This document shows, in pieces, positions 1 through 64,000 of a stretch of 64,000 nucleotides of DNA. This DNA comes from Acuticoccus sp. I52.16.1 (GTDB taxonomy: Bacteria > Pseudomonadota > Alphaproteobacteria > Rhizobiales > Amorphaceae). Position 1 is the stretch's first letter. Every line of letters starts with the position of its first letter. The notes under the pieces are model-generated. The model was not told the origin of the DNA and made no database searches. It was given only the letters and a program-made list of their open reading frames with translations. The position numbers and the translations under genes are program-made. The stretch lies in NCBI RefSeq assembly GCF_022865125.1, contig NZ_CP094828.1:186001-250000 (forward strand). Reading direction: 5' to 3'.

Positions 1-448
1 CGACGAAGCGGGGCAGCATCGCCTCGATCTCGCCGCGCGTCGGACGCACGTCGGAGGTGGCGATCACCTCGCCCTCGGTGTCGTCCGTGGCTGTCGCCTC
101 GCCCCAGCGCACGGTGAACTCGTAGCTCTTGGCGCCGTCGACGACGTAGGGCACCGTCTTCGTCGCCTCGCCGAACGCGAGCGGCAGCATGCCGGTGGCG
201 ATCGGGTCGAGCGTTCCGGCGTGCCCGGCCTTCTCGGGGTTGAACAGCCGCTTCACCGCGCTCAGCGCCTGCGTCGAGGTCAGGCCCGAGGGCTTGTCGA
301 GGACGATCCACCCGTCGAGCTGGTTCTTCGGCTTGCCGCGGCGGCGTTGACCCTTCCCGCGGGGCTTATGCGGCGCCGGAACCTGCTCGCGTTCCAGGTC
401 GAATGTCCTCACGCGGTTCGTCTCCCATCTCATCTCGAAGTCGCTCAC
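1..448 (-). CDS. truB: tRNA pseudouridine(55) synthase TruB, 5' part only (runs off the window)
   Basis: Only about the first 149 residues are present; the C-terminal half lies left of base 1. TruB isomerises U55 in the tRNA T loop. The family opening [13 protein letters not shown] (about residues 46-58) and the catalytic-Asp motif GHAGTLDP (Asp81) are visible after a basic, Lys/Arg-rich leader. The GTG at 448 overlaps the rbfA stop (GTGA), suggesting translational coupling; an in-frame ATG at 433 is the alternative start. It is the last visible gene of the rimP-nusA-ylxR-infB-rbfA-truB cluster, a conserved arrangement linking tRNA modification with ribosome maturation. Confidence 0.95.
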
Positions 449-921
449 TCTTTCGTCTCGCCGTTGGGGTCGGCGGCGGATGTCCCCTCGCCGGCGAACG
501 TGCCGGGGGCGGCGCGCGGCGCCTCGCCCTCGGGCGCCGCGGCGGCCGTGTCGTCGTGCTGGATGTCGGCGGCGACGGTCGGTTCGGACAGGACGTCGCG
601 CATGCGGTCGTCGTCGTCGAACCGGGTGTCGAGCCGGAAGCGCAGCTCGGGCATGAACTTCATCTGCCGGATCTGGCGCGAGAGCTGCCCGCGCAGCGGC
701 TTGGCCTGCCGCGCCAGCGCCTTGACGATCGCGTCCGCGTTCTCTCCGCCGAGCGGCATGACGAAGACGGTGGCGATCTTCAGGTCGGGCGACATGCGCA
801 CCTCGGGCACCGTGATCGGCTGCCGGTCGAGGTCGGGATCATAGCTCCCGCCGCGCATCAGAATATCGGACAGAGCGTGGCGGACGAGCTCGCCCACGCG
901 CAGCTGGCGTTGTGATTGCAT
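445..921 (-). CDS. rbfA: 30S ribosome-binding factor RbfA
   Basis: 158 residues, a small KH-fold cold-shock factor that binds the 30S subunit during 16S 5'-end maturation. The N-terminus [18 protein letters not shown] and the stretch [22 protein letters not shown]-like (here [13 protein letters not shown]) are typical. A C-terminal tail of about 35 residues is acidic and Ala-rich ([15 protein letters not shown] onward) and longer than in enterobacteria, as often seen in alphaproteobacteria. It lies between infB and truB and shares a GTGA overlap with truB. The 205-bp gap to infB holds only GC-rich potential hairpins. Confidence 0.96.
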
Positions 922-1126
922 GTTGATCGGTCACTTTTCCAAGCCGGAGTCGGACCGGCAAGATTCTCTCGCGCGCGGCCAGGCCGCACGGGTGAATTGT
1001 CACTCTAACGGAAATGGACGGCGCCCGCAGGAGTCCCGCGGGCGTCCGTTGTCCTCTCGCGCGGTCGGCCCGCCCGGCGGGCGACCGTGACCCGCGCCGA
1101 CCTCGGGCCGGCGCGGTGCGTGGAGG

Positions 1127-4100
1127 TTACGCGAGCGTGCGCTCCACCTCTTCGACACGGAAGCACTCGATCACGTCGCCTTCGCGAATGTCCTCGTACT
1201 TCTCGAACGCCATACCGCACTCCTGGCCGGCCTGGACGTCCTTCACCTCGTCCTTGAAGCGCTTGAGCGTCTTCAAGGTGCCTTCGTGGATCACGACGTT
1301 GTCGCGCAGCAGGCGCACGCCCGAGCCGCGCTCGACGATGCCCTCGGTGACGCGGCAACCGGCGACCTTGCCGACCTTCGTGATGTTGAAGACCTGCAGG
1401 ATCTGCGCGTAGCCGATGAACGTCTCGCGGCGTTCCGGCGCCAGCATGCCGGACATCGCCTCCTTCACGTCGTCGATCAGGTTGTAGATGATCGAGTAGT
1501 AACGGATCTCGACGCCCGCGCGCTCGGCCGCTTCGCGCGCCTGCTTGTTGGCGCGCACGTTGAAGCCGACGATGATGCCGCCGGTCGCGGCCGCCAGGGT
1601 CACGTCCGACTCGGTGATCGCGCCGACGCCCTGGTGCAGGATGCGGGCCGCCACCTCGTCGGTATTGAGCTTCTCGAGCGCGCCGACGATGGCTTCCGCC
1701 GAGCCCTGCACGTCCGCCTTGAGGACGATCGGGAACTCCGACAGACCCTGCGCCTGCAGGTTCGTCATCATCTGCTCGAGCGACATGGCGGTCGACGGGG
1801 CCGCGGAGGCCTCACGCTTCAGGCGGTCGCGATACTCGGTGATCTCGCGGGCACGCTGCTCGCTCTCGACCACCACGAACTGGTCACCGGCTTCCGGCGT
1901 GCCGTTGAGGCCGAGGACCTCCACCGGCATGGACGGACCGGCTTCCTTGACCCGCTCGCCCTGGTCGGTCACCAGCGCGCGCACCTTGCCCCACTCGGTG
2001 CCGGCGACGAGGATGTCGCCGACCTTGAGGGTGCCCTGCTGCACGAGGCAGGTCGCGACCGCGCCGCGGCCCTTGTCGAGCTGCGCCTCGACGACGACGC
2101 CCTGGGCCTCGCGGTCGGGGTTGGCCTTGAGTTCCAGGAACTCGGCCTGCAGCAGACAGGCGTTGAGCAGCTCGGGCAGCCCCTTGCCGGTCAGCGCCGA
2201 CACCTCGACGTCCTGCACGTCGCCCGAGAGGCTCTCGACGACGACGTCGTATTGCAGGAGATCGGTGCGCACGCGCGTCGGATCGGCGCCCGGCTTGTCG
2301 ATCTTGTTGATCGCCACGATCATCGGCACGCCGGCCGCCTTGGCGTGGCTGATCGCCTCCTGGGTCTGCGGCATGACGCCATCGTCCGCCGCCACGACCA
2401 GGATGACGATGTCGGTCGCCTTGGCGCCGCGGGCGCGCATCGCGGTGAACGCGGCGTGGCCGGGCGTGTCGAGGAAGGTCACCCTGCCGCCTTCGACTTC
2501 CACCTGGTAGGCGCCGATGTGCTGGGTGATGCCGCCGGCCTCACCCTGGACGACGTTGGCCTTGCGGATCGCGTCGAGCAGGCTCGTCTTGCCGTGGTCG
2601 ACGTGACCCATGATCGTGACGACCGGAGGCCGTGAGACGGCGTGCTCGGTGTCGATGTCGCGCTCCTCGAAGAGGCCGGTCTCGACGTCGGCCTCGGACA
2701 CACGCTTCACGGTATGGCCGAACTCCGTCACCACCAGCTCCGCCGTCTCGGCGTCGATGATGTCGGTGATCTTGTGCATCTGCCCCTCTTTCATGAGGAG
2801 CTTGATGACGTCCACGCCACGTTCGGACATACGGGCCGCGAGGTCCTGGATGGAAATCGCGTCGGGGATGGTCACTTCACGCATAATCTTCTCGCGCGGA
2901 CCAGAACGCGATCCGCCGCGCTTTTCCTTTTCACGGCGACGGCGCAGAGCGGCCAGCGACCGGCCGCGCTCGGTATCGTCCTCGAGCGCGGTGGTGATCG
3001 TCAGCTTCGTCTTGCGGCGATCGTCGCCCTTCGTGGCGGTCTTGGTCGGCGTGGCGCGGGCCTTCTTGGCCTTGGCCGATGCCGCCTCGTCCTCCTCCAG
3101 CGCGTCCTTGCGGCGCACCGGAGCAGCGCCACGGGTGCTGCGGGTTTCCGTCGTCTCCGCCGTCGCGGCGGACGCGTCGGCGGCCTTGTTGGCGGCCTCC
3201 TCGGCTTCCTTGGCGGCGCGGCGTGCGGCGAGCTCGGCCTCGGCCTGGCGGCGGGCCTCCTCACGCTCCTTGCGCAGCTCCTCCTCGGCGAGCTGGCGCT
3301 TGGCCGCGTCGATCGCCTCACGCTCGCGTACGGCCTCTTCCTGGGCGCGCAGCTTCTGCTCGCTCTCCTGGGAACGGGCCATGGCGAGGGCGCGGGCGCG
3401 GGCCTCCTGCTCGGCACGCGAGAGGGTGCGATGCACCTGGCCGCCGCCTTGACGGCGCTGGCCGCCGCGGTCGCCGGCACGATCGTTCCGATCGTTGCGG
3501 TCCGTCCGGCTGGGGGCACCGGCGTTGCGGTCGCGACCGCCGCGCGCTTCCGGACGCTCGCTGCGCACTTCGCCACGGGCGCCGGCACCGCGGGGACCCG
3601 GGGTGGAGGCGTGGGCGGAGCGGCGGCGCGGATTGTCGTCGGACGCGGGGGCGGGCGCCGGCGGCGCGGTGCGCACCTCGGCCTTGCCGATGATCCTGGG
3701 ACGCGCGGACATGTTGAGGGCCTGCGCGGCCAGTTCGTCGGCGGTCGGCTTCTGATCGCGCGCCGTGGTCTCCGCCGGCGCGTCGGACCCGACGTCGGCA
3801 CCCGGTGCGGGGGCCGCCGAGCTCTCGGCGGCGGGCGCCGGAGCGGAGGCCGCGGCGGTGGGAGCCGGAGCGTCGGACTGAGCGGCGGCGGCGGGCGTCT
3901 CGGACGCTGGCGTCGGCGCGGAAGCCTCGGTCGCCTGCGCCGGAGACCGGCGCGGCGCTTCCGCGGCTGGGGCCGCAGGCTGGCGACGCGGCTCCGCGGC
4001 AGGTGCCGGGGCGTCCTGCCCAGGTACCATCACACGGCGCTGCTTCTTCTTTTCGACAACGACCGACTTCGTACGGCCATGGGAAAAGCTCTGGCGTACA

Positions 4101-4186
4101 GTGCCCTTCTCCACGCCGCCGCGGCGCAGCGACAACGTCTGCTTACGGCCGCCAGCCTGTTCGCCGGTGTCGTTCGTTTCGCTCAT
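1127..4186 (-). CDS. infB: Translation initiation factor IF-2
   Basis: 1,019 residues. IF-2 is the GTPase that places initiator fMet-tRNA on the 30S subunit and promotes subunit joining. GTPase motifs are all present: G1 GHVDHGKT (527-534), G3 DTPGHAAF (573-580) and G4 NKID (627-630). The first ~400 residues are low-complexity: an Ala/Pro-rich segment, an Arg/Gly/Asp-rich segment and a charged coiled coil around 257-330, as is usual for long alphaproteobacterial IF-2. Residues 430-520 contain the IF2-N-type region. The start ATG at 4186 overlaps the end of ylxR, so the two are probably co-translated. Confidence 0.98.
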
Positions 4187-4851
4187 ATAGCAATAGGTCC
4201 TGCGAACCGAAGTTCGTCGGGTTGATCAGGATGCGTCTCGTCGTGCGTGCCGCCAAACAGGTACACGCGCAAGCGCGCCGCATCCAGGATAAAGAGTTCG
4301 CTTAGTCGACCAATCGCCAGTGCGGCATGAACCACACGCTCACGACCCAGAGTGCGTTCCAGCTCGGCTGAATCGAACACGTCGACCACTGTCATCTTGT
4401 TATGGAGATCGAAGGCGTTTTTGGCAAGCGCCTCGACCTTACGTCGCCCGTCCGGAGCCCCATCCGCCGCGCAGATCAGGCCGCATACCTGTCCTGTCGC
4501 CAGGGCGGCCTTCACCTTTTCGAAGCCTCGGGTCACCAGACCGGCCTTGTGGGCGAACGCCAAACGCTGCAGCGCCGCCTGCCGCAACAGGGCTTCGACC
4601 TGCTCCGGCAAGGTCTCAGATACGACGACCTGAGCCTTGAATCCACGGGCGAAGGCGCGCTTTTTCACCGCAGCCGCGATGCTCGCCGCCGTCCCGTCCA
4701 CCCACACGCCCCGACCGGGGAGCTTGCGGCGGATGTCCGGCACGACGCCGTCGTCCGGCGACAGCACGAAACGAATCATCGTCTCGGGCGCGCCGACGCG
4801 GCGCGTCACCACGCAGGTGCGCGTGGACGGCTTTTCGCGGCGCGCCGTCAG
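4183..4851 (-). CDS. ylxR: YlxR-family RNA-binding protein with C-terminal L7Ae-like domain
   Basis: Small protein of the nusA-infB cluster. The N-terminal YlxR (DUF448) fold is recognisable from RTCVVTR, MIRFV and KLPGRGVWV; the C-terminal half ([19 protein letters not shown] onward) resembles the L7Ae/YlxQ RNA-binding domain, a fusion common in alphaproteobacteria. The first standard start is GTG at 4812, but this would cut off the conserved Arg-Thr-Cys just before it. Upstream in frame there is no ATG, GTG or TTG before a stop; only a CTG at 4851 that overlaps the nusA stop as CTGA. I place the start there by inference (222 aa); 4812 (209 aa) is the conservative choice. It overlaps infB by 4 nt. 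Confidence 0.88.
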
Positions 4852-6470
4852 TTTGCGTTCTCCAGCGGCTCTTCGCCCTCGGCGAGGTCCTCTTCCTCCG
4901 GCTCGGACTCACCGGCGAGGTCTTCCTCGGTGATCCAGCCGGCGAGAACGCGCGCCGTCATGATCATCTGCTCCGCGTCACCGCGCGAGATGCCGAATTC
5001 GGAGAGCGGGCCGGTGTGACGCACCGTCTCCGAGCCGCGCTTCTCGACCCAGCCGACGAGATCGTCCGGGACCGAACCGGCGAAATCTTCCAAATTCTTC
5101 ACATCGTCGTTGCCGAGCGCCACCATCATCGCGGTGGTGATGCCGGGGACCTCGCGCAGATCGTCGTCGACGCCCAGCTCGCGCCGGGTCTCGTCGGCCT
5201 GCCGCTCCATCTCCTCGAGGTTCTCGCGGGCGCGGGCCTGGATCTCCTCGGCGGTCTCCTCGTCGAAGCCTTCGATGGAGGCGATCTCGTCCACCTCGAC
5301 GTAGGCGACCTCCTCCATGGAGGTGAAGCCCTCGGACGCCAGCAGCTGGCCGACCACTTCGTCGACGTTGAGACCGTCGACGAAGAGCTGCGTGCGCTCC
5401 TGGAATTCCTTCTGACGGCGCTCGGACTCCTCGGCCTCTGTCAGGATGTCGATATCCCAGCCGGTGAGCTGCGAGGCGAGGCGCACGTTCTGGCCGCGGC
5501 GGCCGATGGCGAGCGAGAGCTGCTCGTCCGGCACGACGACCTCGATGCGCTCGGTGTCTTCGTCGAGGACGACCTTGGCGACCTCGGCCGGCTGCAACGC
5601 GTTGACGATGAAGGTGGCCGCATCCGGCGACCAGGGGATGATGTCGATCTTCTCGCCCTGCTGCTCCTGCACGACGGCCTGCACGCGAGAGCCGCGCATA
5701 CCGACGCAGGCGCCCACCGGGTCGATCGACGAATCGTTGGAGATGACGGCGATCTTGGCGCGCGAGCCCGGATCGCGGGCGACCGATTTGACCTCGATGA
5801 CGCCGTCGTAGATCTCCGGGACCTCCTGGCGGAACAGCATCGCGGTGAACTGCGGGTGCGTGCGGCTGAGGAAGATCTGCGGCCCGCGCGGCTCGCGGCG
5901 CACGTCCATGACGTAGGCGCGGATACGGTCGCCGGGGCGGAAGACCTCGCGCGGGATGAGCTGGTCGCGCCGGCAGATCGCCTCGCCGCGGCCCAGGTCG
6001 ACGATGACGTTGCCGTACTCGGCGCGCTTGACGATGCCGTTGATGATGTCGCCGACGCGGTCCTTGTACTCGTCGTATTGGCGGTCACGCTCGGCCTCGC
6101 GCACCTTCTGCACGATCACCTGCTTGGCCGACTGCGTGGCGACGCGGCCGAACTCGATCGGCGGCAGCGGGTCGGCGATGAAGTCGCCCACGTGCGCGTC
6201 GGGATTCTTGGCCAGCGCATCGGCGAGCGAGATCTGCGTGGCGGGGTTCTCCACCTCGTCCACCACCAGGAGCAGGCGCTGCAGGCGCGTTTCGCCGGAC
6301 TTCGGATTGATCTCGGCGCGGATCTCGGTCTCCTGACCGTAGCGGGCGCGGGCGGCCTTCTGGATCGCGTCTTCCATCGCCTCGATGACGATGGCTCGGT
6401 CGATCTGCTTCTCCCGCGCCACCGCATCGGCGATCTGCAACAACTCCAGCTTGTTCGCGCTGACTGCCAT
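4848..6470 (-). CDS. nusA: Transcription termination/antitermination factor NusA
   Basis: 540 residues. NusA binds RNA polymerase and nascent RNA and modulates pausing, termination and antitermination. Domain order fits: N-terminal polymerase-binding domain (1-~130), S1 domain (~135-205), KH1 with GMRGSR (257-262), KH2 with IGRRGQN (322-328), then two helix-hairpin-helix acidic repeats (about 360-510) and a very acidic tail. The start ATG at 6470 follows GGAAACCTT and matches the usual N-terminus ([20 protein letters not shown]); an open frame continues upstream but is not conserved-looking. It is followed by ylxR with an overlapping start and stop. Confidence 0.97.
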
Positions 6471-6601
6471 AAGGTTTCCGTCCCACTCCAGGCCGCACGC
6501 GCGCCGCGCCGGCCTTGTCCGTTCGGGGATAGCCCCACTCGTCCGTCGCCTACCGGCCCTGGACATCCGCATCGGCCCGCGGGCCGTACTCACACCGGCC
6601 C

Positions 6602-6639
6602 CGGCGGGCCGTCTCGAAACGTCCCGGCGGACCGTCTCG
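6602..6639. repeat. Short imperfect direct repeat between rimP and nusA
   Basis: The 15-bp unit CGGCGGGCCGTCTCG (6602-6616) recurs at 6625-6639 with one mismatch. The whole 209-bp gap between rimP and nusA (6471-6679) is GC-rich with several self-complementary runs, including CGTCCCG/CGGGACG arms. I see no coding sequence here. It may form transcript structure upstream of nusA, but no specific function is supported. Confidence 0.4.
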
Positions 6640-6679
6640 GCCGCGCCCCGCGGGACGCTCCCGATCGGCCCCGCCGGGC

Positions 6680-7216
6680 CTAGTTCATCGCCGCCTTCTT
6701 GCCGGCTTTGAGCGACTGCTCGACCAGCGCGTCGGTCAGGACCAGACGCGCGTCGGAGAGTTCGCCCAGCGGCACATGGACCTTTTCGCCCCCGATCTCG
6801 GCCATGCGCACATGCACGGCGTCACCTTCGAGGCCGAGAATCACGCCGCGCCACCGGCGGCGGCCGTCGATCGGAATCGCCGTCTCCAGCTTGGCTTCGT
6901 GACCCGACCAGCGCTCGAAATCCTCCCGGCGGACCAACGGACGATCGATTCCGGGGGACGAGATTTCCAGATGATACGCCTTCGAGATCGGATCGTCGAC
7001 ATCGAGCGCCGGCGACACCGCGTGGCTGATCGCCTCGCAATCCTCGACGGTGAGCGTGCCGTCCGGGCGCTCGGCCATGATCTGCAGCGTACAGCCGTTC
7101 TGCGCCGTGACGCGGATGCGCACGAGGCGGTAGCCCAACCCTTCCAGGCTCGGCATCACGACCCGCGCGATTCGCGCCTCGAGCCCGGTTTCGGTGATGA
7201 TCCGGTCGTCGTCCAA
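6680..7216 (-). CDS. rimP: Ribosome maturation factor RimP
   Basis: 178 residues, cytoplasmic factor for 30S assembly. Typical motifs are present: [38 protein letters not shown] and the strongly conserved [20 protein letters not shown]. The start is TTG at 7216, chosen because a TGA closes the frame a few codons upstream and GAGG (7226-7223) sits six T residues before it. That spacer is part of a run of eight T that continues into the TTG. An upstream ATG at 7232 is in another frame and would join rimP only if one T were lost. First gene of the nusA-infB cluster. Confidence 0.95.
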
Positions 7217-7370
7217 AAAAAACCTCGTTCATCCCGGCGGTTGTGGCTGTGGGGTGCCGCGGGCCATGCGGGGGCATGTCGCGTCGCGGCAGGAGGGACA
7301 GCACAAACGCCGAATGGGCCGGCCCCCGAAGGCGCCAACCCGGTTTAAACTGAGAACCTGAGTGTGGCGG

Positions 7371-7904
7371 TTAGATAGCCCGGCGCTGCGCGGGGTGCAA
7401 GTCCTGCGGTCCGCTCAGCGGCGCGAACGCCTCGACCACATGCTCGTAGACGTCGCGCTTGAACGGCACCACCAGCGACGGCACCGCCGCCAGCGACTCC
7501 CACTTCCAGCGCGAAAACTCCACGCTGTGCCCGTCCGGCGGTTCGGTGACGTTGATTTCGCCCTCTTGCCCCAGGAAGCGGAAGGCGAACCAGCGCTGCG
7601 CCTGACCCTTGTAGCGGCCGCGCCAGGAGGCGACGTCCTTGGGAAGGTCGTAGTGGAGCCAGCCGTCGACCTCGCCGATCAGCTCGACCGAGCGCACGCT
7701 GGTCTCCTCGTAGAGCTCGCGGTGGGCGGCCTCGAGCGGGGCTTCGCCGGGGTCGATCCCGCCTTGCGGCATCTGCCAGGAATAGCTGGGGACGACACCG
7801 CGCGAGGCGCGCTTGCCGAGGAAGATCTGCCCGTCGGCCGCGAACAAGGCGATGCCGACGCACAGGCGGTAGCCCTTGCGGGGCGATGCGGCCAGAAGGC
7901 TCAT
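7371..7904 (-). CDS. rppH: RNA pyrophosphohydrolase RppH (Nudix)
   Basis: 177 residues. RppH removes pyrophosphate from 5'-triphosphate mRNA and so opens it to 5'-end-dependent decay. The Nudix box is complete: it runs from GGIDPGE (48-54) to RELYEE (62-67), with the catalytic acidic residues in place. The N-terminal KGYRLCVGIALF and the SYSWQMPQGGID context are typical of the RppH branch of Nudix enzymes. The ATG overlaps the stop of the upstream peroxidase gene (ATGA), so the two are likely co-translated. Confidence 0.93.
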   Translation of the reverse strand: MSLLAASPRKGYRLCVGIALFAADGQIFLGKRASRGVVPSYSWQMPQGGIDPGEAPLEAAHRELYEETSVRSVELIGEVDGWLHYDLPKDVASWRGRYKGQAQRWFAFRFLGQEGEINVTEPPDGHSVEFSRWKWESLAAVPSLVVPFKRDVYEHVVEAFAPLSGPQDLHPAQRRAI

Positions 7905-8527
7905 CGCGGCCCCGGCGCCGAGAGCGCGCGCTCGACCGCGTCCATCACCTGTGGCGATCGCGGCGACATGTAGGACGGGAAGGTGGCGATGACGCGCCCG
8001 TCCCGCCCGATCACGATCTTGTGGAAGTTCCACGCCGGCACCGCCTGCCGCCCGGCGCTGCGGCGCGCCCAGGCGTAGAGCGGATGCGCCCCGCGCCCGG
8101 TGACGACGGCCTTCTCCAGCATCGGGAACGACACGTCGTAGCGGGCCGAGCAGAAGCCGGCGATCTCACTGTTGCTGCCCGGCTCCTGGCCGGCGAAGTC
8201 GTTCGACGGGACGCCGAGGACGGTGAGGCCGCGCGCGCCGTACATGTCGTTCAGCGCCTCCAGCCCCTCGTATTGCGGCGTGAAGGCGCAGCGCGAGGCG
8301 GTGTTGACCAGCAGCACGACGCGGCCGGCGAAGCGATCGGCGGCGAGCGGCCGGCCGTGGATGTCGTTCAGCGTCAGGGCGTGCCAGTCGATCTGGGTGG
8401 TGGAGATCTGGCTGGTCTGCGCGGTGACGGTCCGGGCAGCCATGGCGATCCCGAAGGCGGACGCCGCCGCGGCGATGGCGGCCACCTTGAATACGGTTGC
8501 CGGCGCTGCGGCGATCGGACCCCTCAT
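7901..8527 (-). CDS. Glutathione peroxidase-family protein, exported
   Basis: 208 residues. The GPx fold is shown by NTASRCAFTPQYEGLEAL with the peroxidatic Cys80, the LGVPSNDFAGQEPGS motif with Gln114, and WNFHK at 166-170. Such enzymes reduce hydroperoxides with glutathione or thioredoxin. The first ~36 residues contain a basic start, a hydrophobic Ala-rich stretch and an AxA-like site, so export to the periplasm is likely; most bacterial BtuE-type GPx lack a signal. The usual Cys of the second motif (PCNQF) is Ser here (PSNDF). It precedes and overlaps rppH. Electron donor is unknown. Confidence 0.87.
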   Translation of the reverse strand: MRGPIAAAPATVFKVAAIAAAASAFGIAMAARTVTAQTSQISTTQIDWHALTLNDIHGRPLAADRFAGRVVLLVNTASRCAFTPQYEGLEALNDMYGARGLTVLGVPSNDFAGQEPGSNSEIAGFCSARYDVSFPMLEKAVVTGRGAHPLYAWARRSAGRQAVPAWNFHKIVIGRDGRVIATFPSYMSPRSPQVMDAVERALSAPGPR

Positions 8528-8661
8528 GGGCGCTCCTCGAGAATCAGGGGGCGAGCCAAGTCCGGCTCACGGAGGGCTTGTAGCATATCACGGCCCGCCG
8601 GTGCCCATCGGGGGATAGGAATAGCCAATCCATGCTGGTGATGTGAACCGTTACCGCAACG

Positions 8662-8676
8662 AAGTTTGCAAAACTT
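8662..8676. promoter_or_regulatory. Inverted repeat upstream of the peroxidase gene
   Basis: AAGTTT-GCA-AAACTT is a perfect 6-3-6 inverted repeat in the 246-bp gap between the dehydrogenase stop and the peroxidase start, about 135 bp upstream of that start. It is AT-rich against a GC-rich background, which favours a protein-binding site. No regulator is identified. Confidence 0.4.
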
Positions 8677-8773
8677 TGCGCCAGGTCAGGTGCGCCGGCC
8701 GGTCCTCGACGGCGCCGAGGTCGGCCGGCGGCACCCTTGCCGTCACGCCGCGGCGCGGGAGCTGCGGGGGGCA

Positions 8774-9598
8774 TCAGTCCCGGTTCTGGACGCGGTCCAT
8801 GACGCGGCCGGCACGCATGAAGGCCTGGCCCACCATGGAGCGGGCCAGCGCCACCGGGGCGAGCGCCGCGGCGGAGACCGGGCCGATCATCACCGTGGAC
8901 TGGCGGCCGAGCGCGGCGAGGGACTGGCGCGCCACCTTCTCCGGGCTCATCGCACCGGGGATCGCGGTTCCGGTATAGCCCGCGCGGGTGCCGAACCCGG
9001 TGCGCACCGCCCCCGGACATGCGGCGAGCACGTCGACCGGCCGGCCGTCCAGCTCGGCGACGAGCGCCTCGGTGAAGGAGAGGATCATCGCCTTGGCCGC
9101 GGCGTAGGTCGCGAAGGTCGGCACGGGGACGAACGCGGTCGACGAGGCGACGTTGATGAGCCCGGCACGGGTCCCACTCTCCTGCGCACGCCCGATCATG
9201 CCGGGCAGCAGGCGGTGGGTCAGCGCCAGAACCGCCTCGACGTCGACCCGTATGGTCGCCTGGTGGCGCGCCCAGTCGACGTCCAGGAAGTTGCCGACCG
9301 CCCCGACCCCGGCGTTGTTGACGAGGAGGTCGCACCCCGCCTCCTCCGCCGCCCGGGCGACGGCGTCGATCCCGTCGGGCGTGGCGAGATCGGCGACGAC
9401 GGTGCGCACGCGCGTCCCGAACTCGGCCTCGTATTCGGCGAGCCTGGCGGCGTCGCGGCCGGTGAGGACGAGGTCGGTGGCGAGCGGCATCTCGCGCACG
9501 AAGGCCTCGCCGATGCCGCCGGTGGCACCGGTGACGAGGGCGCATCGGGGCGGCTCGCGATGCGGCCGCAGTCTGTCTTTCAATCGCTCGTGCATCAT
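8774..9598 (-). CDS. Short-chain dehydrogenase/reductase (SDR)
   Basis: 274 residues. Classical SDR: the nucleotide-binding TGATGGIG (23-30), NNAG (94-97), catalytic Ser152/153 and Tyr165-x3-Lys169 (YAAAK). The acid-residue position after beta-2 reads TGRDAARL, which favours NADP(H). C-terminal residues beyond 250 are hydrophobic. The start is one of two adjacent ATGs at 9598 and 9595; a longer frame reaching 9721 would run through the citrate synthase terminator and is rejected. The substrate cannot be told. It is a single-gene unit. Confidence 0.85.
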   Translation of the reverse strand: MMHERLKDRLRPHREPPRCALVTGATGGIGEAFVREMPLATDLVLTGRDAARLAEYEAEFGTRVRTVVADLATPDGIDAVARAAEEAGCDLLVNNAGVGAVGNFLDVDWARHQATIRVDVEAVLALTHRLLPGMIGRAQESGTRAGLINVASSTAFVPVPTFATYAAAKAMILSFTEALVAELDGRPVDVLAACPGAVRTGFGTRAGYTGTAIPGAMSPEKVARQSLAALGRQSTVMIGPVSAAALAPVALARSMVGQAFMRAGRVMDRVQNRD

Positions 9599-9685
9599 CG
9601 GGCGATACTGATCCTCTCCGCCGGCCGCTGTCGAGCCGTCATTCGTCGCAGGCGTGCGGGTCCGCCGGGCGCACTGCCCGGCACG

Positions 9686-9718
9686 AAAAAAGCGCGCCAC
9701 CCGGAGGTGACGCGCTTT
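9686..9718 (-). terminator. Intrinsic terminator of gltA
   Basis: Read on the minus strand, AAAGCGCGTCACC pairs with GGTGGCGCGCTTT around a TCCG loop and is followed by a run of T. It lies 23 bases past the gltA stop. This is the clearest Rho-independent terminator in the window and separates gltA from the SDR gene. Confidence 0.92.
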
Positions 9719-9740
9719 CATCTGCCGAAGTCCGGGCCGG

Positions 9741-11033
<1,293 letters not shown>

Positions 11034-11226
11034 CGTCGGCTCCAGTGTTGGCCAAGCCAGGGGTGCCCGCCGGGCACGCCGACGAGCGCAAAAATCGTCT
11101 GAAGCCCACTATCCGAAGCCGCCCTCCCCTTCAAGCCTGACGTGAGCGCAGGCCCCTGACACGCCTCGCCGATCGGCAGTTCATTGCCTCTTTTCGAGCG
11201 CTTGACGGAGGCGTAGGGGAGAAAGG

Positions 11227-12465
11227 ATGGCAAAGAGCTTCTACGTCCGCAATGCCTGGTGGCTCTTCACCGGCGCGGTCTTCATGTTCGGTTCCTCGTT
11301 CGGGCAGACCTATTTCATCGCCCTGTTCGCCGGCGCCATTCGCGCCGAGTTCGGCCTGTCGAACGGCCAGTGGGGCGGCATCTACACCGTCGCGACGCTC
11401 GCCTCCGCCACCTGCCTCATCCACTTCGGCCGCCTCGCCGACACGATGACCGTGACACGCCTGGCCGCCGGCGTCCTCGTCCTCTACGCGCTCTCGGCGA
11501 CGACGATGGCGCTGGCGCCCAACATCGTCGTGCTGTGCCTGGCGGTGTTCGGCCTCCGGTTCTGCGGCCAGGGGATGATGACGCACATCTCGATGACGGC
11601 GATGGCGCGCTGGTTTCGCGCCAACCGTGCCAAGGCGATCGCGGTGGCGGTCCTGGGCTTTCCCATCAGCGAGGCGCTGTGGCCGCCGCTCGGCGTCGTG
11701 GTGCTCGACGTGATGGGCTGGCGCGAGACGTGGCTCGTCATCGCCGGGCTGATCCTGGCGGTTTTCCTGCCGGCCCTGACGCTGATGACCCGCAAGGGCC
11801 GCACCCCGCAGGGCGAGGGCGACAATACCGAGGCGCCCGGCATGCTGGGCCGCCAGTGGACCCGCGGCGAGGTGCTGCGGCACTGGACGTTCTGGACGAT
11901 CCTGCCCGGGCTTCTGGCGCCGCCGTTCATCGGCACCTGCGTCTTCTTCCATCAGGTCCACATCGCCACCGTGCGCGGCTACGACCTCTCGGTGATGGCG
12001 TTGGGATTTGCGATGTATGCCGGGATCTCGGTGGCGAGCTCGCTGGCGTGCGGGCCGATCGTCGACCGAATCGGCCCGGCGCGGGTGCTTCCCGTGCTCC
12101 TGCTGCCGCTGGCGGTGGCGATCGCGATTCTCGCCATCCCGGCCGGCGTGGAGATCTGGTTCCTGACCCTCGCCGGCATCGGCATCAGCCACGGCCTCGT
12201 CATCACGCTCATCGGCGCGATCTGGCCGACGCTCTACGGCACGCGTTGGATCGGCTCGATCAAGGCGCTGGCGACGTCGGGTGCGGTGATGTCGACCGCG
12301 GCGGGTCCGGGGCTGACGGGGGCGATCATCGACATGGGCGTGCCGTTCCCCGAGCAGGCGCTCTTTCTGTCCGCCTACTGCCTTGCGATGACGGCGCTTT
12401 TCACCGCCGTCGCGCCCAAGATCAACGCCATGCTGGTCGCGCCCCGATCCGCGGTCCCGGCCTGA
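11227..12465 (+). CDS. MFS transporter
   Basis: 412 residues with about twelve hydrophobic segments, in the layout of two six-helix halves separated by a polar loop near residues 190-215 (KGRTPQGEGDNTEAPG). The loop after helix 2 (FGRLADTMTVTRLA) matches the MFS DRxG/R-type signature. GGGGAGAAAGG precedes the ATG. The protein resembles the oxalate/formate or monocarboxylate-type MFS group in general character, but nothing in the sequence fixes the substrate. It lies between gltA and gltX and is convergent with gltX. Confidence 0.85.
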   Translation: MAKSFYVRNAWWLFTGAVFMFGSSFGQTYFIALFAGAIRAEFGLSNGQWGGIYTVATLASATCLIHFGRLADTMTVTRLAAGVLVLYALSATTMALAPNIVVLCLAVFGLRFCGQGMMTHISMTAMARWFRANRAKAIAVAVLGFPISEALWPPLGVVVLDVMGWRETWLVIAGLILAVFLPALTLMTRKGRTPQGEGDNTEAPGMLGRQWTRGEVLRHWTFWTILPGLLAPPFIGTCVFFHQVHIATVRGYDLSVMALGFAMYAGISVASSLACGPIVDRIGPARVLPVLLLPLAVAIAILAIPAGVEIWFLTLAGIGISHGLVITLIGAIWPTLYGTRWIGSIKALATSGAVMSTAAGPGLTGAIIDMGVPFPEQALFLSAYCLAMTALFTAVAPKINAMLVAPRSAVPA

Positions 12466-12493
12466 CCGGCGGCGCGGCCGCGCCCGCCGCCGG
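12466..12493. terminator. Hairpin between convergent MFS and gltX genes
   Basis: CCGGCGGCG and CGCCGCCGG form a perfect 9-bp stem with a 10-base loop, starting right after the MFS stop and ending just before the gltX stop. There is no T run in either direction, so it is a possible bidirectional terminator or pause rather than a textbook one. Confidence 0.5.
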
Positions 12494-12501
12494 TCCGCGA
12501 A

Positions 12502-13941
12502 TCAGTCGCCGGCCGCCGCGGCCTGATCCTGGATGCGACCCAGCGATTCGGCCCGCCCCAAAGCGACAAGCACGTCGAAGATACCCGGCGACGTCGCCGC
12601 GCCGACCAGCGCTGCGCGCAGCGGCTGGGCGACCTTGCCCAGCTTGACGCCGGCCTCGTCGGCGTAGCGGCGCACTTCGGCCTCGATCCCGTCCGCCACC
12701 CAGGGGTCGACGAAGCGCAGCCGCTCGTAGAGCGCCGCAAGGTGCCCGCGCGCCTCGCCGGCGAGGAGTTTCTCGGCCTTTTCGTCCATCGTCAGCGGAC
12801 GGGCGGCCCAGATGAAGCGGGCATTGTCGAGTAGTTCCACCAGCGTCTTGGCACGCTCGGCGAGCGAGGGGGCCAGCTTCTCGAGCTTGGCGCGTGCGCC
12901 CGCGTCCAGCGCGGCGCCGATCGCCGCGGCGTCGTCCTGCGCGGCGATCACCGGCTCCAGCGCGGCCATGATGCGGTCGGGCGTCGCCTCGCGCATGTAG
13001 TGGCCGTTCATGTTCTCCAGCTTCACGAAGTCGAACCGCGCCGGCGAACGGCCGACGGCCTCCAGCCCGAACTTCTCGACCATCTCGCGCGTGGAGAAGA
13101 ACTCCTCGTCGCCGTGCGCCCAGCCGAGGCGCACCAGATAGTTGCGCAGCGCCTCGGGCAGGTACCCCATCGCGCGGTAGGCGTCGACGCCCAGTGCCCC
13201 GTGCCGTTTGGACAGCTTGGCACCGTCCGGACCGTGGATCAGCGGGATGTGCGCCATCTGCGGCACGTCCCATTCCATCGCCTCGTAGATCAGCGCCTGG
13301 CGGGCGGCGTTGGTCAGATGGTCGTCGCCGCGAATGATGTGGGTAACGCCCATGTCGTGGTCGTCGACCACGACGGCGAGCATGTAGGTCGGCGACCCGT
13401 CCGAGCGCAGGATGACCAGATCGTCGAGGTTCTCGTTGGCGAACGTCACCTCCCCCTGGACGAGGTCGGGGATCACCGTCTCCCCCGTCGACGGGGCCTT
13501 GAGACGGATCACGGGATCGACGCCGGGAGGCGCCTCGGCGGGGTCCTTGTCGCGCCAGGTGCCGTCATATTTCGGCGGGCGACCTTCGGCGGCAGCCTTC
13601 TCGCGCATGGCGACGAGCTCTTCGGCCGAGGTGTAGCAGCGATAGGCCATGCCCTTGTCGAGCAGGGTTTTCGCAACCTCCGCGTGCCGTTCGGCGCGGG
13701 TGGACTGATAGACGACCTCGCCGTCCCCGTCCAGCCCCAGCCAGGAGAGCCCGTCGAGGATCGCGTCGATCGCCTCGGTCGTGGAGCGGGCGCGGTCGGT
13801 ATCCTCGATCCTCAGGCGCATTTCGCCGCCGTGGGCGCGCGCGAACAGCCAGTTGAACAGAGCGGTGCGGGCGCCGCCGATGTGAAGGAAGCCGGTCGGC
13901 GAGGGCGCGAACCGCGTCACCACCTTGGATTGAGACGTCAT
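12502..13941 (-). CDS. gltX: Glutamate-tRNA ligase
   Basis: 479 residues, class I aminoacyl-tRNA synthetase. The HIGH-type signature [13 protein letters not shown] (HIGG at 20-23) and the KMSKS-type signature KLSKR (242-246) are both present, with [20 protein letters not shown] between them. ATG at 13941 is preferred over a GTG three codons upstream. Alphaproteobacteria often have two GltX-like enzymes, one of which may charge tRNA-Gln for amidation; sequence here does not show which this is. It is divergent from comEC. Confidence 0.96.
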
Positions 13942-14115
13942 CTGATACACGCTAGATTGAGGCTGTCGGCGTGGTGTGTAGCGGGATCAGCCCGCCCGCG
14001 TCGACCCTTGGAGAGCGCCGATGGGAGAGAAGATTCGCCTCAGCCGTCCGCCGCGGGCCCCGCCCGGCCACCGCCGCGGCGCACACCGCGCGCCACCGAG
14101 CCCGGCCGCGCCACG

Positions 14116-16203
14116 GTGACGCTGGTCCTCCCACGCGCCCGCCCGCGGCTCGACCTCGGTGCGCGGCTCGCCGGCTGGGTGGCGCACGACGCGGCCTTCG
14201 GCCGGTTCCAGCTCTGGCTGCCGGTGCTGGCCGTCGTGGGGATCTTCCTCGGCGTCGAGCTGCCGTTCGCCGTGGCGCCCTGGTGGAGCGGCGGCGCGGC
14301 GGCGCTCGTCCTCGGCGCGCGGGTCGCGGCCGGCCGCTCGACCCGCCTTGCCCGCGCGGGCCCGGTGCTCCTGGCGCTGGCGGCGGTGCTCGTCGGGATC
14401 CTCGCCGTCGGCCTCCAGGAACACATGAGCGGCACCCCGGTGGTCGAGCGGGCGGGAACGGTGGACCTCACCGGACGCGTCGTCGCGGCGGAGGCGCGCG
14501 GGGCGGGCCGCGCCAGCATCGTCGTCGCGGTGACCGGCGGCAGCTTCCGCGGCGCCGTACCGCGCCGGGTGCGCCTCTCGGTCCGCGGCGACGGTCCCTT
14601 CCCGGTCGGCGCGCGCATCGCCGCCAAGGCGCGGCTCTTCCCGCTCCAGGGCCCGGTCTATCCCGGTGGCTACGATTCCAGCCGCCGCCTCTTCTTCGAC
14701 GGAATCGGCGCCAGCGGCTTCACCTACGGCCCGCCGGCCGTCACGGCGCCGCCGGCGCCCGGCCTCGCGGCGACGATCGACCGGGTGCGCACCGCCGTCG
14801 CCGAAAACATCACCTCCAGCCTCGGCGAGACGCGCGGCGCGGCGTTCGCCACGGCCCTCCTCGTCGGTCACCGGGGCGACATGGCGCCCGAGGACGTCGA
14901 GGCGCTGCGCGTCTCCGGCCTCGGCCATCTATTGGCGATCTCCGGCCTGCACATGGCGCTCGTCGCCGGCTCCATCTTCGCCGCGGTGCGGTTCGCGCTC
15001 GCCCTGTCGCCGCGCCTGGCGCTGGGGGCGCCGATCCGCAAGTGGGCCGCGATCGCCGGTCTCCTCGCGGCCACCTTCTACCTCGCCCTCTCCGGCGGCT
15101 CGGTCGCCACGTTGCGGGCCTACGTGATGCTCATCGTCGGCCTGGTCGCCATCCTGGTGGACCGGCCCGCGCTCACCATGCGCACCATCGCGGTCGCGGC
15201 CGTCGTCGTCATCGCGCTGGACCCGGTGTGCGTCACCGAGCCGTCGTTCCAGATGTCGTTCCTCGCGGTGGTGGCACTCGTCGGCGCCTACGAGTGGTGG
15301 TCGTTCCGGCGACTGCGGTTCGGCGTCGGCTGGTCCCGGCCGGTGACGGCGTTCGTCCTCGGCCTCGCGATGACCTCGCTCATCGCCGGGCTGGCGACAG
15401 CACCCGCCGCCGCCTACCATTTCCACCGCCTCGCGCCCTACGGCCTCCCCGCCAACCTCACCGCGATGCCGATCTTCACGCTTCTGGTGATGCCCTCCGG
15501 GGTGATCGCGCTTGCGCTGATGCCGCTCGGGCTGGAGGACGCCCCCCTCGCGGTGATGCGCTGGGGCCTCGACCTGATCCTGGTGATCTCGCACGCCGCG
15601 GCGGACGCCACGGGCGACAGCGGGCTCACCGGGCGGATCCCGGCGGCGTCGGCGATTCTCGCCGCGCTGGGCCTCCTGTGGCTCGCGATCTTCACGGCGC
15701 CCTGGCGTGTCGCCGGCGCGCTGTTCGTTGCGGCCGGCCTCGCCATCGCGCCGACCGCCCCGCGATTCGACGTCATGGTCGCCGAGGACGGCGAGACGAT
15801 CGCCGCGCGCGGACCGGACGGCCGCCTCGGCCTGCTGGGCGACAGCGACGGCTTCGTCGCCAGCTTGTGGCTCAAGGGAGATGCCGACCCGCGCGCCGAC
15901 GGTGCGGTGCCGGCCGCCTGCGACCCGCTCGGGTGCACCATCCCCCTCGGCGGCGAGCGCCTCGCCCGCCCGTCCTCGGCCCGCGCCCTGGCCGACGATT
16001 GCGCCCTCGCCGCCGCGGTGGTGGCGCCGATGCGCGTCCGCCTCGACCGATGCGCCGCCGGCCTCGTGATCGACCGCCGCGACCTGAAGCGCCACGGTGC
16101 CGCCGTCGCCTGGCGGCACGGCGCGCAGTGGCAGATCCGCACCGCCCGGCCGTTCGGGCCGACGCGCCGTTGGCAGGTGCCGCCGGACGTCGCCCACGAC
16201 TGA
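14116..16203 (+). CDS. comEC: ComEC/Rec2-family DNA-uptake channel protein
   Basis: About 695 residues. Competence ComEC proteins carry single-stranded DNA across the inner membrane. Present are the N-terminal DUF4131 region and the Competence domain signature (GLGHLLAISGLHMALVAG, about residues 269-286; then EPSFQMSFLAVVAL) within many hydrophobic segments. The C-terminus after residue ~550 is a short soluble tail; the metallo-beta-lactamase domain of Bacillus ComEC is not apparent, as is usual in this class. The GTG at 14116 overlaps the stop of a 32-codon upstream frame (ATG 14021). Whether this organism is competent cannot be told. Confidence 0.87.
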   Translation: MTLVLPRARPRLDLGARLAGWVAHDAAFGRFQLWLPVLAVVGIFLGVELPFAVAPWWSGGAAALVLGARVAAGRSTRLARAGPVLLALAAVLVGILAVGLQEHMSGTPVVERAGTVDLTGRVVAAEARGAGRASIVVAVTGGSFRGAVPRRVRLSVRGDGPFPVGARIAAKARLFPLQGPVYPGGYDSSRRLFFDGIGASGFTYGPPAVTAPPAPGLAATIDRVRTAVAENITSSLGETRGAAFATALLVGHRGDMAPEDVEALRVSGLGHLLAISGLHMALVAGSIFAAVRFALALSPRLALGAPIRKWAAIAGLLAATFYLALSGGSVATLRAYVMLIVGLVAILVDRPALTMRTIAVAAVVVIALDPVCVTEPSFQMSFLAVVALVGAYEWWSFRRLRFGVGWSRPVTAFVLGLAMTSLIAGLATAPAAAYHFHRLAPYGLPANLTAMPIFTLLVMPSGVIALALMPLGLEDAPLAVMRWGLDLILVISHAAADATGDSGLTGRIPAASAILAALGLLWLAIFTAPWRVAGALFVAAGLAIAPTAPRFDVMVAEDGETIAARGPDGRLGLLGDSDGFVASLWLKGDADPRADGAVPAACDPLGCTIPLGGERLARPSSARALADDCALAAAVVAPMRVRLDRCAAGLVIDRRDLKRHGAAVAWRHGAQWQIRTARPFGPTRRWQVPPDVAHD

Positions 16204-16251
16204 GCGCCCGCCCCCGTGCGGGACCGACCGGTTAGGACAGAGGACCAGACA

Positions 16252-17406
16252 CTATAGCCGCACGCCGTCGGCCGGCGGCAGGATCGACAGAACCGCGTCC
16301 GCCGCCGTCTCCGCCGGCGACCCGTCCACCTGCATCGCGGCGGCGAACTCGTCGAACACGCGTTCCTGGGTCGCGCGCTCGGGCGTCCCGTCGACCAGCA
16401 GCGGGGCCAGCGCCGCGGCCAGCGCCTCCGCCGTCACCTCCTCCTCGAGGAAGGCGGGGATATCGTTGCGGCCCACCACGATGTTGGCCAGCACCATCGA
16501 CGGCGCGGTCACGATGCGCACGATGTGGTTGATGCGTTTGACGATACGGCCCGCGATGTCGAGCTTGTAGGCGACGACCATCGGCACCCGCGCCGCGGCC
16601 AGTTCCATCGTCACCGTCCCGGAGGCCGCGAGCGCCGCCTTCGCGCGGTCGAACACGGCCTGTTTGTCCGCCCCCGGCCGGATCGTCACGGGGACCGACC
16701 ACGCCGCCGCCAGCGCCTCGATCCGCTCGCGCAGTCGCGGCACTGCCAAGATCTCCACCGGCTCGCGCGGCGCCACTCGCGCCAATGCCTCCCCGAAGAC
16801 CGGCATCAGCCGCTCGATCTCGGCCCTCCGGCTGCCGGGGAGCACCAGCAGCGACTCCCCCGCCACGGCCGGCCGGCGCATCCGCTCGAACAGCGGATGG
16901 CCGACGTAGACGCAACGCGGCCCGCCGAGCCGGGCATGCACCTCCGGCTCGAACGGGAACAGCGCCATCACCAGGTCGACGTATGGGACCATCGCGCGTG
17001 CCCGTCCCGGCCGCCACGCCCACACCGTGGGACTGACGTAGTTGACGATCGGCACGTGCGGCAGCCGCCGCCGCACCCGCTTGGCGACGCGGTGGGTGAA
17101 CTCCGGCGAATCGACGATGACGAGAACGTCCGGGCGGAAGGCGATCACGGCCGCGGCCGCCTCGCGGATCCGGCCCAGCAGGCGCGGCAGCTGGCGGATG
17201 ATCGCGTCGATCCCCATCACCGAGATCTCGTCCTGCGGAAAGATCGGTTGCAGCCCGGCGGCGGTCATGTCTTCGGCGCCGATGCCGCACCAGACGATCT
17301 CACGGCGGGCCGCGAGCGCCTCCATCAGTGCCCCGCCGAGCCGGTCGCCGGACGGCTCGCCCGCGATGATGGCGATGCGCAAGGGGTCTCGCGACGCGGC
17401 CGTCAC
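16252..17406 (-). CDS. lpxB: Lipid-A-disaccharide synthase
   Basis: 384 residues, a GT19 glycosyltransferase that joins UDP-diacylglucosamine and lipid X to form the lipid A disaccharide at the inner membrane face. Motifs: AGEPSGDRLGGALMEAL at the N-terminus, SPTVWAWRPGRA, VGHPLFE and LVLPGSRRAEIERLMPVF. The GTG start overlaps the lpxI stop (GTGA). It is the last gene of the tsf-to-lpxB cluster and is convergent with comEC. Confidence 0.97.
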   Translation of the reverse strand: MTAASRDPLRIAIIAGEPSGDRLGGALMEALAARREIVWCGIGAEDMTAAGLQPIFPQDEISVMGIDAIIRQLPRLLGRIREAAAAVIAFRPDVLVIVDSPEFTHRVAKRVRRRLPHVPIVNYVSPTVWAWRPGRARAMVPYVDLVMALFPFEPEVHARLGGPRCVYVGHPLFERMRRPAVAGESLLVLPGSRRAEIERLMPVFGEALARVAPREPVEILAVPRLRERIEALAAAWSVPVTIRPGADKQAVFDRAKAALAASGTVTMELAAARVPMVVAYKLDIAGRIVKRINHIVRIVTAPSMVLANIVVGRNDIPAFLEEEVTAEALAAALAPLLVDGTPERATQERVFDEFAAAMQVDGSPAETAADAVLSILPPADGVRL

Positions 17407-18242
17407 AGCGCCACCAGGAAGGCGCGGGCGCGGTCGGCCTCGGTGCGCAGCGCCGCGCGTTCGGCGAGGATGGTGCGCCCCGACTCCACCGCGATGCCGC
17501 CCAGACCGGCCGCCAGCGCGCCGCGCAGCGTGCCGAGACCGACGACGGGAACGTCGGAGCGCATGTCCTGACCGGATTTGGCACGCTTCACCAGGGCGCC
17601 GGCGCCCTTCTCGCTGCGGAACCGGCGGGCGCGGCGCAGCTCGGCGCAGCGCGCCAGCATCGCGTCCGTCCCCTCCGCTCCCTCCACGGCGATCACCCGC
17701 CCCTCCACCACCACCACCGCCTGCCCCACGTCGAACGGCGCCGAGGCGGTGAGGTAGGCGGCGCCGAGGTCGATGTCGGCCTGCTGGGCGGCGCTCGGCC
17801 GATGGGCGCCCAGGAGGCCGGACGGAGCGAGCAGCTCCGGCGCCGCCTCCGCCACCGAGACGACGCGGAACCCCTCGTCCTCGAACAGCGCGATGACGTT
17901 GCGCACGATGGTGTCGTCCCCGCCGACCGCCGCGCGCACGATGCGCGGCAGCAGGCGCAGCGTGTCCATGTCGGGCACGAGGGACGCGAAATCGGGCCGC
18001 GAGCGGATGGCGCCGAGCATCAGCACGTCGCGGCATCGCCGCTCCATGGCGAGCCGGCGGGCGCGGCCGAGCTGGCCGTAGCCGAGCCGATGGGTCTCGA
18101 TCCGGGGGCCGGCGGAGGGCGCGGCGTCCGCCTCCCCGTCGATCGCGAAGACCACCACCTCGCGGCGGGGGGCGATGGCCGCCGCCGCTTCCCAGGGCAA
18201 GGAGCCGGCGCCCGCGACGATGGCGAGCGGCCCGTCGCTCAT
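17403..18242 (-). CDS. lpxI: UDP-2,3-diacylglucosamine pyrophosphatase LpxI
   Basis: 279 residues, DUF1009 family, the LpxH replacement typical of alphaproteobacteria; it hydrolyses UDP-2,3-diacylglucosamine to lipid X and UMP. Recognisable are LAIVAGAGSLPWEAA, the central GAHRPSAAQQADIDLGAAY and the C-terminal DVPVVGLGTLRGALAAGLGG. It overlaps lpxA (ATGA) and lpxB (GTGA), an order that fits consecutive steps of lipid A synthesis. Confidence 0.95.
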   Translation of the reverse strand: MSDGPLAIVAGAGSLPWEAAAAIAPRREVVVFAIDGEADAAPSAGPRIETHRLGYGQLGRARRLAMERRCRDVLMLGAIRSRPDFASLVPDMDTLRLLPRIVRAAVGGDDTIVRNVIALFEDEGFRVVSVAEAAPELLAPSGLLGAHRPSAAQQADIDLGAAYLTASAPFDVGQAVVVVEGRVIAVEGAEGTDAMLARCAELRRARRFRSEKGAGALVKRAKSGQDMRSDVPVVGLGTLRGALAAGLGGIAVESGRTILAERAALRTEADRARAFLVAL

Positions 18243-19087
18243 CGCCCCGATTCGAGAAGGTCGACCGAGACCTCGTCCAGTCCGCCGCGGCGGCCCTGCA
18301 TGTAGGGGCGAGCGGGGGCCGCGTCGATGAAGGCGAGGATGGAGGCGGCTTGCGGATCGGTGCCCATCGCCTCGCGCAGCGCCGCCTTGCGGTCCTGGAA
18401 GACGCCGGGGCCGTGGAACAGGATCTCGAACGCCGCACGGATGGTGCGGATCGCGTCCCGATCGAACCCGCGGCGCTTCAGGCCCACCAGATTCAAGCCT
18501 TCGATCCACGCCACGCGGCCGGTGACGTAGGCGTAGGGCACCACGTCGCGCGTGACCCCGGCGAGGCCGGAGATGAACGCGTAGGCTCCGACACGGGCAC
18601 GCTGCAGCACCGCCGTCCCACCGCCGATCAGCACATTGTCGCCCAGTTGGACATGACCGCCCAGCAGCACGTTGTTGGACAGCGTGACGCCGTTGCCGAC
18701 CACGCAGTCATGCCCGACGTGCGAGCCGACCATGAAGTAGCAGCCCTCGCCGACGGTGGTGCGGCCGCGTCCGCGCGCGGTACCGATGTGCATGGTGACA
18801 TGCTCGCGCAGCGTGCATCCGGCGCCGATCTCCAACTCGGTCGGCTCGTCCTTGTAGCTGAAGTCCTGCGGCGGCTCGCCGAGCACGACGCCCGGGAAAA
18901 GCCGCGTCCCGGCCCCCACGGTGGTGCGTCCGGTGACCACCACGTTGGCGCCCACCCTGACGCCCTCGCCGAGCTTGACGTCCGCACCGATGATCGCGTT
19001 GGGGCCGATCTGGACGCCGTCCGCGATGGTGGCGCCATCCTCGACCCATGCCGTGGGATGGCGCGTCGCCGCCGTGTTGAGGGCCAA
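18239..19087 (-). CDS. lpxA: UDP-N-acetylglucosamine acyltransferase LpxA
   Basis: 282 residues, first enzyme of lipid A synthesis, transferring a 3-hydroxyacyl chain from ACP to UDP-GlcNAc. The left-handed beta-helix hexapeptide repeats fill residues ~15-190, and the catalytic His is His126 in GSHVGHDCVVGN. The C-terminal helical domain holds the usual RAAFEILF-type segment. Gap to fabZ is six bases and the stop overlaps lpxI. Confidence 0.97.
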   Translation of the reverse strand: MALNTAATRHPTAWVEDGATIADGVQIGPNAIIGADVKLGEGVRVGANVVVTGRTTVGAGTRLFPGVVLGEPPQDFSYKDEPTELEIGAGCTLREHVTMHIGTARGRGRTTVGEGCYFMVGSHVGHDCVVGNGVTLSNNVLLGGHVQLGDNVLIGGGTAVLQRARVGAYAFISGLAGVTRDVVPYAYVTGRVAWIEGLNLVGLKRRGFDRDAIRTIRAAFEILFHGPGVFQDRKAALREAMGTDPQAASILAFIDAAPARPYMQGRRGGLDEVSVDLLESGR

Positions 19088-19093
19088 GTCCGC

Positions 19094-19609
19094 TTACTCT
19101 TGGACGATCATGGCGGACACGTCCGCCTCGGCCACCAGCGTGTCGCCGACCATGGCTTCGCCGTGGAACTTCCAGATGTTGCCGCGTTGGCGCTCTTTCT
19201 TCATGTGGTACTCGATCACATCGCCCGGGCGGACGGGTTTGCGGAACTTCGCCTTGTCGACCGTCATGAGGTAGACGAGCTTGGGTCGCTCACGCTCCTC
19301 GGCGAACATGCACAGGACGCCCGCGGTCTGCGCCATTCCCTCGATCATCAGGACGCCCGGCATCACCGGCTCGCCCGGAAAGTGGCCCTGAAAGTGCGGC
19401 TCGTTGAAGGTGACGTTCTTGATCCCGATCCCGGACCGGTCGCCATCGATCTCGATCACCCGGTCGATCATCAGGAACGGATAACGGTGCGGCAGCAACT
19501 TCAGGATCTCGCCGATTTCGGCGGCCGCCAGCGTCGTCGTCGTCCCCTCCGGGGTCCCCCCACTATCCATCACGTCGTCCGCACTATCCACGAAAGGTCC
19601 GTCCACCAT
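19094..19609 (-). CDS. fabZ: 3-hydroxyacyl-[ACP] dehydratase FabZ
   Basis: 171 residues, hot-dog fold dehydratase of fatty acid elongation. Signature [17 protein letters not shown] and the active-site helix [15 protein letters not shown] with His76, followed by Glu90 in LMIEGMAQ, are intact. The N-terminus before residue 30 is longer than in E. coli; ATG at 19570 (Met14) is a possible shorter start. Its place between lpxD and lpxA balances acyl-ACP between fatty acid and lipid A synthesis, as in many Gram-negatives. Confidence 0.96.
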
Positions 19610-19620
19610 AAAAGGCGTTG

Positions 19621-20667
19621 TTACGAATTTGAAGTTGTCGCGTTGCGAATGAGCCGCAGGATCGCCTTGCGCTCGCGGATCCACTCCATCGCGTCCATCG
19701 CCGGTGTGCCGCCCCAGGTGGCGTTCTCCGGCACATCCTCGCTCACGGCCGAGTATCCGGCGATCTGCGCCCCCTGGCCGATCGTCACACCGTCCCGGAT
19801 GCCGACGCCGCCGCCCAGGGTGACATAGTCCCCCAGCGTCACCGATCCGGCAATCCCGGTCGTACCGGCGACCACGCAATGACAACCGAGGGTCACGTTG
19901 TGGGCGATCTGCACCAGGTTGTCGATCTTGGAGCCCTTGCCGATCACGGTGTCGCGCTTGGAGCCGCGGTCGATGCAGCAGTTGGCGCCGATCTCGACAT
20001 CGTCCTGGATGACCACCGCGCCGACCTGCGGCACTTTGCGGTAACCCTGCGGGGTGCGCACCAGGCCGAAGCCGTCCTGGCCGATGCGGCAGCCCGGATG
20101 GACGATCACCCGGTCGCCGATGTGGGCGCACTGGATCGTCGTGTTGGCGCCGATGACCGAGTTGCGGCCGATGGTGCAGCCCGGCCCGATGACGACGTTC
20201 GGGCCGATCACCGTACCGCGGCCGATCTCGACCCCGCGCGAGATCACCGCGAAGGCCTCGACGATGACGTTGGCCTCCAGCGCGTCGGGATCCTCGATGA
20301 TCGCGGTGGCGGCGATCTCTCCGCCGGAGCGCGAAGTGAGCGGGCGCGGGCGCATCGCCGACGAGTGGAACAGGCCCGCCGCGATGCCGAACGCGTTGGC
20401 CGCGTGCTTCGTCACCAGCGCGACGCAACCTTCCGGCAGACTCGAGACGAATCGCTCGTCCAGGAAGACGGCGCCGGCCTTGGTGCCGGCGAGGTCCTTG
20501 CGGCGCTTGGCGTCACGCAGGAACGAGATGTGTTCGGGGCCGGCCGTGTCCAGCGGCATCACGTCCGACATGATGCGTTCGCGCGCGGCCGGGTCCACCG
20601 TCGCCCCAACGGCGTCGGCGACGTTGCCGAGTTGCTGTGGTTCGGCGGGCGGGAAGAATCGGTTCAT
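19621..20667 (-). CDS. lpxD: UDP-3-O-acylglucosamine N-acyltransferase LpxD
   Basis: 348 residues, third enzyme of lipid A synthesis, N-acylating UDP-3-O-acylglucosamine. An N-terminal substrate-binding domain (1-~105) precedes a long left-handed beta-helix of hexapeptide repeats; [30 protein letters not shown] and [13 protein letters not shown] are hallmark stretches. A short C-terminal helix ends the protein. It is separated from bamA by a terminator-like hairpin, so lpxD-fabZ-lpxA-lpxI-lpxB may be a distinct transcript or depend on read-through. Confidence 0.97.
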
Positions 20668-20740
20668 GGCACTTCGCTGATCGGCAGAATGGCGCAGGTG
20701 TTAGACCGCCAAGGCGCCCTTCGGCAACTCCATGCCACGC

Positions 20741-20773
20741 AAAAGGCGCCGCCGGGAGACCCGACGGCGCCTT
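20741..20773 (-). terminator. Terminator-like hairpin after bamA
   Basis: On the minus strand AAGGCGCCGTCGGG pairs with CCCGGCGGCGCCTT around a three-base loop, followed by TTGCG. It is a strong stem with a short T tract, 20 bases past the bamA stop and 74 bases before the lpxD start. It probably lowers transcription from bamA into lpxD. Confidence 0.75.
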
Positions 20774-20792
20774 GTGACCAAATTTGCCCGGC

Positions 20793-23135
20793 TTAGAAGC
20801 GCGTGCCGCCCGACAGACGGAAGAGCTGGGTCTCGTCCGAGTCCTCTTCGAGGATCGGCAAGGCCACGTCGGCGCGGATCGGGCCGAACGGCGACTTCCA
20901 GGTCAGACCCACACCCACCGAGGCGCGAAGGGCGAAGTCGTCCGAGTTGATCGTCCCGGAGCCGCCGTTGCGGGCGATGATGTCCGGATCGACGCCCCAG
21001 AGCGAACCGGCATCGGCAAAGGCGGAGGCCGCGAGGCCCACCTCCGGCGGCAGGAACGGCACCGGGAAGGTCGCCTCGACCGTGCCGGCAACGTAGTACC
21101 GGCCGCCCAGCGCCTCGCCCGTCGCCCTGTCGCGCGGACCGATACCGGCGCTGGAGAAGCCGCGCACCTTGCTGCCGCCCAGGAAGAACTGGTCCTGGAT
21201 GCGCAGGTCGTCGTTCAGAGCGGCCATCGCACCACCCTCGAGGGAGCCCATGCCGACGACGCCGGCGGCCGGGAACACCTCGTGGTAGCCACGCAGCTTG
21301 GCGGTGCCGCGGACGAAGTAGGTGTCGCCGCCCAGGCCCGCGACCTCACCCTTGATCTGGCCGTAGAGGCCTTCGCGCGGGTTAAACTGGTCGTCGAGCG
21401 AGTTGTAGGTCAGCGAGGTGCCGATCAGCGAGGTGATTCGGCCACCCTGCGAGTCGCAGACCGCCAGGGAGATGTCGCCGTTGGCGCAGTCCTGCTCGTC
21501 CACCGACACGTCGCGGTTGAAGAGCGAGTAGAACACCTGCACCGACGTCTCTTCCGTCAGCGGCACACCGAAGCGGATCGTGCCGCCGGTCTCGTTGGTG
21601 TCGTAGTCCTGATCGTCGGCATCTTCAGACAGCCGGGTGAAGAGGTCCACACCGCCCGAGACGCGGTAGCCGAAGAGGTAGGGCTCGGTGAACGAGACCT
21701 CGGCCGACTGCTTCTCGAAGCTGCCCGACAGCGCGCCCTTCAGGTACTGGCCGCGGCCGAGGAAGTTGCGCTCCTCGATCGAGATCTCGCCGACGACGCC
21801 CTCGTCCGTGGAGTAGCCGAAGCCGACCGAGATCTTGCCCGTCGCCTGCTCGGCCACGAAGACCGTGACGACGACGCGGTCGGGCTCGGAGCCTTGCGTG
21901 GTGGCGATGCGGACCGATTCGAAGAAGCCCAGCGCCCGCAGCCGCCGCTCGGCGCGGTCGAGCAGGACGCGGTTGTAGGCGTCGCCCTCGGCGATGTCGA
22001 ACTCGCGGCGGATGACGTAGTCGCGCGTCGTCGTGTTGCCGACGATGTCGATCCGCTCGATGTAGGCGCGCACGCCCTGGTCGACCCGGTAGACGACGTC
22101 GATCTTGTTGGTCTCGAAGTTGCGCTCACCCACCGGGGTCACATCGGCGAAGGGATAGCCCTGCTTGTTGGCGGCCAGCGTCAGGTCCTCGATCGACTTC
22201 TCGATCTTCTCGGCCGAGTAGCGGCGACCCGGGCGGCTGTCGACCTTGCGCTCCAGCTCCTCGGGGCTGAGGTCGGCGAGCGTGGTGTCGACCCGCACGG
22301 TGCCGAACTCGTAGCGCTCGCCCTCGTCCACGGTGAAGGTGATGTAGAAGGCGTTGCGCTCACGGTCGTAGTCCGCCGTCGCCGAGAGGAGACGGAAGTC
22401 GGCGAAGCCGTGGTTGAAATAGAAGCGGCGGATCAGCTCCTGGTCGGCCTGCAGGCGGTCCGGGTCGTAATTGTCGGTCGTGCGCAGGAAGCCGAGGAGA
22501 CCGCTCTCCTTGGTGCCGATCACGTCACGCAGCCGCGAGTCCGAGAAGGAGTTGTTGCCGACGAAGGTGATGCGGGCGACGTTGGCCTTCTGCCCCTCGT
22601 CGATCATGAAGATTAGGTCGACACGGCCCTGGCCGCGGTCGATCGTCTGCGGCTCGACCGAGGCGCGGTAGTTGCCGCGGCGCCGGTACACCTCGAGGAT
22701 GCGCTGCGTGTCGCTCTGGACCTGGCCGCGGCTGAACACCGAGCGGGAGCGGCTCTGCACGATCGTCTCGAGCTGCTCGTCCTTCACCTTCCGGTTCCCC
22801 TCGAACGACACCCGGTTGATGGTGGCGTTCTCGACGACCGTGACGACGACGGTGTTGCCCTGCTGACGGATGGTGACGTTGGCGAAGAGGCCGGTCGCGA
22901 AGAGCGCGTCGATGCTCTCGTCGATCTGGCGCGGACCGTAGGACTGACCCGGTTCGATGGTGACGTAGGCACGGACGGTCTCGTCGGAGACCCCCTCGTT
23001 GCCCTGGACCACGATACTCGAGGCGACGGCGGCGAGCGCCGGCGCTCCAGCGGAGACCAAGCCTGCCGCCATTACGACGGTCAGAACGATGGCGCGGAGG
23101 AGGTTTTGCATCATGGTGCCCGGACGAAGGAACAT
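20793..23135 (-). CDS. bamA: Outer membrane protein assembly factor BamA
   Basis: About 780 residues, Omp85 family: the core of the BAM complex that folds beta-barrel proteins into the outer membrane. A signal peptide (LLRAIVLTVVMAAGLVSAG followed by APALA) leads to five POTRA repeats (first at VVQGNEGVSDETVRAYV, a later one at YIERIDIVGNTTTRDYVIRR) and a C-terminal 16-strand barrel ending GGTRF with terminal Phe. Signature FFLGGSKVRGFSSAGIGPRD is in the barrel. ATG at 23135 or 23114 could be the start. It is downstream of rseP, as in most Proteobacteria. Confidence 0.97.
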   Translation of the reverse strand: MFLRPGTMMQNLLRAIVLTVVMAAGLVSAGAPALAAVASSIVVQGNEGVSDETVRAYVTIEPGQSYGPRQIDESIDALFATGLFANVTIRQQGNTVVVTVVENATINRVSFEGNRKVKDEQLETIVQSRSRSVFSRGQVQSDTQRILEVYRRRGNYRASVEPQTIDRGQGRVDLIFMIDEGQKANVARITFVGNNSFSDSRLRDVIGTKESGLLGFLRTTDNYDPDRLQADQELIRRFYFNHGFADFRLLSATADYDRERNAFYITFTVDEGERYEFGTVRVDTTLADLSPEELERKVDSRPGRRYSAEKIEKSIEDLTLAANKQGYPFADVTPVGERNFETNKIDVVYRVDQGVRAYIERIDIVGNTTTRDYVIRREFDIAEGDAYNRVLLDRAERRLRALGFFESVRIATTQGSEPDRVVVTVFVAEQATGKISVGFGYSTDEGVVGEISIEERNFLGRGQYLKGALSGSFEKQSAEVSFTEPYLFGYRVSGGVDLFTRLSEDADDQDYDTNETGGTIRFGVPLTEETSVQVFYSLFNRDVSVDEQDCANGDISLAVCDSQGGRITSLIGTSLTYNSLDDQFNPREGLYGQIKGEVAGLGGDTYFVRGTAKLRGYHEVFPAAGVVGMGSLEGGAMAALNDDLRIQDQFFLGGSKVRGFSSAGIGPRDRATGEALGGRYYVAGTVEATFPVPFLPPEVGLAASAFADAGSLWGVDPDIIARNGGSGTINSDDFALRASVGVGLTWKSPFGPIRADVALPILEEDSDETQLFRLSGGTRF

Positions 23136-23256
23136 GGACGGGACGGAGCCTCGCGTTTCTCGAGGTCGCCGAACGGCTGGCGACCCACGCCAAGCTATGA
23201 TCCGACCGATGTTTCCAAACAAGGCAAGGACGGGTCCGTAAACCCCTTTGCACCCT

Positions 23257-23303
23257 GACCGTTGCGTTGGAGCAACGGTCCGAGGGGCCCCCGAAGGGCT
23301 CGG
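23257..23303 (-). other. Paired hairpins between rseP and bamA
   Basis: GACCGTTGC (23257-23265) and GCAACGGTC (23272-23280) form a perfect 9-bp stem with a 6-base loop; a second stem CCGAG/CTCGG (23280-23284 and 23299-23303) lies against the rseP stop. There is no T run. It may be an attenuator or mRNA-processing site in the 168-bp gap ahead of bamA. Confidence 0.45.
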
Positions 23304-24434
23304 TTAGGACGTTAAGTACAACAGGTCGTTGAACGTCGCGAAGAACATCAGGAGCAGCACCAGCCCCAGTCCGATGCGAAAGCCGACGTCCTGCGCGCGC
23401 AGCGAGAGCGGCCGCCCACGCACCGCCTCGATGCCGTAAAAGAGGAGGTGCCCCCCGTCGAGCATGGGAATCGGCAGGAGATTGATGAGGCCGATCGAGA
23501 TCGACAGCATCGCCGCGAGGCCGAACAGCGCCGTAAAGCCGAGCGAGGCCATGTCGCCGGAGATCTTGGCGACCCGCAGCGGCCCGCCGAACTGCTTGGG
23601 CGACTGCTCCAGCGTGATCACGCCGGCGATCACTTCCACCGTGCGCTTGGTGATGTAGGCGGTTTCCTGCGCCCCGGCGACGAGCGCGCCCAGCGGACCG
23701 AACGTCTCGCGGCGCACGTCCTCCGGGCTGGTGCGATTCTCGATGCCGAGGAAGCCGGCCGAGTACGGCGTGCCGAAGTCGTCCGTCAGGTCGCGTTGCT
23801 CGGGCGTGGCGTGCAGGACGACCTCCTCCCCGCCCCGCTCCACGGTGAAGGCGAGGTCCTGGCCGGCGGCACTGGAGACGGTGCGCAGAACGTCGATGAA
23901 GGCGTTCACCGTGCGCCCGTCGATCGCGACGATCACGTCGCCGGGCTCGAAGCCGGCCGCGGCGGCAGGACTGTCCGCCCGGACGCCGGTGACGGCCGCG
24001 TCCACCGTCGGCCGTCCGACGAGGAGGAAGGCGGTCGCGAAAATCATGATGGCGAGGAGGAAATTGGCCGCCGGGCCCGCCGCGACGATCGCCGCGCGCT
24101 GCCACACCGGCTTCAGGTAGAAGCTGGTGCGCCGCTCCTCGTCGGTCATCTGCTCGATGGCGTCGTGGTCGGGAACGCTGGCGGCGTTGTCGTCACCGGC
24201 GAACTTCACGTAACCACCGAGGGGAATGGCGGCGATCCGCCAACGGGTGCCCCGGCGGTCGTTCCACCCCAGCAGCTCGGGCCCGAAGCCCAGCGAGAAG
24301 GCGTCGATCGCCACGTTGCACCAGCGCGCGACCAGAAAATGGCCGAGCTCGTGGATGAAGATGATGATCCCGAGGACGAACAAGAACGGCGGAATGTAAG
24401 CCGCGACGTCCCAGAGCCAGCTCAGAATTTGCAC
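23304..24434 (-). CDS. rseP: Site-2 intramembrane metalloprotease RseP
   Basis: 376 residues, inner-membrane zinc protease. HELGH at 28-32 lies in the first transmembrane segment; the second metal motif LLPIPMLDGGHLLFY is near residue 325. One PDZ domain (about 125-200; AAAAGFEPGDVIVAIDGRTV) replaces the two of E. coli, as is normal in this class. It trims anti-sigma factors and leftover signal peptides. GTG at 24434, with GGAG ten bases upstream, is the likely start. The gene sits between dxr and bamA. Confidence 0.95.
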   Translation of the reverse strand: MQILSWLWDVAAYIPPFLFVLGIIIFIHELGHFLVARWCNVAIDAFSLGFGPELLGWNDRRGTRWRIAAIPLGGYVKFAGDDNAASVPDHDAIEQMTDEERRTSFYLKPVWQRAAIVAAGPAANFLLAIMIFATAFLLVGRPTVDAAVTGVRADSPAAAAGFEPGDVIVAIDGRTVNAFIDVLRTVSSAAGQDLAFTVERGGEEVVLHATPEQRDLTDDFGTPYSAGFLGIENRTSPEDVRRETFGPLGALVAGAQETAYITKRTVEVIAGVITLEQSPKQFGGPLRVAKISGDMASLGFTALFGLAAMLSISIGLINLLPIPMLDGGHLLFYGIEAVRGRPLSLRAQDVGFRIGLGLVLLLMFFATFNDLLYLTS

Positions 24435-24536
24435 GTTGGTTCCACTCCAATGCCACCGGCTCCGCGCCCTCCTCCTCGGAAGGCACAGCGCCAAACCCAC
24501 CACCTTCGGCAGTGCCGGCCGTCAAAATGCCAGACT

Positions 24537-25697
24537 TCAGGCGGTGCTGCAGGTACAAGTTAGGCGCTCGGCCACCCGGCGCGCTTCACGATCCGTCGTT
24601 TCCACATCATCGACACTGGCACTCGCCGTCTCGAGATGCGCCAGCGCGTCCAGCGTATCGCTCACGATGCGCGAAATGTCCAGGAAACCGATCCTATCCC
24701 GCAGGAACGCGCCGACTGCGACCTCGTTGGCCGCGTTCAATATGTTGGTCGCGTGGCTGCCGGCGGCAAGCGCCTCGCGCGTCAGGCGCAGCGCTGGGAA
24801 CCGCGTCTCGTCGGGCGCCTCGAAGGTGAGCGGGCTCGACGCGACGAGGTCCAGCGGCGACACCGGTGCCGCGCCCCGCGCGGGATAGTGAAGGCAGTGG
24901 GCGACCGGCGTGACCATCGACGGGTTGGACAGGTGCGCCAGGACCGAGCCGTCCGCATATTCGACCATGCCGTGGACGATCGACTGCGGGTGCACCACGA
25001 CACCGATTCGCGCGATCCCCACGGGGAAGAGGTGATGCGCCTCGATCACCTCCAGGCCCTTGTTCATCATGGTGGCCGAATCGATGGAGATCTTCGCCCC
25101 CATCGACCAGTTGGGGTGCTTCAGCGCGTCCCGGCGCGTGGCCCGCGCCATGGCGTCGAGCGTCCAGGTCCGGAACGGGCCGCCGGAGGCCGTCAGCACG
25201 ATCCTGCGAATCGCCCCCAGCGCCTCGTTCTCGAACACCTGGAAGATCGCGTTGTGTTCCGAATCGACCGGCAGCACCGTCGCCCCCGCCGCCTTGGCGC
25301 GCGGCATCACCACGTCGCCCGCCGCCACCAGGCATTCCTTGTTGGCGAGGCAGATGATCCGCCCCCGGTCGACCGCCGCCAGCGTCGGCCGCAGCGCGGC
25401 GAAGCCGGGGATCGCCACCACCACGCGCTCGGCGTCCATCGCAGCGAGCGCGGTCACGGCGTCCGGCCCCGCGTCACTCGCGAGGCCGAGCGGGGCGAGG
25501 CGCTCGGCCAGCGCGGCGCCACCGGCCGGGTCGGCGAGCACGGTCATCTCGGGACGGAACCGCTCGGCGATCGCGGCGAGGCCGGCCGCGTCCCGCCCAC
25601 CGGCGAGGCCGACCAGCTCGAACCCGCCCGCCTCGATCGCCTGCAACGCCGACTGGCCGACCGACCCCGTCGCCCCCAGGAGCACGACGCGCGTCAT
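24537..25697 (-). CDS. dxr: 1-deoxy-D-xylulose 5-phosphate reductoisomerase
   Basis: 386 residues, second step of the MEP isoprenoid pathway, NADPH- and metal-dependent. N-terminal dinucleotide motif LLGATGSVGQSAL (GATGSVG 8-14), metal-site region LPVDSEHNAIFQ, then LTASGGPFRTW and KHPNWSMGAKISIDSATMMN are all present and intact. The ATG overlaps the cdsA stop (ATGA). The product feeds UppS, encoded two genes upstream, which makes the lipid carrier. Confidence 0.97.
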   Translation of the reverse strand: MTRVVLLGATGSVGQSALQAIEAGGFELVGLAGGRDAAGLAAIAERFRPEMTVLADPAGGAALAERLAPLGLASDAGPDAVTALAAMDAERVVVAIPGFAALRPTLAAVDRGRIICLANKECLVAAGDVVMPRAKAAGATVLPVDSEHNAIFQVFENEALGAIRRIVLTASGGPFRTWTLDAMARATRRDALKHPNWSMGAKISIDSATMMNKGLEVIEAHHLFPVGIARIGVVVHPQSIVHGMVEYADGSVLAHLSNPSMVTPVAHCLHYPARGAAPVSPLDLVASSPLTFEAPDETRFPALRLTREALAAGSHATNILNAANEVAVGAFLRDRIGFLDISRIVSDTLDALAHLETASASVDDVETTDREARRVAERLTCTCSTA

Positions 25698-26674
25698 GGG
25701 CGCCCCATCAGCAGCAGCAGGCCCGCGGCGGGCGTGTGCGCCGCGGCGAGGCTGCCGATCAGCATCGTCACCACGCTGGCGGTGATCAGCCCGTCCACCC
25801 GGTCCATCACCCCGCCGTGGCCGGGGATGAGCGTGCCGGCGTCCTTGATGTGGAACCGCCGCTTGGCCGCCGATTCGAGGAGGTCGCCCCCCACCGACGC
25901 CACCGCCACAAGCGCGGCGACGGCGAACCCCAGCGCCGACGGCGGCGCCTCGAGAAGGCTGAGGACGAATGCCCCGCACAGCGCGCCCGCGAGAACCCCG
26001 CCGATCGCGCCCGACCAGGTCTTCGACGGCGAGACGCTGCGCCACAGGCGCGGTCCGCCCACCTTGCGGCCGACGAAGAAGGCGGCCGTGTCGGTGGTCC
26101 AGGCGATCAGGAAGACGAAGACGACGGCGCCGAACCCGTCGCCGCCCTTGCGCAGCTCGACCAGCGCGATGACGGCGAGACCGGCATAGAGCACGCCCGC
26201 CGCGACCCACCACGGCGAGGCGGCCCGCGTGCTCAATAGCACCGTCGCGCCGACGCCGAGGCAACCGGCCGCCAGCACCGCCGCCGCGGCCCACAACGGT
26301 TGCGTCACCGCGACCACGGTGAGGATGCCCAGCACCGCGAAGGCGGCGAGGACCACGCGGCGCAGATGGCCGGCGCCGACCATCCGCAGCCACTCCTCCT
26401 GCACCAGCAGCGCGGTGACCAAGACGATACCGGCGAACGCGATTTCACCGACCCAGAGGGCGAAGATGACGACGGGAATGAGAATGGCGGCGGAGATCAG
26501 CCGCAGGCGCATCTCGCGCTGGAAGACGAAGCGCTGGCGCAGGCGGCGAGCCCGCGCGCGGATGCTCGGCGGCGGTGGCGGTGGCGGTGGCGGTGCCACC
26601 TGCGGAGCCGTCCGGCGCCGGTCGCGTCCCACGCTGTCGTCACCCGAACGGCCGGGACGCCGGCGTCGAATCAT
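25694..26674 (-). CDS. cdsA: Phosphatidate cytidylyltransferase CdsA
   Basis: 326 residues, makes CDP-diacylglycerol from phosphatidate and CTP at the inner membrane. The C-terminal signature SPSKTWSGAIGG and the KDAGTLIPGHGGVMDRVDG stretch are present within about eight hydrophobic segments. Odd feature: before the first membrane helix there is a ~55-residue basic, Arg-rich cytosolic leader holding nine consecutive prolines, encoded by alternating CCG/CCA codons; translation would be expected to need EF-P. The ATG overlaps the uppS stop (ATGA); an internal Met before RLRLISAAIL could be an alternative start without the leader. Confidence 0.95.
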   Translation of the reverse strand: MIRRRRPGRSGDDSVGRDRRRTAPQVAPPPPPPPPPSIRARARRLRQRFVFQREMRLRLISAAILIPVVIFALWVGEIAFAGIVLVTALLVQEEWLRMVGAGHLRRVVLAAFAVLGILTVVAVTQPLWAAAAVLAAGCLGVGATVLLSTRAASPWWVAAGVLYAGLAVIALVELRKGGDGFGAVVFVFLIAWTTDTAAFFVGRKVGGPRLWRSVSPSKTWSGAIGGVLAGALCGAFVLSLLEAPPSALGFAVAALVAVASVGGDLLESAAKRRFHIKDAGTLIPGHGGVMDRVDGLITASVVTMLIGSLAAAHTPAAGLLLLMGRP

Positions 26675-27450
26675 GGCTTGGCGATAGACACCGGCACCGC
26701 ACCGAAGCGGCGCTGCCGCGTGGCATAGTCTGCCAGCGCCTCGTCGAAGTGGGAGGCGTCGAAATCCGGCCAAAGCGTCGCGGGGAAGCAATATTCCGCA
26801 TAGGCCGACTGCCACAGCAGGAAATTGGAGATGCGAAGCTCCCCACTGGTGCGAATGACGAGGTCCGGATCGGGAAACCGGGCAGTGTCGAGGAAGCGGG
26901 TGAAGGTCTCCTCGGTCAGGTCCTGCGGCGCCAGGGTGCCGGCGGCGACGGCTTCCGCGGCGCGGCGCGCGGCACGCACCAGCTCGTCGCGCCCGCCGTA
27001 GTTGAAGGCCAGCACCAGCTCCAGCCCATCGTTGCCGGCGGTTCGCCCCTCCGCGTCCTCGATCATCTGGAGGAGATCGTCGGCAAGGTCGGCGCGGCCG
27101 CCGATGACGGTGATCTTGACGTTGTTCTTCACCAGGTCGTCGAGGTCGGAGCGGATGAAGTGACGCAGCAGCGCCATCAGCTCGCTCACCTCCGAACGCG
27201 GCCGGTTCCAGTTCTCGCGCGAGAACGCGAACAGGGTCAGCACGGCGATGCCCCGCTCGCCCGCATGGCGCACCACGCGGCGCACCGTCTCGACGCCCTT
27301 GCGGTGGCCGAGCGTGCGCGGCAGCCCCCGCTTGCCCGCCCAGCGGCCGTTGCCGTCCATGATGATGGCGACATGCCGCGGCACGCCAGCCGCCGGTTCG
27401 ACGCCGTCCGGCTCGGGAAGCGCCGCGTTGGACAAGGGATCGGATCTCAC
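26671..27450 (-). CDS. uppS: Di-trans,poly-cis-undecaprenyl-diphosphate synthase
   Basis: 259 residues, cis-prenyltransferase that makes the C55 carrier for peptidoglycan and O-antigen. The catalytic-Asp motif IMDGNGRWA (Asp32) is intact, followed by GHRKGVETVRRVV, FAFSRENWNRP and the C-terminal DLVIRTSGELRISNFLLWQ and WPDF. The GTG start at 27450 is eleven bases from the frr stop. It overlaps cdsA by 4 nt. Confidence 0.96.
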   Translation of the reverse strand: MRSDPLSNAALPEPDGVEPAAGVPRHVAIIMDGNGRWAGKRGLPRTLGHRKGVETVRRVVRHAGERGIAVLTLFAFSRENWNRPRSEVSELMALLRHFIRSDLDDLVKNNVKITVIGGRADLADDLLQMIEDAEGRTAGNDGLELVLAFNYGGRDELVRAARRAAEAVAAGTLAPQDLTEETFTRFLDTARFPDPDLVIRTSGELRISNFLLWQSAYAEYCFPATLWPDFDASHFDEALADYATRQRRFGAVPVSIAKP

Positions 27451-27461
27451 GCGTGCGCGCC

Positions 27462-28004
27462 TCAGATCTGAGTAATCTCTTGCTCTTTCTGCGACACGAT
27501 CGAGTCCAGCTCGGCGATCTTGTCGTCCGTCAGCTTCTGCACCTTGTCGGACTGGGCGCGCTGCTCGTCTTCGCTGAGGTCCGACTTCTTGATGGATTCC
27601 ATACCGTCGCGACGGACATGGCGCACGGCGACGCGCGCCGCCTCGGCATACTTGTGCGCCACCTTGATGAGTTCCTTGCGGCGCTCGGCGTTCAGCTCCG
27701 GGATGGGGATGCGCATGACCTGCCCCTCGACGACCGGGTTGAGCCCGAGGCTCGATTCGCGGATCGCCTTCTCCACCGCCTGCGCCATGCCACGGTCCCA
27801 CACCTGCACGGTGATCATGCGCGCCTCGGGGACCGAAACGGTCGCCACCTGGTTGAGCGGCATGTGAGTGCCGTAGGCCTGAACCTGGACCGGCTCGAGC
27901 ATGGAGGCACTGGCACGGCCGGTGCGCAGGCCCGACAACTCGGTCTTCAGAACCCCGATCGCGCCGTCCATCCTCCGCTTGAGGTCGTCAAGGTCCACAC
28001 TCAT
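27462..28004 (-). CDS. frr: Ribosome recycling factor
   Basis: 180 residues, splits post-termination ribosomes with EF-G. The two-domain RRF sequence is complete: [56 protein letters not shown] and the C-terminal coiled coil [17 protein letters not shown] at 28004 is chosen because AGAGGA lies about ten bases before it; an ATG three codons earlier (28013) touches that same ribosome site. Confidence 0.97.
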
Positions 28005-28313
28005 TCCGTTCATTCCTCTTCAGCCTGCCGACCGAGGGCTGGCATGCCCGCAGCCCGCCGTGACCGGATCACGGCGTCGCTCCGGTTTCGCTTCGTTCAG
28101 CGGGCACGGGCGGTTCACCCGCCTGCGCACGCCATGCTCCCGCGCCGCTGCCGACGCCAAATCACCGGCGTGCCGTCCGGGGCGTCCGACGCCCCGTCCG
28201 CGCTCGCCTGTCGCGTCCATTCACCGGCTCTTCTGCGGCGAACCGGCGCCGAAGTCCATGCACGCGTTCGAGGCGGCCGGCAAGTCGCGAACGACGCGGC
28301 CGCCGGCTCCCCG
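28005..28313. other. Intergenic region frr-pyrH, no gene seen
   Basis: About 309 bases between frr and pyrH, which elsewhere lie close together. It is GC-rich with several short inverted repeats but no convincing reading frame, terminator or tRNA. It may contain a promoter for frr and the genes after it; I cannot place one. Confidence 0.5.
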
Positions 28314-29048
28314 TCAGTCGGCGACGATGGTGCTGGTGCCCTCGCCGCGCGCAACCCTAGGAAGAGCGCCGGCGTCCTGGATGGAGAACACCACGATCGG
28401 CAACCCGTTGTCACGCGCCAAAGCGATGGCCGCCGCATCCATCACGCCCAGGTTCTTCGACAGCGCTTCCTGGTGGCCGACGCGCTCATAGCGTGTGGCG
28501 GTCGGATCGCGATTGGGATCGGCGGTGTAGACGCCGTCCACCTGCGTGCCTTTCAGCAATGCATCGCAACCCATTTCCACCGCACGTAGAACGGCGGCGG
28601 TGTCGGTGGTGAAGAACGGGTGCCCGGTGCCGGCCGCGAACAGGACGACCCGGCCCTCGGCCATGTGCTGAATCGCGCCGCGGTGGGTGAAGCGGTCGCA
28701 GATCACCGGCACGTCGATCGCTGAGAGGACGACCGCCTCGGTCCCGAGCGCACGCAGCTGGGCGGCGACGGCGACCGCGTTCATCACGGTCGCCAGCATC
28801 CCCATCTGGTCGCCGGCGACACGATCCACCGCCGTCAGCGCGAGGTTGGCCCCGCGCAGGAAGTTGCCGCCGCCGATCACGAGGCCGACCTCGCGACCGG
28901 AGTTCACCACCTCGACGATCTCCTGCGAGATCCTCTGGAGGGTGGGCTGCGAGATGCCGAAGGCCGAATCGCCCATCAGCGCCTCGCCCGACACCTTGAG
29001 GAGGAGCCGCCGCCACTCGGACGGCGGCTTGAGGGTGGACGGGGCCAC
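28314..29048 (-). CDS. pyrH: UMP kinase
   Basis: 244 residues, hexameric amino-acid-kinase-fold enzyme that phosphorylates UMP for pyrimidine nucleotide supply. Motifs: LLLKVSGEALMG, VIGGGNFLRGANLA, DQMGMLATVMNAVA and KGTQVDGVYTADPN. The GTG start at 29048 lies two bases after the tsf stop, so the genes are tightly coupled. Confidence 0.97.
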   Translation of the reverse strand: MAPSTLKPPSEWRRLLLKVSGEALMGDSAFGISQPTLQRISQEIVEVVNSGREVGLVIGGGNFLRGANLALTAVDRVAGDQMGMLATVMNAVAVAAQLRALGTEAVVLSAIDVPVICDRFTHRGAIQHMAEGRVVLFAAGTGHPFFTTDTAAVLRAVEMGCDALLKGTQVDGVYTADPNRDPTATRYERVGHQEALSKNLGVMDAAAIALARDNGLPIVVFSIQDAGALPRVARGEGTSTIVAD

Positions 29049-29050
29049 GG

Positions 29051-29974
29051 TCAGTGGCCTGCCGCTGCGGCGACCTCGGCTGCGAAGTCGCTCTCCTCCT
29101 TCTCGATGCCCTCGCCCAGCACGAAGCGCACAAAGCCAGTGACCTGGATCGGGCCGCCGATGTCGCCCTCGGCTTCCTTCACCGCCTGCTCGACCGTCTG
29201 GTCGGGATTGACGACGAAGGCCTGCTTCAGGAGGACGACCTCCTCGTAGAACTTGCGCATCCGCCCCTCGACCATCTTCTCGATGATCGATTCGGGCTTG
29301 CCGGAGGCGCGCGCCTGCTCGGAGTAGACCGCGCGCTCACGCTCGGCGGCCTCGGCCGGGACCTCGTCCGGCGTCAGCGCCAGCGGGCCGACGGCGGCGA
29401 TGTGCATCGCGATCTTGCGGCCGAGCTCGTCGAGCTTGTCCTTGTCGCCCGAGGACGACATGGCGACGAGAACGCCCAGCTTGCCGAGGCCGGGGGCGAC
29501 GGCATTGTGGATGTAGGTCGCGACGGTGCCTTCGGCGACTTCCAGCATGGCGGTGCGGCGAAGGGTGAGGTTCTCGCCGATGGTGGCGATGGACTCGGTC
29601 ACTTCGTCGCCGACGTTGCGGGACGAGCCGGGGAAGGGCTGCGCCTTCAGAGCGTCGATGTCGCCTCCGGAGGCCAGCGCCTCGGCGGCGATGGTGCTGA
29701 CGAGCTTCTGGAAGATCTCGTTGCGGCCGACGAAGTCGGTCTCGGAGTTGACTTCCACGAGGGCGGCCTTGGTGCCCTGCGCATAGGCGCCGATGAGGCC
29801 TTCGGCGGCCACACGGTCCGCCTTCTTGGCCGCCTTCGACAGGCCCTTCTTGCGCAGCCAGTCGACTGCTGCTTCCATGTCGCCGCCGGTCTCGTTCAGC
29901 GCCGTCTTGCAGTCCATCATGCCGACGCCGGTTTTCTCGCGGAGCGCCTTTACCTGCTGCGCCGTGATCGTCAT
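29051..29974 (-). CDS. tsf: Elongation factor Ts
   Basis: 307 residues, nucleotide exchange factor for EF-Tu. The N-terminal UBA-like module and signatures [19 protein letters not shown] and [16 protein letters not shown] are complete. ATG at 29974. In most bacteria rpsB lies directly upstream in the same operon; here the upstream neighbour is carbonic anhydrase and rpsB lies about 24 kb away on the other strand, so tsf must have its own promoter in the 195-bp gap 29975-30169. Confidence 0.97.
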
Positions 29975-30169
29975 TGTATTCTGGTCCTGGGTGCTCGGAG
30001 TGGTGCGGAAATTCGCACCCTCATGTTCGATCGAGCGGCCGGTGTCGACCCCTCGAGCCAATTTTTCGGAAACGATGCGCCGACGGTCGCCGTGCAACCG
30101 GCCCGCGCATCGCCGTTACGTAGTGACGCGAGGCGCCGAGGAAAAGGTTTTCCTCCCGCGCCGCGCCGT

Positions 30170-30787
30170 TCAGCGGTCCACGATCTCCACATCGTCCTCG
30201 CCCGCGCGTTGCACGAGGCGCCGCAGGATCCCCTTCTCCAGCGAGTAGACGACGCCGTGGACCAGGAGGCCCTGGCCGCGGGCCCAGGCGTTGCGCACGA
30301 TCGTCGTGTTGGCGACGTTGCGCACCTGCTCGATGACGTTCAGCTCGCACAGCCGGTCGAAGCGGTCGTCGTCCGGCACCTTTTCCAGCTCCTCGGCGTG
30401 GAGGCGCTTCACCAAGCGGATGTGGTTGAGCCAGTTGTCGATCAGGCCGTGGTCCTTGTCCGACAGAGAGGCCTTGATGCCGCCGCAACCGTAGTGCCCG
30501 CACACGATGACGTGCTTCACCCGCAGGACCTCCACCGCATATTGCAGCACGGAGAGGAAGTTGAGGTCCGCCGGCGAGACCACGTTGGCGATGTTGCGGT
30601 GCACGAAGACCTCGCCCGGCGGCAGGTCCATCAGCTGGTTGGCCGGGACGCGGCTGTCGGAACAGCCGATCCAGAACCAGTCGGGCGACTGCTGGCGCGA
30701 CAGGCGCACGAAGAAGTCGGGATCGTCGGCGGTGACGCGATCGGCCCACGCCTGGTTGCGGTCGCAGAGCTTGTCGATGTCGTTCAT
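30170..30787 (-). CDS. can: Beta-carbonic anhydrase
   Basis: 205 residues, zinc enzyme interconverting CO2 and bicarbonate. Zinc ligands Cys42 (GCSDSR, with Asp44-Arg46 dyad), His98 and Cys101 (CGHYGCGG) fall at exactly the positions of E. coli Can. It supplies bicarbonate for carboxylation reactions. It is a single-gene unit upstream of tsf at the border of the accessory block. Confidence 0.96.
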   Translation of the reverse strand: MNDIDKLCDRNQAWADRVTADDPDFFVRLSRQQSPDWFWIGCSDSRVPANQLMDLPPGEVFVHRNIANVVSPADLNFLSVLQYAVEVLRVKHVIVCGHYGCGGIKASLSDKDHGLIDNWLNHIRLVKRLHAEELEKVPDDDRFDRLCELNVIEQVRNVANTTIVRNAWARGQGLLVHGVVYSLEKGILRRLVQRAGEDDVEIVDR

Positions 30788-30936
30788 GGAAGGTGACCTG
30801 TCGCGGATCCCTGCTCAGTACCCAGCGGTTGTGGCCGGCGCAACATGGGAACGGCGTTCGACAACCATGCATTCACCGGGACACTCCCGGTTGCGCCCGC
30901 CGCACCGCGCCCGAAGTGGGCATGGATAGGCACCGC

Positions 30937-32550
30937 TCAGATGCGCCCGTCATAGGCGCGGCGGCCGATCCGGGCGCACAGCAGCGTGAACGTGTCGCGC
31001 TGGAAGGCCGCGGCGGTCTCGCGGTGCAGCGTGGCGACGTCGTCGATCCATACGCCGTGGCCGCCCATCGCCCCCGCCAGGGCGACGAAGTCGGTCGCGG
31101 GAAAGTCGACGCCGACGTTGGGGAGCTGGCCCGCGCGCTGCTTCATCTCGATCAGTGCCAGGCTCTCGTCGACCAGCACCAGGATGGGGACGGGGCATTT
31201 CATGTCCCGGACCGTCGCGAGGTCGCCCAGCGTCATCTCCAGCCCCGCGTCGCCCACCACGGCGAGGACGGGCCGGTGCGGCGCGGCGAGCTTGTGGCCC
31301 GCCGCCAGCGGAACGGCGCATCCCATGGTGCAGAGGGCCGAGGACTGGAGCAGCGTCCGCGGGCGCGAGCAACGCCAGATCTGGCTGAAGAGGATGCGGT
31401 GGGCGCCGGAGTCGACCGTCGCCACCGTCCCCTCCGGCACCGCCTCGCGCATGGCGTGGAACGCGGCCGCGGGTCCCCAGCCCGAGGGTTCCGGCGCGAA
31501 CGCGTCGGCCAGCGCCAGGCGCACCCGGCGCGGCGTGCCGCACGACCAGGTCGGGTGGTTGTGGCCGCTCCACTGCAACAGCTTCAGCGCCGCCGAGACC
31601 GAGCCGTAGAGCGTCGCCCCGGCGGTGTGCATGCCGTGCTGGCGCACCACCGGGGTCACGTCGATCACGCGCGCGTCGTCCGGCCACGGGTCGCGCCAGG
31701 GGGCGCGCATCTCGATCGGGTCGTAGCCGATGAGGACGACGCAGTCCGCCTCGGCCACCAGCGGCAGGATATGGCCATCGGCGAGTGGCGACAGGCCGGC
31801 GCCGCCGAGCGCCTGCGGGCCGGCCTCGTCGATCAGGCCCTTGCCCTTGTAGGTGGTGATCAGCGGCGCGCCGATCGCCTTGACGAAGTCCCCGACCGCC
31901 GCGCCCGCGTCGTCGTTGACGGCGTCGACCCCGGCGATGGCGATCGGCCGCTCCGCGTCGGCGATCCACTTGCGCGCCCGCTCGATCTCCGGCCCGTCCA
32001 CCGGCTGGAAGCGCGAGCCGATGCCGGCCGGCGAAAACGCCTCCGCGGTCGCTTCCGCCTCGGCGACCGGGACGGGCACGTCGATGTGGACCGGGCCCGG
32101 TTGGCCGGTCATCGCCAGCATGATCGCCTTGTCGACCACCCGGTTGAGGCTCTCGCCGGAGGCCATGAAGGTGCCCTTGACGATCGGCGCCAGCATCGCC
32201 CCGTGGTCGTAGACCTGGTGGGTGTAGGTGTCCGCCTCGTGGGCGGCGACGCACCCCGTCAGCACGATCAGCGGCACCCGGTCCTGGTGCGCGTTGACGA
32301 TGACGTTGACCGCGTTGGCGAGCCCCGGCCCGATGGTCGCCACCAGGATGCCGGGCGCGCCGGTCGCATGCCACGTCCCTTCGGCCATGAAGCCGGCGAA
32401 GTTCTCGTGTTTGGTGAGGGTGAAGGCGATGCCGGCCCGCTCCAGCGCATCCATCAGCGCCAGCGTCTCGCCGCCGGGGATGCCGAAGGCGTGGGCGCAG
32501 CCGAGCGCGGCGAGCTTGCGGGCGATGATGTCCGCGTTGCGGGTCGTCAC
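30937..32550 (-). CDS. Thiamine-diphosphate-dependent enzyme (acetolactate-synthase-like)
   Basis: 537 residues with the three domains of the POX/ALS family. The catalytic Glu49 is in TKHENFAGFMAEG; the Pyr domain runs through GPGLANAVNVIVNAHQDRVP, and the PP domain from ~350. The cofactor motif is unusual: GDA at 433-435 instead of GDG, and Asp-Glu at 461-462 where the second half usually has Asn-Asn. It may be an acetolactate-synthase-like lyase, 2-hydroxyacyl-CoA lyase or decarboxylase; substrate not determined. The GTG start overlaps the stop of the CoA-transferase upstream (GTGA), recalling the frc-oxc pairing of oxalate degradation, though Oxc identity is not supported. Confidence 0.82.
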   Translation of the reverse strand: MTTRNADIIARKLAALGCAHAFGIPGGETLALMDALERAGIAFTLTKHENFAGFMAEGTWHATGAPGILVATIGPGLANAVNVIVNAHQDRVPLIVLTGCVAAHEADTYTHQVYDHGAMLAPIVKGTFMASGESLNRVVDKAIMLAMTGQPGPVHIDVPVPVAEAEATAEAFSPAGIGSRFQPVDGPEIERARKWIADAERPIAIAGVDAVNDDAGAAVGDFVKAIGAPLITTYKGKGLIDEAGPQALGGAGLSPLADGHILPLVAEADCVVLIGYDPIEMRAPWRDPWPDDARVIDVTPVVRQHGMHTAGATLYGSVSAALKLLQWSGHNHPTWSCGTPRRVRLALADAFAPEPSGWGPAAAFHAMREAVPEGTVATVDSGAHRILFSQIWRCSRPRTLLQSSALCTMGCAVPLAAGHKLAAPHRPVLAVVGDAGLEMTLGDLATVRDMKCPVPILVLVDESLALIEMKQRAGQLPNVGVDFPATDFVALAGAMGGHGVWIDDVATLHRETAAAFQRDTFTLLCARIGRRAYDGRI

Positions 32551-33800
32551 GCGGGCACCCCGGTCAGCTCGACGACGCCACGGGCGGCGAGGTCGTCGAT
32601 CTCGCTCGCCGAGTAGCCGAGGTCGGCGAGGATCTCGGCCGAGTGCTCGCCGCGGATCGGCGGCGGGCGGCGATAGGTGACGCCGACGCCCGACATCTTG
32701 ATGGGGTTGCCGATGGTCTCCACCGTGCCGCTCGGCGAATGGGTGTAGGGCTGCGAGACGCGCGCGCCGCGGGCGATCGCCTGCGGCTCGGCAAACGCCT
32801 CGGCGACGGTGTTGATCGGCCCGGCCGGCACGCCCGCCGGGTCGAGCAGCGCGGCCCACTCGGCCTTGGTCTTGGTGGCGGCGATGCGCGCGACGGCCGC
32901 CTCGCAGGCGTCGCGGTTGGCGATGCGGGCGGCGTTGGTGGTGAAGCGCGGGTCGGCCGCGACCTCCGGCGCGCCGCCGATCTCGCAGAACCGGGCGAAC
33001 TGCCGGTCGTTGCCGACGGCGAGCATGAACGACCCGTCCGCCGCGTCGAACGCGTTGTAGGGCACGATCGTCGGGTGGCCGTTGCCCATGCGCTGCGGGG
33101 TCTTGCCCGTCAGGAGATGGGCGGTGCCGAGATTGGCGAGCCAGGCGAGCTGGCAGTCGAAGAGCGACAGGTCGATCGACTGGCCCTTGCCGGTGCGCCG
33201 CCGCTCCTCCAGCGCGGCCAGCAGCGCGACGGTGGTGTACATCCCGGTCATGATGTCGGCGATGCCGACGCCGACCTTCTGCGGCGAGCCGCCCTTCTCG
33301 TCAGGCTCGCCCGTCACGCTCATGATGCCGCCGCGCGCCTGTGCCAGCACGTCGTAGCCGGCGAGCTTGGAGAGCGGCCCGGTCTGCCCGTAGCCGGTGA
33401 TCGAGGCGAAGATGATGCCCGGATTGATCGCCGCCAGCGCGGCATAGTCGACGCCGTAGCGCGCCGCGTCGCCGACCTTGAAGTTCTCCAGCGCGAAGTC
33501 CGCCCGCGCGGCGATACGGTGGATGATCGCCTGCCCCTCGGGCGCGGCGAGGTCGAGCGCGAGGGAGCGCTTGTTGCGATTGGCGGCGAGGTAGTAGGCG
33601 CTCTCGGTGGTCGGCGCGCCCTGCGCGTCCGGCACGAACGGGGGGCCCCAGCGGCGCGTGTCGTCCCCCGCCCCGGCGCGCTCGATCTTGATGACGTCGG
33701 CCCCCAGGTCGCCCAGGAGCTGCGTCGCGGTGGGGCCGGCCAGAATGCGGCTCATGTCGAGGACGAGGAGACCCGCGAGCGGGCCGGTGGGGGTATTCAA
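32547..33800 (-). CDS. Family III CoA-transferase (CaiB/BaiF)
   Basis: 417 residues. Family III enzymes move CoA between carboxylic acids through a catalytic Asp, here Asp182 in VGVGIADIMTGMY. Other marks are LVLDMSRILAGPTATQLLGD, GADVIKIERAG, NRNKRSLALDL and GYGQTGPLS. TTG at 33800, with AGGAG seven bases upstream, gives the standard N-terminus; ATG at 33830 is the alternative. Paired with the ThDP enzyme, it could activate a hydroxy- or keto-acid to a CoA ester for cleavage. Substrate not shown. Confidence 0.87.
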   Translation of the reverse strand: MNTPTGPLAGLLVLDMSRILAGPTATQLLGDLGADVIKIERAGAGDDTRRWGPPFVPDAQGAPTTESAYYLAANRNKRSLALDLAAPEGQAIIHRIAARADFALENFKVGDAARYGVDYAALAAINPGIIFASITGYGQTGPLSKLAGYDVLAQARGGIMSVTGEPDEKGGSPQKVGVGIADIMTGMYTTVALLAALEERRRTGKGQSIDLSLFDCQLAWLANLGTAHLLTGKTPQRMGNGHPTIVPYNAFDAADGSFMLAVGNDRQFARFCEIGGAPEVAADPRFTTNAARIANRDACEAAVARIAATKTKAEWAALLDPAGVPAGPINTVAEAFAEPQAIARGARVSQPYTHSPSGTVETIGNPIKMSGVGVTYRRPPPIRGEHSAEILADLGYSASEIDDLAARGVVELTGVPA

Positions 33801-33979
33801 GAGGCAACTCCTCACTGACGAAGACGGCATCCTATCGGCGCGGACCTTACCCGCAAGGCCGGCCGGTCCGGCCCGTTCTTCTTGCGCAGGCGCGCCGGCC
33901 GCGCCAGATGTGCCATGACACATTCCGTTGACGACGCCCGCGGACCGGCCGGCGTCCACGCGTGATCCCGAAGGCTGCC

Positions 33980-35014
33980 ATGACCCGACCCCTCGCCCCA
34001 TCCGCCAGCGTGCCGCGCCTCAGCCCCAGCGATCCGGGCTTCATCGCGGTGCACCGGGCGATCGGCGAGATCGCGGCGGGGCGGCCGGTCGTCATCCGCG
34101 ACGGGTTGCAGGCTCTCCTCGCCTCGCCGATCGACGGCGGCCCGGTGCTGTCCGGCCGCCTCGCCATCACCGGGGCGCGGGCCGGATATCTCGGCCTCGA
34201 CGCGGCACCCACGGTGGTCGAGGCCGAGCCCGACCGCGCGACGCTCGCCGCCATCGCCATGGCCGACCGGGCGCAGATCGCCAGCCACATGCGCGGCGGC
34301 TCCATCGCCAGCGCCGCGGCCGAGCTCGCCAAGATGGCCGAGCGCGTGCCGGCGATGACGCTCGGCGACGCCGACCATGCCGCCCCCGGCACCCTCGCCT
34401 GCCACGCCGGCGACGTCCTCGCCTTCCGCAGCGCGCTCGCGTTCACGCAGCGCCCGATCGCCAGCGCCCCCGTCCCCCTCGCCGCGGGCGCCACCGCGAA
34501 CGTCACCGCCTTCCGCAACGCCATCGGCGGCACGGTGACGGCGGTCGTGGTGGGCGACGTCGACCGTGGCGCGCTGGTGCGCGTCCACTCGGCGTGCGTC
34601 ACGGGCGACATCCTGGGATCGCTGAAGTGCGACTGCGGCGCGCAGCTCCGCCTGGCGCTGGGGCGCATCGCCTCGGAAGGCGGCATCCTGCTCTACACCG
34701 CGCAGGAGGGGCGCGGCATCGGCCTCGCCAACAAGCTGCGCGCCTACGCGCTGCAGGACAAAGGGCTCGACACGGTCGACGCCAACATCGCCCTCGGCTT
34801 CCACGACGACGAGCGCGACTACGCCGCCGCCGGCAACGTGCTGACACAGCTCGGCCTCAAATCCGTCCGGCTGATGACCAACAACCCCACCAAGGCGGCC
34901 GGCCTCGAATCGCAGGGAATCATCTGCGAGCCGGTCCCCCTGATCGGCCCGGTCACTCCCGACAACGAGCGCTATCTCGCCACCAAGAAGAGCCGCAGCG
35001 GGCATCATCTCTAG
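33980..35014 (+). CDS. ribA: GTP cyclohydrolase II (RibA-type) with N-terminal extension
   Basis: 344 residues, first committed step of riboflavin synthesis. The catalytic domain is about residues 190-344: zinc ligands Cys206, Cys217 and Cys219 in ACVTGDILGSLKCDCG have the E. coli RibA spacing, followed by YTAQEGRGIGLANKLRAYAL and LMTNNPTKAAGL. The first ~185 residues replace the RibB domain of RibBA proteins and do not show the RibB active-site motifs; such long RibA proteins occur in alphaproteobacteria. ATG at 33980 (AAGG upstream) is preferred over GTG at 33962. No other rib gene is nearby. Confidence 0.87.
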   Translation: MTRPLAPSASVPRLSPSDPGFIAVHRAIGEIAAGRPVVIRDGLQALLASPIDGGPVLSGRLAITGARAGYLGLDAAPTVVEAEPDRATLAAIAMADRAQIASHMRGGSIASAAAELAKMAERVPAMTLGDADHAAPGTLACHAGDVLAFRSALAFTQRPIASAPVPLAAGATANVTAFRNAIGGTVTAVVVGDVDRGALVRVHSACVTGDILGSLKCDCGAQLRLALGRIASEGGILLYTAQEGRGIGLANKLRAYALQDKGLDTVDANIALGFHDDERDYAAAGNVLTQLGLKSVRLMTNNPTKAAGLESQGIICEPVPLIGPVTPDNERYLATKKSRSGHHL

Positions 35015-35016
35015 AC

Positions 35017-35033
35017 CAATCATACGTTGATTG
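35017..35033. promoter_or_regulatory. Inverted repeat between ribA and the molybdenum hydroxylase operon
   Basis: CAATCA-TACGT-TGATTG is a perfect 6-5-6 inverted repeat starting three bases after the ribA stop and about 122 bases ahead of the next gene. Its AT-rich arms and position suit an operator for the operon that follows. No binding protein is known. Confidence 0.42.
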
Positions 35034-35155
35034 CCGCTTTGTCGACAGAAAGGCTTTGATAACTCGCCTTCCGTCCGTCCGCGGCCCGGCCCGCGCTTGC
35101 ACCGCTTCCGCCGCGATGGGCAAGGTTTGCCGATCCAAGGGCTGGAGGAAGCGCT

Positions 35156-36040
35156 GTGAGGGCGGCGGCATTCGACTATCATGCACCCCACACGATCGAC
35201 GAGGCGCTGAAGCTCCTCGCCGAGCATGGCGTCGATTCACGCATCCTGGCCGGCGGCCAGAGCCTCGTACCGGCGATGACGGCGCGCCATTCGCGCCCCG
35301 GCCACGTGATCGACATCAACCGCATCTCCCAGGCCGAACGCCCGTCGACCTCCGGCGGCCGGCTGCGCATCCCGCCGCTGATGCGCCACATCGACTTTTC
35401 GCCCGGCGCCATCGACGGCCCGCTCGGCCTCCTGCTGGCCGACCTGTCGCGTCACGTCTCATCGCTGCCGGTGCGGCTGCGCGGCACATTCTGCGGTGCC
35501 CTCGCCCAGGCTGAACCGGCCTCGGAATGGTGCCTCGCCAGCGTCGTCCTCGGCGCCGAGATGATCGCCCGCTCCGCCCGCCGCGGTGCCCGCGTCGTCC
35601 CCGCGGCCGAGTTCTTCGAGACGATCATGACCACCACGCTCGCCGACGACGAGATGCTGGTCGAGGTGCAACTCCCGATCCTCGCCGACGAGGCGCGTCA
35701 CGGCTTCTACGAGGTCAACCCGCGCGCCGGCACCTACGCGCTGGCGATGGCGCTCGTCGTCTACGACCAGGACGAGGACGAGATGTCCAACGTTCGCCTC
35801 GGGGTCGGCGCGGTGGAGGCGGTGCCGCGCCGCATCCGCGAGGCCGAGACGATGCTGAACCATCGCCCGCCCTCCAAGCGCCTCTTCCGCGAGGTGGCGG
35901 AGGCGGTCGCCGAGTTCGTGGATCCGATGAGCGACCAGTTCGCCGATGCCGCATGGCGCCGCGAGCTGACCCGCACCGCCGTCGCGCGCGCCCTCGAACG
36001 CTCCCTCCATCGCCCCGTCGATCCCGCGGAGAGGCCATGA
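35156..36040 (+). CDS. Molybdenum hydroxylase FAD-binding subunit (CoxM-like)
   Basis: 294 residues. FAD subunit of a xanthine dehydrogenase/CO dehydrogenase-family enzyme, passing electrons from the iron-sulphur subunit. The FAD motif ILAGGQSLVPAM (about 30-41) and GTFCGALAQAEPASEW are present, followed by the CO-dehydrogenase flavoprotein C-terminal domain. GTG at 35156 has GGAGGAA six bases upstream. It is the first gene of a medium-small-large operon (ATGA overlaps at both junctions). Confidence 0.88.
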   Translation: MRAAAFDYHAPHTIDEALKLLAEHGVDSRILAGGQSLVPAMTARHSRPGHVIDINRISQAERPSTSGGRLRIPPLMRHIDFSPGAIDGPLGLLLADLSRHVSSLPVRLRGTFCGALAQAEPASEWCLASVVLGAEMIARSARRGARVVPAAEFFETIMTTTLADDEMLVEVQLPILADEARHGFYEVNPRAGTYALAMALVVYDQDEDEMSNVRLGVGAVEAVPRRIREAETMLNHRPPSKRLFREVAEAVAEFVDPMSDQFADAAWRRELTRTAVARALERSLHRPVDPAERP

Positions 36041-36522
36041 CCCAGAAGATGCAGATGTCGATGGAGGTCAACGGCGAGGCTCACACGCTGATCGTCGAGC
36101 CGCGCACCACGCTCGCCGACGCGCTGCGCGACGAGTGCGGCCTCACCGGCACCCGCACGGGCTGCGAGGAAGGGGTCTGCGGCGCCTGCACCGTCCTCGT
36201 CGACGGCGAGCCGGTCCGCGCCTGCCTTCAGTTCGCCGTGCAGGCCCACGGTCGCGAGATCACCACCGTGGAGGGCCTCAGGACGCTCCACACCATGAAG
36301 GCGCTGCAAGACGCGATGTCCCAAAACTTCGCCGTGCAGTGCGGCTTCTGCACCTCCGGGTTCTTGATGCTGGCCGCCGGTGCCCTCACCCGCCAGCCCG
36401 ACATGGACGAGGCGGCCATGACCGACCTCGTCTCGGCCAACCTGTGCCGCTGCACCGGATACCAGCCGATCATCAAGGCGATGAAGGAGGCGCAGGCGGT
36501 GATGCGCGTCGCCGCCGAATGA
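36037..36522 (+). CDS. Molybdenum hydroxylase [2Fe-2S] subunit (CoxS-like)
   Basis: 161 residues. Two [2Fe-2S] clusters are shown by eight cysteines: Cys43, 48, 51 and 63 (plant-ferredoxin type, GCEEGVCGACTVLVDG) and Cys102, 105, 137 and 139 (QCGFC and LCRCTGYQ). It relays electrons from the molybdenum centre to FAD. Start and stop overlap both neighbours, so the three subunits should be made in a fixed ratio. Confidence 0.94.
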   Translation: MTQKMQMSMEVNGEAHTLIVEPRTTLADALRDECGLTGTRTGCEEGVCGACTVLVDGEPVRACLQFAVQAHGREITTVEGLRTLHTMKALQDAMSQNFAVQCGFCTSGFLMLAAGALTRQPDMDEAAMTDLVSANLCRCTGYQPIIKAMKEAQAVMRVAAE

Positions 36523-38846
36523 AACACGTCGGCCGCCCCCTCACCAGGCCCGACGACGCCGTCCACCTCGAAGGGCGCGGCGCCTTCGTCGCCGACATCG
36601 CCTTCCCGCGCCAGTTGCACATGCGCGTGGTGCGCTCACCGGTGGCCTGCGCCAAGCTCATCAACGTGAACACGGCGCCCGCCTACCAGCTTGCGGGCGT
36701 CGTCTCGGTCCTGACGGCCGAGGACGTGAAGGGGCTGCCGCCGATCGCCGTGCGGCTGACCGCGACGGGGCCGCTGGAACGCTATCTCCAGCCCGTGCTC
36801 GCGTCGAGCCTGGTGCGCTATGTCGGCGAGCCGGTGGCGGTGGTGCTGGCCGACAGCCCGGCCGTCGCCGAGGATGCCGCCGAGCTGGTCGGTCTCGACC
36901 TGTCGCCGCTGGAACCGCTGGTCGCGCCCTCCGACGACGACCTCAACCCCGCCGACACGCAGCGCCCCAACGAGGCGATCACCGTTCACAAGGCGTTCGG
37001 CGACCTCAACGCCGCCTTCCACCAGGCCGACAAGATCGTCCAGATCGACCTCGCCTGGGAGCGCGACGCGGCGATGCCGCTGGAGACGCGCGGCCTCGTG
37101 GCACGGTGGGACAAGGCGCGCTCGGGGCTGGAGATCTGGGGGGCCGGCCGGGCCGCGCACTGGAACCGCGACGTCATCGCCGAGGTGCTGGACCTGCCGC
37201 GCAGCGCCGTCCTCTGGCACACGACCGACGTCGGCGGCAGCTTCGGCGTGCGCGGCGAACTCTACCCCGAGGACATGCTCGTCGCCTACGCGGCCAAGCT
37301 CCTGGAGCGGCCGGTGCGCTGGATCGAGGACCGGCGCGAGCACCTCGTCGCCGCCAACCAGGCCCGCGACATCCGCGCCACCGCCCGCGCCGGGATCGAC
37401 GCCAGCGGCGTGCTCCTGGGCCTCGACATCGACTTCACCATCGACCAGGGCGCCTACGTGCGCACCGAGGGCACCATGGTCGCCGATCTCGTCGCGGCGA
37501 TGGCGCCGGGCCCCTACGCGCTCGGCGCCTATCGTGCCTGCGGGCACCTGAAGGTCAGCAACAAGACCCCCGCCGGCTCGTTCCGCGGCGCCGGCCGCGC
37601 CGAGGCCGCCTTCATCCGCGAGCGGCTGATGGACGCGATCGCCGACCGCACCGGGATCGACCCGATGGAGGTTCGCCGCCGCAACCTGATCGACCCCGAG
37701 GCGATGCCCGCCGACCGGCAGGTCGAAGCGCTCGGCAGCCATGTCACCTATGATTCGGGCCGCTATCAGAGCCTCGTCGACGCGACCACGCGCCGCTTCT
37801 CGCTCGACGTCGTGCGGCGCCGCGCCCAGCACCGCCGCGCCCACGGCGAACTCGTCGGCGTCGGCGCGGCGTTCGTGGTCGATGCGGCGGCCCCTTGCAG
37901 CTACGAGCACGTCAAACTCTCGGTCGACCGTAGCGGCCATGTCGACGCGATCACCGCGGCCGCCGAGCAGGGTCAGGGCATGAAGACCCTGCTGGCGCAG
38001 ATCGTCGCCGACATCATCGGCGTCGACTACCAGATGGTCCGGGTCGCCGCCGGGGACACCGTCAGCGTCCCGTTCTCGGCCGGGACGCTGCTGTCGCGCT
38101 CGTCGGTCATGGTGGGCACGGCGGCGCAGCACGCGGCCGAGGCGCTGCGCGAGAAGATCCTCGCGGCGGCGGCCTCGATGCTGTCGATCCCGTCCGACAA
38201 GCTGACCATCCAGGCCGGTCGCATCAAGCAGGCCGACCGCCACTTCGGCACCGTGCTCGATATCGGCGAACTCGCCAAGGCGATGGAGCCCGGCCGCTCG
38301 CTGCGCGCGCCGCGCGGCATCGGCCTGACCGCCGACGGCTTCGTGTCCACCAACATGATGACCTTCCCCTACGGCCTCCACGTCGCCGTGGTGGAGATCG
38401 ACAAGGACACCGGTCTGGTGCGTGTCCCGACGGTCTATGTCGGCTACGACGTCGGCAACGCGATCAACCCGGCGCTGGTCGAGGCGCAGATCGTCGGCGG
38501 CGTCGTGCAGGGCATGTCGAGTGCGCTGTTCACGACGCTGGGCGTCTCCGAGACCGGTGATCCGCTGCGCGTGAACCTTGCCGACTATGCGATGCCGACG
38601 GCCCGCGAGGCGCCGCAGGTGGAGGTGCTGCTCATCGAGGATTCGCCCAGCCCCGCCAATGCGCTGGGCATCAAGGGCGTGGGCGACGGCGGGCTGACCG
38701 GCATGGCCCCGGCGATCGCCGCCGCGGTGGACGACGCGCTCGGCATCCCCGGCTTCGTCGAGCGGCTGCCGGTGACGGCGGCCGACATCCTGGCCCAGCT
38801 GCGCACCAGCGAACCCATCCACTACCAGAAGGTCGGCGCCGCCTGA
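36519..38846 (+). CDS. Molybdenum hydroxylase large (Mo-cofactor) subunit, form II CoxL-like
   Basis: 775 residues, holds the molybdopterin cytosine dinucleotide site. Motifs: VGGSFGVRGELYPED (~239-253), SFRGAGR (354-360) and GYDVGNAINPALVEAQIVGG. The active-site loop resembles the form II group, not the VAYRCSFR of true aerobic CO dehydrogenase, so it more likely hydroxylates an aldehyde or N-heterocycle. Odd: the residue aligned with the catalytic Glu of the family is Asp723 (GVGDGG instead of GVGE). No maturation gene such as coxF or xdhC lies nearby. Substrate unknown. Confidence 0.88.
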   Translation: MKHVGRPLTRPDDAVHLEGRGAFVADIAFPRQLHMRVVRSPVACAKLINVNTAPAYQLAGVVSVLTAEDVKGLPPIAVRLTATGPLERYLQPVLASSLVRYVGEPVAVVLADSPAVAEDAAELVGLDLSPLEPLVAPSDDDLNPADTQRPNEAITVHKAFGDLNAAFHQADKIVQIDLAWERDAAMPLETRGLVARWDKARSGLEIWGAGRAAHWNRDVIAEVLDLPRSAVLWHTTDVGGSFGVRGELYPEDMLVAYAAKLLERPVRWIEDRREHLVAANQARDIRATARAGIDASGVLLGLDIDFTIDQGAYVRTEGTMVADLVAAMAPGPYALGAYRACGHLKVSNKTPAGSFRGAGRAEAAFIRERLMDAIADRTGIDPMEVRRRNLIDPEAMPADRQVEALGSHVTYDSGRYQSLVDATTRRFSLDVVRRRAQHRRAHGELVGVGAAFVVDAAAPCSYEHVKLSVDRSGHVDAITAAAEQGQGMKTLLAQIVADIIGVDYQMVRVAAGDTVSVPFSAGTLLSRSSVMVGTAAQHAAEALREKILAAAASMLSIPSDKLTIQAGRIKQADRHFGTVLDIGELAKAMEPGRSLRAPRGIGLTADGFVSTNMMTFPYGLHVAVVEIDKDTGLVRVPTVYVGYDVGNAINPALVEAQIVGGVVQGMSSALFTTLGVSETGDPLRVNLADYAMPTAREAPQVEVLLIEDSPSPANALGIKGVGDGGLTGMAPAIAAAVDDALGIPGFVERLPVTAADILAQLRTSEPIHYQKVGAA

Positions 38847-39076
38847 GCCCCCACGCGGCCACCCGGCGCGGACAGCGGTCCGGCCGGGTGCGTTGCGGGA
38901 CGGGTGCGTAGTGAATTCTGCGCGTGTTCCGCGAATGGCGGCGAAATATTCAGTCCTCGCTGCGGGAACCAATCGGCCGAGACACGACCGGTCGCGGCCG
39001 GCACAGCACCGGCGCCCAGGATGCGCTATTCATTGCGCGCCGACGACAACGACCGGACGCCTTGGAGACCGACCGC

Positions 39077-39748
39077 ATGCGACCCTTCGCCGAGATCGAG
39101 GACCTCGCCGCCGCGCGCCACGGCGGCCCGGAGGCGCTGGACGCCCGCCTCGCCGCCCCCCTCGCACAGGATGCGCTCGCGTCCGTCCCGCTCGCCGCCT
39201 GGCTGGAGGCCATGGCCAAGGCGGTCTTTCAGGCCGGCTTCAGCTGGTCCGTCATCAACGCCAAGTGGCCGGCCATGCGCGACGCGTTCGACGGGTTCGT
39301 GCCGGAGACGCTGGCGCACTGGCACGACGCCCACGTCGACGCGCTGCTGAAGGACGCCCGCATCATCCGCAACGGCGCCAAAGTGCAGGCGGTGATCGAC
39401 AACGCCCGCTTCCTCGTCGCCTGGGACGGCGAGACGCAGGGCGGCGCCTGCCGCACGATCGCCGCGTGGCCGGTGGAGGACCAGGCCGGGCTCCTCGCGC
39501 TCTTGACCACCCGCGGCACACGCCTCGGCGGGACCACCGCGCAACGGGTGTGCCGGATGGTCGGCCGCGACACCTACATCCTCTCCGGCGACGTCATGAA
39601 GCGGCTGCGCGCCGAAGGTATCGTCACCGGCGCCGCCACGTCCCGCACCGCGATGGCGAAGGTCCAGACGGCGTTCAACCAGTGGCGGGCCGAGAGCGGT
39701 CGGCCGCTCACCCAGCTCAGCCAGATCCTCGCCCTGTCGATCGAGTAG
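39077..39748 (+). CDS. DNA-3-methyladenine glycosylase I-like protein
   Basis: 223 residues of a HhH-GPD-type family related to Tag, common in Hyphomicrobiales. Recognised by FAEIEDLAAARHGG, VFQAGFSWSVINAKWPAM and RNGAKVQAVIDNARF. The catalytic Glu of E. coli Tag, just before the QAG motif, appears to be Ala or Lys here, and the zinc-binding Cys/His set is not evident, so activity should not be assumed. ATG at 39077 matches the family start; a longer frame begins at 38924 but looks non-conserved. Neighbours give no functional link. Confidence 0.75.
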   Translation: MRPFAEIEDLAAARHGGPEALDARLAAPLAQDALASVPLAAWLEAMAKAVFQAGFSWSVINAKWPAMRDAFDGFVPETLAHWHDAHVDALLKDARIIRNGAKVQAVIDNARFLVAWDGETQGGACRTIAAWPVEDQAGLLALLTTRGTRLGGTTAQRVCRMVGRDTYILSGDVMKRLRAEGIVTGAATSRTAMAKVQTAFNQWRAESGRPLTQLSQILALSIE

Positions 39749-39842
39749 GATGCGTGCGGCCGGGCCGTGGCTCGGTCGAGGAGTGCCCTTGGGCGCACGG
39801 CGCCGCGCCGCGCCCGTCCCGGCAGGGCTGCCGCGGCTCGGC

Positions 39843-40733
39843 TCAGCGCGCGGCCTTTTCCGCAGCCTCCAGGGTGTTTTTCATCAGCATCGCGATCGTC
39901 ATCGGGCCGACGCCGCCCGGGACCGGGGTGATCGCCCCCGCCGCACCCGCCTCGTCGAACGCCACGTCACCCACGAGGCGCTGACCGGACGTCCTGGTGG
40001 CATCCGGCACGCGGCTGGTGCCGACGTCGATCACCGTCGCGCCCGGCTTGATCCAGTCGCCCCTGACCATCTCGGCCCGGCCCGCGGCGGCGACGAGGAT
40101 GTCGGCCCCGCGCGCGAGGCCCGGCAGGTCCGGCGTGCGGCTGTGCGCGATCGTCACCGTGGCGTTGGCCTGCTGCAGCAACAGCGCCATCGGCAGACCC
40201 ACCAGCCGGGAACGGCCGATCACCACCGCATGGAGACCCGACAGGTCCGCGCCGTGCACCTCGCCGATCAGCGTCATGCAGCCGAGCGGCGTGCAGGGCA
40301 CGATGGCGGACCGGTCGCCCACCGTGAGCCGCCCCGCGTTGATGACCGACAGGCCGTCGACGTCCTTGTCCGGATCGATCGCGGCGATCACCGCCGCGGC
40401 GTCGAGGTGCTTGGGGAGGGGGAGCTGCACCAGGATACCGTGGATGGCCGGGTCGGCGTTGAGCGCCGCCACCACCGCCAGCAGATCCGCCGCGCCGGTG
40501 CCGGCGGGCAGCGTATGCTGGACCGAATGAAAGCCCAGCGATTCGGCCTTCTTCGACTTCATCGAGACGTAGACGCCGCTGGCCGGGTCCTCGCCCACCA
40601 GCACCACGGCGAGCCCCGGTTTGACGGTGAGCGCGGCGGTACGGCGGGCGACGTCCTCGGTCACCGCCGCGGCGATGGCCTTCCCGTCGATCAGGCGTGG
40701 CGAGCTAGCGGAAGACAATCGTGCGATCTCCAT
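39843..40733 (-). CDS. folD: Bifunctional methylene-THF dehydrogenase/methenyl-THF cyclohydrolase
   Basis: 296 residues, interconverts 5,10-methylene- and 10-formyl-tetrahydrofolate. Catalytic Lys59 is in [46 protein letters not shown] and the C-terminal [10 protein letters not shown] are the family hallmarks. The gene starts inside the last 29 bases of purU, so the two are coupled; together they set the pools of one-carbon folates and free formate. Confidence 0.95.
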
Positions 40734-41553
40734 TGAGCAGGATGCGGCGCTCCAGGTGGTAGCCGACGGCCCGCGCCAGCACGCGGCTCTCGATGTCGCG
40801 CCCCGCGGCGGCCATGTCGTCGGCGGTCATGGTGTGGTCGATCCGCTCGACGTCCTGCTCGATGATCGGCCCCTCGTCGAGGTCGGCGGTGACGTAGTGC
40901 GCGGTGGCGCCGATCAGCTTCACGCCGCGCGCGTGCGCCTGATGGTAGGGCTGCGCGCCCTTGAAGCTGGGCAGGAAGGAGTGGTGGATGTTGATGACCC
41001 GCCCCTCCAGCCGCCGCGACAGCTCGTCCGACAGCACCTGCATGTAGCGCGCCAGGACGATCAGCTCGACCTTCTCCGCATCGACCAGCGCCAGCAGCGC
41101 GGCCTCCTGCTGGGCCTTGGTGTCGGCGGTGACGGGGATGTGGTGGAAGGCAAGGCCCTCCCCCTCCACCCGCGCGCGCCACGTCTCGTGGTTGGAGACG
41201 ACGCTGACCAGCGTCATCGGCAGCCGGCCGAAGCGCCAGCGGTAGAGCAGGTCGTTGAGGCAGTGGCCGGCCTTCGAGACCATCAGCATGACACGCGGCT
41301 TGACCGCGGTGTCGGTGATCTCGGCGTCCATGTCGTAGGCGAGGAGCGTCGGGCGGAACCCGTCGCGGAACCGCGCCGGCGTCATTCCCTCGGGCGCGGC
41401 GAAGTGGACGCGCATGAAGAAGCGGCCGGAGGCGCGGTCGAAGTATTGCGCGCTCTCCAGGATGTTGCAGTCCTGCGCGGCGATGGACGAGCCGACCGCG
41501 CCGACGATGCCTTTGCGGTCGATACAAGACAGGGTGAGGACGAGTTCGGTCAC
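40705..41553 (-). CDS. purU: Formyltetrahydrofolate deformylase PurU
   Basis: 282 residues, releases formate from 10-formyl-THF. An N-terminal ACT domain (1-~85; [17 protein letters not shown]) precedes a formyltransferase-fold catalytic domain with Asn188, His190 ([11 protein letters not shown]) and Asp226 (ADLDEGPII). GTG at 41553 fits the conserved N-terminus; no strong ribosome site is seen. It overlaps folD by 29 nt. Such pairs often accompany demethylation pathways that load C1 units on THF, but that is inference here. Confidence 0.95.
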
Positions 41554-41644
41554 GGTGGGCGGATCTCGGTGCGGGCGGTTGGGCTTAGGCCGAATGCACG
41601 TCCCCGGCAACCCGCCCCGCTCACCCACGAAAGGACCGCCCCCC

Positions 41645-42172
41645 TCAGTCGCCGACCTCGATCTCGCGCGGGTGCGCAGGGTCCGGCGGGGCGAGGCGCT
41701 TGGCCATCGGCTGGCCCGCGAGGCCATCTTCCACCTTCGGCGGGCCGGTCTCGTGCCAGCCGTGCCCTTCGTAGAAGCGGTGCGCGGTGCGGGTGGAGGT
41801 GAGGCGCGCGGCCGTGTAGCCGGCGGCGTGGATGCGAGCCTCCATCGCCGCCAGCAGCGCCTTGCCGTGGCCGGCGAAGCGGTGCGCCGGTGCGACGTAG
41901 TTGAGCAGGATCTCGTCGCCCCGCACCATGCCGACGCCGGCCGTCTCGCCCCCCTCGCGCGCGACGTCGCCCCCGGCGCGAGAGACGAGGACGCAGAACT
42001 CGGGATCGAGGATCCAGCGCAGCACGGTCTCGCGGGTCTTGTTGCCGGTCCAGGCGGCGATCCGGGCCGGATCGTGGTGATGGTCCTCGCCGCAGAGCTC
42101 GCGGATCGAGGCGACGAGCACCGCCGCAATCGCCGGCGCGTCCCCGCGCCGGGCCTCCTCGATGGTGTGCAT
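41645..42172 (-). CDS. GNAT-family N-acetyltransferase
   Basis: 175 residues. The acetyl-CoA pyrophosphate loop is ..RFAGHGKALLAAME (R/Q-x-x-G-x-G/A type) and the C-terminal HRFYEGHGWHETG is the usual beta-strand/helix of GNAT proteins. Acceptor unknown. ATG at 42172 is preferred over one 13 codons upstream because IEEARRGDAPAI is a typical GNAT opening. It lies between purU and the divergent DadA-like gene. Confidence 0.85.
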   Translation of the reverse strand: MHTIEEARRGDAPAIAAVLVASIRELCGEDHHHDPARIAAWTGNKTRETVLRWILDPEFCVLVSRAGGDVAREGGETAGVGMVRGDEILLNYVAPAHRFAGHGKALLAAMEARIHAAGYTAARLTSTRTAHRFYEGHGWHETGPPKVEDGLAGQPMAKRLAPPDPAHPREIEVGD

Positions 42173-42236
42173 CGACGCCTCCCACCCACGCCAATCGTGA
42201 CACCGTCGCACGCCCGCCCTCGCCGCGACGGTCCAC

Positions 42237-42251
42237 GATATGCATCATATC
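42237..42251. promoter_or_regulatory. Inverted repeat upstream of the DadA-like gene
   Basis: GATATG-CAT-CATATC is a perfect 6-3-6 inverted repeat, 39 bases before the start at 42291 and within the 118-bp divergent gap to the acetyltransferase. AT-rich arms at this distance suit an operator overlapping the promoter. Confidence 0.45.
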
Positions 42252-42290
42252 ACCAAACGGCGCGCGGCTCAGCGCCGTGGAAGGGGACGT

Positions 42291-43532
42291 ATGAAAGTCG
42301 ACGTTTTGGTGTTGGGTGCCGGCATGGTCGGTATCTCGAGTGCGATCCACCTGCAGGATCGCGGCCGGTCGGTGGCGCTGGTCGATCGGCGGGGGCCGGC
42401 GCAGGAGACGTCCTACGGCAACGCCGGGCTGATCCAGTCCGAGGCGGTGATGCCGTATGTCTTCCCGCGCGATCCGAGCGTGGTGTTGCAGGCGCTCTTC
42501 GGGTTGCGCACCGATGCGCGCGTGCGCTGGAGCGCGTTGCCGAAGATCGCCCCGTTCGTGTTCGCCTATGCGCGCGCCGGGTCGGTGACGAGCGCCCGCC
42601 GCACCGCGCTCGCCAACGTGCCGCTGCTCGCCCGCGTGCGCGCCGAGCACGAGGCGCTGATGGATCGCGCCGAGGCCCGCCACCACATGATCGACGGCGG
42701 CTACATCCGCGTCTACCGCGAGGCGCGCGACCTGGAAGCGGCCAGCAAGGTGGACGAGGCGGTACGCGACGAGTTCGGCGTCGAGTTCGAGCTGTGGGAC
42801 ACCAAGCGCCTGGCCGAGGAGGAGCCGAACCTGACGCGCCCGCTCGCCGGCGCGGTGCACCACGCCTCGCCGGGCCGGGTCGACGATCCGGGCGAGGTCG
42901 GCGCGGCCTATGCCCGGCTCTTCGAAAGCGGCGGCGGCACCTTGCGAAACGGCGACGCACGCACGCTCAACGCGACGGACGGCGGCTGGCGGGTGACGAC
43001 CGAGGCCGGCGTGGTGGAGGCGCGCGAGGTCGTCGTCGCGCTGGGCGCATGGTCGGCGGATGTGCTGGCGCCGCTGGGGGTGCGCCCGCCGCTGGGGGTG
43101 AAGCGGGGCTACCACCTCCACTACCGCCCCTCCGGCAACGCTCGGCTCAACCACCTGATGTTCGACAGCGACAACGGCTACGTGCTGGCGCCGATGAAAC
43201 GCGGATTGCGGCTGACGTCGGGCGTGGAGTTCGCGCATCGGGACGACGCCTCCAACTTCGCGCAGATCAACGCGGCCGAGACGCAGGCGCGTACGATCTT
43301 CCCGCTGGAGGAACGGGTGGAGGAGACGCCCTGGCGCGGGGCCCGCCCCTGTCTTCCGGACATGCTGCCGGCGATTGGCCCGGTGCCGGGCAAACCGGGC
43401 CTCTTCGTGAACTTCGGCCATCACCATCTCGGCTTCACGATGGGTCCGACGACGGGCCGGCTGCTGGCCGAGACGATGACCGGCGAGACCCCGTTCACCG
43501 ACCCCGCCCCCTACCGGATCGACCGCTTCTGA
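42291..43532 (+). CDS. FAD-dependent amino-acid oxidase/dehydrogenase (DadA-like, DAO family)
   Basis: 413 residues. The FAD dinucleotide motif is LGAGMVGISSAIHL (GAGMVG 9-14), followed by RGPAQETSYGNAGLIQ, and a DAO-family C-terminus with GHHHLGFTMGPTTGRL. Such enzymes oxidise D-amino or secondary amino acids and pass electrons to the respiratory chain; the exact substrate is not known. GGAAGGGGACGT precedes the ATG. It faces a CoA-transferase gene tail to tail. Confidence 0.87.
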   Translation: MKVDVLVLGAGMVGISSAIHLQDRGRSVALVDRRGPAQETSYGNAGLIQSEAVMPYVFPRDPSVVLQALFGLRTDARVRWSALPKIAPFVFAYARAGSVTSARRTALANVPLLARVRAEHEALMDRAEARHHMIDGGYIRVYREARDLEAASKVDEAVRDEFGVEFELWDTKRLAEEEPNLTRPLAGAVHHASPGRVDDPGEVGAAYARLFESGGGTLRNGDARTLNATDGGWRVTTEAGVVEAREVVVALGAWSADVLAPLGVRPPLGVKRGYHLHYRPSGNARLNHLMFDSDNGYVLAPMKRGLRLTSGVEFAHRDDASNFAQINAAETQARTIFPLEERVEETPWRGARPCLPDMLPAIGPVPGKPGLFVNFGHHHLGFTMGPTTGRLLAETMTGETPFTDPAPYRIDRF

Positions 43533-43552
43533 CCTCGGACGGCGTCGCGGCT

Positions 43553-44797
43553 TCAGGCGACCGCGCCGGCCGCCTGAAGCGCCTGTCGCTCGGCCTCGTC
43601 GAACCCGAAGTCGGCGAGGATGCGATCCGTGTCCTCGCCGGTCAGCGGCGCGCGGCGGCGCACGCCGCCCGGTGTGCGGGACATGTGCACCGGCGTGCCG
43701 GCGACGGTCAGCGGCCGCGACGCGCCCGGAACCTCGACCTCCGGCAGCATGCCGCGGGCGGCGAAGTGGGGGTCGGCGAAGATCTCGTCGGCCCGCAGGA
43801 CCGGGCCGAAGGGGATGCGGCCGCCGAAGATCTCCAGGAGCTCGGCCTTGGTGTGGCGGGTGGTGAACGCGGTGACGATGCCGTTCACCTCGTCGCGGCG
43901 GGCGACGCGGTCGGCGTTGAGGCGGTAGCGCGGGTCGTCCCCCAGGTGCGGCGCGCCGATCACCGCACAGAACGGCCCCCAGAACTCGTCCTTCGGAATC
44001 CCCAGGCTGACGTAGCCGTCCTTGGCCTTGAAGAGGCCGAAGGGACACAGGAGGGGGTGCCCGTCGCCCTCCGGGCCCGGCACGTCACCGGTGGCGGAAT
44101 GCTGGTAGACGAGCCGCTCGCACACCGCGAGCACACCGTCGACCATCGCGACATCGACGAACTGGCCGCGCCCCGAGGCGCGGGCGCTGAGGACCGCGGA
44201 GACGATGCCGAAGGCCATGAAGAGCGCCGGAACGAGATCGCCGACGCCGGGGCCGATCTTGGTGGGCGCCCCGCCCGGCACCGGTCCGGTGATGCCCATG
44301 ATGCCGCCCATCGCCTGGGCGACGGGGTCGTAGGCGGGCCAGGCGGCGTAGGGGCTCTCCCCGCTCGCCGGGTCGCCGAAGCCGCGCAACGCCGCCACGA
44401 CGAGGCGCGGGTTGTCCCTGGCGAGGGTTTCGTAGTCGAGGCCGAGGCGGTGGGTGACGCCGGCGCGAAAATTCTCGATGACGACGTCGGCCCGCGCGGT
44501 GAGGCGCTTGAACAGCGCGATGCCGTCCGGCGACTTCAGATCGACGACGATCGATTCCTTGTTGCGGTTGATGGACGCGAAGTAGCTGCCGTAGCCGCCC
44601 TCCTCCATGCGCGTCTGCCCTTCGAGGAAGGGGCCGACGCGGCGGGTGGTCTCGCCGCCGGGCGGCTCGATCTTGATGACGCGGGCGCCCTGGTCGGCCA
44701 GCAGCATGGAGGCGAACGGGCCGGATAGCATCTGCGTCAGGTCGAGCACCGTCAGCCCCTCGAGGGCGCCGGTGTGGCGTGGCCCGCTGCCGTCCAT
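43553..44797 (-). CDS. Family III CoA-transferase (CaiB/BaiF), second copy
   Basis: 414 residues. LEGLTVLDLTQMLSGPFAS, GARVIKIEPPGGETTR and INRNKESIVVDLKS are typical, and Asp187 in GPGVGDLVPALF is the expected catalytic residue. It is clearly divergent from the copy at 32.5-33.8 kb, so not a recent duplication. ATG at 44797 has GGAGG seven bases upstream. It is transcribed away from hyuA across a 303-bp shared region, suggesting joint control. Substrate unknown. Confidence 0.88.
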   Translation of the reverse strand: MDGSGPRHTGALEGLTVLDLTQMLSGPFASMLLADQGARVIKIEPPGGETTRRVGPFLEGQTRMEEGGYGSYFASINRNKESIVVDLKSPDGIALFKRLTARADVVIENFRAGVTHRLGLDYETLARDNPRLVVAALRGFGDPASGESPYAAWPAYDPVAQAMGGIMGITGPVPGGAPTKIGPGVGDLVPALFMAFGIVSAVLSARASGRGQFVDVAMVDGVLAVCERLVYQHSATGDVPGPEGDGHPLLCPFGLFKAKDGYVSLGIPKDEFWGPFCAVIGAPHLGDDPRYRLNADRVARRDEVNGIVTAFTTRHTKAELLEIFGGRIPFGPVLRADEIFADPHFAARGMLPEVEVPGASRPLTVAGTPVHMSRTPGGVRRRAPLTGEDTDRILADFGFDEAERQALQAAGAVA

Positions 44798-45100
44798 GTC
44801 TGTCCTCCCTCGGCTGTCGATCTCTCCGCATACACCGCCGGCGCGCGCCAGACGACCGGCCCGCGACGATGCCCGCCGGAGCCTCGACCGAAGTGCCGGC
44901 CGCGAACACCGTCCGGCAGATGTGGACCGGGGCGATGATGGCATGCCATTTGCGTCCCACGGATGCGTCCCGCGGGGGACTGCGCTGTGCAATGACCGCC
45001 TGACGGCTCGGGGGCCGATCGGCTAGATTGCGCGCAATCACGAGGCGGTCCGTGCATCGGCGGCGGCGAGCCGCATCCCGGCACGGCTCCAGGAGAGACA
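44798..45100. other. Divergent promoter region between CoA-transferase and hyuA
   Basis: 303 bases without a gene. It must hold promoters for both directions. The only clear element is a 14-bp palindrome at 45026-45039; GGAGAG five bases before 45101 is the hyuA ribosome site. I see no other structure. Confidence 0.6.
45026..45039. promoter_or_regulatory. 14-bp perfect palindrome upstream of hyuA
   Basis: GATTGCGCGCAATC reads the same on both strands and lies 61 bases before the hyuA start, between two divergent genes. Likely operator of a dimeric regulator; none is encoded beside it. Confidence 0.5.
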
Positions 45101-47176
45101 ATGGCTCAGGTTCGGCTAGCAATTGATATCGGCGGCACCTTCACCGACGTCGTGCTCGACACAGGCGACGGGCGCGTCGACACCACCAAGGTGCTCACGA
45201 CGCCCAAGGCGCCCGAGGACGGCGCGCTGACGGGGATGATGGTGGTGCTGCAGGCCGCCGGGCTGAAGCCGGCCGACGTCGACCTGATCCTGCACGGCAC
45301 GACGCTCGCCACCAACGCGCTGATCGAGCGCAAAGGCGCCAAGACGGCGCTGATCGCCACCGAGGGTTTCCGCGACGTCCTCGCGATCGGCTACGAGGAC
45401 CGCTACGACCAGTACGACATCGGCATCGTCAAGCCGGCCCCGCTGATCGACCGGGCCCTGCGCTTCACCGTGCCGGAGCGCGTGGCGGTCGACGGGGCGG
45501 TGCTGAAGCCGCTCGACGAGGCGGCGGTGGCCGCGCTGGTGCCGCAGATCGAGGCGGCGGGCGTCGAAGCGGTCGCGGTGGCGCTGATCCACGCCTACGC
45601 GGCGCCGGCGCACGAGGAGCGCATCGGCGCGATCCTCGCCGAGGCGCTGCCGGGCGTCTCGGTCAGCCTCTCCAGCGCCGTCTCGCCGGAAGCGCGCGAG
45701 TTCGAGCGGACGATGACCACCGCGGTCAACGCCTACGTGCAGCCGCTGATGGCGGGCTATCTCGGCCGGTTCCAGACGCGCCTCGCCGAGGAAGGGTTCG
45801 CCGCGCCGGTGCTCCTGATGACGTCCGGCGGCGGCCTCACCACCATCGAGACGGCGCGCCAGTTCCCGGTGCGGCTGGTGGAGTCCGGCCCGGCGGGCGG
45901 GGCGATCCTAGCGGCCGAGGTGGCGCGGGCGTGCGGCGAGGACAAGGTCCTCTCGTTCGACATGGGCGGCACGACGGCCAAGATCTGCCTGATCGACGCC
46001 GGCACGCCCAACACCGCGCGCGTCTTCGAGGTCGACCGGCAGTCCCGCTTCACCAAGGGCTCGGGCCTGCCAATCCGCATCCCGGTGATCGAGATGATCG
46101 AGATCGGCGCCGGCGGCGGGTCCATCGCCAAGGTGGACGCGATGAAGCGCATCGCGGTCGGCCCGCAGTCGGCCGGCTCCGATCCCGGCCCGGTGGCCTA
46201 CGGCCGCGGCGGCACCGCGCCGACGGTGACCGACGGCGACCTGACGCTCGGCCGGCTCGACCCGGACGACTTCGCCGGCGGGCGCATCAAGCTCGACGCG
46301 GCGGCGAGCGCGGCCGCGATCGCCAAGGCGGTGGGTGAGCCTATGGGCCTTTCCCCGCGCTTCGCCGCCTTCGGTATCGCCGAGATCGTCGACGAGAACA
46401 TGGCCAACGCGGCGCGCGTGCATGCGGTCGAGAACGGGGCGGACGTCGCCAGCCGCACGCTGATCGCCTTCGGCGGTGCGGCACCGCTCCACGCCGGACG
46501 GCTGGCGCAGAAGCTCGGCATCGACAAGGTGATCGTCCCGGCGCACGCCGGCGTCGGCTCGGCGGTCGGCTTCCTCTACGCGCCGGTGTCGTTCGAGGTG
46601 GTGCGCAGCGCGTTCGTCCCGCTCGACGGGATGGACCGCGAGGCGGTCGCCGCGATGTACGCCGAGATGGACGCGGTGGTGCGCCCGGTGGTGACCGCCG
46701 CGGTCGCCGAGAGCGAGGTGACGCCGACCCGCACGGCGTACCTGCGCTACATGGGCCAGGGCCACGAAGTCCCGGTCGAGGTGCCGGCCGACTTCGACCC
46801 CGAGGCGCTGAAGACCGCGTTCGAGGCCGCCTACCGCGCTCTCTTCGGCCGCACCATCGCCGGCGCCGCGGTCGAGGCGATGAGCTGGTCGCTGGCGCTC
46901 GCCGCCCCGGCGAAGGCCGAGCGGATGACCGAGCGGGCCACCGGCACGATCGAGCCGCAGACCCGCACGCTGTTCGATCCCGACGGTGAGACCACCGTCG
47001 AGGTGCGGGCCTTCCCGCGCGCCGCGCTCGCCGACGGGACCGAGGTCCCCGGCCCCGCGCTCGTCACCGAAGCGGCCACGACGACCGTCGTCCCGAAAGG
47101 CTACACCGCCGCCCTCGACGGCGACGGCCACCTGATCCTCACCCGCCAGCCCCAAGCGCAGGAGATCGCCGCGTGA
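45101..47176 (+). CDS. hyuA: Hydantoinase/oxoprolinase family subunit A (HyuA)
   Basis: 691 residues. The ASKHA-type ATPase core shows at LAIDIGGTFTDVVLD (phosphate-1 motif), HGTTLATNALIERKG and FDMGGTTAKICLID. With HyuB, these enzymes hydrolyse or carboxylate cyclic amides and ketones in ATP-dependent reactions (N-methylhydantoin amidohydrolase, 5-oxoprolinase and acetophenone carboxylase are members); which applies is not visible. GGAGAG precedes the ATG. GTGA overlap with hyuB. Confidence 0.9.
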   Translation: MAQVRLAIDIGGTFTDVVLDTGDGRVDTTKVLTTPKAPEDGALTGMMVVLQAAGLKPADVDLILHGTTLATNALIERKGAKTALIATEGFRDVLAIGYEDRYDQYDIGIVKPAPLIDRALRFTVPERVAVDGAVLKPLDEAAVAALVPQIEAAGVEAVAVALIHAYAAPAHEERIGAILAEALPGVSVSLSSAVSPEAREFERTMTTAVNAYVQPLMAGYLGRFQTRLAEEGFAAPVLLMTSGGGLTTIETARQFPVRLVESGPAGGAILAAEVARACGEDKVLSFDMGGTTAKICLIDAGTPNTARVFEVDRQSRFTKGSGLPIRIPVIEMIEIGAGGGSIAKVDAMKRIAVGPQSAGSDPGPVAYGRGGTAPTVTDGDLTLGRLDPDDFAGGRIKLDAAASAAAIAKAVGEPMGLSPRFAAFGIAEIVDENMANAARVHAVENGADVASRTLIAFGGAAPLHAGRLAQKLGIDKVIVPAHAGVGSAVGFLYAPVSFEVVRSAFVPLDGMDREAVAAMYAEMDAVVRPVVTAAVAESEVTPTRTAYLRYMGQGHEVPVEVPADFDPEALKTAFEAAYRALFGRTIAGAAVEAMSWSLALAAPAKAERMTERATGTIEPQTRTLFDPDGETTVEVRAFPRAALADGTEVPGPALVTEAATTTVVPKGYTAALDGDGHLILTRQPQAQEIAA

Positions 47177-48750
47177 GCGCAGCCGATGCCATCCGCAACC
47201 AGGTGATGTGGGATCGCCTGATCGCAGTCGTCGAGGAGCAGGCGCAGGCGCTCCTGCGCACCGCCTTCTCCACCATCGTGCGCGAGGCGGGCGACCTTTC
47301 CGCCGGCGTCTTCGACCTGGAGGGGCGGATGCTCGCCCAGGCGGTCACCGGCACGCCGGGCCACGTCAACTCCATGGCCGAATCGGTGAAGCATTTCATC
47401 GACGTCTTCCCCGTCGAGACGATGAAGGAAGGCGACCACTACATCACCAACGACCCCTGGCGCGGCACCGGCCACCTCAACGACTTCGTGGTGACGACGC
47501 CGGCCTTCCACGACGGGAAGATGGTGGGGCTCTTCTCCTGCACCTCCCACCTGATCGACATCGGCGGGATCGGCTTCGGGCCGGACGGGCATGACGTCTT
47601 CGCCGAAGGGATCAACATTCCGTTCCTGAAGATATGCGATCAGGGGCGGATGGACGCCAACTTGATGGCGATGATCCGCGCCAACACGCGCCTGCCGGTG
47701 GAGACCGAGGGCGACGTCTACTCGCTCATCTCGTGCAACGAGATCGGCGCCAAGCGGCTCTCGGAGATGATGGGCGAGTACGGCCTCACCTCGCTGGACG
47801 CGCTCGCGGGCCACATCATCGGCGCCTCGCGCGCCGCGGCGCTGGAGCGGATCGCGGCGCTGCCGAGGGGAACGACGCGCAATTCGATGACGATCGACGG
47901 GCTGGACAAGCCGATCGACCTCGTCGCCGCGCTGACGGTCGCCGAGGACGGCATCCACGTCGACTATGACGGCACGTCCGGCACGGCGAAGAAGGGCATC
48001 AACGTGCCGCTCGCCTACACCCGGGCCTATACCGCGTTCGGGCTGATGGCGGCGATCGCCAAGGGGATCCCCAACAACGCCGGCTCGCTGTCGGTCTGGC
48101 ATATCGAGGCGCCGGTGGGCTGCATCCTCAACGCACCGCGGGGGCTGCCGGTCTCCTCGCGCCACATCATCGGCCAGATGCTGCCGGACGTGATGTTCGG
48201 CTGCCTCGCCGACATGATCCCCGAGGTGGTCCCGGCGGAGGGCACCTCGTGCCTGTGGAACGTGACGCTGCGCGGACAGGCGGAGGCCAACAGCCTCGGC
48301 CGGCACGGCTTCGCGGTGACGATCACCACCAACGGCGGCACCGGCGCGCGGCCGGACAAGGACGGCCTCTCGGCGACCGCCTTCCCCTCGGGCGTGAAGG
48401 GCTCGCCGGTGGAGATCATGGAGCAGGCCGCGCCGGTGGTCGTGTGGAAGAAGGAGCTGCGCGACGGGTCGGGCGGCGCCGGACGGTTCCGCGGCGGCGA
48501 CGGGCAGTCGATCGAGATCGAGAACCGGTTCGGCCAGTCGATGGAGCTTCTGGCGGCGTTCGACCGGATCGACCATCCGCCGCGCGGCCGGGCCGGCGGC
48601 GGCAACGGCGCCTGCGGCTCGGTGGCGCTGTCGGACGGCACGAAGCTGAAGGGCAAGGGAACGCAGGAGATCCCCGCCGGCAAGCGGCTGTGCCTCGAGA
48701 CCCCCGGCGGCGGCGGCTACGGCACGCCTGCCGCCGAAGCCGGCGAGTAG
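47173..48750 (+). CDS. hyuB: Hydantoinase/oxoprolinase family subunit B (HyuB)
   Basis: 525 residues, partner of HyuA. Typical HyuB stretches are RTAFSTIVREAGDLSAGVFD, TGTPGHVNSM, ITNDPWRGTGHLNDF and the Gly-rich C-terminus with SGGAGRFRGGDGQ and TPGGGGYGTP. HyuB carries the metal-dependent hydrolase or carboxylase half-site in characterised members. The GTG start overlaps the hyuA stop, so the two should form a complex. The TRAP operon starts 402 bases further on in the same direction. Confidence 0.92.
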   Translation: MSAADAIRNQVMWDRLIAVVEEQAQALLRTAFSTIVREAGDLSAGVFDLEGRMLAQAVTGTPGHVNSMAESVKHFIDVFPVETMKEGDHYITNDPWRGTGHLNDFVVTTPAFHDGKMVGLFSCTSHLIDIGGIGFGPDGHDVFAEGINIPFLKICDQGRMDANLMAMIRANTRLPVETEGDVYSLISCNEIGAKRLSEMMGEYGLTSLDALAGHIIGASRAAALERIAALPRGTTRNSMTIDGLDKPIDLVAALTVAEDGIHVDYDGTSGTAKKGINVPLAYTRAYTAFGLMAAIAKGIPNNAGSLSVWHIEAPVGCILNAPRGLPVSSRHIIGQMLPDVMFGCLADMIPEVVPAEGTSCLWNVTLRGQAEANSLGRHGFAVTITTNGGTGARPDKDGLSATAFPSGVKGSPVEIMEQAAPVVVWKKELRDGSGGAGRFRGGDGQSIEIENRFGQSMELLAAFDRIDHPPRGRAGGGNGACGSVALSDGTKLKGKGTQEIPAGKRLCLETPGGGGYGTPAAEAGE

Positions 48751-48994
48751 CGGCCGTCGCCGGCCCCGCCTAAGTCCGCCGGCGCAGCATCGCGGCAAGA
48801 CCGCGGTGCCGGCCACCGTCCGCGGCGTGCCGCCGGACCGCGCCCGGCGCCCGGCCGGACCCGCGCCACGGACGGCGCGCAGGCCGCCGGCGCAGGGTGT
48901 GACACGCGGCGGAGGGACAAGGCCGGCGCGCGGCTGCGGCGCGGTCGAACGCCGCACCCTGCCGCCGGTGCCGGCACCGCCTCGGAGCCCAACC

Positions 48995-49009
48995 AAAGTC
49001 TTACTTTGT
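48995..49009. promoter_or_regulatory. Inverted repeat 1 upstream of dctP
   Basis: CAAAGT-CTT-ACTTTG, perfect 6-3-6 inverted repeat about 145 bases before the dctP start. Candidate operator; it could also be a weak hairpin ending the hyuAB transcript. Confidence 0.45.
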
Positions 49010-49023
49010 CCGATGCCCGGAGT

Positions 49024-49051
49024 TGAAACGATCGCCAAGGCTGATGTTTCA
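49024..49051. promoter_or_regulatory. Inverted repeat 2 upstream of dctP
   Basis: TGAAAC (49024-49029) and GTTTCA (49046-49051) are inverted arms 22 bases apart start to start, about two helical turns, with further partial symmetry inside (GATC/TGAT). Spacing suits a dimeric regulator binding one DNA face. Confidence 0.45.
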
Positions 49052-49152
49052 CGTCTGAATGTGGGGGAGAGGCCTTCGGACGGTTTACGTACCCTACATT
49101 TTAGTTATTGATCCCTCTACTGCCCGTCAGCCGGCAGATTGGAGGAGACAAT

Positions 49153-50286
49153 ATGACAGAACAAAAGCGTAGCCCGCTCAGCCGTCGCTCGTTCCTGCGG
49201 ACCGGCGCCGTCGCCGGCGGTGCAGCCGCGGCGTCGACCCTCGCCGCGCCCGCGGTGCTGGGTCAGGCACCGATCGTTGTAAAGATGCAGACCTCCTGGC
49301 CCGCGTCCGACATCTGGATGGAGATGGCCGGCCAGTATGTCGAGCGCGTGGAGAAGATGTCCGGCGGGCGACTGAAGATCGACCTCCTGCCGGCCGGCGC
49401 CGTCGTCGCCGCCTTCCAGGTGCTCGACGCGGTCAACGACGGCGTGCTTGACGCCGCGCACTCCGTCTCGGCCTACTGGTACGGCAAGAACAAGGCCGCC
49501 TCGCTGTTCGGCACCGGCCCGGTGTTCGGCGGCAATCCGACCACGATGCTCTCCTGGTTCTACCAGGGCGGCGGGCGCGAGCTCTACACCGAGCTGACGC
49601 AGGACATGATGGGCCTCAACGTCGTCGGCCTGCTCGGCTTCCCGATGCCGGCTCAGCCCTTCGGCTGGTTCACCAACCCGGTCGCCAGCGCGGACGACAT
49701 CAAGGGTCTCAAGTACCGCACCGTCGGCCTCGCCGCGGACCTCATGCAGTCGATGGGCATGTCGGTCGCGCAGCTTCCGGGCGGCGAAATCGTGCCCGCG
49801 ATGGAGCGCGGCGTGATCGACGCGTTCGAGTTCAACAATCCCTCGTCCGACATGCGCTTCGGCGCCCAGGACGTGGCGACGAACTACTATCTGGGCTCCT
49901 ACCACCAGGCGTCCGAGGCCTTCGAGTTCCTGTTCAACCGGGACTTCATGGAAGACCTCGACGACGATCTGCGGGCCATCATGGAGTACGGCGTCGAGGC
50001 CGCGTCGACGGCAAATACCGCCTTCGCGCTCGACAACTACTCGTCCGACCTGCAGAAGCTGCTGGAAGGCGGCGTCAACGTGCAGCAAACGCCCGAGTCG
50101 ATCCAGGCCGCGCAGCTCGACGCCTGGTCGGAGATGATCACGACGCTCGAGAGCGATCCGTTCATCAAGAAGGTGCTCGACAGCCAGCGTGCCTGGGTGG
50201 AGCGGGTCACCTACTACGAGATCCTGAACTCGCCCGATTACCGGATGGCCTACAACCACTTCTTCCCGGGCAAGCTTCCCGCCTGA
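49153..50286 (+). CDS. dctP: TRAP transporter periplasmic solute-binding protein DctP, Tat-exported
   Basis: 377 residues. A twin-arginine signal SRRSFLR (10-16) with a following Ala/Gly-rich hydrophobic region and AAPAVLGQA shows export as a folded protein. The mature part has the DctP-fold marks VKMQTSWPASDIWMEMA, RLKIDLLPAGAVV and LPGGEIVPAMERGVIDAFEF, the last being the usual ligand-facing segment. Related proteins bind 2-keto acids or other carboxylates, but specificity cannot be read. ATG 49153 with GGAGGAG upstream. First gene of dctP-dctQ-dctM-amidase-like-small membrane protein. Confidence 0.93.
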   Translation: MTEQKRSPLSRRSFLRTGAVAGGAAAASTLAAPAVLGQAPIVVKMQTSWPASDIWMEMAGQYVERVEKMSGGRLKIDLLPAGAVVAAFQVLDAVNDGVLDAAHSVSAYWYGKNKAASLFGTGPVFGGNPTTMLSWFYQGGGRELYTELTQDMMGLNVVGLLGFPMPAQPFGWFTNPVASADDIKGLKYRTVGLAADLMQSMGMSVAQLPGGEIVPAMERGVIDAFEFNNPSSDMRFGAQDVATNYYLGSYHQASEAFEFLFNRDFMEDLDDDLRAIMEYGVEAASTANTAFALDNYSSDLQKLLEGGVNVQQTPESIQAAQLDAWSEMITTLESDPFIKKVLDSQRAWVERVTYYEILNSPDYRMAYNHFFPGKLPA

Positions 50287-50303
50287 CGAAGGCCCAGGCC
50301 GCG

Positions 50304-50330
50304 GCGGCCCGGCACGGCGTGCCGGGCCGC
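50304..50330 (+). terminator. Strong hairpin between dctP and dctQ
   Basis: GCGGCCCGGCAC and GTGCCGGGCCGC form a perfect 12-bp stem with a three-base loop, 17 bases after the dctP stop, followed by TTCGTCTTG, a weak T-rich tract. It probably ends part of the transcripts and protects the dctP mRNA, giving more binding protein than membrane subunits. Confidence 0.7.
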
Positions 50331-50421
50331 TTCGTCTTGCGGGCCGCAGGGAGAGCCGGCCCGCATTTTGCCAGATCGCGCAGATGACAAAACACGTTAG
50401 CCGGGGAGCCGCGCACACCAC

Positions 50422-51006
50422 ATGACCAGCTTCATCCGCTTCGCCGACGCGTTGTCGGCGGCCTTCGGCAAGGCGTTCGCCTGGCTGATCCTCCTGATGA
50501 CGCTCGGCACCAGTTACGAAGTCTTCGTGCGCTACGTGCTGAACGACCCGACGCCGTGGGCCTTCGACGTCTCGTTCATCATGTACGGCACGCTCTTCAT
50601 GATGGGCGGCGCCTACACGCTGTCGCGCGGCGGCCACGTGCGCGGCGACTTCCTGTACCGGCTGTGGAAGCCGCGCACGCAGGCGACCGTCGACCTCGTC
50701 CTCTACGTCTTCTTCTTCTTCCCCGGCGTGACGGCGCTGATCGTGTCGGGCTGGAAATACGCGGCCCGCTCCTGGCGCTATGGCGAGGTGAGTGTGAACT
50801 CTCCCGCGGGCGTGCCGATCTTCCAGTTCAAGACGGTGATCGTGGCTGCCGGCATCCTCCTCTTCATCCAGGGGATCGCGGAGATCTTCCGGGCGATCAA
50901 ATGCATCCAGACCGGTGAGTGGATGCGCGCGCACGAGGACGTGCACGAAACCGAAGACGAACTGATGAACAAGGCCGCCGAGGCCGAAGCGGGCAACCAC
51001 CCATGA
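50422..51006 (+). CDS. dctQ: TRAP transporter small membrane subunit DctQ
   Basis: 194 residues, four hydrophobic segments (about 16-36, 52-70, 92-112, 136-156) and the family region YEVFVRYVLNDPTPWAFDVS. The C-terminal 40 residues are charged and cytosolic. DctQ pairs with DctM in a sodium-driven uptake system. It overlaps dctM (ATGA). Confidence 0.93.
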   Translation: MTSFIRFADALSAAFGKAFAWLILLMTLGTSYEVFVRYVLNDPTPWAFDVSFIMYGTLFMMGGAYTLSRGGHVRGDFLYRLWKPRTQATVDLVLYVFFFFPGVTALIVSGWKYAARSWRYGEVSVNSPAGVPIFQFKTVIVAAGILLFIQGIAEIFRAIKCIQTGEWMRAHEDVHETEDELMNKAAEAEAGNHP

Positions 51007-52421
51007 CCGATCCCCAGCTCGCCCTCACCATGCTGGGGCTCTTCATCGTCCTGGTCTTCCTGGGCTTTCCGATCGCCTTTACCTTGATGGCGATGGGGAT
51101 CGGCTTCGGCTACTACGCCTACTGGGATCCCTCGCGACAGTGGCGCTCGTACCTGCGGCTCGACGAGACGGCGACCGGTTGGGACTCCTGGTCCTCATGG
51201 TTCGACGGGTTCCTGAACAACCGCATCTTCGACCTCTTCATCAACCAGACCTATACGGTGATGAGCAACGAGGTGCTGACGGCGGTGCCGCTGTTCCTCT
51301 TCATGGGCTACATCGTCGAGCGGGCGAACATCGTCGACCGGCTGTTCTCCACCCTCAACATCGCCTCCAAGCGCATCCCTGGCTCCATGGGCGTCGCGGC
51401 GCTGATCACCTGCGCCCTCTTCGCGACCGCGACCGGCATCGTCGGCGCCGTCGTGACGCTGATGGGCCTCCTGGCGCTGCCGGCGATGCTGAAGGCGCGC
51501 TACGACCCGTCGTTCGCGTCGGGGATCATCTGCGCCGGCGGCACGCTGGGCATCCTGATTCCGCCGTCGATCATGCTGATCGTCTATGCGGCGGCGTCCG
51601 GCGTTTCGATCGTGCGGCTCTATGCCGGCGCCCTCATTCCGGGGCTCATCCTGGTGGGGCTCTACCTCGTCTACGTCGTCGGGCGGTCGATCGTGCAGCC
51701 ATCGGCGGCGCCTCGCCCCACCAAGGAGGAGGTGCCGGACATTCCGGTCGGCCAGCTCGTGGTGATGATCGTCAGCTCGTTCGTGCCGCTCGCCTTCCTC
51801 ATCCTGGCGGTGCTGGGTTCGATCCTCTTCGGCCTCGCGACGCCGACCGAGGCGGCCGCGATCGGCGCGCTGGGCGGCATCCTGCTGGCGATCGGCTACC
51901 GGGCGCTCACCTTCCAGCGGCTGCGCGAGAGCGTCTACCTGACCGTTCGGACCACGGCGATGGTGTGTTGGCTGTTCGTCGGCTCCTACGTCTTCTCGGC
52001 GGTCTTCTCCTACCTGGGCGGCGAGCAGATCATCTCCGAGTTCGTCTCCGGGCTCGACATCACGCCGCTGCAGTTCCTGCTCCTGGCGCAGCTCATCATC
52101 TTCCTTCTGGGCTGGCCGCTGGAGTGGTCGGAGATCATCATCATCTTCGTGCCGATCTTCCTGCCGCTGCTGGAGCTGTTCGGAATCGACCCGCTGTTCT
52201 TCGGCATCCTGGTCGCCCTCAACCTGCAAACCTCGTTCCTGACGCCGCCGATGGCGATGTCGGCCTATTATCTCAAGGGCATCGCCCCGCCGGAGGTGAA
52301 GCTGACGCACATCTTCGCCGGCATCATGCCGTTCCTGCTGATGGTCTTCGTGGCGATGGCGGTGGTCTACATGGTGCCGGGCGCGGTCTACTACCTGCCG
52401 GAGGTCTTCTATGGGCGCTGA
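51003..52421 (+). CDS. dctM: TRAP transporter large permease subunit DctM
   Basis: 472 residues with a dozen or so hydrophobic segments. Family marks include NEVLTAVPLFLFMGYIVER, the substrate/ion-site loop CAGGTLGILIPPSIMLIVYA and LATPTEAAAIGALGG. A polar insertion at about 60-85 (DPSRQWRSYLRLDETATGWD) is longer than in many DctM. It is the transport channel of the operon, and its end overlaps the amidase-like gene by 11 bases. Confidence 0.95.
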   Translation: MTDPQLALTMLGLFIVLVFLGFPIAFTLMAMGIGFGYYAYWDPSRQWRSYLRLDETATGWDSWSSWFDGFLNNRIFDLFINQTYTVMSNEVLTAVPLFLFMGYIVERANIVDRLFSTLNIASKRIPGSMGVAALITCALFATATGIVGAVVTLMGLLALPAMLKARYDPSFASGIICAGGTLGILIPPSIMLIVYAAASGVSIVRLYAGALIPGLILVGLYLVYVVGRSIVQPSAAPRPTKEEVPDIPVGQLVVMIVSSFVPLAFLILAVLGSILFGLATPTEAAAIGALGGILLAIGYRALTFQRLRESVYLTVRTTAMVCWLFVGSYVFSAVFSYLGGEQIISEFVSGLDITPLQFLLLAQLIIFLLGWPLEWSEIIIIFVPIFLPLLELFGIDPLFFGILVALNLQTSFLTPPMAMSAYYLKGIAPPEVKLTHIFAGIMPFLLMVFVAMAVVYMVPGAVYYLPEVFYGR

Positions 52422-53691
52422 TCCGCGGCTCATGGAGCTGCCGGTGCCGATCCTGCAGGAGCGGATCGCGAGCGGGGCGATGCGCGCCGCCGATCTCGCC
52501 GCCGCCGCGGCCGCCAAGGTGGAGGCCGCCGACGGCGACGGCCTGGCCTGGTTCGACGGCGACTACCTGCGCCGGCAGGGTGCGGGGATGGACGTGTGGC
52601 GCGGTCGCGGCCGGCCGCTGGGCGCCCTTCACGGCCTGCCGGTGACGGTGGGCGACCTCGCCGACACCGCGCGCATCCCCACCCGCCTCGGCACCGCCGT
52701 CCACGACGCGCGCGTGCCCGAGCGCGACGCCGCGTTGGTGGAGCGGCTGCGCGGCGCCGGGGCGCTGATCGCCGGCAAGGGCGTCGTCTCGCCGTTCGGC
52801 ACCGGCGGCTCGGACGGAGCCGCCACGCCGGTCGCGGCGCGCTATGCGCCGGCTGCGGTCATCACCTCGGCCGACGGCGGGGCGATCGCCGAGGCCGCCG
52901 CACGCGGGGTGGTCGGGTACCGGCCGACCGCAGGCTCCATCCCCATGCGCGGCGTCTTCGCCGCGGCGCCGACACTGGCGACGGCGACCGTGCTGGCGAC
53001 CGATCTCGTCGGCGCGGCGAGCGTTGCCGAGGCGCTGTTCGCGCCGGGCGACGACGCCGCCTTCGCCATGCCCGCACCGCCCCCCGGCCTGAAGGCCGCG
53101 ACGGCCGCCACGCCCCCCGTGCCGCCGACCATCGCCGTGGTGCCGCCGCTGTGGTGGGACGATGCCGACGCCGACATCGTCGCCGCCTTCGAGGAACTCG
53201 CCGAGGCGCTGACGCCGCGGGCCTTCGGAGCGACGCTGCCGGAGATCTTCCACGAGGCGACGACGCAGGCACACCGCATCATCGCCGCCGAGAGCGCCAA
53301 GACGCTGCACGGCACCGTCGAGCGGCACGGCGACGACCTCCCCGCCGGGGTCGCCGCGCTCGTGGCGGCCGGCGAGGGGGTGAGCGCGCGCGACTACCTC
53401 ACCGCGCTCGATTGGCGGACCGTGCTCGCCGCCGGCCTCGACGCCGTCCTCGACCGCTGCGACGCGGTCCTGACGGCGGTGTCGCCGCGGGTCGGCGAGG
53501 CGGGGCCGGCGGACGCCAACCTCACCTGGGCCTTCCTCGGCGTGCCCTCGGTCACCCTGCCGTTGCTGGGGAGCGAGGACGGGCGCGCCATCGGCCTGCA
53601 ACTCATCTCGCGCAAGGGCGACGACGCGCGCCTCCTGCGCACCGCGGCCTGGCTGCAGGCGCTCGTCGTCCGCCAGGGGGAGTCGAACTAG
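52411..53691 (+). CDS. Amidase-fold protein lacking the catalytic triad (probable pseudoenzyme)
   Basis: 426 residues of the amidase signature family, recognisable from ALHGLPVTVGDLADT, ALVERLRGAGALIAGKG, PMRGVF and NLTWAFLGVPSVTLPL. All three catalytic residues seem lost: the Lys of the VKD motif is Gly81 (VGD), the TSSGGS cis-Ser motif is replaced by TGGSDG after an apparent deletion of about 15-20 residues, and the nucleophile Ser of GGSIR is Ala158 (GGAIA). The reading frame is otherwise sound, so it is kept as a protein. It overlaps dctM and the next gene. A binding or regulatory role in the TRAP system is inference. Confidence 0.78.
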   Translation: MGADPRLMELPVPILQERIASGAMRAADLAAAAAAKVEAADGDGLAWFDGDYLRRQGAGMDVWRGRGRPLGALHGLPVTVGDLADTARIPTRLGTAVHDARVPERDAALVERLRGAGALIAGKGVVSPFGTGGSDGAATPVAARYAPAAVITSADGGAIAEAAARGVVGYRPTAGSIPMRGVFAAAPTLATATVLATDLVGAASVAEALFAPGDDAAFAMPAPPPGLKAATAATPPVPPTIAVVPPLWWDDADADIVAAFEELAEALTPRAFGATLPEIFHEATTQAHRIIAAESAKTLHGTVERHGDDLPAGVAALVAAGEGVSARDYLTALDWRTVLAAGLDAVLDRCDAVLTAVSPRVGEAGPADANLTWAFLGVPSVTLPLLGSEDGRAIGLQLISRKGDDARLLRTAAWLQALVVRQGESN

Positions 53692-53855
53692 TGCTGGAAC
53701 GCATTCTGTCCGTGATCGCCTTCGCCGTCCTGTGCGGCTTCCTCTTCATCCTGACGTGGCACGTCCCGCGGATCGACCTGACGGTGGTGCTCATCGCCAC
53801 GGTGCTCCTGAGCGGCTACGATATCCTGATCCACCGCCCGCCCGGCGCCAAGTAG
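53691..53855 (+). CDS. Small two-helix membrane protein at the end of the TRAP operon
   Basis: 54 residues, starting with GTG that shares a base with the amidase-like stop (TAGTG) and has GGGGGAG about seven bases upstream. Two hydrophobic segments, VIAFAVLCGFLFILTW (about 8-23) and LTVVLIATVLLSGYDIL (about 30-46), are joined by HVPRID and end in a short basic tail. No family is recognised. Its tight coupling suggests it works with the transporter or the amidase-like protein. Confidence 0.72.
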   Translation: MLERILSVIAFAVLCGFLFILTWHVPRIDLTVVLIATVLLSGYDILIHRPPGAK

Positions 53856-53941
53856 CCCGGCGCGGCGCCCGGAGCGCGCCGTCGGCCGGCCGATTCCGCA
53901 CGCGCCCGTGGCGCACCGCGCCCCCAGGGCGCCATTGCCGG

Positions 53942-53970
53942 TTGCACTCGGCCACCCGGTCGCGTATATG
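53942..53970 (+). promoter_or_regulatory. Predicted promoter of rpsB
   Basis: TTGCAC (53942-53947), a 17-base spacer and TATATG (53965-53970) match the housekeeping sigma-factor consensus well. It lies 89 bases before the rpsB start and is the best promoter match noticed in the window. Confidence 0.7.
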
Positions 53971-54003
53971 CCCGCCCATCCCACACGCGAGCTGTTCTCC
54001 GGT

Positions 54004-54020
54004 GCCCCGATGAACGGGGC
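54004..54020 (+). other. Small hairpin in the rpsB leader
   Basis: GCCCCG-ATGAA-CGGGGC forms a perfect 6-bp stem with a 5-base loop in the rpsB mRNA leader, 38 bases before the start. S2 autoregulation through leader structures is known in other bacteria; whether this hairpin serves that is not shown. Confidence 0.4.
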
Positions 54021-54058
54021 CAGCGCTCGCGGAGGTTCAACCGGAAAGTAGAGAATAT

Positions 54059-54949
54059 ATGGCTCTTCCCGACTTCACGATGCGTCAGCTCCTCGAGGCC
54101 GGCGTCCACTTCGGCCACCAGACGCACCGCTGGAACCCGAAGATGCAGGATTACATCTTCGGCGCGCGCAACAACATCCACATCCTCGACCTCGCGCAGA
54201 CCGTGCCGCTGCTGCACCAGGCGCTGAAGGCCGTGTCCGATACGGTCGCCAAGGGCGGTCGCCTGATGATGGTCGGCACCAAGCGCCAGGCGCAGGAAGC
54301 CGTCGCCACGTCCGCCACCGAGTGCGCCCAGTACTACGTCAATGCCCGCTGGCTCGGCGGCATGATGACCAACTGGAAGACGATCTCCAACTCGATCCGC
54401 CGCCTCAACAATCTGGAAGAGATGCTCCAGGGTGAAGCCCAGGGCTTCACCAAGAAAGAGCGCCTCAACCTCGACCGTGAGCGCGAGAAGCTCGAGCGCA
54501 ACCTCGGCGGCATCAAGTCGATGGGCGGCGTGCCGGACATCGTGTTCGTGATCGACACGAACCGCGAGGCGATCGCCATCCAGGAAGCCCGCCGGCTGGG
54601 CATCCCCATCGTCGCCATCCTCGACACCAACTGCGACCCCGAGGGCATCACCTACCCGATCCCGGGCAACGACGATGCCGCCCGCGCCATCACGCTCTAC
54701 TGCGACCTGATGGCCCGTGCCGCGCTCGACGGCCTGCTCCGCTCGCAGGGCGATTCGGGTTACGACCTGGGCGAGGCCGAGGAGCTGCCGGTCGAGCCGG
54801 AACTCACCGAGGAGCCCGCCGCGACCGAGGAAGCCGCCGCCGCCGAGGTTTCGACCACCGTCGAGGAGACCCCGGTCGCCGAGCTGATGGAGCCGACCCC
54901 GGAAGACACCGGCGACGCCCCGGCCGAGTCCGAGACGCAGACCGCCTAA
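54059..54949 (+). CDS. rpsB: 30S ribosomal protein S2
   Basis: 296 residues. The S2 body is clear: [44 protein letters not shown] and [20 protein letters not shown]. Residues from about 243 on form a strongly acidic tail (Glu/Ala/Thr/Pro), making the protein ~55 residues longer than E. coli S2, as in other alphaproteobacteria. It has its own promoter. Its usual partner tsf is not next to it; an FkbM methyltransferase follows instead. Confidence 0.98.
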
Positions 54950-54987
54950 CCTGCCGATCCCATAAGGGAGCCATTTCGGGCGGCGAC

Positions 54988-55653
54988 ATGAAGAAGGTCG
55001 GCGACTACTGGCTCCCGGATCAGGACATGCGCTGGGGCTCGAACCGGCGCAAATCCAAGGCCGCCTACGCTCACGGCGGCCGCGGCGAGCAGATCCACCA
55101 CCTGGAGGATGCGCTCGCCTCCGTCCCACGCCGCACCACCGCGATCGACGTCGGCGCCAACATCGGCGCCTATGTCCGCCTCCTGGCCGAGGCGTTCGAC
55201 CATGTCGTCGCCATCGAGCCTGCCGCGGACGCCGCCGCGTGCCTGCGCCGCAACATCGCCGACTGGGGCGTTGCCGAGCGTGTCACGGTGCACGAGATCG
55301 CCGCCTCCGACCGTGACGAGCGCGTCGCCATGGAGGCCGAGCCCGGCCGCCGCACCCTCACCCGCCATGTGACCCCCGGCGGCGACATCCCCGCCCTGCC
55401 GATCGATCGTCTCGCCGTTTGCGACGTCGCCTTCCTCAAGCTCGACGTCGAGGGCTACGAGGAGCGTGCGCTGCACGGTGCCCGCCAGACCATCCTGCGC
55501 GACCGCCCCGTCATCATGATGGAGGTGAAAGTGCAGACCGATGCCCGTTACGGGCGCGCGATGGCCGCGCACACGCTGGTCGAATCGCTCGGCTACCGGC
55601 TGCTGCGCAAGATCGGCGCGAAGGAGATCGACTGGCTCTACGCGCCGGGCTGA
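54988..55653 (+). CDS. FkbM-family SAM-dependent methyltransferase
   Basis: 221 residues. SAM motif I is AIDVGANIGAYVRLLAE (about 52-68), with VAIEPAADAAACLRRNI as the motif II region and LKLDVEGYEERALHGA as the FkbM hallmark. These enzymes O-methylate sugars, glycans or secondary metabolites; the target is unknown. It begins 38 bases after rpsB, so it may be read from the ribosomal promoter, an unusual neighbour for S2. Confidence 0.88.
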   Translation: MKKVGDYWLPDQDMRWGSNRRKSKAAYAHGGRGEQIHHLEDALASVPRRTTAIDVGANIGAYVRLLAEAFDHVVAIEPAADAAACLRRNIADWGVAERVTVHEIAASDRDERVAMEAEPGRRTLTRHVTPGGDIPALPIDRLAVCDVAFLKLDVEGYEERALHGARQTILRDRPVIMMEVKVQTDARYGRAMAAHTLVESLGYRLLRKIGAKEIDWLYAPG

Positions 55654-55808
55654 TCTCGCCCGTCGCGACCAAGTGCCGGGGCGTGATCACGCAATCGAGA
55701 ACGCCGCAGCGTTGATTTTGAATAGCTCGCAAGTAGCCTTGGTCGGAACCCGGCGCGTGCTGCGGCCGGGATGACCTCGCACTGCGCCACGTCGCCCCGG
55801 AGCCTCCC

Positions 55809-56267
55809 ATGAGATACGCCCTCGCTTTCGCCAGCGCCGCCGCGCTTCTGGCGCCGCTCGCCTTCACCTCCGCCGCCGCCGCGCAGGACGCCGCCCCCCA
55901 GGTCGAGCGTCACGAGATCATGGAGGAGGTCGGCGACGCGATGGGGGTGCTGGGCGGCATGGCCAAGGGCGAGCGCCCCTACGACGCGGCCGCCGCCACC
56001 GAGGCGCTGGACGTCTTCATCGTGCAGACCCCGCTGTTCCTGGAGCTCTTCCCCGAGGGAAGCGAGACCGGGCACGACACCCGCGCCAAGCCGGCGATCT
56101 GGGAGGACCCGGCCGACTTCCACGAGAAGGGCGAGGCGCTGGTCGCCGCCGCCGAATCGGCCAAGGGCCCCGCCGGCGAGAGCCTCGAGGGGTTGCGCAC
56201 CGCGCTCGGCCCCGTCGGCCAGTCCTGCCGCGCCTGCCACGAGGCCTACCGCGCGCCGAAGAACTAG
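55809..56267 (+). CDS. Cytochrome c' family protein
   Basis: 152 residues. A signal peptide (basic start, Ala-rich core, SAAAAQ cleavage region near 25) and a C-terminal haem motif SCRACH (Cys140, Cys143, His144) define a four-helix cytochrome c'. These periplasmic proteins bind NO and take part in NO or oxygen defence. It is followed 95 bases later by another c-type cytochrome. Confidence 0.9.
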   Translation: MRYALAFASAAALLAPLAFTSAAAAQDAAPQVERHEIMEEVGDAMGVLGGMAKGERPYDAAAATEALDVFIVQTPLFLELFPEGSETGHDTRAKPAIWEDPADFHEKGEALVAAAESAKGPAGESLEGLRTALGPVGQSCRACHEAYRAPKN

Positions 56268-56362
56268 CCGCGCGCACCGCCGGCGCCCCGGCCCTCGACC
56301 GGCCCCGACAATCGGCCGCGGCGTCCCCCGCCGCGACCACCTTCAACCGGATTCGCCGCCCG

Positions 56363-57259
56363 ATGCGCACGCTCCTCGTCCTCCTCGTCGTCCTCGCCGC
56401 GGGCGGCGCGGCCGCCTGGTTCCTCAGCGCGCCGCAGCCGCTCGCCGCCTCCGCCGTTCCCACCGGCGGGGATGCCGCGCGCGGCGAGGCGGTGTTCTGG
56501 GCCGGTGGCTGCGCCGCCTGCCACGCCGCACCCGGCGCCACCGGCGAGGCCAAGCTCACGCTGGCCGGCGGCCTCACGCTGCACACACCGCTCGGCCCGA
56601 TCGTCGCCCCCAATATCTCCCCGTCCCCGGCAGGCATCGGCGACTGGTCGGACGCCGACTTCGCCAACGCCGTCCTGCGCGGTATCTCTCCGGACGGCAC
56701 ACACTACACCCCCGCCTTCCCGTGGACCTCCTACCGCAACATGCGTCCCGGCGATGTCGCCGACCTCCGCGCCTACCTCGCCACCCTCCCCCCGTCCGAC
56801 GACCGGCCGGACGCCGCCGGGCTCCCCTTCCCCTTCGGCTGGCGCCGCCCGATCGGCCTGTGGAAGCGCTTCGCCCTCACCGACCCACCGCCCGTCCCGC
56901 AAGGCGCCGACGAGGCGGTGACGCGGGGCCACTACCTCACCGTCGCGCTCGGCCATTGCGGCGAGTGCCACACGCCGCGCACCGTGCTCATGGCGATGGA
57001 TCCGTCCCGCTGGCTGGCCGGCGCCCCCAATCCGGACGGTGACGGCACGGTCCCCAACATCACGCCCGCGCGCGCCGGCCTCGCCGACTGGCCGGCGGCC
57101 GACATCGCCTATCTCCTCGAGTCGGGCTTCACGCCGGACTTCGATTCGGTCGGCGGGTCGATGGCGCCCGTGGTCGACAACTGGTCCCACGTCGACGGCG
57201 CGGACCGCGCGGCGGTCGCCGCCTACCTGAAGGCGATCGCGCCGGTCCCCGCCGAATAG
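56363..57259 (+). CDS. Dihaem c-type cytochrome
   Basis: 298 residues with an N-terminal signal/anchor and two CxxCH sites: Cys50-Cys53-His54 (CAACH) and Cys199-Cys202-His203 (CGECH). Each is followed by a repeated module (VAPNISPSPAGIGDWSDADF and VPNITPARAGLADWPAADI), so the protein is an internal duplication, as in cytochrome subunits of membrane alcohol/aldehyde dehydrogenases. No dehydrogenase subunits are adjacent. Likely a periplasmic electron carrier. Confidence 0.9.
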   Translation: MRTLLVLLVVLAAGGAAAWFLSAPQPLAASAVPTGGDAARGEAVFWAGGCAACHAAPGATGEAKLTLAGGLTLHTPLGPIVAPNISPSPAGIGDWSDADFANAVLRGISPDGTHYTPAFPWTSYRNMRPGDVADLRAYLATLPPSDDRPDAAGLPFPFGWRRPIGLWKRFALTDPPPVPQGADEAVTRGHYLTVALGHCGECHTPRTVLMAMDPSRWLAGAPNPDGDGTVPNITPARAGLADWPAADIAYLLESGFTPDFDSVGGSMAPVVDNWSHVDGADRAAVAAYLKAIAPVPAE

Positions 57260-57394
57260 GACGCGCACCGGACTGTGAGACCTTTCGAGATGTCGTGATC
57301 TCGCCCGCGGGCAGGCGCAAGACCGCGGGCCGATGCGTTGTGGTTCATCGCGGGCGGCACCATGTTTCAAGGTGGCAGCGGGAGGGTACGACTG

Positions 57395-58597
57395 GTGTTC
57401 GATCTGGATCTCGGGATCAATCTCTACTTGATCGCGGCAGCGGTCCTGGTCTTCGTCGTCATCCTCGCGGCGGTGAAGACCGTGCCACAAGGCATGCACT
57501 ACACGGTCGAGCGGTTCGGCCGCTACACGCGCACGCTGCGGCCGGGACTGTCCATCCTCACCCCGTTCGTCGAGCGCATCGGCGACAAGATCAACATGCG
57601 CGAGCAGGTGCTGGACGTCCCCAGCCAGGAGGTCATCACCCGCGACAACGCCACCGTGAGCGCCAACGGCGTCACCTTCTTCCAGGTGCTCGACGCCGCC
57701 AAGGCCGCCTACGAGGTGACCGACCTGGAGCAGGGCATCCTCAACCTCACCATGACCAACATCCGCTCGGTGATGGGCTCGATGGACCTCGACGAGCTGC
57801 TCTCCAACCGCGACGAGATCAACAGCCGGGTGCTGCGGGTGGTCGACGCGGCGGTGGATCCGTGGGGTGTGAAGATCACCCGGATCGAGATCAAGGACAT
57901 CAACCCGCCGCCCGACCTCACCCAGGCGATGGCGCGGCAGATGAAGGCCGAGCGCGAGAAGCGGGCGCTGGTGCTGGAGGCGGACGGCGCGCGCCTGGCC
58001 GCCATCGCACGGGCTGAGGGGGAGAAGCAGTCGCTCATCCTCGCCGCCGAAGGGCGCCTCGAGGCCGCGATGCGTGACGCGGAGGCGCGCGAGCGCTCCG
58101 CCCAGGCCGAGGCGAACGCCACCGCCTCCGTCTCGGCCGCGATCGAGGCCGGCTCGGTGCAGGCCATCAACTACTTCGTGGCGGACAAATATGTGGGAGC
58201 GCTGCGCGATCTCGCAGCCGCGCCCAACCAGCGCACCCTGATCCTGCCGATCGACGCGGTGGCGACGCTCGGCTCACTGGCCGGCATCGCCGAGATCGCA
58301 CGCGAGGCGTTCGGCCCCCACCCCGCCGGTGGCGCGCCGGCCACATCGCCCGAGCCGCCGCGCCCCGACCGCCCCCGCCGCGATGCCGAGGACGATTATC
58401 ATCCCTGGGAAACGAGGGGCGAGGCCTCCGCCGCGTCCGTCCCACCCGCTCCGGCGCCGGAGCCGGAGCCGCGTCGCGAGGCCCCGGCATCGTCGGCGCA
58501 GGCGAGCCGCTCGGACCGCTTCCAGCGCATCAGCGCCGCGACCGAGGCGCTGGCCGAACGGCTCTCGGTGCACGACCCATGGGGGCGGCGGCCATGA
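57395..58597 (+). CDS. SPFH/band-7 membrane scaffold protein (stomatin/QmcA type)
   Basis: 400 residues. One N-terminal transmembrane segment (LYLIAAAVLVFVVILAAV), then a band-7 domain with VPQGMHYTVERFGRYTRTL and REQVLDVPSQEVITRDNA, and a coiled coil rich in Ala/Glu (about 195-265). The C-terminal ~100 residues are Pro/Ala/Glu-rich and disordered. GTG at 57395 is chosen because GGAGG lies nine bases before it; ATG at 57362 is the alternative. Paired with NfeD (ATGA overlap), a conserved partnership that organises membrane microdomains. Confidence 0.93.
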   Translation: MFDLDLGINLYLIAAAVLVFVVILAAVKTVPQGMHYTVERFGRYTRTLRPGLSILTPFVERIGDKINMREQVLDVPSQEVITRDNATVSANGVTFFQVLDAAKAAYEVTDLEQGILNLTMTNIRSVMGSMDLDELLSNRDEINSRVLRVVDAAVDPWGVKITRIEIKDINPPPDLTQAMARQMKAEREKRALVLEADGARLAAIARAEGEKQSLILAAEGRLEAAMRDAEARERSAQAEANATASVSAAIEAGSVQAINYFVADKYVGALRDLAAAPNQRTLILPIDAVATLGSLAGIAEIAREAFGPHPAGGAPATSPEPPRPDRPRRDAEDDYHPWETRGEASAASVPPAPAPEPEPRREAPASSAQASRSDRFQRISAATEALAERLSVHDPWGRRP

Positions 58598-59091
58598 TGG
58601 TCCTGCTGGCCGTGCTGCGCGACCTCGGACCCTATGCGTGGTTCATCGTCGGCGCGCTGTTCCTCATCGCCGAAGTGGTCTTGCCGGGGATCAACCTCAT
58701 CTGGTTCGGCGCGGCGGCCTCGGCGACGGGGCTGGTGGCGCTCGCCTGGCCGCCGCTCTTCGCGGCGGTCCTGGGCTGGGAGGGGCAGATGGCGGCCTTC
58801 ATCGCCTTCGCCGCCATCAGCGTGATCGGCGCGCGCTTCCTCGCCGCCCGCCGGTTCGACGACGGGATCGATCGCGTCAACCGCGACCCGTCGGTGCACA
58901 TCGGCCGCGAACTGGTTCTGGCCGAGCCGATCGTCGCCGGCACCGGCCGCGCGGTGTGGGGCGACAGCTTGTGGCGCGTCACCGGCCCGGATCTGCCGGC
59001 GGGCCTGAGGGTGCGCGTCGTCGGCGTCGACGGGTCGACGCTCAGGGTCGAGCCGCTGGCCGCCGGCACCGCGGTCGCCCACCCCGCCTGA
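58594..59091 (+). CDS. NfeD-family membrane protein
   Basis: 165 residues: three to four hydrophobic segments in the first ~80 residues, then the OB-fold C-terminal domain (GRAVWGDSLWRVTGPD and LRVRVVGVDGSTLRVEPL). It is the short (protease-less) NfeD form that works with SPFH proteins. ATG at 58594 overlaps the SPFH stop; an ATG five codons earlier is also possible. Confidence 0.92.
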   Translation: MMVLLAVLRDLGPYAWFIVGALFLIAEVVLPGINLIWFGAAASATGLVALAWPPLFAAVLGWEGQMAAFIAFAAISVIGARFLAARRFDDGIDRVNRDPSVHIGRELVLAEPIVAGTGRAVWGDSLWRVTGPDLPAGLRVRVVGVDGSTLRVEPLAAGTAVAHPA

Positions 59092-59171
59092 GGGCCAGGA
59101 AGGCGTGCATAGCGGGGATCGCGTGCCGGGCGGCGCTTCCGTACCGGCGCCGCGGACGGCACACTGGCGCC

Positions 59172-59912
59172 ATGTTGGCACATTCCTTCGGACCCCTCGT
59201 GGACGGCATCTGGGTGGAGCGGCGCAAGCGCTTCATGCTGGATGTGACGCTCGGTGACGGCAGCACGATCACCGCCCACTGCCCCAACACCGGCGCGATG
59301 ACGGGGCTCGTCAACCCTGGCTCGCGGGTGCTGCTGTCGGTCTCGGACAACCCCAAGCGGCGCTATCGGCACACGCTGGAGGCGGTGGAGGCGGACGGCG
59401 TGTGGGTCGGCGTCAACACGCAGAACCCCAACCGCGTGGCACTGGCCCTGGCGCGAGCGCGGCTCGCCCCTTTCCCCGCCGCCGGCGAGGTTCGACCCGA
59501 GGTGCGCTACGGCAAGGCCGAACGGATCGACATCCTGGTGACCGCCGAGAGCGGGCGGCGCACGTTCATCGAGATCAAGAACGTGCACCTCATGGAGCGC
59601 CCCGGCGAGGCGTCCTTCCCCGACAGCGTCACCGCCCGCGGCGCCAAGCACCTCGACGCGCTGGCCGACGTGGTGGCGGCGGGCGACGACGCGCTGATGC
59701 TCTTCCTCATCCAACGCGGCGACGCCGAGACCTTCCGTCTCGCCCGCCACATCGACGCCGCGTACGGCGAGGCGTTCGACCGGGCCTGCGCGGCGGGCGT
59801 GCGGATGGCGGCGCTGCGCTGCGCGATATCGCCGGAGGGCATCCGGGCGGCCGGCCTGATCCCGATCCTGGGGCGCGAGGAGCTGAGCGAAGCTGCCTCC
59901 GAAGCCGCCTGA
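59172..59912 (+). CDS. sfsA: SfsA family protein
   Basis: 246 residues. The order of motifs is that of SfsA: RRKRFMLDVTLGDGS, AHCPNTGAMTGLVNPGS, VGVNTQNPNRV, the restriction-endonuclease-like core FIEIKNVHLMERPGEASFPD with the metal-binding Glu/Lys pair, and FLIQRGDAETF. The protein was named for effects on sugar fermentation in E. coli; a nuclease-like or DNA-binding role is likely but unproven. Confidence 0.95.
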   Translation: MLAHSFGPLVDGIWVERRKRFMLDVTLGDGSTITAHCPNTGAMTGLVNPGSRVLLSVSDNPKRRYRHTLEAVEADGVWVGVNTQNPNRVALALARARLAPFPAAGEVRPEVRYGKAERIDILVTAESGRRTFIEIKNVHLMERPGEASFPDSVTARGAKHLDALADVVAAGDDALMLFLIQRGDAETFRLARHIDAAYGEAFDRACAAGVRMAALRCAISPEGIRAAGLIPILGREELSEAASEAA

Positions 59913-59971
59913 GATCTTGCCTTTCGCGGCCAAAACGCCGACATAACGTCAGCGGAGGGAGGCCGGCGACC

Positions 59972-60787
59972 ATGGTAGAATTCATCGATGCAGACGTGGC
60001 ACCTGCCCGCAACACGGGTCAGGTGCGCATCTACGGCCAGGACGCGTTCGCGGCGATGCACGCGGCCGGCGCGCTGACCGCCCGATGCCTCGACGAGCTG
60101 GAGGACTTCATCGTCCCCGGCACCACCACCGAAGCCATCGACGAATATGTCATGGCCTTCGCCGAGAAGCACGACGTCATCCCCGCGACCCTCTATTATC
60201 GCGGCTTCCGCAAGGCCTCGTGCACGTCGGTCAATCATGTCGTGTGCCACGGCATCCCGGTGCCGAAGCCGCTGAAGGAGGGCGACGTCCTCAACGTCGA
60301 CGTCACCTTCATCCTCGACGGGTGGCACGGCGACTCGTCGCGCATGTACCGCGTCGGCCAGGTGCGCCGCGCGGCCGACCGCCTGTTGAAGGTGACGCTG
60401 AAAGCGCTGGAGCTGGGGGTCGCCGCCGCCCGTCCCGGCAGCACCACCGGCGACATCGGCCACGCCATCCAAACCTACGTCGAGGGTGAGCGCTGCTCCG
60501 TCGTGCGCGAGTTCTGCGGCCACGGCGTCGGCCGCATCTTCCACGACATGCCGAACATCCTGCACTATGGCCGCCCCGGCGACGGGGTGCGGCTGCAACC
60601 CGGCATGATCTTCACGATCGAGCCGATGGTGAACCTCGGACGCCCGCACGTGAAGGTCCTGTCCGACGGATGGACCGCCGTGACGCGCGACCGTTCCCTC
60701 TCGGCCCAGTACGAGCACACCGTCGGCATCACCGAGGACGGCTGCGAGATCTTCACGTTCTCGCCCCACATGCTGCCGGTCGACTGA
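59972..60787 (+). CDS. map: Methionine aminopeptidase, type I
   Basis: 271 residues, removes the initiator Met from nascent proteins. All five metal ligands can be placed: Asp110 and Asp121 (NVDVTFILDGWHGDSS), His184 (GHGVG), Glu217 (FTIEPM) and Glu248 (YEHT). GGAGGGAGG lies upstream of the ATG. Alphaproteobacterial map is often next to sfsA and radC, the arrangement seen here. Confidence 0.97.
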   Translation: MVEFIDADVAPARNTGQVRIYGQDAFAAMHAAGALTARCLDELEDFIVPGTTTEAIDEYVMAFAEKHDVIPATLYYRGFRKASCTSVNHVVCHGIPVPKPLKEGDVLNVDVTFILDGWHGDSSRMYRVGQVRRAADRLLKVTLKALELGVAAARPGSTTGDIGHAIQTYVEGERCSVVREFCGHGVGRIFHDMPNILHYGRPGDGVRLQPGMIFTIEPMVNLGRPHVKVLSDGWTAVTRDRSLSAQYEHTVGITEDGCEIFTFSPHMLPVD

Positions 60788-60793
60788 TCAATT

Positions 60794-60820
60794 TCAGATT
60801 GCATGATCAAACCAATCTGA
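60794..60820. promoter_or_regulatory. Inverted repeat between map and radC
   Basis: TCAGATTG (60794-60801) and CAATCTGA (60813-60820) are perfect inverted 8-bp arms with an 11-base AT-rich centre. It lies seven bases after the map stop and 32 bases before radC, and a weak -35-like TTGCAT overlaps the left arm. Could be an operator or a transcript hairpin. Confidence 0.45.
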
Positions 60821-60851
60821 GGTAGCGTCTCCCCAGGGATGGGGATGATCT

Positions 60852-61955
60852 ATGTCCGGACCAGAGCGGGAACAGTCTCGCCTCTCGAATTCGGCGCTGA
60901 GCCTCTTGCGCGCCGCCGTCGCGGCCCACGCGGCCGCGCACGCCGACGGAGCGAGCGTTCGACCCGCCGGCGACGCGAGGCCCCCCGCCGAGCGCGACCG
61001 CCCCGCGCAGGGCGACGAACCACCACTCACCGCGAGAACCCCGAGCCCGGCCGGCCTGCCTTTGCCCGGTCACCCCCCGGCGCACGACACGCCGCCAGAC
61101 GGGCTGGCGTGCGACACGGCACGGGGGCCGGGCTCTCAGTGCGTCCGGACCGGGCCGAGAGCGGCCGTCACGTCCCGCACGTCCGCCGTGCAACCCGTGT
61201 TGTTCGAGGTCGGCGCGCGACCGCAGGCGCAGGGTTGGCCGGCGCACGCCACCACCGCCGCCGCACGTGCCGGGCACCGGCAAAGCTCGCCCGACCTCGC
61301 CGCCGGGCACCGCGAGCGTCTGCGCGACCGGTTCGACCGCGGTGAGACCCTGCCGGACTACGAGCTGCTCGAACTTCTCCTGTTTCAGTCGATCCCCCGG
61401 CGCGACACCAAGCCGACCGCCAAAGCACTGATCGCCGAGTTCGGCTCGTTCGCGGCGGTGCTGTCGGCCTCCTCGTCCCGGCTGATGGCGGTCAGCGGCG
61501 TCGGCGAACGCGTTGCGAGCGACTTTCGCCTGATCCGCGCCGCCGCCGAGCGTCTCACCCACGACGCCCTCGCCGATCGCCCGCTCCTGACCTCGACCGA
61601 CGCCGTGGTCGACTACTTTCGCGCCAAGCTGCGCGGCCTGCCGCGGGAGGAATTCCACGTCGTCTATCTCGACAAGAAGAACAAGATGCTGGCGTCCGAG
61701 TGCGCCGGCGCGGGCACGGTGGACCACACGCCGGTCTACCCTCGCGAGGTGCTGAAGCGGGCGCTGGAACTGGGGGCGAGCGCGCTCGTGCTGGTGCACA
61801 ACCACCCCTCCGGCGACCCGACCCCGTCGCGGGCCGACATCACGATGACCGAAAAGGTCATCGAGGGAGCCGCCCCGCTGGGCCTGACGGTGCACGACCA
61901 CATCATCGTCGGCGCCAACACGCACACCTCGCTGCGCGGCGAGGGCTACCTCTGA
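60852..61955 (+). CDS. radC: RadC/JAB1-MPN domain protein with long N-terminal extension
   Basis: 367 residues, against about 225 for E. coli RadC. From residue ~150 it is standard: GHRERLRDRFDRGETLPDYE, a helix-hairpin-helix (MAVSGVGERVAS) and the JAMM metal site His316, His318 and Asp329 in VHNHPSGDPTPSRAD. The first ~145 residues are Ala/Pro/Arg/Thr-rich and look disordered. Function of RadC is unsettled despite its name; it is not proven in DNA repair. Chromosomal position beside map and sfsA makes a mobile origin unlikely. Confidence 0.92.
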   Translation: MSGPEREQSRLSNSALSLLRAAVAAHAAAHADGASVRPAGDARPPAERDRPAQGDEPPLTARTPSPAGLPLPGHPPAHDTPPDGLACDTARGPGSQCVRTGPRAAVTSRTSAVQPVLFEVGARPQAQGWPAHATTAAARAGHRQSSPDLAAGHRERLRDRFDRGETLPDYELLELLLFQSIPRRDTKPTAKALIAEFGSFAAVLSASSSRLMAVSGVGERVASDFRLIRAAAERLTHDALADRPLLTSTDAVVDYFRAKLRGLPREEFHVVYLDKKNKMLASECAGAGTVDHTPVYPREVLKRALELGASALVLVHNHPSGDPTPSRADITMTEKVIEGAAPLGLTVHDHIIVGANTHTSLRGEGYL

Positions 61956-61977
61956 CGAAAGGTCATGGCGGAAGCGG

Positions 61978-62847
61978 TCAGGACGGGGCGACGCGCTCGG
62001 CGATGTAGGGCGGAAGCGCGAAAGCGGCGCGGTGAACGGCCGGCGTCCAGTAGCGCATGGCGAGGTCGAGCGAGAGCGCCCGCTCCTCCAACGCCTGCTG
62101 CTTGACCGCCTTCAGCGCCGGGTCGGAGGTTGCGAAGGCGTGCGCCATCGGCCCGCCGGTATAGCTGGGCACGGTGGACAGGAAGAAGCTCACGTCGTCG
62201 AACACATGGCGCAGGGTGGCGGCATGGCCGCGAAGCCAGTCGCCGGCCAGGAACGGCATGCCGGACTGGCACACCATCACTCCGCCGGGCCGCAGGACAC
62301 GACGGCAGCGGGTGTAGAACACGTCGGTGAAGAGAGCGGCGCCAGGTCCGATCGGGTCCGGCGCGTCGACGACGATGATATCGTAGGTGGCCTTCGTGTC
62401 GCGCACGAACGCGGCTCCGTCCTCGATCACCAGGGACAGACGCGGGTCATCGAACGCGCCGGCCGACACCGACGGCACCTCGGCGACCATGAGGTCGACC
62501 ACCGCGCGGTCGATCTCCACCAAGGTCAGGCTGGCGACGGGATGGCGCAGCACCTCGCGGGCCACGCCGCCGTCGCCACCGCCCAGGATCAGCACGTCGC
62601 GCGCCCCGCCATGAGCGAAGAGCGCCACGTGCGACATCATCTCATGATAGACGAACTCGTCGCCGGTGGTGACCTGGATGGTGCCGTCGAGCGTCAGGAC
62701 ACGGCCGAAGCTGGGGTTGTCGAACACCGCCAGGGCCTGCTCGCCGTCGACCGTGCGCACCGGCTTGTCGACACGCAACGACGTGCGGAAGCCCGCCTCG
62801 TCGTTGACCGTCTCGGTGACCCAGTTTGCCCAGTCGGGCAATGTCAA
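61978..62847 (-). CDS. speE: Spermidine synthase (polyamine aminopropyltransferase)
   Basis: 289 residues. Rossmann-type aminopropyltransferase; the SAM-analogue site LILGGGDGGVAREVLRH, ELVEIDRAVVDL-type stretch (here LVEIDRAVVDL) and IIVVDAPDPIGPGAALF are typical. It moves the aminopropyl group of decarboxylated SAM onto putrescine. The likely start is TTG at 62847, overlapping the speD stop (TTGA); no ATG fits the conserved N-terminus. Confidence 0.94.
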   Translation of the reverse strand: MTLPDWANWVTETVNDEAGFRTSLRVDKPVRTVDGEQALAVFDNPSFGRVLTLDGTIQVTTGDEFVYHEMMSHVALFAHGGARDVLILGGGDGGVAREVLRHPVASLTLVEIDRAVVDLMVAEVPSVSAGAFDDPRLSLVIEDGAAFVRDTKATYDIIVVDAPDPIGPGAALFTDVFYTRCRRVLRPGGVMVCQSGMPFLAGDWLRGHAATLRHVFDDVSFFLSTVPSYTGGPMAHAFATSDPALKAVKQQALEERALSLDLAMRYWTPAVHRAAFALPPYIAERVAPS

Positions 62848-63305
62848 AGCCCGCGGCCGCGCAGGAACTCGCTCACCGCGATATTCTTCGGGGTGAAGGC
62901 CTTGCGCAGCACGTCGATGCAGGCGTCGGGCTGGGTCTCGCCGCACATGAAGATGTCCAGCGCGGCATACTTGTGCTCGGGCCAGGAGTGGATGGAGATG
63001 TGGCTTTCGGCCAGCACGGCGACGCCCGACACACCGCCATTCTCGTCAAAGTGGTGCAAATGCACGTGCAAGAGCGTGGCCCCTGCGACGTCGACGCACT
63101 CCTTCAGCGTCTCTTCGATGTGCTGCAGATCGTCGAGACGCTCCCCGCCATAGACGTCGACAATGATGTGGGCGCCGGCACAGCGAACGCCGTCCCGCAG
63201 CATCATGTGTTCGTCGCCGGACGCTTCCGCCTCCGGCAGGTCAGCGATGAAGTCCTCGTCGACGACGCCGTCAATCGTTCGGGTCAGGGGGCGGTGTTGA
63301 GCCAT
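62844..63305 (-). CDS. speD: S-adenosylmethionine decarboxylase proenzyme
   Basis: 153 residues, prokaryotic class 1B type. Self-cleavage at Glu100-Ser101 (LAESHISIHSWPEHKYAALD) makes the pyruvoyl cofactor. It supplies decarboxylated SAM to SpeE, encoded immediately downstream with overlapping codons. The gene is divergent from a PadR-type regulator across an AT-rich 205-bp region. Confidence 0.95.
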   Translation of the reverse strand: MAQHRPLTRTIDGVVDEDFIADLPEAEASGDEHMMLRDGVRCAGAHIIVDVYGGERLDDLQHIEETLKECVDVAGATLLHVHLHHFDENGGVSGVAVLAESHISIHSWPEHKYAALDIFMCGETQPDACIDVLRKAFTPKNIAVSEFLRGRGL

Positions 63306-63436
63306 CCGCGGGTCGCACCTCGTAGTCTCTCGGGGTTATGTCCGGCCGGGAACGTAGGCTGAGCGGGCGAGACAATCAAGTCACGAAGCGCACTGAGCGC
63401 GCATATCACAAGCCCCTCAACAAACGCGATTTTTGA

Positions 63437-63464
63437 TTGCATCAACCTATCGCAAAACTATATC
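63437..63464 (+). promoter_or_regulatory. Predicted promoter of the PadR-type gene
   Basis: TTGCAT (63437-63442), a 16-base spacer and TATATC (63459-63464). The -10 element overlaps the left arm of an inverted repeat, as expected for repression at the promoter. Confidence 0.5.
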
Positions 63465-63479
63465 CCGTTACGAGATATA
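63459..63479. promoter_or_regulatory. Candidate operator between speD and the PadR-type gene
   Basis: TATATC-N9-GATATA, a perfect inverted repeat in the lowest-GC stretch of the window, 32 bases before the regulator start. Known PadR proteins bind short AT-rich inverted repeats near their own promoters, so autoregulation and control of speDE are plausible. Confidence 0.55.
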
Positions 63480-63510
63480 TCGGGCCGACATATCACGAAC
63501 CGAGGACACT

Positions 63511-64000
63511 TTGAGCGCCGACACTCTAAGCCCCGTCGCCATGCTGTGCCTTGCCATTCTCTTCAACGGCGAGCGCACGGGCTATGAGATCAAGAAAGAG
63601 TCGCTCGAAGGGCGCCACCGCTGGTTCGTCGACGCCAGCTACGGCTCCATCTACCCCGCCCTCGCCCGCCTCGCCCACGGAGAACTCGTGACCGTGCGCG
63701 AGGAGGTCCAGTCGGGCCGCCCCTCGCGCAAGGTCTATTCCATCACCGCCACCGGGCGCGCCACGCTGCTCGATTCGCTGGCGCAACCGGCCGGACCGGA
63801 CGTCTACCGCTCGCGCTTCCTGCTGCTCTCCACCTTCGCCCCGCGCCTGCCGCGCCACGTGATCGAGGAGGCGATCAACGAGCGCAAGGCCGGGCTGCGC
63901 TATGAGATCGCCTCCATCCGGGCCGCCATGGCCGACGCCGACCGGGACGGCGACCCGCACTGCGAGGCGCTCGAATGGGCGGCCGCGTACGGGGAGAACT
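63511..64000 (+). CDS. PadR-family transcriptional regulator, 5' part (runs off the window)
   Basis: About 163 residues are present, with the frame open to the window end. The N-terminal winged helix is typical of PadR: LSPVAMLCLAILFNGERTGYE, then SYGSIYPALARLAHGELV and RPSRKVYSITATGR. The remaining part starts the helical dimerisation domain. TTG at 63511 with GAGG five bases upstream is the likely start; an ATG at 63541 would truncate the first helix. The effector is unknown. Confidence 0.9.
   Translation, partial: MSADTLSPVAMLCLAILFNGERTGYEIKKESLEGRHRWFVDASYGSIYPALARLAHGELVTVREEVQSGRPSRKVYSITATGRATLLDSLAQPAGPDVYRSRFLLLSTFAPRLPRHVIEEAINERKAGLRYEIASIRAAMADADRDGDPHCEALEWAAAYGEN

Follow-up and report, generated by a model that had tools for sequence, protein, structure and literature searches.

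An amidase-family protein without its catalytic triad in a TRAP transporter operon of Acuticoccus, possibly kept as an accessory part of the importer

The window, i.e. the whole stretch of 64,000 nucleotides from Acuticoccus sp. I52.16.1 analysed here, contains a TRAP transporter operon in a region with the gene order HyuA, HyuB, DctP, DctQ, DctM, amidase, small open reading frame and rpsB. TRAP importers are described as three-part machines, and all three parts are encoded here, DctP and DctM being recognised by profile and DctQ by position and orthology. The solute-binding protein DctP (49153..50286, forward strand; PF03480, 116.1 bits) carries a twin-arginine signal, with a TAT profile match of 21.1 bits that is slightly below the cut-off of 22.7, and its nearest solved chain is 2hzk (deposited as SmoM). 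The small permease DctQ (50422..51006, forward strand) has no NCBIfam match and was assigned from its position and its orthologues, which lie next to DctM in all 14 loci compared, whereas the large permease DctM (51003..52421, forward strand) matches TIGR00786 with 278.9 bits (cut-off 268.45). Upstream are HyuA (hydantoinase/oxoprolinase A; 45101..47176, forward strand; PF01968 and PF05378) and HyuB (hydantoinase B/oxoprolinase; 47173..48750, forward strand; PF02538, 481.1 bits). A pattern scan from 48600 to 54200 returned no promoter-like site (0.3 expected) and four terminator-like sites (2.0 expected, standard deviation 1.6).

Behind dctM follows a gene for an amidase-signature protein of 426 amino acids (52411..53691, forward strand). 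Its ATG overlaps the dctM stop by 11 nucleotides (ATGGGCGCTGA, 52411-52421) and the frame has zero internal stops. Five triad-bearing proteins of the genus and that of genome G047 have 439-452 amino acids. The intact frame, nearly normal length and dctM overlap described in an earlier note on this DNA are thereby confirmed. With 98.9 bits against PF01425 (cut-off 27), a family search of its own genome and matches to solved amidases, the protein belongs by descent to the family of malonamidase E2, FAAH and GatA; against the 25 NCBIfam models shown it scores far under all cut-offs. The GTG of a further gene (53691..53855, forward strand) overlaps the amidase stop. The encoded protein of 54 amino acids is predicted, by hydropathy and inspection by eye, to be a two-helix membrane protein, and neither the window copy nor three others scanned had a Pfam match above cut-off.

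Amidase signature enzymes use a catalytic Lys, a cis-Ser and a nucleophile Ser. The Lys, present in 76 of 76 triad-bearing relatives of our first set, is replaced by Gly81 in the window protein (codon 52651..52653, forward strand) and by Ser in both sister species, G005 and G002; alignment with relatives and malonamidase E2 agrees with the earlier note, which had placed the lost Lys of its VKD motif at Gly81. The GGSSxGS motif that holds the cis-Ser is degraded in all three proteins. In the window protein it reads GGSDGAA, where Gly133 falls in the column of the first GGSS Ser and is followed by Ser134, so the cis-Ser is absent; neither sister has a Ser beside this position. Aligned with its relatives, the GGSDG remnant (52804..52818, forward strand) is preceded by a gap of 17 residues, as in G005, while 13 residues are missing in G002. 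The absence of a TSSGGS motif after a local deletion, as proposed earlier, therefore holds with regard to the degraded motif and the missing residues, but the family motif is GGSSxGS and not TSSGGS. The nucleophile column is residue 157, occupied by Gly in the window protein (codon 52879..52881, forward strand; alignments with relatives and malonamidase E2), Ser in G005 and Glu in G002, and the Ser of GSxIR is accordingly missing from the window protein. Ala158, which had been named as the former Ser, was rejected because it lies one residue off the Ser column in the relatives' alignments. A phmmer alignment to malonamidase E2 places Gly81 and Gly157 at chain positions 62 and 155, with low alignment confidence around 157. 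The triad columns obtained by comparing a profile of the three proteins with plant FAAH agree with this alignment, and the aligned malonamidase E2 and FAAH residues are the established catalytic residues of these enzymes. The claim that the whole triad has been lost is hence correct for the window protein, which lacks the Lys, the cis-Ser and the nucleophile, but not for its sister G005, which retains Ser at 157. In comparison to amidase signature enzymes, Lys and GGSS are gone from all three proteins, the nucleophile from two of the three, and neighbouring conserved columns are lost as well.

The arrangement of the locus is common, as the module DctP-DctQ-DctM-amidase-small membrane protein is widespread. 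DctP-DctQ-DctM precede the amidase in 14 of 14 loci compared, all of them top hits, and triad-bearing relatives in the same operon position show up to 44% identity to the window protein. Among 146 relatives, 92 are located directly behind DctM, 49 are not and five are undecidable. The window amidase shows both features of the module, as it lies directly behind DctM and is followed by the small membrane protein. Of the DctM-adjacent loci with sufficient sequence, 70 of 90 encode a small membrane protein 3' of the amidase, compared to 7 of 49 other loci. This count is partly circular, since 30 of 60 seeds chosen by motif and hydropathy among DctM-adjacent loci were used to train the small-gene profile, with the 49 non-adjacent loci serving as control. 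No small gene was found in 20 of the 90. It is present behind the amidase of all five relatives with triad losses described below, two DctM-adjacent loci of which (L016 and L018) were part of the training set. In many loci the small protein ends in a ..YDFW..-like sequence. Clustering of the neighbours of 15 loci revealed no further gene common to all. Two family members occur in tandem in L163 (G552) and in G421:C31; both L163 copies, behind one TRAP operon, have an intact triad. At L051:7576-9417 (reverse strand, G011) the DctM match is split in two pieces about 300 bases apart, so the permease gene may be interrupted there.

The full triad is kept in 141 of the 146 relatives (79 from relatives and order searches, made up of all 75 hits of one search and four of another; 28 loci from a class search, in which 36 of 37 places were looked at, the exception being the second G421 copy; and 39 others, drawn among others from 20 newly fetched places and 13 loci of new genomes) and in five further copies outside this tally, which argues against chance as the origin of the triad loss in the window protein. 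As matches were selected by E-value, the survey may miss strongly diverged losers, and some genomes contribute several copies. The five exceptions are three genomes of one genus, L147 with a full loss and L128 with a loss of Lys only. Each of the five immediately follows DctM, so that losses occur in 5 of 92 DctM-adjacent loci versus 0 of 49 others. Within the genus, eight of eight genomes contain one such amidase at E 1e-50, three of them triad-less and five triad-bearing, and we read the three as one loss event. A. yangtzensis JL1095, an estuarine type strain, carries the same triad-less gene; a scan of named genomes gave two loci, this one and L061 (30%). We also considered whether the window genome has another copy of this TRAP amidase with a full triad and rejected this, since the next best match to the window protein has an E-value of 1.5e-8; a triad-bearing relative had no match there at E 1e-75 (4 of 34 candidates scored). 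A search of plasmids gave no match at E 1e-30.

The L147 amidase (L155:4353-5621, reverse strand, G440) carries Ser instead of Lys, Thr instead of the cis-Ser and Gly instead of the nucleophile Ser. It is separated from the three Acuticoccus-type proteins in amidase trees built with and without the catalytic columns as well as in the DctM tree. Although its nearest neighbour in the amidase trees is weakly supported (0.13 and 0.49), L147 does not group with the three and we therefore read its loss as separate. In the L128 amidase (L156:3507-4856, reverse strand, G599) Ala replaces Lys and the rest of the triad is kept, which possibly represents an intermediate stage of loss. The masked amidase tree and the DctM tree both unite L128 and the three in a broader clade, in which Lys is retained by the remaining members shown; a separate loss is thus the best reading here as well. 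Both are single genomes, and the searches for close kin covered orders with one (L147) and two (L128) genomes. Triad-less amidases thus occur in other TRAP operons, as the earlier note had suggested looking for: in two sister genomes and, separately, in L147. The matches at L204 (G1013) and G084:C4:358976-360241 each contain one TGA; up to its first stop, L204 encodes 449 amino acids and keeps the triad.

To describe where conservation was lost, we used 92 columns that are at least 90% conserved in the 76 triad-bearing relatives, of which 41 are kept and 31 lost in all three triad-less proteins. The losses concern 16 of 35 columns at 119-190 (L020 numbering; 7 kept) and 15 of 57 elsewhere (34 kept). 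Residues 121-166 are invariant among the three at 15 of 46 positions versus 209 of 380 elsewhere, a ratio of 0.59, while the minimum among 5053 triad-bearing, DctM-adjacent triples of similar divergence, which are not independent of one another, is 1.30, so that 0 of 5053 show such inverted conservation. The former active-site segment, whose lost positions the earlier note had wanted checked for conservation, is now relatively poorly conserved. L147 departs from the family at 13 of 58 near-invariant positions. Except for Ala44, all of these (12) are either Lys81 or lie within 130-178, the segment that holds the motifs. L128 differs at 3 of 58, and the lowest of 40 other DctM-adjacent proteins keeps 56. 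Among the neighbouring conserved columns that all three proteins have lost along with the Lys are the Arg in GSxIR, the Gln ahead of the nucleophile and a loop with the pattern Gly-x-Ala-Pro, and these columns presumably line the pocket. Their loss argues against ligand binding in the old pocket; binding of the imported compound, one of the two roles suggested earlier, is therefore disfavoured for that site.

The triad-less gene is under constraint, though relaxed. No stop and no frameshift is found in any of the three genes, so that homologues with random decay and stop codons, which would have spoken against a retained function, were not encountered among them. In neutral simulations at the observed divergence of 26%, 3.8-5.6 stops arose on average and zero stops in only 0.4-1.9% of runs. 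A pairwise codon model rejects omega = 1 for the whole gene in all three pairs (2dlnL 257, 233 and 241) and, in the two pairs so tested, also in each of six segments (2dlnL 11-67); as synonymous sites are saturated, the value of omega is not identifiable for the amidase and we use only this rejection. Between the window gene and G005 the three codon positions differ by 0.178, 0.185 and 0.42. NG86 estimates of dN/dS are 0.32-0.46 for the triad-less amidase compared to 0.07-0.22 for six other genes of the same species and 0.33 for a triad-bearing pair (G006-G047), and dS between the window and G005 is 0.68 for the amidase versus 0.29-0.38 in the other genes. These high dN/dS and raised dS values make the constraint look relaxed. 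The ratio of amidase to DctM distance among the three is 5.2, 7.3 and 9.6 versus a median of 1.89 (5-95% range 0.97-3.16) in 779 triad-bearing pairs, which are not independent and include three close pairs that also reach 5.1-6.5. The stem of the three measures 1.26 in the amidase tree versus 0.126 in the DctM tree (43 loci), and 1.05 versus 0.09 in larger sets. The idea put forward earlier, that selection has kept the protein for a non-enzymatic job, draws support from three species with uninterrupted frames, from the rejection of omega = 1 and from the separate loss in the same type of operon.

The main rival to such a job is slow decay, i.e. a dispensable amidase that is degenerating, with an intact frame that is a matter of time and a residual constraint that keeps the protein soluble and harmless. 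The accelerated evolution, the raised dS and the 31 family-conserved columns lost in all three are in line with this. Nevertheless, we regard it as rather unlikely, given that none of the three genes has acquired a stop or frameshift, that omega = 1 is rejected, that 41 of the 92 conserved columns persist in all three and that L147 shows a separate, focused loss. It is less probable still, in our judgement, that the frame is kept solely as a spacer by which translation reaches the overlapping small membrane gene. Indeed, the amidase overlaps dctM at its start and the small gene at its stop, but a spacer predicts zero constraint on the amino acids, contrary to the codon model, and a far shorter one would suffice; we consider this explanation highly improbable. 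The same low probability applies to a rebuilt active site in which other residues now catalyse. G005 still has Ser at 157, and the three share an invariant Cys350 that other relatives seldom have. However, the sole Lys invariant in the three, Lys123, is conserved family-wide, the sole invariant Ser is Ser358, and conserved columns around the old site are lost.

A further explanation is that the neighbouring HyuAB, from a family of cyclic-amide hydrolases, now performs the hydrolysis and has deprived the amidase of its enzymatic role. The three triad-less operons of the genus adjoin rpsB and lie downstream of HyuAB, no HyuAB was found in the fetched stretches of any of the 12 triad-bearing loci compared, and elsewhere in the genus HyuA reaches at most 56% identity. 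In three other genomes of the genus, the stretch at rpsB had no match to the HyuA, DctM or amidase of the window operon. HyuA relatives as such are very numerous in the genus, with up to 23 in G005 at E 1e-100, several matches having an internal stop. A takeover would account for the loss of catalysis but not for the retention of the protein, and the association with HyuAB amounts to one event only. As no HyuA or HyuB match was found around L147 (15 kb) or L128 (13.5 kb), and no hydantoinase among eight open reading frames of the L147 stretch scanned with Pfam, we rejected it as a general cause. It is a possible cause of the loss in the genus of the window only, and one that we consider quite improbable.

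We give about an even chance to the reading that the triad-less amidase is a pseudoenzyme retained in the cytoplasm as an accessory part of the TRAP importer. The fast evolution of the amidase in the three, the restriction of the L147 and L128 losses to single genomes and the 20 DctM-adjacent loci without a small gene count against it. The ancestral module DctP-DctQ-DctM-amidase-small membrane protein would have produced an active amidase next to the permease, probably tethered to the permease or to the small membrane protein, and tethering would have allowed the imported compound to be processed and the permease to be contacted. Catalysis may then have been dropped and the protein kept on two separate occasions, in the branch of the window and in the distant lineage of L147. 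What is left for the amidase to do would be contact with other proteins, by which it holds, stabilises or regulates DctQ/DctM. The data show its kinship with triad-bearing amidases, the missing triad, a frame and constraint that persist, a constant place in the operon and more than one loss; from these we infer that it resides in the cytoplasm, touches DctQ/DctM or the small protein, and has a regulatory effect. Gating or regulation of the transporter, the other role suggested earlier, would be compatible with these data.

Some known systems offer partial parallels. In plants, amidase-family proteins of the Toc64 type reportedly work without catalysis in a membrane import machine (PMC8393822). 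Toc64 and its mitochondrial homologue in Arabidopsis resemble the proposed role of the window protein in being an amidase-family part of a membrane import machine. They serve protein import into plant organelles, have no known link to TRAP transporters and are compared here at the level of the shared family. Tse8 of P. aeruginosa is described as binding GatCAB and not showing the amidase activity of GatA (PMC12283126). It matches the amidase family by sequence, as does the window protein, but is a secreted effector and keeps residues where the window protein has its deletion. Judged by the title of a 2010 paper listed in PMC8739950, TeaD is a universal stress protein that regulates the TRAP transporter TeaABC, and would thus also be an extra protein regulating a TRAP transporter, though from another protein family. 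The word amidase is absent from the main text of a TRAP review (PMC5812351), and we found no title on triad-less TRAP-linked amidases in the open-licence literature.

More tentatively, a large group of TRAP transporters may include two additional subunits that have gone unrecognised, namely a cytoplasmic protein of the amidase fold and a small membrane protein, with the fold being needed by the transporter; we consider this possible but doubtful. A need of the transporter itself for the amidase fold would explain why the gene stayed in place through at least two losses of catalysis. A conserved pair of amidase and small membrane protein within one operon, in which the amidase has repeatedly lost its catalysis but not its place, would then point to five-part TRAP machines and offer a natural experiment for telling apart what a transporter-linked enzyme contributes by its structure and by its catalysis.
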